From: Oscillospiraceae bacterium
GTDB taxonomy: Bacteria > Bacillota > Clostridia > Oscillospirales > Oscillospiraceae
DNA: 44,636 nt
Reading direction: 5' to 3'
Assembly: GCA_902798545.1 (NCBI GenBank)
Contig: CADBWQ010000022.1
Location: 1 to 44,636, forward strand
Under the pieces are notes generated by a model that saw only the letters and a program-made list of their open reading frames with translations, was not told where the DNA came from and did no database searches. Of the stretch, positions 1 through 44,636 are shown piece by piece. Both the position numbers and the translations under genes were made by a program. Each line of letters starts with the position of its first letter. Position 1 is the stretch's first letter.

Positions 1-8
1 CTTTATCA

Positions 9-37
9 TTGAATATTGATGCTCCAATGCTTATAAT
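9..37 (+). promoter_or_regulatory. Sigma-A-type promoter of the methyltransferase gene
   Basis: TTGAAT at 9-14 and TATAAT at 32-37 are separated by 17 bases. Transcription would begin near 44, leaving a leader of about 55 nt with a GGGGAGGAAAG ribosome site before the ATG at 99. Read from sequence only. Confidence 0.6.
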
Positions 38-98
38 AATCAGAGATGATTGTGCGCAATCTGGCCGTCAAGCCTGATTTTGTTGGGGAGGAAAGATT

Positions 99-854
99 AT
101 GGATATAATCCAAACCTTTTATGATAATATGGCTTCTCAGTATGACAAGCTGTTTATGGACTGGAATGCTACTACTCAGGAACAGGCCGTTTTATTGAAT
201 AGAATCTTTAATAATTATGGCTTCAACACCAATGCCCATATTCTTGACTGTGCCTGTGGGATCGGAACACAGGCAATCGGTCTGGCGTCTCTCGGATATC
301 CGGTAACTGCTTCGGATATCAGCGATGGAGAATTAGTTGAAGCCAAAGCAAGGGCGAAGAGTCAGGGGGTTTCAATCCGTTTCGAACATGCAGATTTCTG
401 TGCCTTGGCTGACACCTTCTCCGAGCAGTTTGACATTGTGATTGCAATGGACAATGCACTGCCGCACATGCTGACAAGCGAATCCTTGAAAGTGGCTGTC
501 GGGAGCATCATCGGGCAGGTTAAAACAGGCGGTCTCTTTGTGGCCAGCATCCGCGATTACGACAGTCTTCTGGATAATAAGCCGCCTTATTCCCCGCCTT
601 ATATCCATAAGACGGAAAAAGGGCAGCGCGTTTCTTTTCAAACGTGGGTTTGGAATGGGGATAATTATCAATTGACGCAGTACATTATCGATGACGAGGA
701 GAATCTGCAGATCGGCAAGTTTGTTTGTGAATACCGTGCTACCCGCAGAGAAGAATTAACGAATCTGCTTTTATCCAGTGGTTGCAGTCAGGTGATTTGG
801 AAATACCCGGAGGAATCAGGATTCTATCAGCCGATTGTTATAGCCAGAAAGTAA
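99..854 (+). CDS. Class I SAM-dependent methyltransferase
   Basis: A 251-residue cytoplasmic protein with a Rossmann methyltransferase core. Motif I is at residues 48-60 (ILDCACGIGTQAI), the acidic residue ending strand 2 is D73, and the FDIVIAMDNALPH segment near 111-123 is the motif IV region. It resembles the Methyltransf_11/25 small-molecule or tRNA-type methyltransferases, but the substrate cannot be told. The start is supported by a GGGGAGGAAAG site 6-8 bases upstream. It is followed by a structured repeat and no partner gene, so it appears monocistronic. Confidence 0.85.
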   Translation: MDIIQTFYDNMASQYDKLFMDWNATTQEQAVLLNRIFNNYGFNTNAHILDCACGIGTQAIGLASLGYPVTASDISDGELVEAKARAKSQGVSIRFEHADFCALADTFSEQFDIVIAMDNALPHMLTSESLKVAVGSIIGQVKTGGLFVASIRDYDSLLDNKPPYSPPYIHKTEKGQRVSFQTWVWNGDNYQLTQYIIDDEENLQIGKFVCEYRATRREELTNLLLSSGCSQVIWKYPEESGFYQPIVIARK

Positions 855-897
855 AAATTCAGTTTATCACTATGAGTTATTAAGCGCTTCTTCCGAT

Positions 898-971
898 GCA
901 CCCAACGATTATGAATCCAGGCCGCTTTTGGGTTCAGCCTGGATTCATCGTGTGCTTGTATCAATTTGCCT
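898..971 (+). repeat. 74-bp structured direct repeat, copy 1
   Basis: It matches 3526-3599 with two differences by eye. The core is a hairpin with 12-bp arms (911-922 with 937-948, ATGAATCCAGGC/GCCTGGATTCAT) and a 14-nt loop. Beyond a 3-nt bulge the stem continues with ACGA pairing with TCGT. The hairpin is followed by GCTTGTATCA. No transposase is associated with it. Confidence 0.85.
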
Positions 972-1042
972 CTCAATGGGGAAATCTTGTGGAGTGATTT
1001 GATACAATCACATGGTAAAGCATACGGGCTGAAACTCCCTTG

Positions 1043-1074
1043 AAATCAGGCACTTTTCGGGAGTTGCCTGATTT
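1043..1074 (+). terminator. Terminator-like hairpin with pseudoknot potential
   Basis: AAATCAGGCA (1043-1052) pairs with TGCCTGATTT (1065-1074), and the 3' arm runs into a short T-tract. ACTCCC (1034-1039) can also pair with GGGAGT (1059-1064), which lies between the two arms. The two stems can therefore form an H-type pseudoknot or compete. The nearest upstream gene ends 190 bases away. Confidence 0.5.
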
Positions 1075-1154
1075 TTAATACCCGCAACGATAACGCACCC
1101 GGCTGCCCCGCCGGTCAGGTGAAGGAGCGGCAGCGCGGGTGGGTGCATACAAAC

Positions 1155-1170
1155 ACACGATATATCGTGT
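1155..1170. repeat. Perfect 16-bp palindrome
   Basis: ACACGATATATCGTGT is exactly self-complementary. It lies about 90 bases upstream of the promoter at 1256. It could be a protein-binding site, but no regulator can be assigned. Confidence 0.5.
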
Positions 1171-1255
1171 GATAGTACAATCGTGTGATTGTTTGACAGT
1201 ATAAAAATCAGCGGTGCCCGATTGTTCTGTTTCGGTATTGCCATCTTTTTTAGGA

Positions 1256-1285
1256 TTGGCAGATACAGCTGATTTATGGTATAGT
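1256..1285 (+). promoter_or_regulatory. Promoter of the ORF6N-type gene
   Basis: TTGGCA (1256-1261) and TATAGT (1280-1285) are spaced 18 bases. The TCGGAGGAGAG ribosome site and the ATG at 1345 follow, so the expression signals survive although the gene is broken. Confidence 0.55.
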
Positions 1286-1344
1286 GTTTGCAGGAATGAA
1301 GAATTATCGAGGGAAAAGTAGCAATCATTGTCGGAGGAGAGATT

Positions 1345-1739
1345 ATGGCGGAAACGGAAAATGCAGTCACAGCCGTTGATGAGCAGTCACTTCGAGATAA
1401 GATATATGTCGTCCGATGCCAACAGGTAATGATGGATTATGATCTTGCGGAGATTTATGGATATGAAACAAGGTATCTGAATCTGCAGGTCAAACACAAC
1501 ATAAATCGCTTCCCAGATGATTTTATGTTCCAGCTGGCCAAAGAAGAGTTTGAAAACTTGACGTTGAATATTTCAACATCAAGTCATGGTGTACGAAGGA
1601 TATGATAGTATATCACTGCGGTGGCTCAAGCAAGGATGCCGGAAAAAAGATCACGACCATCACCCGTCTTGCGGATATTGACGACTACAAAAATACGATC
1701 CGCGCACTTCTCAGCAATCCGCCGCTGGTTTTGCGATAA
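1345..1739 (+). pseudogene. ORF6N-family phage-type protein, internally deleted remnant
   Basis: The first open frame (1345-1605, 86 residues) is an ORF6N DNA-binding domain (QQVMMDYDLAEIYGYETRYLN, then INRFPDDFMFQL; the first motif is residues 27-47). It stops at a TGA at 1603-1605. A second frame, opening with ATG at 1602 and overlapping that stop as ATGA, encodes 45 residues containing YHCGGSSKDAGKKITTI. That segment resembles the C-terminal tail found in full-length ORF6N proteins of about 250-300 residues. The middle is missing and the two ends are in different frames, which suggests a deletion. The family belongs to phages and mobile elements. Assignment of the tail is from memory of the family. 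Confidence 0.65.
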
Positions 1740-1753
1740 TAAAACACACTCTG

Positions 1754-1779
1754 AGATCCGGATTTGATAGTCCGGGTCT
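1754..1779 (+). terminator. Hairpin after the ORF6N remnant
   Basis: AGATCCGGA (1754-1762) pairs with TCCGGGTCT (1771-1779) with one G-T pair and an 8-nt loop. It is followed by TTGGTTT. It would separate the remnant from the sigma operon. Confidence 0.5.
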
Positions 1780-1811
1780 TTGGTTTATAAACGAATTATT
1801 TTTCTTCTTTC

Positions 1812-1836
1812 TGCAACCATCCTCTCCCAAAACGCT
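1812..1836 (+). promoter_or_regulatory. Possible ECF-type autoregulated promoter
   Basis: TGCAACC (1812-1818) and CGCT (1833-1836) resemble the AAC-type -35 and CGTC-type -10 elements used by ECF sigma factors. They lie about 45-65 bases upstream of the sigma gene start. No good sigma-A pair was seen in this gap. Autoregulation is inferred. Confidence 0.4.
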
Positions 1837-1877
1837 TTTATTAGTGTGAGGGCCCATAAACACAGGAGGATTTAAGT

Positions 1878-2435
1878 ATGAATGACAATCAGATTGTCGA
1901 TCTCTATTGGACACGCTCCGAGAAAGCAATCGAAGAAACAGAACATAAATTCGGCAATTATTGCCGAACGGTCTCCTACAACATACTGGCAAATACCGAA
2001 GACGCTGAGGAATGTGTCAACGACACATGGCTCAAGGCTTGGAACTCCATGCCAACACACCGGCCATCCAGGCTTGCGCCTTATCTGGGCAAGCTGACCC
2101 GCTGGCTGTCGCTTACTCGCCTGCGTGAGAACAACAGTCTGCGCCGCGGTGGAGGAGAAATGCCGCTGATTTTAGATGAGTTGGCAGAAACTCTGGATTC
2201 CGGCATGGATACGGAAACGGAACTGGAAATCCGTGAACTTAACCGGGCGATTCGTCATCTGGTAGATAGTCTGGAGAAGGATGAACGAGACGTGTTTCTC
2301 AGCAGATACTGGTACGCCGCTTCCATTAAGGAGATCGCAGAGAAATATGATTTTTCGGAGAGCAAGGTCAAAACCATGCTTCATCGTACAAGAAACAAGC
2401 TGCTGCGGCAGCTGCAGGAGGAAGGATTATGCTGA
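1878..2435 (+). CDS. ECF-type RNA polymerase sigma factor
   Basis: A 185-residue sigma-70 family protein of group IV size. Region 2 spans about residues 22-90, including the ANTEDAEECVNDTWLKAW core element-binding helix. Region 4 spans about 122-178, with the helix-turn-helix IKEIAEKYDFSESKVKTMLHR. It should direct RNA polymerase to ECF promoters when released by its partner. An AGGAGGA site precedes the ATG. Its 3' end overlaps the next gene by 7 bases, so the two are translationally coupled, as is usual for a sigma/anti-sigma pair. Confidence 0.92.
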   Translation: MNDNQIVDLYWTRSEKAIEETEHKFGNYCRTVSYNILANTEDAEECVNDTWLKAWNSMPTHRPSRLAPYLGKLTRWLSLTRLRENNSLRRGGGEMPLILDELAETLDSGMDTETELEIRELNRAIRHLVDSLEKDERDVFLSRYWYAASIKEIAEKYDFSESKVKTMLHRTRNKLLRQLQEEGLC

Positions 2436-3418
2436 ACAGTGAGAAGGCTATGTTTGCAATGAACGATATGGATGACAGGCATCTGGAAAGTGCGCGGCTC
2501 AGATTGGAATATCAAACCGGAGAAAGACCCAGACATGCGGTGAAAAAGCGCATTATCACATTTGCCCTGGCTGCGGCCCTTATCCTTGGATTAGGCGTGG
2601 TAGCATATGCTGTTTATCGCGCTACCATGTATACAAGAGTGCCGGAGAAAGGAACAACAGAATACCATGTTCTTTACCAGGCAGATCCGGAAGCTACGCC
2701 GCAATTATTGCACGTCGATTTCGAGAAAACAAAACTGGCGCTGAGCTTCGATGTTCCGGAAGGCGGCTATTTCCCGGTCATGAGAGCCTCCGGTCTGCCC
2801 GGAGAAAGCGAGAACTGGCAGAAAACCAGCTTTTATGACATGCTTGTAACTGCACAGGTTTTCGGCCTTCCCTGGGAAATGAAACAAGTCGATCAAGAGA
2901 ATATGGAGATCGATACGGCTCAGGAACTGCCGGCAGTCCAAATACCGGATCGAGAACCGCAGGAACTTCTGAATAGTGCGGGGATGGACGCTAAGACTGC
3001 GAAAAACTGGTTTACAGGGTATATTTACAGAAACAGGGACAAAGATATTTCAGGGGATAATATGGATATTATCCGAATTGATTTGTACGGAGGTTATAAG
3101 CTTCACGGGCAGGAAGTGATTCTTGGGGCATTCTCTCCGGATGGCGCGGAAGCAAGAAAAGTGAAGGAGGATAAACTCGGGGAATATCAGATGGTCGAAG
3201 TGCAGATGCTGCAAGCAAGTGGTGCCATCGATAATCACCTTTTCCTGTTCCATCCGGAAAAGTATTACCTCCTGCATATCAGTGGAAATGGAACCTACTA
3301 TGATTTTCCTGTTCTGGAGCAAATCGGCCAGAATATAGCTGTTACTGAAACAAGTCTTCATGTTGACAGCTATGAGAACATGGTTAACTTCATCCTTGCC
3401 GATCTTGCTGCAGGATAA
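2429..3418 (+). CDS. Membrane-anchored putative anti-sigma factor
   Basis: A 329-residue protein with a cytoplasmic N-terminus of about 40 residues, one transmembrane helix (about 43-63, ITFALAAALILGLGVVAYAV) and a large extracytoplasmic domain. The topology and overlap with the sigma gene fit the DUF4179/DUF4367-like anti-sigma proteins of Clostridia. These hold the sigma factor at the membrane until an envelope signal arrives. There is no zinc-binding HxxxCxxC motif in the short N-terminus, so it is not a classical ZAS anti-sigma factor. The outer domain is not recognised with confidence. Confidence 0.75.
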   Translation: MLNSEKAMFAMNDMDDRHLESARLRLEYQTGERPRHAVKKRIITFALAAALILGLGVVAYAVYRATMYTRVPEKGTTEYHVLYQADPEATPQLLHVDFEKTKLALSFDVPEGGYFPVMRASGLPGESENWQKTSFYDMLVTAQVFGLPWEMKQVDQENMEIDTAQELPAVQIPDREPQELLNSAGMDAKTAKNWFTGYIYRNRDKDISGDNMDIIRIDLYGGYKLHGQEVILGAFSPDGAEARKVKEDKLGEYQMVEVQMLQASGAIDNHLFLFHPEKYYLLHISGNGTYYDFPVLEQIGQNIAVTETSLHVDSYENMVNFILADLAAG

Positions 3419-3461
3419 AGATTATTCCAGCATGCAAAATATGGGCCACCCGACTGCATAC

Positions 3462-3492
3462 GAGCGCCTCTTCCGTGAGAGAAGAAGCGCTC
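3462..3492 (+). terminator. Hairpin downstream of the anti-sigma gene
   Basis: GAGCGC (3462-3467) pairs with GCGCTC (3487-3492), with CTTC/GAAG pairing possible inside. There is no clear T-tract, so it may be a weak terminator or processing hairpin. Confidence 0.35.
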
Positions 3493-3525
3493 GCTTTACC
3501 TGTATGCACAATCGTGTGCCGGTGC

Positions 3526-3599
3526 GCACCCAACGATAGTGAATCCAGGCCGCTTTTGGGTTCAGCCTGGATTCATCGTGTGCTTGTATCAATTTGCCT
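3526..3599 (+). repeat. 74-bp structured direct repeat, copy 2
   Basis: Near-identical to 898-971 and in the same orientation. It lies between the convergent anti-sigma and GH51 genes, where its hairpin could also help end either transcript. It keeps the 11-bp core stem, the 3-nt bulge and GCTTGTATCA (3582-3591). Confidence 0.85.
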
Positions 3600-3629
3600 T
3601 GGAAGGGGGATCTGTTCTTTACCCTCTGC

Positions 3630-6000
<2,371 letters not shown>

Positions 6001-6001
6001 C

Positions 6002-6916
6002 TCAGTCCTCCTTTCTGAAAAAGCCCATCGCAATCAGCTGCAGCAGGTTGACAGCCAGCACCAGACCCAGCAGCACCAGACCGACCGCAGATGCCATGCC
6101 CATATTGTTCTTGTAGAAACCCATCAGGTACATATAGCCGACGATCGTCCGGCCCACACCGCCCGGATTGTTCTGTGCCCACAGGGCCACTGACTCCGTG
6201 AACATCGCAAAGCCGCCGAGAACCGTGATGGTGATGACATAGATCAGCACCGGCTTGATACCGGGCAGGGAAATATGGAAAAACTGCTGTACCGAGTTGG
6301 CCCCGTCGATCTTTGCCGCCTCATAGAGGTCGGTCGGGATCGCCTGCAGGCCGGAGATGTAGTAAATGATGTTCACACCCATCCATCGCCACAGGGTCAG
6401 CAGGACGAGGACGAAGTTACCCGTGTCGGCAAACATCAGCCAGTCCTTCGGCGGCTGCCCGAAGAGCGCAAGCACCCGGTTGGCAGGTGCCGTCGCCAGC
6501 GTACCGAAGGCAAGCCGGAAAACGATACCGACCACGATGATGGAGGTCAGGGCAGGGATAAAGAAAACCGATTTGAAAAAGGCCGGGAATTTCACACTGC
6601 TGGAGTTGAGAATCACCGCAAAGATCAGAGGAACGATTGTCAGTACCACAACGTCCCAGAAAGCATACCGGAAGGTGGTGGCCAAAGCCTGCTTGAAGTT
6701 GCGGTTCCACATCTTCTCATAGTTTTTCGTGCCGATCCACTCCACACTGCCCGGCCCGTCGATTTTCTGAAAGCTCATCAGGATCGTGCTGATGAAGGGA
6801 TAGAGATAGATGACGAGAAAAAAGATCAGAAACGGAGCGATGAACACGTAGGGTACAATCTTCGGATCCGTGAGCCAACGCTTCTTCTGCAGGGTCGTCC
6901 GGGATGACTCGTTCAT
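6002..6916 (-). CDS. ABC sugar transporter permease, MalF/UgpA type
   Basis: A 304-residue permease with a cytoplasmic N-terminus, a first helix at about 22-45 and an EAA loop at about 198-220 (YEAAKIDGANSVQQFFHISL). It forms the membrane channel with the MalG-type partner, whose ATG lies one base past this stop. A hairpin separates it from the upstream binding-protein gene. Substrate is inferred from the GH51 gene to be an arabinose-containing oligosaccharide. Confidence 0.92.
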   Translation of the reverse strand: MNESSRTTLQKKRWLTDPKIVPYVFIAPFLIFFLVIYLYPFISTILMSFQKIDGPGSVEWIGTKNYEKMWNRNFKQALATTFRYAFWDVVVLTIVPLIFAVILNSSSVKFPAFFKSVFFIPALTSIIVVGIVFRLAFGTLATAPANRVLALFGQPPKDWLMFADTGNFVLVLLTLWRWMGVNIIYYISGLQAIPTDLYEAAKIDGANSVQQFFHISLPGIKPVLIYVITITVLGGFAMFTESVALWAQNNPGGVGRTIVGYMYLMGFYKNNMGMASAVGLVLLGLVLAVNLLQLIAMGFFRKED

Positions 6917-6945
6917 GGTATTGCCTCCAAGTACCGATAATCAAA

Positions 6946-6977
6946 ACAGCCGGGACGGATGGATCCGCCCCGGCTGT
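6946..6977 (-). terminator. Attenuating hairpin between binding protein and permeases
   Basis: ACAGCCGGGACGGAT (6946-6960) and the segment 6963-6977 form a 15-bp stem with one G-T pair. On the minus strand it is followed by TTTTGATTATC. It follows the binding-protein gene and should reduce transcription into the permeases. Confidence 0.7.
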
Positions 6978-7018
6978 CATCAGAGATTCAAATTGCCTTG
7001 AGACCAGCCGGGAAAAGC

Positions 7019-8302
7019 TTACATGATCTGATCACGCAGCTCTTCGGCGCAGTTATGAGCGATCTCGGCCGGATCTCCTCCGCCGATGACGAGGTCATAG
7101 GCCATCTGGTTGCGGACGATGTCTGCCGCCGCCGGGAAATACTCGGTCAGGCAGGTATCCGGAATGTCGTCCAGGATGGTCTTGAGCATATCGAAGATGG
7201 TGTCGTCCTCATAGTAGTCAAAGAACTTGTTGGGCGCTTTCATCTCTTCGGAGCCGTAGACATCCGTCATGATCGGGTCAAAGCCGAGGATCAGCCATGT
7301 GTTCACACTGCCCTCAAAGCTCAGTGTCGCGTAGGCGAGCCACTCTTTTGCAATGTCGACATTCGGGCTGGTCTTCACGACTGCGGTGCCCGTGCCGCCC
7401 ATCTGTGCGGACTTGTGGCCGCCGTCGGGCCACAGGGGCATGGGGGCGACCTTCATCTTGCCGGCAAGGTCTGGCATGTAGTCAGTGAAGCGGTTGAGAT
7501 ACCAGAACGGCATGCTGACAGAGGCGCAGTTCCCGCCGTTCATCCAGCCATAATACTCCTCAGAGTGATGATTGCCGCCCGGGCAGGCCACTGCCGTGCC
7601 GTCGTCGAGCATGCTCTTCATAAAGGCCAGGGTGTCGATGACGACCTGTTCATCCATGCGGACTTCGTTATCCGGTGTGAGCCAGTCGCCGCCGTGCTGG
7701 TTGACCAGCGGATAGATGCTCCAGCAGTCCTTGGACTCCCAGGTGCACATGGGCTTGCCGGTCTTCTCGAGCACGACCTTGCCGGCCTCATGATAGTCAT
7801 CCCAGGTCTTGATATCATGATAGTCGATGCCGGCTTCTTCGAGGATCTCAGTGTTGTACCACACGATGCAGGCACCGATGTGGTGGTCGATGCCGTAGAA
7901 CTTGCCGTCCTTGGCATAGTTATTGAAGCGGCTCATGACCAAGTGGTCTTCCAACGGCTCGACAATATCGTTCAGGTCTGCCAGCTGAATGTCGCCCTTG
8001 AGGTAGTTTGCAAACATATTGATCTCGATATCCACGATATCGGGGGCTCCCTCGCCGGTCTGCAGGGCGATTGTCAGTTTGTTATGCATATCCTCATAGG
8101 GATATACCTGCATGTCGATATCCAGCTTGGGATTGTCGGGATTTGCGTTCCACTTGTCCAGCATTTCTTTATAGAGCTGGGTGTGGAGTTCCTGGAATGT
8201 CCAAAGGGTCAGATGGATCGGTTCTTCACCGTCCGCGAACGCCGTAATGCCGAGAGATACCAGCATTGCGACTGCCAGAAAGATTGCCAGAAGCTTTTTC
8301 AC
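7019..8302 (-). CDS. Extracellular solute-binding protein, family 1 (sugar ABC importer)
   Basis: A 427-residue secreted protein. Residues 1-23 are a signal peptide (MKKLLAIFLAVAML then SLGITAFA), ending in a type I AFA cleavage site with no lipobox cysteine. The mature part has the size of family 1 (MalE/UgpB-like) sugar-binding proteins. It should capture oligosaccharide for the two permeases downstream. A GGAGGAAC ribosome site precedes the ATG. It is the first gene of the LacI-controlled operon. Absence of a lipobox is unusual for a Gram-positive binding protein. Confidence 0.92.
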   Translation of the reverse strand: MKKLLAIFLAVAMLVSLGITAFADGEEPIHLTLWTFQELHTQLYKEMLDKWNANPDNPKLDIDMQVYPYEDMHNKLTIALQTGEGAPDIVDIEINMFANYLKGDIQLADLNDIVEPLEDHLVMSRFNNYAKDGKFYGIDHHIGACIVWYNTEILEEAGIDYHDIKTWDDYHEAGKVVLEKTGKPMCTWESKDCWSIYPLVNQHGGDWLTPDNEVRMDEQVVIDTLAFMKSMLDDGTAVACPGGNHHSEEYYGWMNGGNCASVSMPFWYLNRFTDYMPDLAGKMKVAPMPLWPDGGHKSAQMGGTGTAVVKTSPNVDIAKEWLAYATLSFEGSVNTWLILGFDPIMTDVYGSEEMKAPNKFFDYYEDDTIFDMLKTILDDIPDTCLTEYFPAAADIVRNQMAYDLVIGGGDPAEIAHNCAEELRDQIM

Positions 8303-8322
8303 CTTTTGTTCCTCCTTTTAGA

Positions 8323-8332
8323 TTAACGTTAT
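8323..8332. promoter_or_regulatory. LacI-family operator, proximal site
   Basis: TTAACGTTAT has the central CG and near-palindromic form of LacI/GalR operators. It lies in the leader between the promoter and ribosome site of the binding-protein gene. Its centre is 32 bp from the second site, about three helical turns. Confidence 0.7.
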
Positions 8333-8351
8333 CCCTTTCGGGCTTGTTCAT

Positions 8352-8380
8352 ATGTTAACGTTAATCTATCCAAAAGTCAA
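8352..8380 (-). promoter_or_regulatory. Promoter of the arabinoside operon
   Basis: Minus-strand TTGACT (8380-8375) and TAACAT (8357-8352) are spaced 17 bases. The -10 overlaps the distal operator, so bound LacI protein would block RNA polymerase. Confidence 0.7.
8355..8364. promoter_or_regulatory. LacI-family operator, distal site
   Basis: TTAACGTTAA is a perfect palindrome with central CG and shares TTAACGTTA with the proximal site. It overlaps the operon -10. Confidence 0.75.
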
Positions 8381-8443
8381 GACAATTTCCCGCCTTTTTT
8401 TGAATTATTTTATGCACTCTGTCTAAACGGTGTCTCTTTTTGA

Positions 8444-8471
8444 TTGCTTTTTCTCTGTTTTGGATTATAAT
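8444..8471 (+). promoter_or_regulatory. Promoter of the lacI-type gene
   Basis: TTGCTT (8444-8449) and TATAAT (8466-8471) are spaced 16 bases. No TTAACGTTAA copy lies at this promoter, so strong direct autorepression is not suggested. Confidence 0.5.
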
Positions 8472-8544
8472 GTTGTTATCATCTGTTAATGTGTGATAGG
8501 AACGTGAACGGGATCTGAATCAATCTCAGGAAGGAATGCACAAA

Positions 8545-9570
8545 TTGGTCCGAATTACGCTGAAAGACATTGCAAATGCCTGCGGGTATTCTGTCAACAC
8601 GGTGTCCCGCGCTCTGCGCAACGACGAGCATCTTTCTGTATCCACACGCAGCCTGATTCAGGAGACAGCTCAAAATATGGGCTATATTCGCAACACCATG
8701 GCTTCCTCACTGCGATCCGGGCGCAGCCATATGATCGCCGTGATCGTCAACGATCTGCACAACCAGCACTACTGTGACCTGATCAACCGCATGGACCGTG
8801 AACTGCGCGAAAAAGGCTATACCTTGATGATTCTGTGCATGCAGCTTGAAGATGCGCTGGCCGAGAAGCTGATTCATACGGCGATTTCCCTCTCGGTAGA
8901 CGGGATTCTGTATTTTCCGAGTCTTGGACAGAGAAACTATATCGAGTACATGACCGCTCATGGAATGCCCTTTGTTCTGCTGGACCGGCGTGTCAATGAA
9001 ATGTGCGCCGATACTGTCCGTTGTGATGATGAGCAAGGCGGTTATCTGGCCGGGCAGCACCTGGCCACGCTGGGCCACAGGCGCTTTCTCTTTCTCTCCG
9101 GTGTCGAACTGAGCAGTTCTCAGATTGACCGCCTGGGCGGATTTAAACGGGCTGTGCATGAAGCCGGGCTTCCCGCTGACTGCATCCGCTTGATTCCGGG
9201 TGAGCAGGTGGAGGATGCGTTGCTGCACAACTCATTATCCTCGCTGATCTTCCCCTGTGATTATACGGCGATCGTCTCTTTCCGCGATGAAGTGGCCTAT
9301 CCGGTGATGCACGCGCTGCGGGAGCATCACCTGTCGATTCCCGAAGATGTTTCCATTATCAGCTTTGACAATCTGTACGCAGAGGACCCTTCCCGTCCTC
9401 TTCTGACCAGTATTTATTCTGCGGATGAGAATATCGCAGCGCTGGGTGTCCGGATGCTTCTGGAGCGAATCAAAGATCCTGCACTCCCTCCACGGAACGT
9501 CGTTCTCCCCGTCCGGATCTACGATTACGGAACAACAGCATCTCCAGGGAAGACCGATCGGGAAATATGA
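8545..9570 (+). CDS. LacI-family transcriptional regulator
   Basis: A DNA-binding repressor with an N-terminal LacI helix-turn-helix (ITLKDIANACGYSVNTVSRAL) and a periplasmic-binding-protein-like effector domain from about residue 60. I favour the TTG at 8545, giving MVRITLKDIA and 341 residues. The SD-like AGGAAGGA (8528-8535) is 9 bases from the TTG but abuts the alternative ATG at 8536, which would add three residues. It diverges from the arabinoside operon and most likely represses it through the two TTAACGTTAA-type sites until a sugar binds. The final codons form part of the terminator. Confidence 0.93.
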   Translation: MVRITLKDIANACGYSVNTVSRALRNDEHLSVSTRSLIQETAQNMGYIRNTMASSLRSGRSHMIAVIVNDLHNQHYCDLINRMDRELREKGYTLMILCMQLEDALAEKLIHTAISLSVDGILYFPSLGQRNYIEYMTAHGMPFVLLDRRVNEMCADTVRCDDEQGGYLAGQHLATLGHRRFLFLSGVELSSSQIDRLGGFKRAVHEAGLPADCIRLIPGEQVEDALLHNSLSSLIFPCDYTAIVSFRDEVAYPVMHALREHHLSIPEDVSIISFDNLYAEDPSRPLLTSIYSADENIAALGVRMLLERIKDPALPPRNVVLPVRIYDYGTTASPGKTDREI

Positions 9571-9627
9571 CAGAAATGAGCCCGAGATCCCAAATAAAGG
9601 AATCTCGGGCTCATTTCTGTCATATTT
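9563..9627. terminator. Bidirectional terminator, 26-bp perfect stem
   Basis: Arms 9563-9588 and 9602-9627 are perfectly complementary over 26 bases with a 13-nt loop; the core is GAGCCCGAGAT. The left arm contains the stop codon of the lacI-type gene. A/T-rich outer arms give U-runs in both directions, so it ends both this gene and the convergent transporter gene. Confidence 0.9.
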
Positions 9628-9659
9628 ATACTATATACGATTACAAATATTATACCGAA

Positions 9660-11411
9660 TCACAGGGCAAAGCGTCTGATGTATTCCTCGTATGCTTCTC
9701 TGAACTCCGGCGTTTCCTTTTCCTGTAAATTGTGCACATATTTGTGTGTCTGGAAGGCATCTCCCGATAATTCGATCATGGCGGCAGCAATATTCGAACA
9801 ATGATCAGAGACGCGCTCACAGTTGGTCACAATATCATTGAAGACAAAACCCTGTGAAATCGTACAGATTCCCTGCTGCAGCCGTTCCACATGATTCATC
9901 TTCATCTTGTCGCAGAGTTCATCAACGACTTCTTCCAACGGCTCCACGCGGCTGGCAAGCTTCAGATCCTTTTCACAGAAGGCTGTGATGGTCATGCTGA
10001 TGATCTGACACACTGCAGCAAAGAGAACATCCAGTTCCCGTTTGGCATAGTCAGAGAAACGCACGTCCTTATCGTTGAGTTCTTTCGCACTCTCTGCCAG
10101 ATTCAGCGCGTGATCGGAAATCCGTTCAAAGTCCGACAGGGTATGAAGGTATTCACTGACTTCTTCATTCTGGCTGGTTGTCATCTCCTGCCCGGTTATT
10201 CGAATCAGGTAAGTACCCAGACTGTCCTCATAGCGGTCCGCATCATCCTCCAGTCTCTTGACTGTCGCGAACTGTGCATCCGAATATCCGTGGAATAGTT
10301 CCATGGCGGACAGAATCGCCTTCTCTGCAGTCTTTGCCATCTCATGGATGGTCAGTCTCGACTGTTCGATCGCCAGTGCCGGATAGGCAATGAATCGTTC
10401 CTCCAGCTGAATCTCGAGTGTCGGTTCCTGATTTCCCCGTTCGGGAACAAGCGCCGTAACGGCACCCTCTATCACATCGGTAAAAGGAATCTGGATCAGA
10501 ACCATGACAAACCGCAGGGCGGTATTCACAGCAGCAATGGAGAACGGATTCATCACATGCTTGAGGAATGTGAAGTGTACCATGCTGTTTGCGATATAAA
10601 AGAGGCATGCGCACACAAGCACACCGAATCCCGTCGAGAGCGGATAGACCAGCGCTGTCCTTCTCCCGCCGACGTTGGCTCCAATCGCCGAAAACAGCAC
10701 CGGCGCCGATGCACCGAAGGCGACGCCCATCAGCAAGGGAAGAGCTGCCTCAAAGCTCATGGCGCCCGTGACGCTAAGAGCCTGTACAATACCCACAGCG
10801 GCAGACGCGGACTGCAGCAGCGCCGTGAACACGGTCCCGACCAGGATGCCGACAAGCGGGTGGGACATCTTCGTCAGCGTGGAGGTAAACCACTCCTGTC
10901 TGCCAAGGCCGCTGACGGACCCTGACATGGCGCTCATTCCGAACATCAGCACGGCAAAGCCCATCATGATATCGCCGACGTGATGGAGAGCCTGCTTCTT
11001 TCCAAACATTCGCAGACCGATTCCCACTACTGCCACGATGCCCGTCAGGGTAGCAGTCGACACGAGCTCTGCAATTCCACCCGCGCCGTCGATGTAGCTC
11101 AGGCAGATGACCCAGCCGGTGATACTGGTGCCGAGGATGGCGCCGAGGATCACGCCAATTGCCTGCCGCACCTTCATCATCCCGGAGTTTACAAAGCCCA
11201 CAGTCATCACGGCTGTTGCACAGGAAGACTGGATCACCGCCGTCACACCGGTTCCGAGAAGAACCCCCCGGACCGTCGTGCCCGACAGCTGATAGAGGAT
11301 CGGCTCCAGTCTGCTGCCCGAAACTTTTTTCAAGCCCTCTCCCATGAGGCTCATTCCGAAAAGGAACATGGCTACGCCAGTGAGAAGAGAGAAGATTTCA
11401 GAAATGCTCAT
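9660..11411 (-). CDS. Na+/phosphate cotransporter with PhoU-like C-terminal domain
   Basis: A membrane protein of 583 residues. Two Na/Pi symporter repeats occupy about residues 1-320, each with a QS-rich signature (AVIQSSCATAVMT and ALLQSASAAVGIV). A cytoplasmic PhoU-like helical domain fills about 345-560. It imports phosphate with sodium, and the PhoU-like part probably senses or limits uptake. The ATG at 11411 is preferred because AGGAG lies just before it; an ATG 18 bases upstream has no site. It diverges from a PhoP/PhoR-like pair, and Pho-box-like repeats precede it. Confidence 0.92.
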   Translation of the reverse strand: MSISEIFSLLTGVAMFLFGMSLMGEGLKKVSGSRLEPILYQLSGTTVRGVLLGTGVTAVIQSSCATAVMTVGFVNSGMMKVRQAIGVILGAILGTSITGWVICLSYIDGAGGIAELVSTATLTGIVAVVGIGLRMFGKKQALHHVGDIMMGFAVLMFGMSAMSGSVSGLGRQEWFTSTLTKMSHPLVGILVGTVFTALLQSASAAVGIVQALSVTGAMSFEAALPLLMGVAFGASAPVLFSAIGANVGGRRTALVYPLSTGFGVLVCACLFYIANSMVHFTFLKHVMNPFSIAAVNTALRFVMVLIQIPFTDVIEGAVTALVPERGNQEPTLEIQLEERFIAYPALAIEQSRLTIHEMAKTAEKAILSAMELFHGYSDAQFATVKRLEDDADRYEDSLGTYLIRITGQEMTTSQNEEVSEYLHTLSDFERISDHALNLAESAKELNDKDVRFSDYAKRELDVLFAAVCQIISMTITAFCEKDLKLASRVEPLEEVVDELCDKMKMNHVERLQQGICTISQGFVFNDIVTNCERVSDHCSNIAAAMIELSGDAFQTHKYVHNLQEKETPEFREAYEEYIRRFAL

Positions 11412-11442
11412 ACTGTCTCCTGTTATCATTATTGTCCCACGG

Positions 11443-11498
11443 ATTATAGATCGTCCTTCGTTAATTCCTCCACCCGCACAAGGTTAAATCCATGTAAA
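11443..11498 (-). promoter_or_regulatory. Pho-box-like repeats and -10 of the phosphate transporter gene
   Basis: On the minus strand TTTACA (11498-11493), five bases, then TTAACC (11487-11482) match the spacing of Bacillus PhoP boxes (TTAACA-like repeats every 11 bp). The next 11-bp position is degenerate, and TTAACG lies at 11464-11459. TATAAT follows at 11448-11443 without a good -35, as in activator-dependent promoters. Control by the adjacent response regulator is inferred. Confidence 0.45.
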
Positions 11499-11553
11499 AT
11501 CTCTGTTCAGGCCGCTTCTTTTATGATAAGATGCCTGAGAAGAGGTGAATAAA

Positions 11554-12231
11554 ATGATCTACCTGCTGGAGGACGACGACAGCATACGGAAACTGGTGGT
11601 ATACGCTCTGAAGAGTCAGGACTTTGAAGCGGAAGGCTTTGACAGGCCATCTGCCTTTTGGCCTGCCGTGAACGCTGCAGTTCCAAGTCTGATCCTTCTG
11701 GACCTCATGCTTCCCGAAGAGGACGGTCTCTCTGTTCTGAAGAAGCTCCGTGCCGGAGGGGATACGGCGAACATCCCCGTTATCATTCTCACGGCAAAAG
11801 GGACGGAATATGAGCGGGTCGAAGGCCTGGACGCCGGGGCAGACGATTACATCGTTAAGCCTTTTGGCATTATGGAGCTGCTGGCACGTGTTCGAGCAGT
11901 GATGCGTCGAAGCGAGAGGGTATCGTCAGGCCGGGATTACCGGATCGGGGACCTGTATATCTCAGCTGACCGACATGAGGTCAAAAAAGCGGGAGAACCG
12001 ATTTCTCTGACTTTCAAGGAATTTGCACTTCTGGAATTATTGGCCGCCAATGAGGGCAAAGCTCTTACCCGCGGCTATCTGATGGACAAAATCTGGGACC
12101 TGGGCAGCGAGCCGGAGAATCGAACGCTTGATGTACATATACGCTCTCTCCGCTCCAAACTGGGCGATGCCGGTGACTGTATTGAAACTGTCCGGGGAGT
12201 GGGATACAGGTTAAAGGACCGGATCATATGA
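11554..12231 (+). CDS. OmpR/PhoB-family response regulator
   Basis: With the ATG at 11554 (AGAGGTGA 5-12 bases upstream) it has 225 residues; the GTG at 11545 overlaps that site and is less likely. The receiver domain has acidic pocket residues E6-D8, phospho-acceptor D50 (LILLDLMLPEEDG), T80 and K102. The winged helix C-terminal domain spans about 125-222 and includes RTLDVHIRSLRSKLG. The partner kinase gene overlaps its stop as ATGA. A phosphate role, as PhoP, is inferred from the divergent phosphate symporter. Confidence 0.93.
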   Translation: MIYLLEDDDSIRKLVVYALKSQDFEAEGFDRPSAFWPAVNAAVPSLILLDLMLPEEDGLSVLKKLRAGGDTANIPVIILTAKGTEYERVEGLDAGADDYIVKPFGIMELLARVRAVMRRSERVSSGRDYRIGDLYISADRHEVKKAGEPISLTFKEFALLELLAANEGKALTRGYLMDKIWDLGSEPENRTLDVHIRSLRSKLGDAGDCIETVRGVGYRLKDRII

Positions 12232-13544
12232 GAAGAAAAATCTTCAGCTATTCCTTCCTGCTCGGTGTCTCTATTCTTCTCATCTGTGCTGCGCTGTTTT
12301 TTGCGCTTCAGTACTCTCATACATTGGATGAAACCTATGAAGCGCTGAAAGGGGAAGCCGTCTACGCTGCGAGTGGTCTGAGGCTTGGCGAGACAAGTTA
12401 TCTTGAAAGTCTGGGCAGCATCAACCACATCACATGGATCGGCGCCGATGGCAGCGTACTCTACGACAGTGAGTCTCAGGATCTCAGCAGCAGTCAGACT
12501 GACTATTCCGAAGTCAAAAACGCCTTCGATACCGGGGAAGGCAGGGGAATTCGAAGTGCTGTTCCTTCAGGTGAGAACTGCATGTACTACGCTTTTCTCT
12601 GTGAGGATGGCACCGTCCTCCGTCTTTCCCGCCCGCTCAGTGCCGTTCGATCCGCGCTTCTTGCGGTCAGCCCGATCCTCTGGGTTCTGCTGCTTGTACT
12701 GGTGATCTCCGCCGTGATGGCCTTTCGTCTCACGGACCGGATTCTCAAGCCCTTAAACGCACTCAATATCGACGCCCAGAACCCGGCGGCGGTCTATCCG
12801 GAGCTGTCTCCTCTGGTAAACAGAATTCGAGAGCAGCAGGAGGCCATTCAGGAAGAAATCAGCCGACGGGAGGGCCTGCGCAAGGAGTTTTCGGCCAACG
12901 TCTCCCATGAGCTGAAAACACCCCTGACTTCCATCTCCGGCTTTGCAGAGCTGATGCGGGACGGACTTGTCCCCTCGGATAAGGTCAGGGAGTTCTCCGG
13001 TGATATCTGCCGGGAGTCCCAGCGAATGATCACACTGGTGGATGATATCATGCGGCTCAGTCGTCTGGATGAAGAAAAAGGCTTTCCCGAGCCTGAGCCG
13101 GTCGATCTTTACGACATCGCTGAGGACATTTTGCCGAGGCTGGAACGTCCGGCATCTCTCCGTAATATTACGCTGCAGCTCACCGGAGAGCATGCTGAGA
13201 TCATGGGCGTCGCTCCAGTTGTAGATGAGATGATCTTTAATCTCGTAGACAATGCCATCAAGTACAATCGGGACAACGGCTCTGTTACTGTCAGCATCCG
13301 GCGAAAGGAGGAAAAAACCGCTCTGTCCGTTGCGGATACCGGTATCGGTATCCCGGCAGAGGAACAGGAGCGGGTATTTGAACGCTTCTATCGCGTGGAC
13401 AAGAGCCATTCAAAGCAGATCGGCGGGACTGGCCTTGGCCTTTCCATTGTGAAGCATGGGGCCCAGCTTCATGACGCAGGCATTAATTTGAAAAGTGAAC
13501 CCGGGAACGGCACAATTGTGACAATTCTGTTCAACAGCCGATGA
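12228..13544 (+). CDS. Sensor histidine kinase, PhoR-like
   Basis: A 438-residue membrane kinase. Transmembrane helices lie at about 8-28 and 146-166 and enclose an extracytoplasmic sensor of about 115 residues. Phospho-acceptor H227 sits in FSANVSHELKTPLTS. The ATP-binding domain has an N box (FNLVDNAIKYN), G1 (DTGIGIP) and G2 (GTGLGLSIV). It overlaps the regulator gene by 4 bases. It should phosphorylate the upstream response regulator. It lacks a clear PAS domain, and its exact stimulus is inferred from the symporter next door. Confidence 0.92.
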   Translation: MRRKIFSYSFLLGVSILLICAALFFALQYSHTLDETYEALKGEAVYAASGLRLGETSYLESLGSINHITWIGADGSVLYDSESQDLSSSQTDYSEVKNAFDTGEGRGIRSAVPSGENCMYYAFLCEDGTVLRLSRPLSAVRSALLAVSPILWVLLLVLVISAVMAFRLTDRILKPLNALNIDAQNPAAVYPELSPLVNRIREQQEAIQEEISRREGLRKEFSANVSHELKTPLTSISGFAELMRDGLVPSDKVREFSGDICRESQRMITLVDDIMRLSRLDEEKGFPEPEPVDLYDIAEDILPRLERPASLRNITLQLTGEHAEIMGVAPVVDEMIFNLVDNAIKYNRDNGSVTVSIRRKEEKTALSVADTGIGIPAEEQERVFERFYRVDKSHSKQIGGTGLGLSIVKHGAQLHDAGINLKSEPGNGTIVTILFNSR

Positions 13545-13630
13545 CTTTCTGTTTGACCGCCGCCAACTTATGTGAACGAATTCTTTTCTCTGCTGTTTCA
13601 CATTAATTTCGATATAAAGGAGATCCTGTT

Positions 13631-15094
13631 ATGTCCTGTACCACCGTGCTGGTTGGGAAAAATGCCAGCAATGATCATTCCACCATGATTGCCCGGACAG
13701 ATGACGGCCACTTTGACATGAAGAAACTGACCGTCGTCGAGCCGCGTAAGCAGCCTCAAAAATACAGATGTGTCATTTCTCATCTGGAGATCAGCCTGCC
13801 GAACAATCCCATGCGTTACACTGCCTGCCCCAGCGTAGATCCCAAGGATGGTATATGGGCCGCTACCGGCATCAATGCCGCAGGTGTCGGCATGACTGCG
13901 ACAGAGACCATCACCTCCAACCCCCGCGTTCTGGCCGCGGATCCACTGGTGAGATTTCAGGCAGCAAAGTCCAGGCGCGAGAAGGAAATCCCCGGCGGCA
14001 TCGGGGAAGAAGACATTGTCGTTCTGGTCCTGCCATATATCCACAGTGCCAGGGAGGGGGTCCTGCGTCTTGCATCTCTTCTGGAGCAATACGGTACGTA
14101 TGAATCCAACGGCATTGCCTTCAACGATGAGAACGAAGTCTGGTGGATGGAGACCATCGGTGGCCACCACTGGATGGCCCGTCGGGTGCCCGACGACCGT
14201 GTAGTCATTAACCCGAACCAGTTTGGCATGGATGAATTTGACTTTGAGGACGCTTTCGGCAGGCAGAGTTCCCATCTCTGCTCGAAAGATCTGCGGGAAT
14301 TCATTTCGGAGAACGATCTCGACCTGAACCAGAACGGCGCTTTCAATCCCAGAGATATTTTTGGCTCCCATCGGGACATGGATCATATCTACAATACGCC
14401 CCGTGCCTGGTTCATGGGCCGTTTTCTGACACCTTATTCCCACCGCTGGGACGGACCGGATGCGGAGTTTACACCTGAGAGTGACAACATCCCCTGGTCT
14501 TTCATTCCGGATCGAAAGATCACCGTAGAAGACGTCCATTACCTGCTCTCCGGCCACTATCAGGGTACGCCGTATAACCCCTACACCAGCCATGACACCG
14601 GTAAGCGGGGAATGTACCGCTCCATCGGCATCAACCGCACCGGTGTGACTTCCGTTTGCCAGATTCGCAGCGGTGTGCCCGAAGAAATCCGAGGCATCGA
14701 ATGGATCTGCTTCGGCTCCACCACCTTCAGCGCAATGCTTCCCGTATATCCCAACGTCCCGAAGATGCCGGACTATCTCAGTAAGGTTACCCTCGATGCA
14801 TCAACGGAGAACCTTTTCTGGAGCAGCCGCCTGATCGGCGCTCTGGCGGACCCGATCTTTGCCTCCTGTATTCAGGACATCGAGCGCTACCAGACCGCCG
14901 TAACTGTCGGAGGGCGCCGGATTATCCGGGAATACGACCGGAAGATGGCCGAAAGCAGCAACTTTACCCTGGCCATCGAAGCCAACCGGAAACTCTGCGA
15001 CATGTGTCGTGAAGAGACGGTCAAGACCCTGAACAAGATCCTTCAGACAGCTAGTGAGCATATGAAAAACGGATATAACCTCGCCGATAACTGA
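13631..15094 (+). CDS. C69-family dipeptidase
   Basis: A 487-residue Ntn-hydrolase of the PepD/U34 (MEROPS C69) family, which cleaves dipeptides in the cytoplasm. The N-terminal MSCTTVLVGKNAS block places the likely nucleophile at C3, followed by STMIARTDDGH. WWMETIGGHHWMARRVPDD and NPNQF are further family blocks. The start is supported by AAAGGAG 8 bases upstream. Length agrees with the family. It has no signal peptide. It appears monocistronic, with a hairpin downstream. Confidence 0.92.
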   Translation: MSCTTVLVGKNASNDHSTMIARTDDGHFDMKKLTVVEPRKQPQKYRCVISHLEISLPNNPMRYTACPSVDPKDGIWAATGINAAGVGMTATETITSNPRVLAADPLVRFQAAKSRREKEIPGGIGEEDIVVLVLPYIHSAREGVLRLASLLEQYGTYESNGIAFNDENEVWWMETIGGHHWMARRVPDDRVVINPNQFGMDEFDFEDAFGRQSSHLCSKDLREFISENDLDLNQNGAFNPRDIFGSHRDMDHIYNTPRAWFMGRFLTPYSHRWDGPDAEFTPESDNIPWSFIPDRKITVEDVHYLLSGHYQGTPYNPYTSHDTGKRGMYRSIGINRTGVTSVCQIRSGVPEEIRGIEWICFGSTTFSAMLPVYPNVPKMPDYLSKVTLDASTENLFWSSRLIGALADPIFASCIQDIERYQTAVTVGGRRIIREYDRKMAESSNFTLAIEANRKLCDMCREETVKTLNKILQTASEHMKNGYNLADN

Positions 15095-15174
15095 AACAGA
15101 GGAAGATCAACAAACGGGAAGCGGAGGCCTTGGCCGCATCCGGCGTGGAAGAGCTCTCCTTCACCCAGGAATAA
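15091..15174 (+). pseudogene. Coding-like tail after the dipeptidase stop
   Basis: Just past the dipeptidase stop a different frame reads LKQRKINKREAEALAASGVE and ends in LSFTQE and TAA at 15174. It has coding-like composition but no start codon or ribosome site. It may be the end of a deleted gene or an old frameshifted extension. Weak evidence. Confidence 0.25.
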
Positions 15175-15199
15175 GCCTTTGTATGATTTGATCCGCAAC

Positions 15200-15240
15200 A
15201 GATCCCGGTGACCGCAAGGTGCCGGGATCTGCTTGTATCA
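15200..15240 (+). terminator. Hairpin resembling the 74-bp repeats
   Basis: AGATCCCGG (15200-15208) pairs with CCGGGATCT (15222-15230). It is followed directly by GCTTGTATCA (15231-15240), the same ten bases that follow the hairpin in the repeats at 898 and 3526. It lacks a T-tract. Confidence 0.45.
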
Positions 15241-15375
15241 GACTCATTAGCCGCTCATTAACAGCTGTTGCAGGATTCTTTGCTTTCCTTTACAGCATTT
15301 TCTCTTTTCTTTTCGCCGTATTTATAGTCCTTCATGCTAAGATATTTATAATATCACAGCAGGAGGGCTTTGTTT

Positions 15376-15939
15376 ATGGAAGAAACCTTACAGGCAAGTC
15401 TGAACAACGGTGAAAAAATACTGTGGCGCAGCGGCACAGAAGCTTTTGAAACACTGGATAAAACGAATAAACCGGCCTTTATCCGAAATGGCCTCATCGG
15501 AGGATTCATTGCAATCGTAATTGCCATTGCGATGATTGCAACCGGTGGATTTGACCGGAAAACACTTCTTATCATTGTGATCGCTTTTCTGCTCTGCGCT
15601 ATCCCGACGATCAACACACTCAGTGATGCCTCAAAGCTTCGCAAGATCGAGTATATTGCAACGACAGAACGTTTGATCGTCCTCCGCGACTCCGTGCGAA
15701 GCGCCTTCTATTCCCAGATTCAGGCCGCTGCATTCCGGGAAGATGAAGACGGGCATGTTTCCCTGCTCTGCGGGCCGGATGGATTGAAGGCCAAACCGCA
15801 GAAATTTCGCGAAATCTGTGTAGTCGGCAACAGTTCCTCTGATTCCGGCGCCGGGTGTGTGAGATTCTGTTTTTACGCACCAAAAGACCGGGCTGCACTG
15901 CAGAACATCCTGCACGAAAAAATGCCTTCCCTGTTCTGA
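15376..15939 (+). CDS. Small membrane protein with PH-like cytoplasmic domain
   Basis: With the ATG at 15376 (AGGAGGG 8 bases upstream) it has 187 residues. Two adjacent helices lie at about 40-58 and 65-85. The rest is soluble and includes IEYIATTERLIVL near 98-110, a pattern seen in bacterial PH (YdbS/YokE-like) domains that sit at membranes. The family call is tentative and the function unknown. A TATAAT at 15347-15352 implies a short leader. A bidirectional terminator separates it from hypA. Confidence 0.6.
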   Translation: MEETLQASLNNGEKILWRSGTEAFETLDKTNKPAFIRNGLIGGFIAIVIAIAMIATGGFDRKTLLIIVIAFLLCAIPTINTLSDASKLRKIEYIATTERLIVLRDSVRSAFYSQIQAAAFREDEDGHVSLLCGPDGLKAKPQKFREICVVGNSSSDSGAGCVRFCFYAPKDRAALQNILHEKMPSLF

Positions 15940-15969
15940 GCAGGTGCTGTGCATCTGAACATAAACACC

Positions 15970-16013
15970 AAGCCACAAGCCGTATCACGATTCTGTGACG
16001 CAGTTTGTGGCTT
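15970..16013. terminator. Bidirectional terminator between the PH-like gene and hypA
   Basis: AAGCCACAA (15970-15978) pairs with TTGTGGCTT (16005-16013). Inner TCAC/GTGA pairing extends the hairpin. It is followed by TGATTTTATCTT on the plus strand. Confidence 0.7.
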
Positions 16014-16070
16014 TGATTTTATCTTATTTCGTTTAAGCAGCCTCAGGAATCGTTCCCAAGTGCCGATTTC

Positions 16071-16412
16071 TCACTCGAATCCGAGTTCTTTTACGGTCAG
16101 TTCCTTCCCGTGGAGGATCTCATAATCCGCCATGCCGCAGCCGGGGCAAATCCGTTCCTCTTCTTCCGGATTGAAGACCTCCCCGCAGCAGCGGCAGAAG
16201 GCTTCTGGCTCGATCTCCTCGATCTTCAGCTCGGATCCCTCCAGCGCACTCCCCTTGGTGAGATCTCCGTAGTACATTTGCAGATACGGCGGCTCTACCC
16301 CGGTCAGCTTCCCCACCTGAACGGTGAGGAAGCTGACCTTTTCGATTTTATGCTCATTGGTAAACTGGAGCGTGGTGCTGACGATGTTTTCGACGATGCT
16401 GAGTTCGTGCAT
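16071..16412 (-). CDS. hypA: HypA nickel metallochaperone
   Basis: A 113-residue protein with the invariant MHE N-terminus, whose H2 helps bind nickel. Zinc-site cysteine pairs are C73/C76 and C89/C92. HypA delivers Ni(II), with the GTPase HypB, to [NiFe] hydrogenase or other nickel enzymes. It starts 2 bases after the stop of the flavin oxidoreductase and is the second gene of that operon. The two hypB genes lie in the divergent operon. No hydrogenase subunit or other hyp gene is present in the window. Confidence 0.95.
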   Translation of the reverse strand: MHELSIVENIVSTTLQFTNEHKIEKVSFLTVQVGKLTGVEPPYLQMYYGDLTKGSALEGSELKIEEIEPEAFCRCCGEVFNPEEEERICPGCGMADYEILHGKELTVKELGFE

Positions 16413-16414
16413 AC

Positions 16415-19084
16415 TCAGCTCCTCTTCACCATTTCAGAGAGACCATGAGCGACGATATTTGCGCCGCGCTTTACTACATTCTTCGCGAGGCGGCCATACC
16501 AGTGCGCCATATCATTGGCCCACTGGGTGTCGTCCACGCGGACAAGGTGGATAGCGTCAAACTCGCAACGGTGTGTGCATACACCGCATCCAATGCACTT
16601 GTCCATATCCACCACCGACTGGCCGCAGTGCAGGCAGCGGAGCGCTTCTTTCTTGATCTGCTCCTCGGTCAGCCCGGCGCGCAGGTCCTGGAAGGTCTTT
16701 GAGGAGACGGTACCATCGACTTCTGGCACCTGTTGGCGCGGGGTGGTGTTCAGGCGGCCGAGCTCCACAGATACCTTACCGGTATCGACAGCCTGGTAGG
16801 TGCCGTGCCGTGCATCCGTGAGATTGAGTCCGCGGAGCTGGCGGGAGATAGAGATGGCTCCCTCCTTGCCCTGGGCGATGGCATCGATGGCGAACTTCGG
16901 ACCGGTAAGGCAGTCGCCGCCGACAAAGATATCCTTCTGCGCTGTCTGGAAGGAGATACTGTCCGCTTCCGCATTCAGTTTCTTCCCCTTGGCCATGTCA
17001 CCTGTATCCAAACCACCCCAGTCGATGGTCTGGCCGATGGCGGCCACGACACTGTCGACCTCGATCTCTTCATACTCTCCGGTTCCGACAGGTGCCCTGC
17101 GCCCCTTCTCATCCGGCTCGCCGAGCTTCATGATTTCAACCTTCAGTGCCTTGACCTTTCCGTTCTTTCCGATGATCTCCACCGGTGCACTCAGGTAGCG
17201 GAAGGTGACGCCCTCAGAGACCGCCTCGCGGATCTCTTCCTTGTCGGCGGGCATCTCATCCGCGGTTCTGCGGTAGACGATGCAGGTCTCTGCGCCGAGA
17301 CGTACCGCACTGCGGCAGACATCCATGGCCACATTGCCACCGCCGATAACGGCGCATTTCTTGCCGAGCGCGGGCTTTCCGCCGAGGTTAATGTCGCGCA
17401 AAAAGTCCACACCGCCGTACACGCCTTTCAGCTCTTCACCGGGGATGCGAAGCGCCGTACTCTTCTGGGCACCGATGGCGAGATAGAAGGCCTCGTAACC
17501 CTGCTGACGCAGCTCGTCCAGACTGATATCCTTTCCGACTTCTATGCCGCACCGGAATTCGACACCCAGATCGCGGAGCACTTCGATCTCCGAATCAATG
17601 ACTTCCTTCTCCAGGCGGAAAGACGGAATGCCCATCATCAGCATGCCGCCGGGCTTCTCACTCTTCTCAAACACAGTGACCTGGAAACCGTCTGCCGCCA
17701 GATAATAGGCACAGGAAAGGCCTGCAGGGCCGGAACCGACAATTGCGACCTTGTTGTCGTAATGCCCTTTCTTCTCAGGCACAAAGCGGTTTTCCTTCTC
17801 ACGCTCCTGGTCGGCGATGAACATCTTGATGGCGTCAATCGCGAGGGACTGATCCAGAGTGTTTCTGGTGCACTGGGTCTCGCAGGGGTGCGGGCAGATG
17901 CGTCCGCAGACAGCCGGGAGCGGGTTGTCCTTTTTGATAACCTCAAGCGCCTCAAGATACTTGCCCTCAGAGGCCTTCTGGATATAGCCCTGGACGCTGA
18001 TGTGCGCGGGACATGCCACCTTGCAGGGGGCGGTGCCCAGCGGCGAGACAAGATTGCGCTCGTTGATGAAGTCGTCGTGGATGTCGCTCTTGCGCAGGAT
18101 GGTGTTCTGCGCCTTGCGGTACTCTCTGTTCTGGTGTTCCGGGCAGTCGAAGCTGGTGCCCATGGTGACGGCGTTCATCGGGCAGATGGTGACGCACTCA
18201 CCGCAGGCGACGCACTTGTCGTTGTCGATCTTGGCACGGAAGTTGGAGTGGGACATGGGATTGGCGTCCAGACGATTGATCTGACGCAGGCCGGCACAGG
18301 CGCATCCGCAGCAGTTGCAGATGAAGGTGGTATAATCCTTGCCCTCGACCTGGAAGGCACAGTGGACCAGGCCGGACTTTTCGGTATATTCAAGGATCTG
18401 GATGGCTTCTTCTTTGGTCACATAGCGGCCGCGGCCGGTGCGGACGTAGTAATCCGCCGTCTCGTCGAACTGCATGCAGGTCCCCTCAATGGGATGCTCA
18501 CAGCCTTTCCCCACGAGCTTGCCGGCAGTGCGGCAGGCGCAGTCAGCGACGGAATAGGTGTGGGCGCTGTTGACAAAGGTCAGGACATCCTCAAAAGAGT
18601 AGACTTTCTGCTGGGCATTGATCTCTTTCATGACCGGGGTGACCTTCATCAGGCCGCCACCCTGTACGCTGACGTTGCGCAGCAATACGCCCAGTTCATT
18701 CAAAGTCCTGCGGAACTGGAATGCGACTTCCTTGTTTTTCTTCGTCTCCGGATCGGTCATGACAAACTCATAGAAACCCGGGATGAACGGGGTGATGTTG
18801 TAAAAGCACTTTCCGTCCTTGGTAATACGCTCAAAACATGCACCCTTCTGGCTCATATGCTTGAGCAGCTGTGCCGCCTTGTCCACGGGAACCTTAGCCG
18901 CTTCTGCAATCTTCTCCACAGACGTCGGCTTGTTGGGGATGTGCATACCCAATTCGCACTCTTCCTCCGAGATGAGCAGCCGGAACATTTCCACAAACGG
19001 TGCTCCGTCATTCATCGGTCCGAGGAACAGGCCGCCGTGGAAACTGATATATGTGGCGAACTTCGCCCATGCGCTTCTTGCCAT
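16415..19084 (-). CDS. Multidomain Fe-S/FAD pyridine nucleotide oxidoreductase, GltD/NfnB-like
   Basis: An 889-residue cytoplasmic protein; the start at 19084 follows AGGAGG. Residues about 45-95 look like a winged helix. A Cys-rich block follows at about 182-203 (CACR, KGCEHP, GTC) with ICNCCGCACAG near 255-265. A ferredoxin motif CVACGECVTICP lies near 291-302. A GltD-type Fe-S domain begins near 354 (CPAHISVQGYIQKASEGKY). FAD (GSGPAG, about 450) and NAD(P) (GGGNVAMD, about 581) sites follow. A last ferredoxin domain lies near 813-840. It likely moves electrons between NAD(P)H, flavin and Fe-S clusters. Its link to hypA suggests reductive support of nickel-site assembly, which is inference. 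Confidence 0.85.
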   Translation of the reverse strand: MARSAWAKFATYISFHGGLFLGPMNDGAPFVEMFRLLISEEECELGMHIPNKPTSVEKIAEAAKVPVDKAAQLLKHMSQKGACFERITKDGKCFYNITPFIPGFYEFVMTDPETKKNKEVAFQFRRTLNELGVLLRNVSVQGGGLMKVTPVMKEINAQQKVYSFEDVLTFVNSAHTYSVADCACRTAGKLVGKGCEHPIEGTCMQFDETADYYVRTGRGRYVTKEEAIQILEYTEKSGLVHCAFQVEGKDYTTFICNCCGCACAGLRQINRLDANPMSHSNFRAKIDNDKCVACGECVTICPMNAVTMGTSFDCPEHQNREYRKAQNTILRKSDIHDDFINERNLVSPLGTAPCKVACPAHISVQGYIQKASEGKYLEALEVIKKDNPLPAVCGRICPHPCETQCTRNTLDQSLAIDAIKMFIADQEREKENRFVPEKKGHYDNKVAIVGSGPAGLSCAYYLAADGFQVTVFEKSEKPGGMLMMGIPSFRLEKEVIDSEIEVLRDLGVEFRCGIEVGKDISLDELRQQGYEAFYLAIGAQKSTALRIPGEELKGVYGGVDFLRDINLGGKPALGKKCAVIGGGNVAMDVCRSAVRLGAETCIVYRRTADEMPADKEEIREAVSEGVTFRYLSAPVEIIGKNGKVKALKVEIMKLGEPDEKGRRAPVGTGEYEEIEVDSVVAAIGQTIDWGGLDTGDMAKGKKLNAEADSISFQTAQKDIFVGGDCLTGPKFAIDAIAQGKEGAISISRQLRGLNLTDARHGTYQAVDTGKVSVELGRLNTTPRQQVPEVDGTVSSKTFQDLRAGLTEEQIKKEALRCLHCGQSVVDMDKCIGCGVCTHRCEFDAIHLVRVDDTQWANDMAHWYGRLAKNVVKRGANIVAHGLSEMVKRS

Positions 19085-19126
19085 GAATCTCTTCCTCCTG
19101 AACATGTTTAAAGATGTAGCACCATT

Positions 19127-19148
19127 ATTTTAGTACATATCCTAAAAT
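19127..19148. promoter_or_regulatory. Probable TetR operator between the divergent nickel operons
   Basis: ATTTTAG (19127-19133) and CTAAAAT (19142-19148) are perfect inverted arms around 8 bases; about 18 of 22 positions are symmetric. The site covers the -10 and spacer of the oxidoreductase promoter and lies 40 bp upstream of the tetR -35. Size and symmetry suit a TetR dimer. Confidence 0.7.
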
Positions 19149-19155
19149 TATGCAA
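19127..19155 (-). promoter_or_regulatory. Promoter of the oxidoreductase-hypA operon
   Basis: Minus-strand TTGCAT (19155-19150) and TAAAAT (19132-19127) are spaced 17 bases, inside the palindromic operator. Confidence 0.65.
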
Positions 19156-19188
19156 GAGCTATTCCCACATTTTTATCAAAAATATCGA

Positions 19189-19217
19189 TTGAATTCTCTG
19201 CGTCTCGCCCATATAAT
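19189..19217 (+). promoter_or_regulatory. Promoter of tetR-hypB-hypB, probably leaderless
   Basis: TTGAAT (19189-19194) and TATAAT (19212-19217) are spaced 17 bases. The expected start of transcription is within one or two bases of the ATG at 19225. Confidence 0.65.
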
Positions 19218-19224
19218 AGGAAGC

Positions 19225-19833
19225 ATGGTAGAAAACATCAAACAACTGATCGCGGAAGCGAGTCGGGAGCTCTTCAACTCCAATGGCTACCAGAAGGTCA
19301 CGATGCGGCAGATTGCGGAGGCCTGCGGCATCTCTGTGGGAAATCTAACCTATCACTATCCCCACAAAGAAGACCTCCTGATGCTGGAGCATGATGGCAT
19401 TCTGAATGCTTTTCTGGACGATGTGCTGACGAATCGTCCGGATCTGACCGGCATAAAGGGATATTTTACTGTGGAGTGCGCTTTCCTGTATCGGATTCTG
19501 AATGATCCGCCTGTGGCCGCACTTTACTCCGACGTTATCAATGTCCCGAGCCTGCGCAGGCGCTATTGTGAGGCGCACCACGCGCTCTACCGGCACTTCT
19601 GCCCGGAGGCGGACAAACGGGGTGCCGCATGGGTTTCGACTCTGGCCATGTCCGCCATGGAATATGAGCTTGCAGATGAAGGGATCCTCACTGACGCGCC
19701 TGAGCAGATGGAAAACATCTTCCGGGCAAAACTCCTCTTCGAAGGGAAAGATCCGGAGGCTTACGTCAATCTGATTCACGAAGCAGTCGAGGCCGGCACG
19801 GCACTGGCCAGGCAGTTGAACCAAGTATACTGA
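19225..19833 (+). CDS. TetR/AcrR-family transcriptional regulator
   Basis: A 202-residue regulator with the N-terminal TetR helix-turn-helix (VTMRQIAEACGISVGNLTYHY, about residues 23-43) and a helical ligand-binding domain with no assigned ligand. An upstream in-frame ATG at 19150 would begin before the promoter, inside the divergent control region, so 19225 is preferred. It is 16 bases upstream of the first hypB and co-transcribed with it. It probably binds the palindrome at 19127-19148 and controls the oxidoreductase-hypA operon. Confidence 0.88.
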   Translation: MVENIKQLIAEASRELFNSNGYQKVTMRQIAEACGISVGNLTYHYPHKEDLLMLEHDGILNAFLDDVLTNRPDLTGIKGYFTVECAFLYRILNDPPVAALYSDVINVPSLRRRYCEAHHALYRHFCPEADKRGAAWVSTLAMSAMEYELADEGILTDAPEQMENIFRAKLLFEGKDPEAYVNLIHEAVEAGTALARQLNQVY

Positions 19834-19849
19834 GCAAGGAGAACGGAAA

Positions 19850-20521
19850 ATGGAGAAAGCAAAAATCATTGCGCTGAAGGAATCCGTCCTGGAGGACAAC
19901 GACCAGGACGCCCAGGCACTGCGGGAAGAGCTGCACGCAGGCGGCACCTGTCTGCTGAATCTGATGTCATCTCCCGGAAGCGGCAAGACCACCACGCTTC
20001 TGGCACTGAACAAAGCCTTTGGCGGGCGGCTCCGCTGGGGTGTCATGGAAGCCGACATCGACAGTGCTGTGGATGCCGACACCATGCTTGCAGCGGGGGT
20101 GCCGACCGTGCAGCTGCACACGGGCGGCATGTGCCACCTGGATGCGGATATGACCCGTCAGGGGATCCGGGCGCTCGATATGGACAATGCGGAACTGATC
20201 GTCCTGGAAAACATCGGTAATCTGGTCTGCCCCGCAGAATTTGATACCGGCGCGGCAATCAACATGACGATTCTCTCTGTCCCCGAGGGCGACGACAAGC
20301 CGGCGAAGTACCCCCTGATGTACGAAACATGTGACATGCTCGTCGTAAACAAGATTGACACCCTGCCGGTTTTTGACTTTGACAGGGAACGGATGGAAGG
20401 CTACGCCCGGGCACGCAACCCTGAGATCGAGATCTACTACATCTCGGCAAAGACCGGTGAAGGTGTGCAGGAACTGGCCGATGCACTTGTAAAGAAAGTA
20501 AAGGAGTGGAACGCAAATTGA
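19850..20521 (+). CDS. hypB: HypB nickel-insertion GTPase, first copy
   Basis: A 223-residue SIMIBI GTPase. It has a P-loop SSPGSGKTT (40-48), the metal-binding pair C95-H96 in TGGMCHLDAD, a third ligand C127 in ENIGNLVCPAEFDTG, and the guanine motif NKID (167-170). GTP hydrolysis drives nickel transfer with HypA. It lacks the N-terminal CxxCGC and histidine-rich segments of some HypB proteins. An AAGGAG site precedes the ATG. The next gene is a second hypB. Confidence 0.95.
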   Translation: MEKAKIIALKESVLEDNDQDAQALREELHAGGTCLLNLMSSPGSGKTTTLLALNKAFGGRLRWGVMEADIDSAVDADTMLAAGVPTVQLHTGGMCHLDADMTRQGIRALDMDNAELIVLENIGNLVCPAEFDTGAAINMTILSVPEGDDKPAKYPLMYETCDMLVVNKIDTLPVFDFDRERMEGYARARNPEIEIYYISAKTGEGVQELADALVKKVKEWNAN

Positions 20522-21198
20522 GCGAAGTCAGAGTCATTCAGGTTAACGAATCTATTTTTGCCGAAAACGACCGCTCGGCCGAGCTGATCCGGAAGCGGCT
20601 TACGGATCAGGGGACGCTGTTCCTTAACTTCATGTCCTCTCCGGGAAGCGGCAAGACCACTACACTGGTGGCCCTGATCAATCGACTGAAGGACCGCCTG
20701 AACATCGGAGAGATGGATGTGGACATTGAGAGCAGCCTGGATGCACAGCGAGTTGCGGATCGCACCGGGATTCGCTCACTCCAGATCCACAATGGCGGAC
20801 TCTGCCACATCGACGCCGATATGACGGCCCGTGCTCTGATGGAATATGACACCAAAGGTCTCGATCTGCTGATTCTTGAGAACATCGGGAACCTGGTATG
20901 TCCTGCGGAATTCGATACTGGTGCCCATAAGAACATCACGATTCTCTCAGTGCCCGAGGGCGATGATAAGCCTCTCAAGTATCCCCTGATGTATACCGTC
21001 AGCGACGTGGTACTCATCAACAAGATCGACGCCCTGGACTATTTTGACTTTGACCTGGAGAAGGCGAAGCAGCGCATCCTCGCCCTGAATCCGAAAGCGA
21101 TCTTCTTCCCCATCAGCGCAAAGACCGGCGAAGGGATCGGCGCAGTGTGTGAATGGATCCTGCAGGAATTGGATGCTGTGCGGGACGCCCGGGCCTGA
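20518..21198 (+). CDS. hypB: HypB nickel-insertion GTPase, second copy
   Basis: A 226-residue paralogue of the preceding protein with P-loop SSPGSGKTT (40-48), C96-H97 in NGGLCHIDAD, C128 in GNLVCPAEF, and NKID. The TTG at 20518 overlaps the upstream stop as TTGA, lies 11 bases after AAAGGAG, and gives an N-terminus (MSEVRVIQVNESI) that aligns residue for residue with copy 1. A GTG at 20506 overlaps the ribosome site and is less likely. Both copies keep all key residues, so neither looks decayed. Confidence 0.92.
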   Translation: MSEVRVIQVNESIFAENDRSAELIRKRLTDQGTLFLNFMSSPGSGKTTTLVALINRLKDRLNIGEMDVDIESSLDAQRVADRTGIRSLQIHNGGLCHIDADMTARALMEYDTKGLDLLILENIGNLVCPAEFDTGAHKNITILSVPEGDDKPLKYPLMYTVSDVVLINKIDALDYFDFDLEKAKQRILALNPKAIFFPISAKTGEGIGAVCEWILQELDAVRDARA

Positions 21199-21208
21199 GA
21201 CCACAGCC

Positions 21209-21301
21209 ATGAAAAAATCCGTGATCAGAAAAATATACGACGTTCTGACCGCTATTGAGATCGTGGCAGAGCGCTGGATCTCCAGAATATGGAAGCGGTG
21301 A
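21209..21301 (+). CDS. Possible 30-residue basic small protein
   Basis: An ATG 10 bases after the second hypB opens a 30-residue frame starting MKKSVIRKIYDVLTAIEIVA and ending RWISRIWKR. It is basic and could form an amphipathic helix. No convincing ribosome site is seen. Its last codons run into the terminator arm. It may be chance. Confidence 0.3.
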   Translation: MKKSVIRKIYDVLTAIEIVAERWISRIWKR

Positions 21302-21330
21302 AGTCCGAGAAAAGACTTCACCGCTTCCAT
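21289..21330. terminator. Bidirectional terminator, 17-bp perfect stem
   Basis: Arms 21289-21305 and 21314-21330 (core GGAAGCGGTGAAGTC) are perfectly complementary with an 8-nt loop and are followed by TTTATC. It lies between the hypB operon and the convergent ABC transporter genes. Confidence 0.9.
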
Positions 21331-21354
21331 TTTATCATGCAGGTTTCCATATGC

Positions 21355-22428
21355 TCATGTCTGGATCTGGAGCATTTCCTCCAACAGACCGTTGTCCTCG
21401 AATACCATGAAATCCCGGATACCGATGCTGATCTGCTGTCCGTTTTTGAGATTCTTAAATTCATAGCCGCTCACAATGACACGCACCAGCCTGTCACCGA
21501 CCCGGACACGGCAGTCGTCCACATCGCCCAGGTAATACTGTGTTTCGAGGGTCCCGGTCAGCATCCCGTTTTCAGTGAAGAAAAGGTTCTCAGGCCGGAT
21601 CGCAACTTCCACTTTCCCGGTACGGGGCCCATTGTACGGGATCTTCTGATTGTTCATTTCCGGGAAGACAATCTGCCCATCCCGAGCCTCACCCTTGAAG
21701 AAGTCCACCTTCCCCAGGAAGTCTGCCACAAACTGATTCGCCGGACTGTTGTAGATCTCCTGCGGGGTGCCGCACTGCTGCACAACACCGCGGTTAATGA
21801 GGAAAATCCGGTCGCTCATGGCCATGGCCTCGGTCTGGTCATGGGTGACATAGACGACGGTAATACCAAGCTCTCTCTGGATTTCCTTGATTTCAAAGCG
21901 CATGGATTCGCGCAGTTTGGCATCCAGGTTGCTGAGCGGTTCGTCCAACAGCAGCAGCTTCGGGGCGGCCACGAGCGCACGGGCCAGGGCAACGCGCTGC
22001 TGCTGGCCGCCGGAGAGCTGGTTTGGGAATCGGCCGGCATACTGGCTCAGATGGACAATGCCCAGCACTCTCTCAACACTGCTTTGGATCTCAGTCCTGG
22101 CAGTTTTTTTGATGGTGAGCGGGTAGGCGACATTATCGAACACATTCATGTGTGGCCATACCGCATAGCTCTGGAAGACCATCCCGATGCCCCGCTTTTC
22201 CGGTGGCACAAAGGTCTTGCCCCCCGAAACCAGCCGATCATCAATATACAGTTCTCCGCCTGTCGGCTTCTCAAAGCCTGCGATGATGCGCAGCATCGTG
22301 GTCTTTCCACAGCCGGAAGGTCCCAGAAGTGTGATGAATTCTCCATCCCGGAATGTTTCGTTAAAATCTTTCAGCACGGTGTTTTCACCGAATGATTTGG
22401 AAATATGATTCAGCGTTACTGTTGCCAT
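21355..22428 (-). CDS. ABC transporter ATPase, FbpC/PotA type
   Basis: A 357-residue ATPase with Walker [10 protein letters not shown] (36-44), Q-loop [11 protein letters not shown], signature LSGGQQQR (138-145), Walker B LLLLDEP (158-164) and switch H in [16 protein letters not shown]-type regulatory region occupies about 280-350. It powers the permease encoded just upstream. The FbpC/PotA class takes ferric iron, polyamines or small anions, so substrate remains open. It is the last gene of its operon. Confidence 0.92.
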
Positions 22429-22444
22429 CAGCTTTCTTCCTTTC

Positions 22445-24940
22445 TCAGATTGAGAACTCGCCCCTGGTCAGTCGGTTCAGTACATAATTGAGGAACACGA
22501 CCATCAGCAGAATCCCAAACGCCATCGCACAGCTCATCGGCTGGCTGGTGAACGTCCAGTACTCATACAGCTGAAAGCCGATGGTCTTGGTCGTACTGGA
22601 ATAGAGCAGTGTCGTCATGGATAGTTCATAGAAGCTCGGGATGAAGATCAGGAACCATCCTGCCGCAATGGACGGGAAAACCAGCGGTCCCGTAATCCGG
22701 AGCATGGTTCGAAGCCAGGAGGCGCCGGATACCTGGCTGCACTCTTCCAGTGACACGTGGATCTGGCTCATGGCGGAAACCACCGTCCGCATACCCATCA
22801 TCATATACTTGATCATGTAGGCGATGATCATGATATACGCAGTGTTATAGATGTTGATGCCGAAGTTGCCCTTCATGGTCATAATCAGCCCCAGCGCGAT
22901 GACCACCGACGGTGTCCCGGAGCCCAGTGTGATGAGGAAATCCGGAATCTTCCTGCCGCGGATCTGGGTACGCTGCAGCAGATAGCTCATGGTACAGGCA
23001 ACCACAATGCCGATCGTCGCAGCGACAGCCGCAAAGATCAGAGAATTTCGGAAGCTGTTGAGTGTCTCCACCCGCCCGAACACAGTCTTCCAGTTTGTCA
23101 GTGTGAAGTTTTCTGCGCGGAACACGGGCTTTCCGACATCGATCTTGAACGATGTCGCAAGAATCACCGCAAACGGGATGACAATCACAATCACCGCAAA
23201 GAGTGTCACCAGCACCGTCAGGGGAACACGCCAACGCCGCAGATCGACGATCGCCGGCTGCACCGACTTGCCCGAAACGGTAATATACTGTCTCTTTGCC
23301 AGAACCACATCGGAGAGAAACAGGATAATCACCGCAAGACTCATCAGAAACACGGCCATCCCTGTGGCATCGTTCATGCCCTGCTGGCCCAGGGCAACAT
23401 ACTCGACGATGCGGGTCGTCACCGTATGTACGCGGCCGGGACTCCCGATGATCGAGGGAATCCCGTAACAGCTGGCTGCAGCGACGAACACCAGCAGTGC
23501 GCCGGAGATCAGTGACGGCAGCATCATGGGCAGTGTCACGGTAAAGACGGTCTTCAACGGAGACGCCCCGCTGATGCGGCTTGCCTCTTCCAGAGACGGA
23601 TCCATCTTCTCCATGGCACGGCTGATGGTGATGAATGCATAGGGATAATAGAAACTGGTCAGCACCCAGATCATTCCCGGCAGGCTGTAAATATTCAGCG
23701 GTCCCGGTGCATTGCTCAGGCCGAACAGCATCCGGATCCACTGGTTGATGGTGCCGACATTCGGGTTCAGAAGCCGCAGCCATGCCATTGCGCCCACATA
23801 GGGCGGTACCATATAGGTCAGTACGAAGAGACCGCGGAAGAATTTCCTGCCGTACAGATTCGTTCTCCCGACCAGCCAGGCCAGCGGGAAGGCCAGAACA
23901 GTGCCAAAGAACATGGTCGCCGTGGCGGCAATCAGCGTGTTCTTCAGCGCATCCAGGTTCAGCGGATAGGTGTAGAGCCGTCGGAAGGTCTCCAGTGAGA
24001 AGCTGCTGTTCGGGAAGAAGGCCTTGACGATCATGAAGATTAGCGGCATCAGCTGGAACAGGAGCAGGAAGTCGACAATCAGCAGGATCAGGATCCATTT
24101 GAAGTCGAAGATCCATGTTCTGTCCCCCATCATCAGAATCGTCAGGAGCAGGGCGTCCAGGGCGATGACGATACCCGTCAGAATGGCCGTTCGGCTGTTG
24201 CTGACAATCAGCTGCCATCCCCACGAGACCTCACCCTGTGCGATCATCCGAAAGGCCTCCAGCTGTGTTTCCTTGTTCCGGACGCTTTTCTTCAGCGTGT
24301 TCACCTGCTCGGTGGTTTTGCCGTCCGCGGCGTCGTTGCTGACAAACCAGGCCTGTATCAGCGCCGCCTGCCGCTCCTGCCCGCTGAGCCTGCCGGCCAG
24401 TTTCTCCGCAGCTGTCGGGAGCGCAGCGCCTTCATCCATGACTGCCTGCAGCAGGGAAAGCCGAAAATCGTCACGCTCGCTTTCAGGGATCGCTGTGATT
24501 TCTTTCTTATTTGCTGTACTGACCTTCGGTCCGCTCACGAGATACGTGGTGTACAGCAGCTTATGCAGAAGTTCCCGGCGGCTTTCTGCATCCTCTTCCG
24601 CCAGAATTGCATTCAGTTTCTCCGTACTGCCTTTCTTCTGGTTCTCCCATGCAGCCGTCAGAAGCTCGTAGGCCGTCTGATCCAACAGCGCCCGGTCCTG
24701 TTCGGAAAGTACTGCCGTCTGCGGTTCCAGCTTCATGCTCCAGGCGCTTTCCACATCGCCGTGCAGCTGATAGATCGCCCGGTATGCCGCCTCCGAACTG
24801 AAACCCGAGCTGTTGTATTCCTGCATCCCGCGCCAGCCCATAAAAACAAGTGCCGCACCGAACAGAACCACCATCACCAGTACCGCTTTCGTCAAGGCCG
24901 GTGTCATGTTCCTCTTCTGGCCTGTCACTGTACTTTTCAT
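22445..24940 (-). CDS. Fused two-domain ABC permease with extra N-terminal domain
   Basis: An 831-residue membrane protein. Two FbpB-like permease domains are fused, each with an EAA-type loop (EEASRISGASPLKTVFTVTL and EECSQVSGASWLRTMLRITG). Usual FbpB proteins have about 500-560 residues. Here an anchor helix (about 15-35) is followed by about 200 mainly helical, charged residues (36-235) before the first permease helices. Topology places that segment outside the membrane if the first helix is N-in. It pairs with the ATPase 16 bases downstream. The added domain is not recognised. Confidence 0.88.
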   Translation of the reverse strand: MKSTVTGQKRNMTPALTKAVLVMVVLFGAALVFMGWRGMQEYNSSGFSSEAAYRAIYQLHGDVESAWSMKLEPQTAVLSEQDRALLDQTAYELLTAAWENQKKGSTEKLNAILAEEDAESRRELLHKLLYTTYLVSGPKVSTANKKEITAIPESERDDFRLSLLQAVMDEGAALPTAAEKLAGRLSGQERQAALIQAWFVSNDAADGKTTEQVNTLKKSVRNKETQLEAFRMIAQGEVSWGWQLIVSNSRTAILTGIVIALDALLLTILMMGDRTWIFDFKWILILLIVDFLLLFQLMPLIFMIVKAFFPNSSFSLETFRRLYTYPLNLDALKNTLIAATATMFFGTVLAFPLAWLVGRTNLYGRKFFRGLFVLTYMVPPYVGAMAWLRLLNPNVGTINQWIRMLFGLSNAPGPLNIYSLPGMIWVLTSFYYPYAFITISRAMEKMDPSLEEASRISGASPLKTVFTVTLPMMLPSLISGALLVFVAAASCYGIPSIIGSPGRVHTVTTRIVEYVALGQQGMNDATGMAVFLMSLAVIILFLSDVVLAKRQYITVSGKSVQPAIVDLRRWRVPLTVLVTLFAVIVIVIPFAVILATSFKIDVGKPVFRAENFTLTNWKTVFGRVETLNSFRNSLIFAAVAATIGIVVACTMSYLLQRTQIRGRKIPDFLITLGSGTPSVVIALGLIMTMKGNFGINIYNTAYIMIIAYMIKYMMMGMRTVVSAMSQIHVSLEECSQVSGASWLRTMLRITGPLVFPSIAAGWFLIFIPSFYELSMTTLLYSSTTKTIGFQLYEYWTFTSQPMSCAMAFGILLMVVFLNYVLNRLTRGEFSI

Positions 24941-24981
24941 CTGCTGTCACCTCTTCTCATCATGAACTCGCATATGCGCAA

Positions 24982-25016
24982 GCAGGGGGAAGCCGGACAG
25001 CGGCATTCCCCCCTGC
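24982..25016 (-). terminator. Hairpin between binding protein and permease
   Basis: GCAGGGGGAA (24982-24991) pairs with the segment 25006-25016 (TTCCCCCCTGC, one bulge), with inner CCG/CGG pairs. There is no T-tract on the minus strand, so it may stabilise the upstream message rather than terminate. Confidence 0.55.
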
Positions 25017-25038
25017 TGTAAAACAAAAGATCCCGGAA

Positions 25039-26118
25039 TCAGTTCATTGTGACGGTCTCTGTCCAGGCCGTGTTGATCGCCTCACGGTTGTGATAGGCGT
25101 TCTCCCAGTCTACGCCAAGGTCATGCTCAATCAGCCAGTTGGTGTCGACCGATCCAAAGGGGATCTCTTCCATGTTCTTGAACACGGAGTGCATAAATCC
25201 TTCAAGGATCAGTTTCTGCGCTTCTTCGCTCAGCAGCCATTCCTCCACCGCCTCACAGGCTTCGGTGTTGACATTCTTGCTGTGCTCCTCTGCAACCGTC
25301 ATCACGGTCGAGGGGATCAGGACGACACCGTCCTCCGGATAGATGCACTTCAGGTTCGTGACCGGTGTGCCGGCATCTTCCGCATCCTTCAGAACTTTCA
25401 GGATCGACTCTTCGAGAATCATAATCGCCGCACACTCACCGGTCTGCAGCTTGGTGATCGCCGTGGAGCCGGATTCGATCATGACCTCATTGGCCGCCAG
25501 CCCCTTCAGATAATCCGGGCCATAGTGGTTATCCTGAGTCAGAGAGGCCACTGCCGCGAAGGTTGTGCCGCTCGACATGGGGTTGCCCATGGAGATATAT
25601 CCCTTGAGCGCCGGGTCACTGGCAAAGGCTTCGAAGGTCTGCGGAATGGTCACGCCTCTGGCCGCCCATTCGTCGGCCATCTCGGGATTGTAAGCCAGAA
25701 CCATATTGCAGACGCGGACCGGATACCAGTACCCCTCTTCATCATAGGGGAAGCGGAGCAGCTCATCCGGATTCTCGATCTCGACAGGCTCAAGATAGCC
25801 TGCTTCCTTCAGTTCCAACGACAGCGCCGGTTCTGCCACCAGCATCATGTCGCAGTCCAGAGTTCCGGTCTCCATCTCGCCGTAGATCTTGGTGATCAGC
25901 GAACTGGTTCCTCCGTAAAAGAAGAAACTTCCTTCGTTGCCGGGCGTCAGATTCGGGAACTCCTCCTTCAGTGCCTCGTCCAGCTTATCAAGCACGAACT
26001 GATACATTGAGGAATAGATGACAATCTCTCCCTCCACATCCTCATTGACCGCAAACGCTGTAATGCTCAGTGAAGCCGTCAGAACCAGCGCGAGCAGCAC
26101 TGCTGTCACTTTTTTCAT
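25039..26118 (-). CDS. ABC substrate-binding protein, FbpA-like
   Basis: A 359-residue secreted protein with a signal peptide (MKKVTAVLLALVLTASLSIT then AFA) and no lipobox cysteine. IVIYSSMYQFVLDKLDEAL near 33-51 and the later blocks fit ferric/2-aminoethylphosphonate-type (family 1, SBP_bac_6/8) binding proteins. It feeds the fused permease and ATPase. The ligand cannot be set from motifs. A GGGAGGAAC site precedes the ATG. Confidence 0.88.
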   Translation of the reverse strand: MKKVTAVLLALVLTASLSITAFAVNEDVEGEIVIYSSMYQFVLDKLDEALKEEFPNLTPGNEGSFFFYGGTSSLITKIYGEMETGTLDCDMMLVAEPALSLELKEAGYLEPVEIENPDELLRFPYDEEGYWYPVRVCNMVLAYNPEMADEWAARGVTIPQTFEAFASDPALKGYISMGNPMSSGTTFAAVASLTQDNHYGPDYLKGLAANEVMIESGSTAITKLQTGECAAIMILEESILKVLKDAEDAGTPVTNLKCIYPEDGVVLIPSTVMTVAEEHSKNVNTEACEAVEEWLLSEEAQKLILEGFMHSVFKNMEEIPFGSVDTNWLIEHDLGVDWENAYHNREAINTAWTETVTMN

Positions 26119-26220
26119 TTTCTGTTCCTCCCGTTATACTCTTACCTGTGGGTTTCCGGATCTCTGCCGGGAGATTCATCTCTGTCCCGTGGGCCCGATT
26201 TACGTATTCCGGATCCGGGA

Positions 26221-27519
26221 TCAGGCGGCACCGAGGACAATCACCACATCGCTGTACACATTCAGGGTGTGGTATTCACCGCTGTCCTTCTCATAGCCCT
26301 CGGGGACCTTCAGAACATGGACGATATACTCCGTGCCTTCCGGCAGATCAAAGCTCGCAACACCGTCGGCATCGGTTTTACCTATGTTGCAGGTCGTATC
26401 GTCACAGAACTGGATCGTAACACCCTGAATCATGTCACCCTGACGGTCCTTTACGATGACGCGGTAAACACCCTCGTTGTTGGCGCCGGCATCCGGCATG
26501 GTGATGCCGCTGACGGTTTCCCCTTCCAGCAGGCGGTCGACCGTGGCTTCATATTCGTCCAGCGCTGCGCCGGAAAGCGGATAGCAAAGAATTCTGCCTT
26601 CCTTGTCTACGAAGAAAGAAGTTGGGAAAGAGGAGACATCTGCAAGGAATGTCATGTCGTCACTGGGCAGTACGTTCGGATAATTGGTGCCGTTCTCTTC
26701 CATAATCTGCCTGGCGAGTGCAAGCTTCTCGTCTGTATCGCCGTCTTCCAGGATGCCGACAATGCCGCATCCCTTTTCCTGCAGCCGGGTGTGGATCTCG
26801 GAGAGTTCTTTCATCTCACCCACACAGGCATGGCACCAGGTTCCCCAGTAGTTGATCATGGTGATCTCATTTCCTGCAAAGAGTTCTTCGCTGGTGACCG
26901 CATTACCATCGAGATCCGCGGTCTCAAAGTGGATAACCTGTCCCACCTGTTCGGCATTCGCATCCACAGGGGCATAGAGTGTGGCTTTTCCGAGCTGATC
27001 TTTGAGGATCTCCTGTACCTTGACATAGTCCTCTGCGAACTCGTCTCCGATGGCCTCGCGATAGTCCTCCACATCGCTCATCACATAGTAGAATGTGAAT
27101 CCGTCGGCTTTTCCGAACTCCGTCAGTCCGACAGCGTTTGGATCACCCTCAAAGCCGAGGGCGGCGCACATCTCTTCTATCGTGCCGTTAGTTACAAGGA
27201 TCTCTCCAAGTGCCGTCTGTGAGCGCTGAATATAAAGGATCTCTTCCTCAGTAAGCTCACCGGAATCCCTGGTAAGAAATTCATTGTATTCATCTTCTGG
27301 CATGGCGAAGTAGAAGATCGGCATATAGTACACTTCCGGTCCGAAAGCGATGGGGCCATAGGGGGCGGTTACAACCGTACCCTGGCAGTCTTTCATTGCT
27401 TCCGGATCTGCCATGGTGATGCCTATTGCGGGGTATTCGCCGGGTTCTGCTGCCAGGGCTGTACTGCCGAGAGAAGCCAGCATCAGAACTGCCAGCAGAA
27501 TGCTGATAGTTTTTCTCAT
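26221..27519 (-). CDS. Secreted thioredoxin-like (TlpA-family) protein with CnaB-like tail
   Basis: A 432-residue protein. Residues 1-23 form a signal peptide ending ALA. Residues about 25-195 form an unrecognised domain. About 196-340 is a TlpA/ResA redoxin domain with C229-H-A-C232 in NYWGTWCHACVGEM and SFPTSFFVDKEG carrying the cis-proline. About 348-432 is a beta-sandwich of CnaB/SpaA type (GVYRVIVKD, GVASFDLPEG). It likely reduces or exchanges disulfides outside the membrane. It is the first gene of the importer operon, which suggests redox handling of the ligand or of the importer. That link is inference. Confidence 0.82.
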   Translation of the reverse strand: MRKTISILLAVLMLASLGSTALAAEPGEYPAIGITMADPEAMKDCQGTVVTAPYGPIAFGPEVYYMPIFYFAMPEDEYNEFLTRDSGELTEEEILYIQRSQTALGEILVTNGTIEEMCAALGFEGDPNAVGLTEFGKADGFTFYYVMSDVEDYREAIGDEFAEDYVKVQEILKDQLGKATLYAPVDANAEQVGQVIHFETADLDGNAVTSEELFAGNEITMINYWGTWCHACVGEMKELSEIHTRLQEKGCGIVGILEDGDTDEKLALARQIMEENGTNYPNVLPSDDMTFLADVSSFPTSFFVDKEGRILCYPLSGAALDEYEATVDRLLEGETVSGITMPDAGANNEGVYRVIVKDRQGDMIQGVTIQFCDDTTCNIGKTDADGVASFDLPEGTEYIVHVLKVPEGYEKDSGEYHTLNVYSDVVIVLGAA

Positions 27520-27617
27520 TTTTTCTTTTCAATAATCGTTTCCACTGTCCAGTCTACTATCTTATTATGTTTCCGAAAAGCGTTCAGCTTCCTTTGTTTT
27601 CGATTCTCAAGTGTTTT

Positions 27618-27646
27618 ATTATATCATTGTAACTTCGCCCGTGCAA
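27618..27646 (-). promoter_or_regulatory. Promoter of the redoxin-importer operon
   Basis: Minus-strand TTGCAC (27646-27641) and TATAAT (27623-27618) are spaced 17 bases. The leader is about 90 nt and has CGAAAA/TTTTCG arms. The ribosome site before the redoxin ATG is weak (GAAAAGA). Confidence 0.6.
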
Positions 27647-27681
27647 GATCAGTCGAATAAGAAGTCTGCAGTTTTCTTTGC

Positions 27682-29451
27682 TCAGATCAGTCCGTTGTAC
27701 CGAAAGCTGTCCAGAATGCGCCCAATCAAAGCCGTGCGTCCGAAGGGTGTCACCAGATAATAGCCATCCACATCGGAAGCGATATCCCGGGCAAATTCCG
27801 TCGATATTTCTACGGCAAGTTCTTCCCCACGGGTCCTGTCCGCACCTTCGTAGCGCCCGATGATTTCTTCGGCGACCTGAATTCCCGCAATCTCACTGTT
27901 CATAAAAAGGGCGTTTCGCCGGCTGACTACGGGCATAATACCGCCGAGAAGCTTACCCTTCAGCTCCGACCGGGCAAGCTTCAGATTCTCTACTGCCTGC
28001 TGGCTCAGCACCGGTTGGGTCAGGAAACCTTCCGCGCCGTTTGCTTCCTTCATTTTCGCCATGTCCAGTTGTATGGGGAAATTGCGGGCATTGACATTCA
28101 ACGCTGCAAAAATATGAAACGGCGCAGGCAGAACTGTCTCATTCAATCCGCTGATATATCGGATCAAACGGCGGGAATTGAAATTATAAACACTTTTGAC
28201 CTCGTCACGACTGGCGGTAGGGATCGGATCCCCGGTAACAACCAGAACATTTCCGATGCCCTCGGCACAGAGCCCGAGCAGGAGCGCCTGTGTTGCGTTC
28301 AGATTTCGATCCCGGCAGGTCATGTGAGGCAGTGCGTTCACACCGAGCTCCCGGTGAAGCTTGCATGCCATCAGACTGGAGTCCACCCGCACTCTTGCTA
28401 CCGGGCAGTCGGCGATGGTGATGATATCAACGTCTTTGGATTGCAGCTCCCGGGCTCCATTCATAAACTTGTCCAGGTCCGCATCCTCCGGCGGGTCCAA
28501 CTCCACCGCCACCGCTTTTCGGTTTGGATCGCAAAGCACATCCCAGAACAGATTTGGCCGGGTCTGGGGTACCCTCTCCTCCCGTCCAGCAGGCAGGTCA
28601 ATTCTCACCGGAGCTGGTGCTCGCAGCGCCGTCGCAGTTGCGGCAATATAAGCCGGGGTGGTGCCGCAGCAGCCGCCGAAGATCTTTACGCCGAGATCTC
28701 GCATCTCCGCCATCTGAGCGCCAAAGTATACGGGGTCACCGTTGTAGTAGCTACGACGCCCCCGTACCGTCGGGTAGCTGGCATTCGGCATCACAGAAAG
28801 CGGGATTCGAATCGGTCCGATTTTCCTCAGGAGCTGCACCATATGCCTGGCCGTGGTCAGACAGTTCATTCCCACTGCATCAATATTGGGATCCTTCTCC
28901 GCGGCTTTACACAGATCCCGGATCAGGTGTCCGTCTGCTGTAAATCCGTCCGGCTGGGTATTGAATGAAAGAATCACAAAGGCAGTCGGCTGCCGTGACT
29001 TGATGTGCGCCGCAATTTCATGGAGATACTGGTCACTGCTGTGCGTCTCAAACAGGAAGTGCTTCATGCCGCGCTCCAGGAACAGGTCCGCAACAAAGCA
29101 GTATTCTGTCAGCAAATCTCTGTCATCCTGCAGTTCGATCGGGCCGACAGAGGCAAACACATAGGCATCTCCGTTCGCCGCCCGTTCCGCGATATCGCAG
29201 GCGGCACGGATCAGTGCTCTGCAGTCTCCCTCAGCCATTCTCAGACGGTTGACCGCATAGGTGTTGGTCTTAATGGCTTTGCAGCCGGCTTTCAGATAGG
29301 CCCGGTGGATCGCTTCGATCTCCCCGGGATTCGTGATGCTGGCCCACTCACAGGCATCCGCAGAAGTGTTGTTGCGTTCGGCGTAGAAAGTTCCCATGCC
29401 GCCATCGAAGAGCAGACCGTGTCCTTTCAGATAATCTCGAATATCTTTCAT
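27682..29451 (-). CDS. Bifunctional homocysteine S-methyltransferase/methylenetetrahydrofolate reductase
   Basis: A 589-residue YitJ-like fusion. Residues 1-285 are a zinc-dependent homocysteine methyltransferase domain with C197 in AVGMNC and C261-C262 in GGCCGTTP. About 305-589 is an MTHFR (MetF) TIM barrel that reduces 5,10-methylene- to 5-methyl-tetrahydrofolate with a flavin. It can supply methyl-folate to MetH, whose stop lies 14 bases upstream. The first domain may accept another methyl donor such as S-methylmethionine. Confidence 0.93.
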   Translation of the reverse strand: MKDIRDYLKGHGLLFDGGMGTFYAERNNTSADACEWASITNPGEIEAIHRAYLKAGCKAIKTNTYAVNRLRMAEGDCRALIRAACDIAERAANGDAYVFASVGPIELQDDRDLLTEYCFVADLFLERGMKHFLFETHSSDQYLHEIAAHIKSRQPTAFVILSFNTQPDGFTADGHLIRDLCKAAEKDPNIDAVGMNCLTTARHMVQLLRKIGPIRIPLSVMPNASYPTVRGRRSYYNGDPVYFGAQMAEMRDLGVKIFGGCCGTTPAYIAATATALRAPAPVRIDLPAGREERVPQTRPNLFWDVLCDPNRKAVAVELDPPEDADLDKFMNGARELQSKDVDIITIADCPVARVRVDSSLMACKLHRELGVNALPHMTCRDRNLNATQALLLGLCAEGIGNVLVVTGDPIPTASRDEVKSVYNFNSRRLIRYISGLNETVLPAPFHIFAALNVNARNFPIQLDMAKMKEANGAEGFLTQPVLSQQAVENLKLARSELKGKLLGGIMPVVSRRNALFMNSEIAGIQVAEEIIGRYEGADRTRGEELAVEISTEFARDIASDVDGYYLVTPFGRTALIGRILDSFRYNGLI

Positions 29452-29465
29452 TGTTGTCTCCCGTT

Positions 29466-31814
29466 TCAGCCCAGCACCATTCGCGCGATATCCGCACTCT
29501 GCTTGGCGTCCTTGGCATAATAGTCCGCACCGATCTCGGCCGCATAATCCGGGGTCAGGACCGCGCCGCCAACCATGATTCTGCAGTCATGGCCGCTCCT
29601 GCGGATGGCGGCGATGGTCTCCGCCATGCTGGCGACTGTAGTGGTCATCAGTGCGGACAGGCCTACCAGTTTTACATCCTCGCGGATGATGGTATCGACG
29701 ATTCTCCGGACCGGTACATCCCGCCCCAGATCAATCACGGTATAGCCGTAGTTCTCCAGAACCACGCGGACAATGTTCTTGCCGATGTCGTGGATATCTC
29801 CGTAGACGGTGGCGAGAACGATCTTTCCCTTGGAGACCGACTGTGTCCCGCTTCGGGCAAGCCGCTCCCGGATCACATCAAATCCGCCGCATGCAGCATT
29901 TGCCGCATTGATGAGCTGCGGAAGAAAAATCTGCTGCTTCTCATACCGGTCTCCTACCACGTCGAGCGCGGGAATCAGGAGCTCATTGATCACATCCATT
30001 TCTCCCCGTGTCTCCAGAGCCCGTATGGTGGCGGCGGCAGTCTCTCCCTTCAGTCCTCTCAGGATGCTCTCCTGGATGCTCATTTCCTTCCCTGCCGTCT
30101 CCGGTTTTTTCGTCGATTCCTCTATCTCGGCAAAACGGCGGATAAATGCCTCGCCATCCCTGTCCTCCCCGGACAGGAGCCGGAATGACGCCACCGCGTC
30201 CATGACAGCGCGCTGATTCGGATTGATAATGGGAAGATCCAACCCGGCATAGAGTGCCTGGGTAAGGAAGCTCACGGTGATATTCTCCCTCGCCGGCAAG
30301 CCAAAAGATATATTGCTGACACCGAGGACGGTGTGCAGCCCCAGCGTTTCTCTCACATAATGCAGCGCCTTCAGCGTCTCAGCAGCCTGATCCTGCTGTG
30401 CTGAGACTGTGAGTGTCAGGCAGTCGATAAGCACGTCTTCTTTCGGAATTCCGACAGCTGTTGCCGCCTTCACGATCCGTTCAGCAATCCTGACGCGATC
30501 CCGCCAGGTCTGAGGGATTCCCTCCCCGTCCATACAGAGTCCGACCACTGCAGCACCGTATTTCTTGCAAATCGGGAGTATTGCCTCCAGGACCTCGGCT
30601 TTGCCATTGACAGAGTTTACAACGGCCTTTCCGTTGACCACCCGCAGTCCCGCCTCAATCACAGCAGGATCGGAGGAATCGATCTGCAGCGGCAGATCCA
30701 CAACCGCCTGCAGGGCCTTGACCACGCGGGTCATTATCTCCGCCTCATCGATACCGGGGAGGCCCACGTTCACATCCAGAATATCCGCACCCGCGTCCTG
30801 CTGTTCAATCCCGCGGGTAACGATATAGTCAATGTCATTCTCTCTCAGCGCCTGCTGAAAGCGCTTTTTCCCGGTGGGATTGATCCGCTCGCCGATGACC
30901 CGCACCCCGCCGAAGCCGACTGTCTGCGTTGCGGAGCAGACGCCGAAGCACCTCCAAACCACCGGGTTCTTTACAATTTCCCGGTCGGTGTGTTTTTTCA
31001 GTGCCCTGATGAAATCCGGCGTTGTGCCACAGCATCCCCCCAGCATCTGCACACCTTCCTGCAAGGCAGGTATCAGCTCTTCGGCGAATTCATCTGCCGT
31101 GATGTGATACTCCCCTGTCGCCGGATCAGGCAGTCCCGCATTCGGTTTCAGGATCAGCGGTTTATCCGTCCAGCGGCGCAGTTCCCGGATGAGCGGAAGC
31201 AGTTCTTTCGGTCCCAGGCTGCAGTTGAAGCCCATGGCGTCCACGCCGAGGCCTGTGAGCGTCAGTCCCATTGCCGGAACTGTCGTCCCGACGAAGCTGC
31301 GCCCGTTCGCCTCAAAGGTCATCGTCACCCAAACCGGGAGCGCACTGTTCTCTTTCGCTGCGAGAACGGCAGCCTTGACCTCGTAGAGGTCGCTCATCGT
31401 CTCGATCACGATGAGGTCTGCGCCTGCGTCCCGCCCCGCGACGACAATCTCCCTGAATACATCATAAGCTTCTTCAAAGCGAAGCGTTCCCAACGGTTCC
31501 AGCATCTGTCCGAGCGGGCCGATATCCAGAGCGACCCTTACATTCTCTCCGGCTGCGGCTCTCGCACAGCGAATTCCCCCCTGTACAAGATCCCGGACCG
31601 AATAACCGGTACGGGAAACCTTGAGGCGATTCACGCCGAAGGTGTTTGAGTAGAGAAGCCTGCTACCCGCCTCCACATAACGCCGATGCACCGTGGTCAC
31701 TTTGTCCGGTTCGGTCAGGTTCCAGATTTCCGGCGCCTGTCCCATGGGAAGTCCCGCAGCCTGAAGCTGTGTTCCCATTCCTCCGTCAAGTAGTATCAGT
31801 TCAAATGGCTCCAC
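29466..31814 (-). CDS. metH: Cobalamin-dependent methionine synthase lacking the activation domain
   Basis: With the GTG at 31814 (AAAGGAGG 9 bases upstream) it has 782 residues. It has a homocysteine-binding barrel (zinc cysteines in GFNCSLG and GGCCGTTPDF), a pterin-binding barrel (about 305-570), a cap (about 580-660) and a B12 domain whose DIHDIG places the cobalt-ligand H675. The usual C-terminal AdoMet activation domain is missing; a separate upstream gene supplies it. The gene overlaps that upstream gene by 14 bases. Confidence 0.93.
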   Translation of the reverse strand: MEPFELILLDGGMGTQLQAAGLPMGQAPEIWNLTEPDKVTTVHRRYVEAGSRLLYSNTFGVNRLKVSRTGYSVRDLVQGGIRCARAAAGENVRVALDIGPLGQMLEPLGTLRFEEAYDVFREIVVAGRDAGADLIVIETMSDLYEVKAAVLAAKENSALPVWVTMTFEANGRSFVGTTVPAMGLTLTGLGVDAMGFNCSLGPKELLPLIRELRRWTDKPLILKPNAGLPDPATGEYHITADEFAEELIPALQEGVQMLGGCCGTTPDFIRALKKHTDREIVKNPVVWRCFGVCSATQTVGFGGVRVIGERINPTGKKRFQQALRENDIDYIVTRGIEQQDAGADILDVNVGLPGIDEAEIMTRVVKALQAVVDLPLQIDSSDPAVIEAGLRVVNGKAVVNSVNGKAEVLEAILPICKKYGAAVVGLCMDGEGIPQTWRDRVRIAERIVKAATAVGIPKEDVLIDCLTLTVSAQQDQAAETLKALHYVRETLGLHTVLGVSNISFGLPARENITVSFLTQALYAGLDLPIINPNQRAVMDAVASFRLLSGEDRDGEAFIRRFAEIEESTKKPETAGKEMSIQESILRGLKGETAAATIRALETRGEMDVINELLIPALDVVGDRYEKQQIFLPQLINAANAACGGFDVIRERLARSGTQSVSKGKIVLATVYGDIHDIGKNIVRVVLENYGYTVIDLGRDVPVRRIVDTIIREDVKLVGLSALMTTTVASMAETIAAIRRSGHDCRIMVGGAVLTPDYAAEIGADYYAKDAKQSADIARMVLG

Positions 31815-32472
31815 AGTGGGTGTCCTCCTTTCGGAATCTGCATGTCTCAAACATCGTACAGCTGGCACAGCCCCGGTGTCTGTGCTCCTGCGGCCGGTCT
31901 GCGACGCCGATCAGTGCGGTGACGGATTTCTGCGGCAGCATCAGGCCGCTCTCGGAGAGGCTCACTCCAATCTGTCTCGTGATATCCAGTACTCCGAACA
32001 GTTCCCTCTGCTGCGCAAAAGGGAAATCTCCGTATCCCGGGCTGAAACGGTCAGTCAGGTATCTCGGCGCGAAGCGTTCTGCCAGATCCTTGCAGAGATT
32101 GTCACACACATTCTCGACGGCGGCGCTGGCCGCCGCATCCAGAATCACAGCATCTCCCATGTTACGAATCTGGCTCCGCCGCAGGAGCTGCTCTGTCTCA
32201 CTCCCCAGTGTCACCGCAATCAGAATCACCTGATTGCAGTCTTTCAGGAGTTTCTGCACGTCATGTCCCCTGGGAGAAAACGCCGTTCCGGCAAAGCGTC
32301 CGTCCTGTTCCAGAGAAAAGAGCTTCCACAGTACCCTCGGTCTCGCTGTCTTGAGGACTTCCTCCTCGCAACGGGTAAGATCCTGCTCCAGCTGCTCCGG
32401 GATCTCGCTCCCCAGATAGCCCAGATACTGTAGGGTCTCTTTTCGGTTGATACCTGTAAGTCTGCCTTCCAT
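31801..32472 (-). CDS. Methionine synthase activation-domain protein
   Basis: A 223-residue stand-alone version of the MetH activation domain. It has the RFSPGYGDFP signature near 160-169, the AdoMet-binding region of the family, and a C-terminal Cys motif (CASC, then C). It should allow reductive remethylation of oxidised cob(II)alamin on MetH. The ATG at 32472 follows AAAGGAG by 7 bases; an upstream ATG at 32523 has no site. It is the first gene of the methionine operon. Confidence 0.9.
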   Translation of the reverse strand: MEGRLTGINRKETLQYLGYLGSEIPEQLEQDLTRCEEEVLKTARPRVLWKLFSLEQDGRFAGTAFSPRGHDVQKLLKDCNQVILIAVTLGSETEQLLRRSQIRNMGDAVILDAAASAAVENVCDNLCKDLAERFAPRYLTDRFSPGYGDFPFAQQRELFGVLDITRQIGVSLSESGLMLPQKSVTALIGVADRPQEHRHRGCASCTMFETCRFRKEDTHCGAI

Positions 32473-32533
32473 GCCGTCGCTCCTTTCACCGCCGTCGACA
32501 AGCCGGAACCGGAAGATGATCAAATATGGGGGA

Positions 32534-32563
32534 ATTATATCACGAAGCGGCCCTTGCTTTCAA
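32534..32563 (-). promoter_or_regulatory. Promoter of the methionine operon
   Basis: Minus-strand TTGAAA (32563-32558) and TATAAT (32539-32534) are spaced 18 bases. The leader is only about 55 nt. No SAM (S-box) or cobalamin riboswitch could fit or was recognised. Confidence 0.6.
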
Positions 32564-32640
32564 CCGAAACCCACTCGCAGCCCCGCAATCACTTCACTTT
32601 GTTCCGTTTTTCCGGATTCTGCTTCTATTACCCATTTTTC

Positions 32641-32669
32641 TTGCATTTCATGCTCTCTTGTGATACACT
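32641..32669 (+). promoter_or_regulatory. Promoter of the TVP38-like gene, nearly leaderless
   Basis: TTGCAT (32641-32646) and TACACT (32664-32669) are spaced 17 bases. Transcription should start about 3 bases before the ATG at 32679, which has no ribosome site. Confidence 0.55.
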
Positions 32670-32678
32670 CAGTCTACT

Positions 32679-33353
32679 ATGAATGAACGTACACGTACTA
32701 TCATCATGTGGACCGCCCGTCTTATTCCGCTCATCGGTATGGCAACCGTGGGCGGACTCTTTCTGTTCTCAGGACGTTCCATCACCATGGAAGACATTTT
32801 GAATTATACCCCGTCGGAGCCTCTGCTGGCCGTGCTCTTCCTCTGGCTTGCATTTGCGTTGAAGAGTCTGTCACTGGTTTTTCCGATTGTTGCGCTCTTC
32901 GCCGTGAGCGGGCAGCTTTTTCCTCTTCCCGCAGCCCTCGCTGTCAATACCGTTGGCGTTGCCATCGCCATGACGCTTCCTTATCTTCTGGGACGCTATT
33001 CTGAACTCGGGTTCTCTGACAAGCTGATGGAAAAATACCCGAAGCTTCGCGATCTGCGAAAGCTTCGGGAGAATAGCAGTTTTTTTCTTTCTTTCCTCAT
33101 TCGGGCCATCGGTGTTCTGCCCTGCGACGTCGTCAGTATGTATTTTGGCAGTACAAAGCTGTATTACCCCGCCTATATTTCCGGTGCGGTGCTTGGCTTC
33201 ATGCCGGATCTGATCTGCGCCACCATTCTCGGCCAGCAGATTGAAGACTACACCTCTCCCGGCTTCTGGATCACACTCACCATCAACATTCTCGCCTGTG
33301 TCAGCTCTTATTTTCTTTACCGCTGGTATAAAAAGAAAAAGGGAATCGTTTGA
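32679..33353 (+). CDS. TVP38/TMEM64 (VTT-domain) membrane protein
   Basis: A 224-residue integral membrane protein with about five or six helices. The central segment (FPIVALFAVSGQLFPLPAAL, then NTVGVAIAMTLPYLLGRYSE) matches the VTT/SNARE-associated family related to DedA. IRAIGVLPCDVVSMYFGST is a later family block. DedA-superfamily proteins are linked to phospholipid scrambling and undecaprenyl phosphate recycling; a direct role here is unknown. The C-terminus is basic (RWYKKKKG). Confidence 0.85.
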   Translation: MNERTRTIIMWTARLIPLIGMATVGGLFLFSGRSITMEDILNYTPSEPLLAVLFLWLAFALKSLSLVFPIVALFAVSGQLFPLPAALAVNTVGVAIAMTLPYLLGRYSELGFSDKLMEKYPKLRDLRKLRENSSFFLSFLIRAIGVLPCDVVSMYFGSTKLYYPAYISGAVLGFMPDLICATILGQQIEDYTSPGFWITLTINILACVSSYFLYRWYKKKKGIV

Positions 33354-33417
33354 AACCACCTGCCGCTTGCATCCCGCCCTGAGGTTTCCGTCACATGAAC
33401 AGTCTCCGGCCGCTCTG

Positions 33418-33864
33418 TCAGTCCATGACTTCGACGGTATCTCCGGCCCGGGCGGTCCCACCCTCAAGAACGATGGCAAAGATTCCCTCACGCGGCATTA
33501 CGCAGTCCCCGGCCTGCCGCCGGATCGCACAGTCCGCGTGACATTCTTTCCCGATCTGTGTGACCTCGCAGAGTGCACTTCCAATTCTCAGCTTTGTGCC
33601 TATCGGGAGCTTTGCCAGTTCGATCCCGTCGCAGAGGATGTTCTCGGCAAATGCCCCGGGGATCAGCCGGAGTGTGACTTTCTCCTGCAGCTTGTCCACA
33701 CTCTTCTGTGCCAGCAGGCTCACCTGCCGATGCCAGTTTCCGGCGTGGGCATCTCCGACGATACCATGCTGGGGCTGCAGTTCCACTTCATCGACGGGGT
33801 GCTTCTGCTCCCCTTTTTTCCCACTGATACAGACTGCCCGGATAATCGCAGTCTTCCCACTCAT
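33418..33864 (-). CDS. MOSC-domain protein
   Basis: A 148-residue stand-alone MOSC domain, the fold that carries sulfur or binds molybdenum cofactor in YiiM and Moco sulfurase C-termini. HGIVGDAHAG (about 34-43) and the Cys-rich ECHADCAIRRQAGDC segment with MPREGIFAIVL are family features. The cysteines may carry persulfide. No molybdenum enzyme lies nearby. An AAAGGAG site precedes the ATG. Confidence 0.9.
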   Translation of the reverse strand: MSGKTAIIRAVCISGKKGEQKHPVDEVELQPQHGIVGDAHAGNWHRQVSLLAQKSVDKLQEKVTLRLIPGAFAENILCDGIELAKLPIGTKLRIGSALCEVTQIGKECHADCAIRRQAGDCVMPREGIFAIVLEGGTARAGDTVEVMD

Positions 33865-33880
33865 GACCGCAACTCCTTTC

Positions 33881-33899
33881 CGCCCTTTTGTTGAGGGCG
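33881..33899 (-). promoter_or_regulatory. Leader hairpin before the MOSC gene
   Basis: CGCCCT (33881-33886) and AGGGCG (33894-33899) form a 6-bp stem just 5' of the AAAGGAG site on the minus strand, so it may tune translation. On the plus strand it is followed by TTCTTTTTT and could act as a terminator for readthrough. Confidence 0.4.
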
Positions 33900-33936
33900 T
33901 TCTTTTTTATATGGAGTGATTTGTCTCTGTCTTTGA

Positions 33937-33965
33937 AGTATACTCTCTTAATCCTATCGAGTCAA
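33937..33965 (-). promoter_or_regulatory. Promoter of the MOSC gene
   Basis: Minus-strand TTGACT (33965-33960) and TATACT (33942-33937) are spaced 17 bases, close to the consensus. The leader is about 65 nt. Confidence 0.7.
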
Positions 33966-33999
33966 TAGTCTATTAAGTTAATGGGAATATCGTCCAATC

Positions 34000-34605
34000 T
34001 CATTCGCAGAGCGCTCCCGGCTTCCACTGGCACCAGGAGTATACAAAGCCCTCCGCTTCCCGTATGACGCTTTCAAAATGCACGGAATCTGTATCATCTG
34101 TTGGAATTTGTTGCAGCGTCCGGGTACCGACCAGACCGTCCCCTGTCAGTTTGAGGAAGCTCTCCTTGCGAGTCCAGAGCGTCGTAAAACAGATTTCCGG
34201 CTGCTCGGCCAGCCTGATCTTTTCCTGCTCTGCATCGTTGAACACCGTGAGCAGATGTTCCATTTTTTGCATCCGGATCATCTCAATATCCGCACCTACA
34301 GGCTCTCGATCCAGTACGCAGAGGACAGCATTCCCTGTGTGGCTGAGACTGAATTGTATGTTATCATGTCCTGCGAGAAAGGGCTTTTTGTGTTCCCCGA
34401 AAGTGAAAACCGGTGGTTCCGTGAGGCCGTATTCCCGACGCAGTCCTTCCCACAACAGCATATACGCTTTGACACAGCGCTTCCGGTCTGCAGGGAAACG
34501 GTAAGTTATGGCTTTTTCATACCGTTGCGGCGGAAGCAGCTGCAGGTCAGCCTCGTAGGCCTTATCCGAATAGGTTTCGAGATTCGATTCCAGCAATATG
34601 ATCAT
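34000..34605 (-). CDS. 4'-phosphopantetheinyl transferase, Sfp type
   Basis: A 201-residue enzyme that moves phosphopantetheine from CoA to a serine of carrier proteins. The magnesium-binding residues are D106 and E108 in VGADIE and E148 in WTRKESFLKLTGDG. FSLSHT near 85-90 is a further family block. The size fits AcpT/Sfp-type enzymes. It follows the P1 peptidase gene by 15 bases. No polyketide or peptide synthetase is in the window, so the client carrier protein is unknown. Confidence 0.92.
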   Translation of the reverse strand: MIILLESNLETYSDKAYEADLQLLPPQRYEKAITYRFPADRKRCVKAYMLLWEGLRREYGLTEPPVFTFGEHKKPFLAGHDNIQFSLSHTGNAVLCVLDREPVGADIEMIRMQKMEHLLTVFNDAEQEKIRLAEQPEICFTTLWTRKESFLKLTGDGLVGTRTLQQIPTDDTDSVHFESVIREAEGFVYSWCQWKPGALCE

Positions 34606-34620
34606 ATTCTTTTCCGCAAC

Positions 34621-35583
34621 TCAGGAACCTGAAATATCGTTCGCACAAGGAAAGCCATACGCACTCTTGGCGCTTAGCACCGCCCTGGTAATCGCCTCGC
34701 TGACCATTTCCGCAGCCAGGATGCCCACGAGATCACGGTCGGCAGCCAGTTCACCCACGGATACTGCGTAGATGCTGTCGCCATCTGCCGAGGTATGAAC
34801 CGGACGGACAGACCGGGCATAACCGTCCTGTGCCATCCCGGCGATCTTGCAAAGCTGTGCCTTGTCGAAGGCAGCGTTGGTGATCACAACCGCCAGCGTT
34901 GTGTTCCCGGTGAAGCGATTCTCCACGACCTGATAGCTGGATTTCATGTATTCTGATGTGCTGCGAAGTGCGGTTCTGTCATCCGTAAGGAGACCCGCGA
35001 TCTGTGTGCCCGTTTTCCAGTCGTATACATCTCCCAGGGCGTTGACCACCACGACAGCACCGACCTGCAGTTCCCCGATCTGAACAGCACAGCTTCCGAT
35101 TCCCGTCTTCATACAGGTTCCCATCCCGCAGATCTTCCCTGCCGTCGCACCGCAGCCCGCTCCGTAGTTGCCATCCCGGTAGTTCGGCGCATCCAGCGCA
35201 CAGACCGCCGCTTCATAGCCCATGGCAGAATCCGGGCGAACACTGTAATCCCCGACCGTCAGGTCAAAGAGGTCAGACTGTACTACCAATGGAACCCTCG
35301 TCACACCCACATCGAAGCCAATCTTCCGCTCCTCCAGGCATCTCATAACGCCGTCTGCCGCTCCGAGGCCGAAAGCGCTGCCGCCCGCCAGTACAACAGC
35401 ATGGATCTCCTGTGCCGCCATCAACGGGTTCAGAAGTGGTGTCTCCCGGGAAGCCGGGCCGCCGCCCCGGATGTCAACGCCCGCACGCATTCCTTTCTTA
35501 CTGACAAACACCGTACAGCCGGTTCCTGCCCTGGCGTTTTCGATCTGGCCAATGCTGATGCCTTTTATCTCTGTAATCTTCAT
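34621..35583 (-). CDS. P1-family (DmpA-like) aminopeptidase
   Basis: A 320-residue Ntn-hydrolase of MEROPS S58. VLAGGSAFGLGAADGVMR (about 64-81) is a family hallmark. GNTTLAVV near 226-233 marks the autoprocessing site, where T228 or T229 takes the place of the serine nucleophile of DmpA. Members act as aminopeptidases on small peptides or beta-amino acid amides. It is cytoplasmic and starts after ATGGAGG. It leads a two-gene operon with the phosphopantetheinyl transferase. Confidence 0.9.
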   Translation of the reverse strand: MKITEIKGISIGQIENARAGTGCTVFVSKKGMRAGVDIRGGGPASRETPLLNPLMAAQEIHAVVLAGGSAFGLGAADGVMRCLEERKIGFDVGVTRVPLVVQSDLFDLTVGDYSVRPDSAMGYEAAVCALDAPNYRDGNYGAGCGATAGKICGMGTCMKTGIGSCAVQIGELQVGAVVVVNALGDVYDWKTGTQIAGLLTDDRTALRSTSEYMKSSYQVVENRFTGNTTLAVVITNAAFDKAQLCKIAGMAQDGYARSVRPVHTSADGDSIYAVSVGELAADRDLVGILAAEMVSEAITRAVLSAKSAYGFPCANDISGS

Positions 35584-35627
35584 GCCGGTTCCTCCATTTT
35601 TATTCGGTTACCGCTTTATTGTCCCTG

Positions 35628-35656
35628 ATTATAACAAATGGAGGCGAAGATCGCAA
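35628..35656 (-). promoter_or_regulatory. Promoter of the P1 peptidase operon
   Basis: Minus-strand TTGCGA (35656-35651) and TATAAT (35633-35628) are spaced 17 bases. Confidence 0.6.
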
Positions 35657-35677
35657 GAAAAGAGAACACCGCTGTGT

Positions 35678-35704
35678 CAGGCTGAGAAACAGTCCCTCAG
35701 CCTG
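35678..35704. repeat. Inverted repeat between divergent promoters
   Basis: CAGGCTGAG (35678-35686) and CTCAGCCTG (35696-35704) are perfect 9-bp arms with a 9-base spacer. It lies upstream of both the luxS and P1 peptidase promoters, so it is not a terminator of a visible gene. It may be a regulator site. Confidence 0.45.
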
Positions 35705-35752
35705 GTTCCGAAATCGCATCAATCTCCTCTGAAACAACTGATTCTTCCGGGC

Positions 35753-35781
35753 TTGACAAACACCGCTTTCCGCGTTATAAA
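35753..35781 (+). promoter_or_regulatory. Promoter of luxS
   Basis: TTGACA (35753-35758) and TATAAA (35776-35781) are spaced 17 bases. The leader is about 65 nt. Confidence 0.7.
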
Positions 35782-35853
35782 CAAATCAGTCTTCCCGTTT
35801 CAGGGTCAGGCGAAACAACACACGAACGCCAACAGAAAGGCATGGAGCGGAAC

Positions 35854-36312
35854 ATGAATTGCGTCTCAAGCTTCTCGGTGAACCACGATACACTGGAAAA
35901 AGGCATGTATATCTCCCGAATTGACGGAGATATCGTCACCTATGACATCCGCATGAAAAAGCCCAACGCCGGAGACTATCTCTCCAATGGTGCTGTACAC
36001 ACCTTTGAGCACCTGCTGGCCACCTGCATGCGCAGCGGCGAACTTGCCGATTCTGTGGTTTATATCGGTCCCATGGGCTGCCGTACAGGTTTTTATCTTC
36101 TACTACGAAACACGGTGAGCCATGAGGACGCAATCCGGCTGGTGAAAGGCAGCTTTTCTTTCGTCGCTGCCTTTGAGGGCGAGATTCCCGGTTCCAGGCG
36201 TCAGGAATGCGGTAATTATCTTGAGCACGACCTTCCTGAGGCTAAATCCGTGTCGTTGGACATGTTGAGTGTTTTGGAAAATTGGGCTGCCTCTGATCTG
36301 AAATATGAATAA
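35854..36312 (+). CDS. luxS: S-ribosylhomocysteine lyase LuxS
   Basis: LuxS cleaves S-ribosylhomocysteine to homocysteine and the autoinducer-2 precursor. The metal ligands are H49 and H53 in HTFEHL and C119 in RRQECGNYLEHDL; E52 is the general base and C76 in GPMGCRTGFYLL the catalytic cysteine. With the ATG at 35854 (GGAG 6 bases upstream) it has 152 residues; an ATG at 35842 is also possible and adds four. The homocysteine made can feed the MetH genes about 4 kb away. Confidence 0.95.
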   Translation: MNCVSSFSVNHDTLEKGMYISRIDGDIVTYDIRMKKPNAGDYLSNGAVHTFEHLLATCMRSGELADSVVYIGPMGCRTGFYLLLRNTVSHEDAIRLVKGSFSFVAAFEGEIPGSRRQECGNYLEHDLPEAKSVSLDMLSVLENWAASDLKYE

Positions 36313-36318
36313 ATAATG

Positions 36319-36352
36319 AAAGCTCAGGTTCCATGTCGTGGACCTGAGCTTT
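36319..36352. terminator. Terminator after luxS
   Basis: AAAGCTCAGG (36319-36328) pairs with CCTGAGCTTT (36343-36352), extended by inner pairs with one bulge, and is followed by GTTTTT. It also serves the convergent GNAT gene. Confidence 0.85.
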
Positions 36353-36388
36353 GTTTTTCCAATCAAATCACTGAAACCTATCGCCGTA

Positions 36389-36940
36389 CTATCGTTCTGA
36401 CCTTAGCAATGCATACCAGCATGCATCGCAGATTCCCTGATTGTTTCGGTCAGCGCTACGCATAGTACCTTCATATTTCATGCCGCACTTTTTCATGACC
36501 ATGCCGGAATGCGGATTCCTTGGGTCATGACGGCTTTCGATACGGTTCGCTCCAACCTTATCAAAAAAATAATCCATTGCCGTGTTCAGAGCCTCAGACA
36601 TGATTCCCTGATGCCACCAGGTTTTTCCCAGGCAATAGCCGATATGAATCAAATCGATATCGTCGTTTATATAAACTGCAGAAATACTTCCGATCGGATC
36701 GCTTCCATGCTCTTTCAGGACAATTGCCCACTGATAATAATTGTTCTTTGAATAGGATGTGATCCATTCTTCTAACACTGCCTTACTGACATCGATACTG
36801 GTGTGAACAGGCCACGTCAGATATTTCGTTACATCGAAATCAGAAGCCCAGTTTTTATACATTGCTTCCGCATCCCCGATTTCAAATCTTCTCAAAATCA
36901 GTCTTTCTGTTTCTAGGAGCTGTGTTCCATAGTGGCGCAT
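36389..36940 (-). CDS. GNAT acetyltransferase, RimJ/RimL type
   Basis: A 183-residue acetyl-CoA-dependent N-acetyltransferase. TERLILRRFEIGDAEAMYKNW near the N-terminus (first 20 residues of the motif begin at about 11) and IGYCLGKTWWHQGIMSEAL (motif A region) match the Acetyltransf_3 family. ANRIESRHDPRNPHSGMVMK is the usual C-terminal block. The ATG at 36940 follows AGGAG by 8 bases; one at 36958 lies within the preceding gene's end. Its substrate is unknown. It is coupled to a small Cys-rich gene upstream. Confidence 0.9.
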   Translation of the reverse strand: MRHYGTQLLETERLILRRFEIGDAEAMYKNWASDFDVTKYLTWPVHTSIDVSKAVLEEWITSYSKNNYYQWAIVLKEHGSDPIGSISAVYINDDIDLIHIGYCLGKTWWHQGIMSEALNTAMDYFFDKVGANRIESRHDPRNPHSGMVMKKCGMKYEGTMRSADRNNQGICDACWYALLRSER

Positions 36941-36954
36941 TGCTCTGTCTCCTG

Positions 36955-37119
36955 TCACAATCCCAGATTCCGCCGGGCTTCCTCGTTATTTTTGAGAATC
37001 AACCCCGCCTTCTCACAAGTCATAAGCTCCGCACAGCTTCCGCAGGTTTCCACTCCTTTTTTCAGTGCACACCGGCGGATCGGACACAGAACGAGTCCAC
37101 CAATCAATTCCTGTTTCAT
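36955..37119 (-). CDS. 54-residue Cys-rich protein, DUF3795-like fragment
   Basis: The minus strand from ATG 37119 (GGAGG 9 bases upstream) reads MKQELIGGLVLCPIRRCALK and then carries KGVETCGSCAEL and CEKAGLILKNNEEARRNL. Cysteines are at 12, 17, 26, 29 and 35. This resembles the C-terminal half of DUF3795 proteins, which are normally about 100-140 residues, so it may be a short form or a truncated gene. It may bind zinc or an Fe-S cluster. It lies 14 bases upstream of the GNAT start. Confidence 0.6.
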   Translation of the reverse strand: MKQELIGGLVLCPIRRCALKKGVETCGSCAELMTCEKAGLILKNNEEARRNLGL

Positions 37120-37294
37120 AACTTCATGCCTCCGATCAGTTTACTGTGAATGTTTCACAGCCAGACAGTATCCAACACCCTCCGGTGCTGTTGCTGGCAG
37201 CCTGGTTCGAGAACTCTCTTCCTGATGCCATTTTATGTTTTATCTCTGCAGTATGTTTTAATGAAGTAGCGGCTGAATGCTTCGACTTGTTTGA

Positions 37295-37609
37295 TCACTT
37301 CCTTTTCTTCGACGCGGGAAGTTCCTCTGCCATTGCTTCTACCAGCTTCTTCAGAAACTCTCTGTTTTCTACGTTGTCAACGAGCAGCATCTCTTTTGCA
37401 CCTTCATACGGCTGCTCCATATCTGCCTCCGGCATTATTTCCTTTGCCGCGTTTACAGGCTTTACGAGGAAACGGTCATCGTAGATGCCGCCGATGACCT
37501 TCCCCTGGTAATAGAGGATATATTCTCCCATCATCTGCCGCCAGGACACACTGTCCAATTCTGAAAGCTGTTCAAGAATGAAATCCAGATATTCCTTACT
37601 TGATGCCAC
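37295..37609 (-). CDS. TfoX/Sxy N-terminal domain protein
   Basis: A 104-residue protein with the TfoX_N fold (SWRQMMGEYILYYQGKVIGG, then DDRFLVKPVNAAKE). In Gammaproteobacteria the full-length relative controls competence genes; stand-alone short forms in Bacillota have no proven role. The C-terminus is basic (SKKRK). It overlaps the end of the upstream kinase gene by 14 bases, so the two are coupled. Confidence 0.85.
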   Translation of the reverse strand: MASSKEYLDFILEQLSELDSVSWRQMMGEYILYYQGKVIGGIYDDRFLVKPVNAAKEIMPEADMEQPYEGAKEMLLVDNVENREFLKKLVEAMAEELPASKKRK

Positions 37610-38411
37610 TTTTCTCTCCTTTGTTAATTACGTTAAGGGATTGTTCTCTGCGCATATCGGTGCCTGTACATTCCCTTCGTATGATTTCAGTACCGTCATG
37701 CGTAATCTCAAGATCCAGATCCGCTTTCCCTGTTTTTGCCAGGCAAAGCCTTACATTTGCCATATCGCTGAAATCCACAAACTCCTCTGCTTTTTCTCTC
37801 TCTGCTCCGGTTGCGATTCTTCGCTTGATCAGCCTCTCCCTGAGGAGTCCTTCGTCTGCAGATATGGAGATCGTATAATCCGCATATGCAGACAGCTCTC
37901 TCCAACCATCCAGATCCAGAAGAAGATAATTCCCTTCCAGTAGCACAATATCAGATGTAACGGTTATTGCATCTTCTACCGGATTGTGAAGAATTCTGTC
38001 ATAACGCGGCCATGTACATACATTTCCTTCTGTCAGCTCAGCCGTCTTCTTCCTCAGTGCCTCCAGATCAAAGGTAACCGGGGCGCCTTTGATTTTCACC
38101 ATTTGGATGTCTTTGCCATTGACCGGGACCGTATGTGACAGGAGGTACTCCTGCCGTCGATGGAAACCGTCCATTCCCAAGGACTGTACGTTTTTTTCTG
38201 GGATGATTTCCTTTGCCAGATACTCCAGGAAACTGACCAGTGTACTTTTTCCCGCGCCGGGAGGTGCTGCGATCATCGTGACAATTCGAGTCTGCTTTTC
38301 GGTATGCATTTCTGCCATATGTTCCAGCAGCGGAACAAACAGCACATTGAGCGTTTTATCACTGTAGTACGCATTCACGTCAATTCCATTGATGTTGGCA
38401 GTATATTTCAT
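37596..38411 (-). CDS. P-loop nucleoside/pantothenate kinase-like protein
   Basis: A 271-residue PRK/uridine-kinase-like enzyme with Walker A APPGAGKST (49-57) and the SLGMDGFHRRQEYL block. IVLLEGNYLLLDLDGW is the Walker B-like strand. The fold phosphorylates nucleosides, pantothenate, phosphoribulose or sugars such as fructose-lysine derivatives; the substrate is not clear from sequence. It is co-transcribed with the TfoX-like gene. Confidence 0.8.
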   Translation of the reverse strand: MKYTANINGIDVNAYYSDKTLNVLFVPLLEHMAEMHTEKQTRIVTMIAAPPGAGKSTLVSFLEYLAKEIIPEKNVQSLGMDGFHRRQEYLLSHTVPVNGKDIQMVKIKGAPVTFDLEALRKKTAELTEGNVCTWPRYDRILHNPVEDAITVTSDIVLLEGNYLLLDLDGWRELSAYADYTISISADEGLLRERLIKRRIATGAEREKAEEFVDFSDMANVRLCLAKTGKADLDLEITHDGTEIIRRECTGTDMRREQSLNVINKGEKSGIK

Positions 38412-38475
38412 ATAAAAACCTCATCAAAATTTCCGGCAATCCCACATCAGGCCTGTCCGGCACTCTCCACACCGC

Positions 38476-38504
38476 ATTATATCAGACTCAGATGTCTCCG
38501 TCAT
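38476..38504 (-). promoter_or_regulatory. Promoter of the kinase gene
   Basis: Minus-strand ATGACG (38504-38499) and TATAAT (38481-38476) are spaced 17 bases; the -35 is weak. Confidence 0.45.
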
Positions 38505-38571
38505 CATGTTTCTCCCGGCGAGTATCTTTTTGCGATCTGCCAATGCGTCACCTGGCATGTATAAAATTATT

Positions 38572-38601
38572 AGAACTGGCCATTTTCATATGGTCAGTTC
38601 T
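38572..38601 (+). promoter_or_regulatory. Inverted repeat upstream of the ECF S-component gene
   Basis: AGAACTGGCCAT (38572-38583) and ATGGTCAGTTCT (38590-38601) form 12-bp arms with one G-T pair and a 6-nt loop. It is 39 bases before the start codon. It may be a repressor site or a leader hairpin; it lacks a T-tract and matches no riboswitch I know. Confidence 0.45.
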
Positions 38602-38640
38602 CTGCTATGATAGGATCAACCTCGAAAAGGAAGTGATCTC

Positions 38641-39255
38641 GTGGAACATAAAAGAATCTTAACTCTGACTCAGGGCGCTCTGATTGCAGCTCTGGCTTAT
38701 GTTGGCTTCCAGTTTCTCCGCATTGACATCCCGGTCGGCGCTGAACGCACAGCCATTCATCTTGGCAATACCATGGTTGTACTCGGTGCGCTGCTTCTGG
38801 GTGGCTGGGGAGGCTTTGCCGGAGCCCTGGGTCTGACCCTCGCCGACCTCACAAGCGGCTATGTCACTACTGCCCCGAAGACCTTCATCCTGAAGCTCAT
38901 CATTGGGCTGGTCACGCTGGCGATCTCAAGGAAGCTGTTTCACATAGAGAAGGAACCCAGCATGAAAAGCCAGGCCAGAATCGCATTGTTTTCATCCATC
39001 GCAGCCCTCGGGCTGAACGTGGTACTGGATCCTCTCTTCGGCTATTTTTACAAAACCTATCTCTTTGGGATTCCACAGGACCTCTCTGCAGCGCTGGCGA
39101 AGATCAGTTCCGTTACAACGCTGGTGAACGCTGCTGCTTCGACGGTCGCCGTAGTGATTCTCTGGCCGGCGCTGTTCCGCGCGCTCGCCGGAACGGACAG
39201 GCTTCCCTGGCAAAGCACTGTTACGGATGATCGCGATCCCGTCCAGGCAGTCTGA
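38641..39255 (+). CDS. ECF transporter S component
   Basis: A 204-residue membrane protein with about six helices and the S-component N-terminal pattern (LTQGALIAALAYVGFQFLRI, then AIHLGNTMVVLGALLLGGWGG). S components bind a vitamin or similar nutrient and work with a shared EcfA-EcfA'-EcfT module, which is not in the window. The start is GTG at 38641 after AAGGAAGTGAT. The ligand cannot be set; an adjacent enzyme or riboswitch that would give it is absent. Confidence 0.85.
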   Translation: MEHKRILTLTQGALIAALAYVGFQFLRIDIPVGAERTAIHLGNTMVVLGALLLGGWGGFAGALGLTLADLTSGYVTTAPKTFILKLIIGLVTLAISRKLFHIEKEPSMKSQARIALFSSIAALGLNVVLDPLFGYFYKTYLFGIPQDLSAALAKISSVTTLVNAAASTVAVVILWPALFRALAGTDRLPWQSTVTDDRDPVQAV

Positions 39256-39277
39256 ACAGGACCTTTCACTGTATGCC

Positions 39278-39311
39278 GACAGGCCTCCGGTCGTTTGACC
39301 GGAGGCCTGTC
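39278..39311. terminator. Bidirectional terminator, 15-bp perfect stem
   Basis: GACAGGCCTCCGGTC (39278-39292) and GACCGGAGGCCTGTC (39297-39311) pair perfectly around a GTTT loop, followed by TCATTCCTTGTTTTT. It separates the ECF gene and the convergent GntR gene. Confidence 0.9.
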
Positions 39312-39330
39312 TCATTCCTTGTTTTTCGTT

Positions 39331-40014
39331 TTACTCGCTCCAATAGCGCTCATAGAGCATTGCCATATGCGACTGCATGAATTCGTGCGCATCATCCGCT
39401 CTGCCGTCCAGGATTGCTTCACAGATGCGAATATGTTCCATGTTGTTCTGGTCCTGATACCGTTGGGTCGCAATGGTCCGGCTGAGGATGAGTTCCCACA
39501 GCTCCTGTTCCATGGCCTTGAAAACCAGATCCATGATCATGACATACATGGTACTGCCGCTGGCCTTCGCTACCGCGAGGTGGAACGCACGGTCTGTCTC
39601 CTTGGTGATGACGCCAAACTTTGACTCCAGCCGGAACCTTGTCAGGATCTCTTCCAGGATTCGTCGGTTTTCATCGTCCAGGTGAAGTGCGGCCTCTCTG
39701 GCAATATCCGGCTCCAAAAGCATACGTGCCCGGATAATCTCCTGCGGCTCGATAATCTGAGGGAGTTCTTCCTCGGATTGCTGCGCTTTGACATAGACGC
39801 CGCCGCCCTGAATCGAATCCACAAGTCCGTTCAGTTCCAGCGCGCAGAGCGCTTCGCGCACCGGCACCCGGCTGACATTGAAAACCTGACAGAGTTCCTT
39901 CTCGCTGGGGAGCTTATCCCCTACCTGGAACTTTCCGCCAACGATTGCGTCATGCAGCTGGTTGTAGATCTGTATATACAGTTTGTTGCTGGCAACCGGG
40001 CTGAATCCCTGCAT
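39331..40014 (-). CDS. GntR-family regulator, FadR/FCD subfamily
   Basis: A 227-residue regulator. The winged helix spans about 10-75 (GDKLPSEKELCQVFNVSRVP) and the FCD ligand domain about 90-220. Metal or acid ligands are likely D141, H145, H194 and H216. FCD regulators often sense sugar acids or organic acids. The gene follows the TRAP operon but has its own consensus promoter. It probably binds the TTGTATTACAA site upstream of the operon's first gene. Confidence 0.92.
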   Translation of the reverse strand: MQGFSPVASNKLYIQIYNQLHDAIVGGKFQVGDKLPSEKELCQVFNVSRVPVREALCALELNGLVDSIQGGGVYVKAQQSEEELPQIIEPQEIIRARMLLEPDIAREAALHLDDENRRILEEILTRFRLESKFGVITKETDRAFHLAVAKASGSTMYVMIMDLVFKAMEQELWELILSRTIATQRYQDQNNMEHIRICEAILDGRADDAHEFMQSHMAMLYERYWSE

Positions 40015-40042
40015 ATTTCATACCTCTTTTCAGTATCGGTGA

Positions 40043-40071
40043 ATTATATCACGCGCACGCTCAGCTGTCAA
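40043..40071 (-). promoter_or_regulatory. Consensus promoter of the gntR-type gene
   Basis: Minus-strand TTGACA (40071-40066) and TATAAT (40048-40043) are spaced 17 bases, a perfect sigma-A consensus. No TTGTATTACAA copy overlaps it. Confidence 0.75.
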
Positions 40072-40101
40072 TTTACTTACTCGGTGCTAATGGCTTTGGC
40101 C

Positions 40102-40133
40102 AAAAGGAGTCCGCATCTGAACGGACTCCCTTT
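40102..40133 (-). terminator. Terminator of the TRAP operon
   Basis: GGAGTCCG (40106-40113) and CGGACTCC (40122-40129) form the stem, extended by A/T pairs. The minus strand runs into TTTTGG. Confidence 0.7.
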
Positions 40134-40158
40134 CGGTCTGCAGCATATGTTTCCTCAA

Positions 40159-41445
40159 TCAGCCCAGCGTACCGGGGAGCCAGGTGACGAGTCCGGGTAC
40201 ATAAGTAATCAGGAACAAAACAATAATCAGTGGGACAAGGAAAGGCAGAATCGCCTTGTACATTTTTTCAATGGAGATGTGTGCGGTCTTGGCGCAGATG
40301 AAGAGGCTGGTGCCGACCGGCGGGGTACAGAGGCCGATCATCAGGTTCAGCACCAGAACCACACCCAGGTGCAGCGGATCAATCCCATATACAGACATCA
40401 GGGGTACCAGGAACGGCAGTGTGATGGTCATGGCCGCCAGCGCTTCCATGAACATGCCGATGATGAGGAAGGCGATGTTCACGATCAGCAGCATAACATA
40501 TTTGTTATCTGTAAGTTTCACCAGGGCTTCGCTCAGTGCCTGGGTCATACCGAGCATGGTGACCAGCCAGGAAAAGGATGCCGCGCCGCAGATCAGACAG
40601 AGGATACCGGCACTGTCGCGGGCCGTCTCGATGAGCGCCTGATACACATCCTTCCAGCTGAGCTCGCGGTAGACGAGGACAGAGAGAATGAAGGCGTACG
40701 TTGCCGCAATACAGGCAGCCTCAGTGGGGCTGAAGATTCCGGTCCAGATACCGCCGATGATGATAACCGGCGTCAGCAAAGAGAGCAGCGCTTCCTTGGT
40801 CGCCTGGCCGACTTCTTTCCAACTGAACTCTTTTACCGGATAATGGCGCTTTTTCGCCATGAAAAAGACGAGAATGCTGGTTGCCAGAGCAAGTACCAGA
40901 CCGGGGACGATCCCTCCGATGAACAGCGCACCGACCGAGACCTCCGTCATCATGCCGTAGACGACCATGGGAATGCTGGGCGGGATGATGGGGCCGATGG
41001 TTGCGGAGGCGGCCGTGACTGCTGCGGAGAATTCCGGATCAAATCCATCCTTGATCATGGCATCGACCTCAATCTGACCAAGGCCGCCGGCATCTGCGAC
41101 CGCGGAGCCGCTCATACCGGAGAAGACGATGGACGCCACAACATTCGCATGGCCGAGGCCGCCGGGGATAGAGCCGACCCAGGCGGAGCAGGCGCGGAAG
41201 ATCTTTCGCGTGACGCCTCCGGTGTTCATGAGTTTAGCCGCCAGGATGAAGAATGGAATCGCGAGCAGTGTATATCCGCTGGCATTGCCGATCATGCGGT
41301 GGAAGATGGCCGTAACCGTGAAGTTACCGGTCACCAGAACCGTGAAAATTGCTGAGATGGAGAGGGAGAACGCAATGGGAACACCCAGAACCATCAGGAG
41401 CAGAAAACCGCCGACCAACAAAAGAACATATCCTGCAAAGCTCAT
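40159..41445 (-). CDS. dctM: TRAP transporter large permease DctM
   Basis: A 428-residue membrane protein with about 12 helices, of the DctM family that carries the substrate with sodium. Blocks include VLGVPIAFSLSIS near the N-terminus, MSGSAVADAGGLGQIEVDAM, IGPIIPPSIPMVVYG and LNLMIGLCTPPVGTSLFICA. Its start overlaps the dctQ stop by 4 bases. It acts with DctQ and the binding protein encoded upstream. Confidence 0.95.
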   Translation of the reverse strand: MSFAGYVLLLVGGFLLLMVLGVPIAFSLSISAIFTVLVTGNFTVTAIFHRMIGNASGYTLLAIPFFILAAKLMNTGGVTRKIFRACSAWVGSIPGGLGHANVVASIVFSGMSGSAVADAGGLGQIEVDAMIKDGFDPEFSAAVTAASATIGPIIPPSIPMVVYGMMTEVSVGALFIGGIVPGLVLALATSILVFFMAKKRHYPVKEFSWKEVGQATKEALLSLLTPVIIIGGIWTGIFSPTEAACIAATYAFILSVLVYRELSWKDVYQALIETARDSAGILCLICGAASFSWLVTMLGMTQALSEALVKLTDNKYVMLLIVNIAFLIIGMFMEALAAMTITLPFLVPLMSVYGIDPLHLGVVLVLNLMIGLCTPPVGTSLFICAKTAHISIEKMYKAILPFLVPLIIVLFLITYVPGLVTWLPGTLG

Positions 41446-41957
41446 ACGTCAATGCCCTCCTCTCCTCGGATTGCCTTCGGTGCATCTTCAGGCCTGCGGT
41501 TCAGTATCAGATCAATCAGATGTACAACCGAAAACGCGCAGCCGATCGGAAAGCACAGGTAGTAGACACCCTTGCGGATGGCGATGGTCTTGTAAAAGGT
41601 CTTCCAGGTTGTCTGGATGATCGACTGACTGCAGACGATGCCTGTGATCAGGAATGCAATCAACAGCAGATCAATGGCGTCCATATAGATTCGCCAGGTC
41701 TTCGGAGCCAGTTTGTCACTCACGAAGGTCAGGCGGAGATGTTCTTGTTTGTGAAAGGTCATCGGCATACCGATGAAAATGGCCCAGCAGAGTCCAACCA
41801 GCGTCAGCTCATACTGCCAGGTAACGGGATTGTTGAAGATAAAGCGCATGATGACCGAATAGACGATAATGAGACAAAGGCCTGCCAAGATTGTTGCGCA
41901 GATCACACTTGAGATCTTGTCCAGGATCTCACTCAGCTTGTGAATAAAGGCTTTCAT
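41442..41957 (-). CDS. dctQ: TRAP transporter small permease DctQ
   Basis: A 171-residue protein with four helices and the DctQ pattern (NPVTWQYELTLVGLCWAIFI). It stabilises DctM in the membrane and contacts the binding protein. It lies between the dctP and dctM genes; a strong hairpin separates it from dctP. Confidence 0.93.
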   Translation of the reverse strand: MKAFIHKLSEILDKISSVICATILAGLCLIIVYSVIMRFIFNNPVTWQYELTLVGLCWAIFIGMPMTFHKQEHLRLTFVSDKLAPKTWRIYMDAIDLLLIAFLITGIVCSQSIIQTTWKTFYKTIAIRKGVYYLCFPIGCAFSVVHLIDLILNRRPEDAPKAIRGEEGIDV

Positions 41958-41988
41958 GATGTCCGTACTCCACCTCTCTTAATAAGAA

Positions 41989-42016
41989 GGGAGGCACGGC
42001 AGGCGCTGTGCCTCCC
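41989..42016 (-). terminator. Attenuating hairpin between dctP and dctQ
   Basis: GGGAGGCAC (41989-41997) and GTGCCTCCC (42008-42016) form a perfect 9-bp stem. The minus strand runs into TTCTTATT. It should lower transcription of the permease genes relative to dctP. Confidence 0.75.
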
Positions 42017-42055
42017 CGGTATACAGTCGGGGTTTTGCTAAGATCGTACAAAAAA

Positions 42056-43042
42056 TTACTTCAGTTCGTTGATGCGGGCGACCAGATCTTCAGCCCAGTC
42101 GTTCTCAGCGTAGAAGTCAGCATAGACGCTCTGCGCCTGCTCGATGAAGGGAGCGGTGTCGGGGTAGCCGACTTCCATACCGGCAGCTTCGAGCTCGGCC
42201 AGATAGGTGGCCTCGTTGTCGCGGATGGCCTTACGATGCTCAGCACCGAACTCCAGGGCACATTCCTGGATGATCTCCTGCAGGTCGGCAGGGAGCTTGT
42301 TCCAGGTGCTCAGGGAGAAGATCATGTCTTTCGGCTGATACTGGTAGTTCACCATCGTGAGGTACTTCTGTACATCCTGGAAGTTGTTGGCATAGATATT
42401 GGAGACAGGGTTCTCCTGGCCGTCAAAGGTGCCCTGCTGGAGCGCCAGATACAGTTCGGAGAAGGCAAACGGGGAGGCGCTGGCGCCATAGGCGGCGAAG
42501 ATGGCCATGGTCATCTTATCTTCCGGCGTACGGAACTTCAGGCCCTGGAGATCTTCGGGTTTCTCAATGGGACGCTTGGAGTTGGTGAACTGACGCAGAC
42601 CGTTCTCCCAGTACGCGAGCTGGATCATGTTGTGGTCTTCCAGACCTTCCAGAAGCTCCTGGCCGATCTCACCGTCAAGAACTCTGTACACATGGTCATA
42701 GTCCGAGAACAGGAACGGGAGGCTCAGGGCTGCAAATTTCGGGCAGAAGGAAGCCTGCTGGCCGGAGGGGAGCATCATGGCGTCGAGGTTTCCCATCTCA
42801 ACCATTTCGATCATCTCGGCATTGCTTCCGAGCTGCTCGGCGGCGAAGATCTGGATCTTGACCTGTCCGTTGGTACGCTCATTGACGGCTTCGGCAAAGT
42901 GCTCAAGGGAGATGTGGATGAGGTTCTGGGTGGTGTCGCTGTGGCCGATGCTGATGGTGTAGGTCTTGTCTGCTGCAAACGCCGTGGCAGAGAAGGAGAC
43001 GACCATCACAAGTGCGAGAACGATAGCCAGGAATTTCTTCAT
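42056..43042 (-). CDS. dctP: TRAP transporter substrate-binding protein DctP
   Basis: A 328-residue secreted protein with a signal peptide (MKKFLAIVLALVMVVSFSAT then AFA) and no lipobox. Family blocks are KIQIFAAEQLGSN, GLKFRTPEDKM with the carboxylate-binding arginine near 170, and LQQGTFDGQENP. Such proteins bind sugar acids or other carboxylates. The neighbouring oxidoreductase suggests an acid sugar such as a uronate. A GGAGG site precedes the ATG. Confidence 0.95.
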   Translation of the reverse strand: MKKFLAIVLALVMVVSFSATAFAADKTYTISIGHSDTTQNLIHISLEHFAEAVNERTNGQVKIQIFAAEQLGSNAEMIEMVEMGNLDAMMLPSGQQASFCPKFAALSLPFLFSDYDHVYRVLDGEIGQELLEGLEDHNMIQLAYWENGLRQFTNSKRPIEKPEDLQGLKFRTPEDKMTMAIFAAYGASASPFAFSELYLALQQGTFDGQENPVSNIYANNFQDVQKYLTMVNYQYQPKDMIFSLSTWNKLPADLQEIIQECALEFGAEHRKAIRDNEATYLAELEAAGMEVGYPDTAPFIEQAQSVYADFYAENDWAEDLVARINELK

Positions 43043-43113
43043 TTTTGTTCCTCCTTGATGTTATTGGGGTTTCTATCTGATGCCGGTTTCCTGTCCCGGG
43101 ATCATACGTTTTC

Positions 43114-44136
43114 TTACATCCTGTCCGCGAGAATGATTTCCTTGTGATCGCGGGAGGACTCCAGTGCCAGGGTAGACAGCTTCAGGACCTTGATCCCCTC
43201 GTCCAGCGGCGTACGGATGGGCTTGCCCGACTTCAGGCGGTCCTGGAAATACTGGTGGATGTTAAAGATCACACCGTCCTGATTGTATTTATAGGAGTCA
43301 TTGAAATGGAGCGTCTCTGCCTGGGCCATATCCGAGGTCTTCCAGGTCACCTCGTCGAACTCGAACATGTCGCTGCCACGCAGGAAACAGCTCCCCTTGG
43401 TGCCGATGTAACCCTTGAAATTGCCGCCGAGGTCCGCACTCCAGCTTGCGTTGATGGTGGCGACGCCGCCCTTCTTGATCTTCATTGTGGCGGAGAAGTT
43501 GGTGTCATAGGTTGGGAGAGACTCAATGGTACACCAAGTGTTCGCAGAAAGAGTTTCGAACTCCCCGCAGAGCGCTGTCAGCAGATTCCACTCATGAGAA
43601 ATGGACTCGATGGTAAAGCCGCAGGCCAGCTTCGGGTCGGTGCGCCAGGATGGCTGGAAGTAGGTGCCGCGGAAGCCGTAGCCCGGTCCGACGCGATTGT
43701 CAAAAACGTTAATCGGATCACCGAGTTCTCCGCTTTCAACCAGTGAAAGCATTTTCTGGAAAGCAGGACGATAGAAATGGGCGAAGCCGACGATGATTTT
43801 CCCGTCATACTTCTGCTCCATGTCCTTGATCTTCTGCGCATCCTCCAGGCTGGTGGCAATCGGCTTCTCCATGTACAGAGGTACATGGTGTTTCAGTACC
43901 ATTTCTACATAGTCCAGCCGCTTTGTGGGTGGTGTGCAGAGAACTACGTAATCGGCCTTGGGGACATATTCTTCGATCTGCTCATAGCTGAGCATTTCAC
44001 AGCCAAATTCGTCCGCATAGCGCTTCAGCCCTGCTTCATTGACGTCAAACGCAGCAAGAACCTTTCCGCCAAGTTTAACAACAGCACGGCCATGGGATTT
44101 GGCAATGTCGCCCGCACCGATCATTAATACATTCAT
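43114..44136 (-). CDS. Gfo/Idh/MocA-family oxidoreductase
   Basis: A 340-residue NAD(P)-dependent dehydrogenase; the ATG at 44136 follows AGGAGG by 8 bases. An upstream in-frame ATG at 44211 lies within the promoter. The Rossmann motif is VLMIGAGDIAKSHGRA near 3-18, and the family lysine is in MEKPIAT near 92-98. These enzymes oxidise or epimerise sugars, sugar acids or inositols. It is the first gene of the TRAP operon, so it probably begins breakdown of the imported compound. Confidence 0.92.
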   Translation of the reverse strand: MNVLMIGAGDIAKSHGRAVVKLGGKVLAAFDVNEAGLKRYADEFGCEMLSYEQIEEYVPKADYVVLCTPPTKRLDYVEMVLKHHVPLYMEKPIATSLEDAQKIKDMEQKYDGKIIVGFAHFYRPAFQKMLSLVESGELGDPINVFDNRVGPGYGFRGTYFQPSWRTDPKLACGFTIESISHEWNLLTALCGEFETLSANTWCTIESLPTYDTNFSATMKIKKGGVATINASWSADLGGNFKGYIGTKGSCFLRGSDMFEFDEVTWKTSDMAQAETLHFNDSYKYNQDGVIFNIHQYFQDRLKSGKPIRTPLDEGIKVLKLSTLALESSRDHKEIILADRM

Positions 44137-44163
44137 GTGGGTCTCCTCCTGTAATTTTGTCTG

Positions 44164-44184
44164 GTTGTAATCTTGTATTACAAC
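44164..44184. promoter_or_regulatory. FadR/GntR-type operator of the TRAP operon
   Basis: Arms GTTGTAAT (44164-44171) and ATTACAAC (44177-44184) are perfect. The sub-site TTGTATTACAA (44173-44183) matches the TNGTNNNACNA consensus of the FadR subfamily. It abuts the -10, so binding should repress. Confidence 0.75.
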
Positions 44185-44211
44185 TATACGATATGCCAAA
44201 TTGATCGTCAA
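44183..44211 (-). promoter_or_regulatory. Promoter of the oxidoreductase-TRAP operon
   Basis: Minus-strand TTGACG (44211-44206) and TATAGT (44188-44183) are spaced 17 bases. Confidence 0.75.
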
Positions 44212-44251
44212 GTAATGCCAATTTTTTCACAGTTTTTTCTGCGAGATGCAC

Positions 44252-44283
44252 AAAAATGGCGCTGCGTTTTTGTACGCAGCGCC
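44252..44283 (-). terminator. Terminator of the Nramp-type gene
   Basis: GGCGCTGCGT (44258-44267) and ACGCAGCGCC (44274-44283) are perfect 10-bp arms. The minus strand continues into ATTTTTG. Confidence 0.9.
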
Positions 44284-44329
44284 TAAAGTGAGCCGATTTT
44301 CGTTAAGAAGTTGTTAAAGCAATTCGTGT

Positions 44330-44636
44330 TCAGGCAAATAGCTTCATGATGCCGGGGATGATGGTCTTCTGGAATGCGGAAACCGTCATGATCAGCACGA
44401 AGACATAGCTGATCGTCATGCAGATGCGCAGCGCCGTAGGAGCCTTATAGCCCTCGTTGACGTCCTTGCGCCAGATGAGCAGCAAAACGAACAGGCCGCC
44501 CACCGGAGTGGCGATAGAGGTCGCGATGTTCGCGATCAGGATCAGCTGGGTGGGAGATCCATTGAAGCTGTAGCAGATAACCATTGCAAATGCAAGGCAG
44601 GCCAGGCAGCCGTAACGGATGAACTTGCTCTCGAGA
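44330..44636 (-). CDS. Nramp-family divalent metal transporter, C-terminal part
   Basis: The gene runs off the right edge; about 102 C-terminal residues are visible, starting with LESKFIRYGCLACLAFAMVI at the edge. PTQLILIANIATSIATPVGG and LLLIWRKDVNEGYKAP match the last helices of Nramp/MntH-like proton-coupled Mn/Fe transporters. The metal-binding DPGN motif would lie outside the window, so metal choice cannot be judged. A strong terminator follows. Confidence 0.75.
   Translation of the reverse strand, partial: LESKFIRYGCLACLAFAMVICYSFNGSPTQLILIANIATSIATPVGGLFVLLLIWRKDVNEGYKAPTALRICMTISYVFVLIMTVSAFQKTIIPGIMKLFA

Follow-up and report, generated by a model that had tools for sequence, protein, structure and literature searches.

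Nickel redox enzymes are few, and in some bacteria urease is a client of HypA and HypB. The described system closest to the locus studied here is that of IsrA, a 901-residue putative isoprene reductase that is induced by isoprene in Acetobacterium wieringae (Kronen 2023, PMC10134865) and was also found upregulated by Jin et al. 2022 (PMC9765523). According to PMC10134865, the isr operon encodes two HypA proteins, HypB and a 4Fe-4S protein besides IsrA, and the co-occurrence among 988 IsrA homologues is 0.73 for HypA, 0.56 for HypB and 0.21 for TetR. Its authors propose IsrA as the nickel target, at a six-cysteine site (henceforth Cys6), and ascribe nickel binding by HypA to the His-Glu that follows its start residue (PMC10134865). 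That IsrA reduces isoprene is deduced from its induction and from gene content rather than from work on the purified protein. Among the matches listed in our search, these two papers were the only open-access literature on the IsrA family.

We analyzed a window of 44,636 nt, the whole stretch of DNA presented here, which holds a five-gene unit whose members all match the expected families by ORF calls and profile searches. Indeed, the two divergent operons that had been recognized from the sequence alone are in place, with the oxidoreductase (henceforth OX) and hypA on the minus strand and tetR, hypB1, and hypB2 on the plus strand:

16071–16412, minus strand: hypA, 113 aa, MHE start and two CxxC pairs kept
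16415–19084, minus strand: OX, Fe-S/flavin oxidoreductase; ~889 aa with the likely start, 896 aa with the start at 19105
18296–18541, minus strand: Cys6 region in OX, C189 to C270, proposed nickel or Ni-Fe-S site
19123–19152, no strand assigned: near-palindrome that overlaps the OX promoter and may be a TetR operator
19127–19132 (-10) and 19150–19155 (-35), minus strand: OX promoter, read from the sequence
19225–19833, plus strand: tetR, ~202 aa, ORF open from 19150, TetR_N match
19850–20521, plus strand: hypB1, GTPase; P-loop and the C-H...C metal ligands present
20506–21198, plus strand: hypB2, second GTPase, overlapping hypB1 when read from GTG

The hypA product scores 102.9 bits against PF01155 and 87.7 on TIGR00100, slightly below that model's cut-off of 88.1, and the gene starts 2 bases past the OX stop on the minus strand. 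Both HypB proteins are above the TIGR00073 cut-off of 121.2 (214.4 and 225 bits) and retain the Cys-His and Cys metal ligands. For OX, which matches Fer4, Fer4_20, and Pyr_redox_2, we prefer the second ATG (19084) as the start, because an AGGAGG lies inside the first seven codons of the longer reading and because the near relative L010 has only the second start. The tetR start was likewise placed at the ATG at 19225, not at 19150, because of an AGGA read directly upstream.

OX and IsrA both have ~900 residues, an unassigned N-terminus, a GltD/Nfn-like FAD/NAD(P)H part and ferredoxin segments in matching places, and both carry two CxC pairs, at positions 180/182 and 254/256 in IsrA as published (PMC10134865) and at 182/184 and 256/258 in OX when counted from the likely start. 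HypA and HypB adjoin both proteins, and TetR is described as a frequent neighbor in the IsrA family. OX has the length, the Fer4/Fer4_20/Pyr_redox_2/C-terminal ferredoxin series, the six cysteines, and the HypA/HypB neighbors of the IsrA-like proteins (clade 9 of Kronen 2023) and is probably a member of the IsrA family, a kinship judged from layout, length, and cysteine positions rather than from an alignment with IsrA. The operons themselves differ: the locus combines a single HypA with two HypB and a divergent TetR, whereas isr comprises two HypA, a single HypB, and a 4Fe-4S protein encoded separately. Neither a second HypA nor a further Cys6 match was found in the 44,636-nt window, and the unit is therefore not an isr operon proper. 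While this kind of protein was already known, the partition of HypB, the separate Cys6 protein beside hypA and hypB, and the OX-HypA pairing described below are new as far as we searched, and they make the published nickel proposal directly testable.

The N-terminal third of OX contains one ferredoxin segment and otherwise no Pfam family over cut-off; it is followed by Fer4_20 and Pyr_redox_2, as in GltD and NfnB, and then by ferredoxin cysteines at the C-terminus. Alignments with the best solved relatives begin at about residue 344, the top match being 8oh5 (OX residues 359–828). NAD(P)H oxidoreductases of the NfnB/GltD/Stn type, including the Stn-type enzymes that we take to be kin of OX, align with it from residue 359, and the solved relatives found do not cover the Cys6 region. 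The six cysteines of this region (C189, C191, C210, C263, C265, and C270 in the 896-residue numbering) are invariant in 37/37 full-length fused relatives, a count that leaves out L045 (partial, 32%), L060, and L066 along with the partial or split OX of L024, L034, L035, L036, L038, L040, L043, L067 (G092), and L068 (G108). They are also invariant in 20/20 alignment rows, among them all three of the separate proteins considered below; the neighboring OX cysteines 266 and 268 are retained in just 9/37. The structure model of the Cys6 domain is of moderate confidence (pLDDT 73), and a fold search with the model of the N-terminal domain matched none of the solved structures at an E-value of 0.001 or lower; its weak-scoring hits were mostly winged-helix regulators. 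We regard Cys6 as a predicted nickel site, though it could instead hold an ordinary Fe-S cluster, with HypA and HypB acting in some other way. A plasmid search yielded one record that covers >80% of OX (Subdoligranulum, 41%, H1).

The sequence-only reading had noted that no hypCDEF or hydrogenase genes lie near the unit, and the host genome (G000, 91.8% complete) bears this out. Its sole HypD and its sole [NiFe]-type large-subunit match are confined to contig C3, which carries hypF, hypC, hypD, hypE, a second hypA and the large subunit of the [NiFe] hydrogenase type together; HypC was assigned by reading the sequence, HypE by AIRS domains and position, and the rest by family match. Also on C3 (L008 5848–6762) is a gene for a 304-aa ferredoxin-like protein in which a long Ala/Pro/Lys-rich stretch joins two Fe-S ends. 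Over cut-off, the whole genome encodes no HypB other than the two of the locus. As a hydrogenase and hypCDEF are present elsewhere but a third hypB is not, the two HypB of the locus may be shared and may also serve the hydrogenase. This raises the alternative that HypA and HypB of the locus mature the C3 hydrogenase, and that OX is a mere neighbor or an electron donor for hydrogenase maturation. Since the C3 set includes a hypA but the genome has no further hypB over cut-off, some sharing is likely. However, the hypA of the hydrogenase operon is distant, its product sharing no more than 30% identity with any of the 35 OX-linked HypA proteins compared.

Distribution across genomes bears further on this alternative. 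We searched one draw of 157 genomes of the order, using three family searches and two alignment searches. OX was found in 8 genomes (by alignment search), HypD in 9, HypB in 19, CODH in 4 (none of them with OX), and a Cys6-domain protein in 11, from 11 genera. The 19 HypB genomes are the exact union of the 9 HypD and the 11 Cys6 genomes, one genome being common to both sets, and HypB occurs in 0 of the remaining 138. Among HypD-less genomes, HypB is thus present in 10/10 with Cys6 versus 0/138 without (Fisher p ~1e-15, a value that ignores kinship). By tests that likewise ignore kinship, OX is associated with HypB (8/8 genomes with OX versus 11/149; Fisher p ~1e-8) but not with HypD (p 0.38). 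Because most Cys6 genomes (8/11) had a sequence in the search alignment or their own window, their detection is by construction, whereas the absence of Cys6 from the HypB-less genomes is not. The OX search scored the 5 best candidates per genome and the Cys6 search 13, so that paralogue counts are lower limits.

Seven of the eight OX genomes in the draw lack HypD, while all eight have HypB and none has CODH; for the Cys6 genomes, 10/11 lack HypD and 0/11 have CODH. The lack of HypD from seven of eight OX genomes led us to reject the hydrogenase as sole client and supports the proposal, made from the sequence alone, that the unit serves something other than [NiFe] hydrogenase. The clients suggested at that time fare less well. 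CO dehydrogenase is absent from every OX and Cys6 genome of the draw. A LarA-type racemase cannot be the general client either: family searches detected neither LarA nor CODH in the host genome, and LarA had no match in 12/18 genomes searched, the host included, with matches in G067, G095, G108, G147, G168, and G181; LarA was matched in 4/10 HypD-less Cys6 genomes and in none of the other 6. The earlier view that the module has no visible client is not supported either, for in 10/10 HypD-less genomes with HypB the partner is OX or its Cys6 domain, in line with what Kronen et al. 2023 put forward for IsrA. The OX family accounts for hypA and hypB in the HypD-less genomes of the draw. The sequence-only reading had named its own refutation, a hydrogenase with hypCDEF elsewhere as the only nickel enzyme together with a lack of conserved linkage. 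The former is what the host genome holds as far as CODH and LarA were searched, but other species too keep OX linked to HypA and HypB, and the reading is therefore not refuted.

The position of the HypB genes points in the same direction. Of 23 in the draw, 15 adjoin OX or a separate Cys6 protein, although the two among them from G092 have just the C-terminal part of OX beside them; another 7 share a contig with hypD at a distance of no more than 10 kb, and 1, in G120, is located elsewhere. We rejected G120 as a further Cys6 case and count it as the exception, as the neighbor has a 2Fe-2S-type N-terminus with NuoE/NuoF-like genes adjoining (by eye), and the genome yielded no Cys6 match. That segment (L128 5032–10589), where hypB-hypA stands next to NuoE/NuoF-like genes and the gene for a 2Fe-2S/GltD-type protein lacking Cys6, represents a different possible setting for HypA and HypB. 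A tree of the HypB proteins from the fetched loci (quick method, midpoint root, long branches flagged) places 8 hydrogenase-operon HypB on one side with 99% support and 48 others opposite; HypB of G147 joins the hydrogenase side, though its genome has a separate Cys6 protein. Also in this tree, hypB2 clusters with the second member of the tandem HypB pairs from L010 and Holdemanella (G157). HypA and HypB of the locus belong to the same families as those of [NiFe]-hydrogenase maturation and share their metal motifs, but they are unlinked to hydrogenase genes, their HypB lies on the other side of the tree, and HypB occurs without HypD in 10 genomes of the draw. HypB is present in 35/35 further OX genomes; against our reading, 28/35 of these have HypD as well. 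On balance we consider it improbable that the hydrogenase explains the locus and favor OX itself as the client.

HypA was found with OX in 33/37 fetched loci, and HypB in 2/37 within the fetched DNA, the latter count speaking against a dedicated unit. Pairwise distances of OX and HypA correlate at 0.91 over 35 loci, with 0/2000 permutations as high; the set is without L014, L041, L058, and L063, whose OX lacks an adjacent HypA, and includes L060 and L066. Over 23 genomes, a subset of the 35 searched for HypB in which one of several HypB was used for L010 and L009, the correlation is 0.92 for OX-HypA versus 0.61 for OX-HypB, and 0.89 for OX-HypA given HypB (partial). This co-variation pattern fits HypA being a client-specific partner and HypB a shared GTPase, and hypA of the locus is likely the cognate nickel metallochaperone of OX. 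Co-variation may also arise when linked genes are not transferred separately, which makes the correlation support rather than proof.

The paralogues of the host conform to such a pairing. The genome has at least four OX genes (C22, C9, C15, and C25) and five HypA, that is, five for four OX and the hydrogenase: three adjoin OX, one is in the hydrogenase operon, and one stands alone (C3:145632). The lone HypA is closest (86%) to HypA of L016, the OX of which is among those most similar (89%) to the C9 copy of the host, and its partner is probably that C9 copy. The gene for the lone HypA (L166 7558–7977) has a divergent TetR-type gene, and a gene for a 1415-aa BcrAD/DUF2229 activase adjoins. In G017, G067, G092, G095, G108, and G153 there is one HypA over cut-off each, always adjoining OX.

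Gene order varies around this core. In the HypD-less genomes of the draw it is hypB-OX-hypA in G153 and in G108, where OX is split over two frames; OX-hypA-hypB in G067; OX-hypB-hypB-hypA in G017 and G092, the latter having only the C-terminal part of OX on the contig and the Cys6 part on another; hypB-hypB-OX-hypA in G095; and hypB-OX in G058. The order OX-hypA-hypB also occurs in L011, from a bin labeled Deltaproteobacteria (Myxococcota in the lineage file), which reflects either transfer or a mislabeled bin. Three genomes encode the Cys6 domain separately, as one gene of a row of three, hypA-Cys6-hypB in G097 and G156 and Cys6-hypA-hypB in G147. Their HypA proteins measure 80–84 aa from the MHE start and have no zinc finger:

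L094, 340–582: zinc-finger-less HypA by separate Cys6 and hypB
L095, 4800–5054: zinc-finger-less HypA by separate Cys6 and hypB
L096, 10533–10856: zinc-finger-less HypA by separate Cys6 and hypB

HypA can thus depart from its classical form in this setting, as would suit a second alternative, namely that HypA and HypB of the locus deliver zinc or aid Fe-S cluster building rather than insert nickel. Yet the His-Glu after the start residue is kept in all HypA inspected, those of the separate-Cys6 genomes among them, as are the Cys-His and Cys ligands in both HypB of the locus, and we judge this alternative very unlikely. The three-gene form offers a small, tractable system for locating the nickel-receiving domain.

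A further question is what OX acts on. Some OX-HypA paralogues, though not the module of the locus, stand in a row with genes of the 2-hydroxyacyl-CoA dehydratase family (HGD-D, PF06050), in the host (C25), G058 (C19), G157, G168, and G181:

L060, 4704–7468 (host C25): HGD-D genes in a row with OX and/or HypA
L063, L033, L133, L144, and L134: HGD-D genes in a row with OX and/or HypA

In L033 (G181) an activase-like gene also lies upstream, in L012 an HGD-D pair is ~4 kb from OX, and in G162 HypA adjoins an HGD-D gene with no OX in the 3.3 kb fetched. Genes for acyl-ACP thioesterase, AMP-ligase, or amine-oxidase-like FAD proteins occur within ~7 kb of the host C9 copy, the L039 copy, and the lone HypA of G058 C34, and FAD genes are also near the copies in L012 and L013 and, more distantly, L061:

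L058, 15818–18233: thioesterase/AMP-ligase/FAD genes near OX or lone HypA
L167, 2471–8285: thioesterase/AMP-ligase/FAD genes near OX or lone HypA
L039, 667–4541: thioesterase/AMP-ligase/FAD genes near OX or lone HypA

Part of this recurrence could stem from synteny that related genomes have in common. No dehydratase-, thioesterase-, ligase-, or FAD-type neighbor of these kinds was found for the OX copy of the locus, and the main text of Kronen 2023 (PMC10134865) is without the words dehydratase, hydroxyglutaryl, thioesterase, and phytoene. The rows with dehydratase-like genes, seen in several genomes, could mean that HypA and HypB load a different, unrecognized enzyme, possibly this one, the nickel site of which OX reduces or repairs. 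We think this unlikely: such genes occur in just 4 of the 37 + 11 OX loci and then in four more HypA-centered loci, never at the locus copy, and no other partner common to the HypD-less genomes was seen among the families and loci compared. The redox-linked repair path that the sequence-only reading had entertained found no specific support.

We therefore favor, with a probability of roughly 0.6, the view that the locus encodes one IsrA-type enzyme with dedicated maturation and control, and that OX itself is the nickel client. In such an enzyme, NAD(P)H would give electrons to the FAD of OX, a [4Fe-4S] chain would pass them to the N-terminal Cys6 site, and the C=C bond of a small or lipid-like compound would be reduced there, the nickel having been inserted into the site by the GTPase HypB and the cognate HypA. 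TetR would keep the OX promoter blocked as long as an inducer, which is probably the substrate, is absent. That promoter, read as TTGCAT/TAAAAT, has a 17-bp spacer containing the core of a dyad in the divergent gap, at 19123–19152, in which 10/11 arm positions pair and the core of which is conserved in L010. A palindromic operator common to both operons had been proposed from the sequence alone; a near-palindrome is indeed present in the gap, but 24/1000 single-base shuffles of the gap equal it, so that the dyad alone is modest evidence and the case for an operator rests mainly on its position and on its conservation in L010.

Taken more broadly, and at somewhat less than even odds, Cys6 may represent a catalytic nickel site of a new class, probably Ni-Fe-S, and join [NiFe] hydrogenase as another major client of HypA and HypB, either fused to an NAD(P)H reductase or separate in a minimal unit whose other members are hypB and a zinc-less hypA. 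Its paralogues would each have a HypA of their own and would have been recruited for the reduction of differing C=C substrates, in some cases along with an ATP-driven dehydratase-like pair and in others along with genes of the acyl-ACP and flavoenzyme kind. If the IsrA family is nickel-dependent, many anaerobes, including those of the rumen and abomasum samples here, would have a little-recognized route for saturating unactivated double bonds, with relevance to isoprene turnover and perhaps lipid biohydrogenation.

Two other features of the window may be noted. Downstream of hypB2 on the opposite strand (21355–26118) lies an ABC importer that includes a solute-binding protein and a permease of 831 aa. 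Further on (27682–31868) are two adjacent homocysteine methyltransferase genes, one an MTHFR fusion and the other with pterin- and B12-binding domains.
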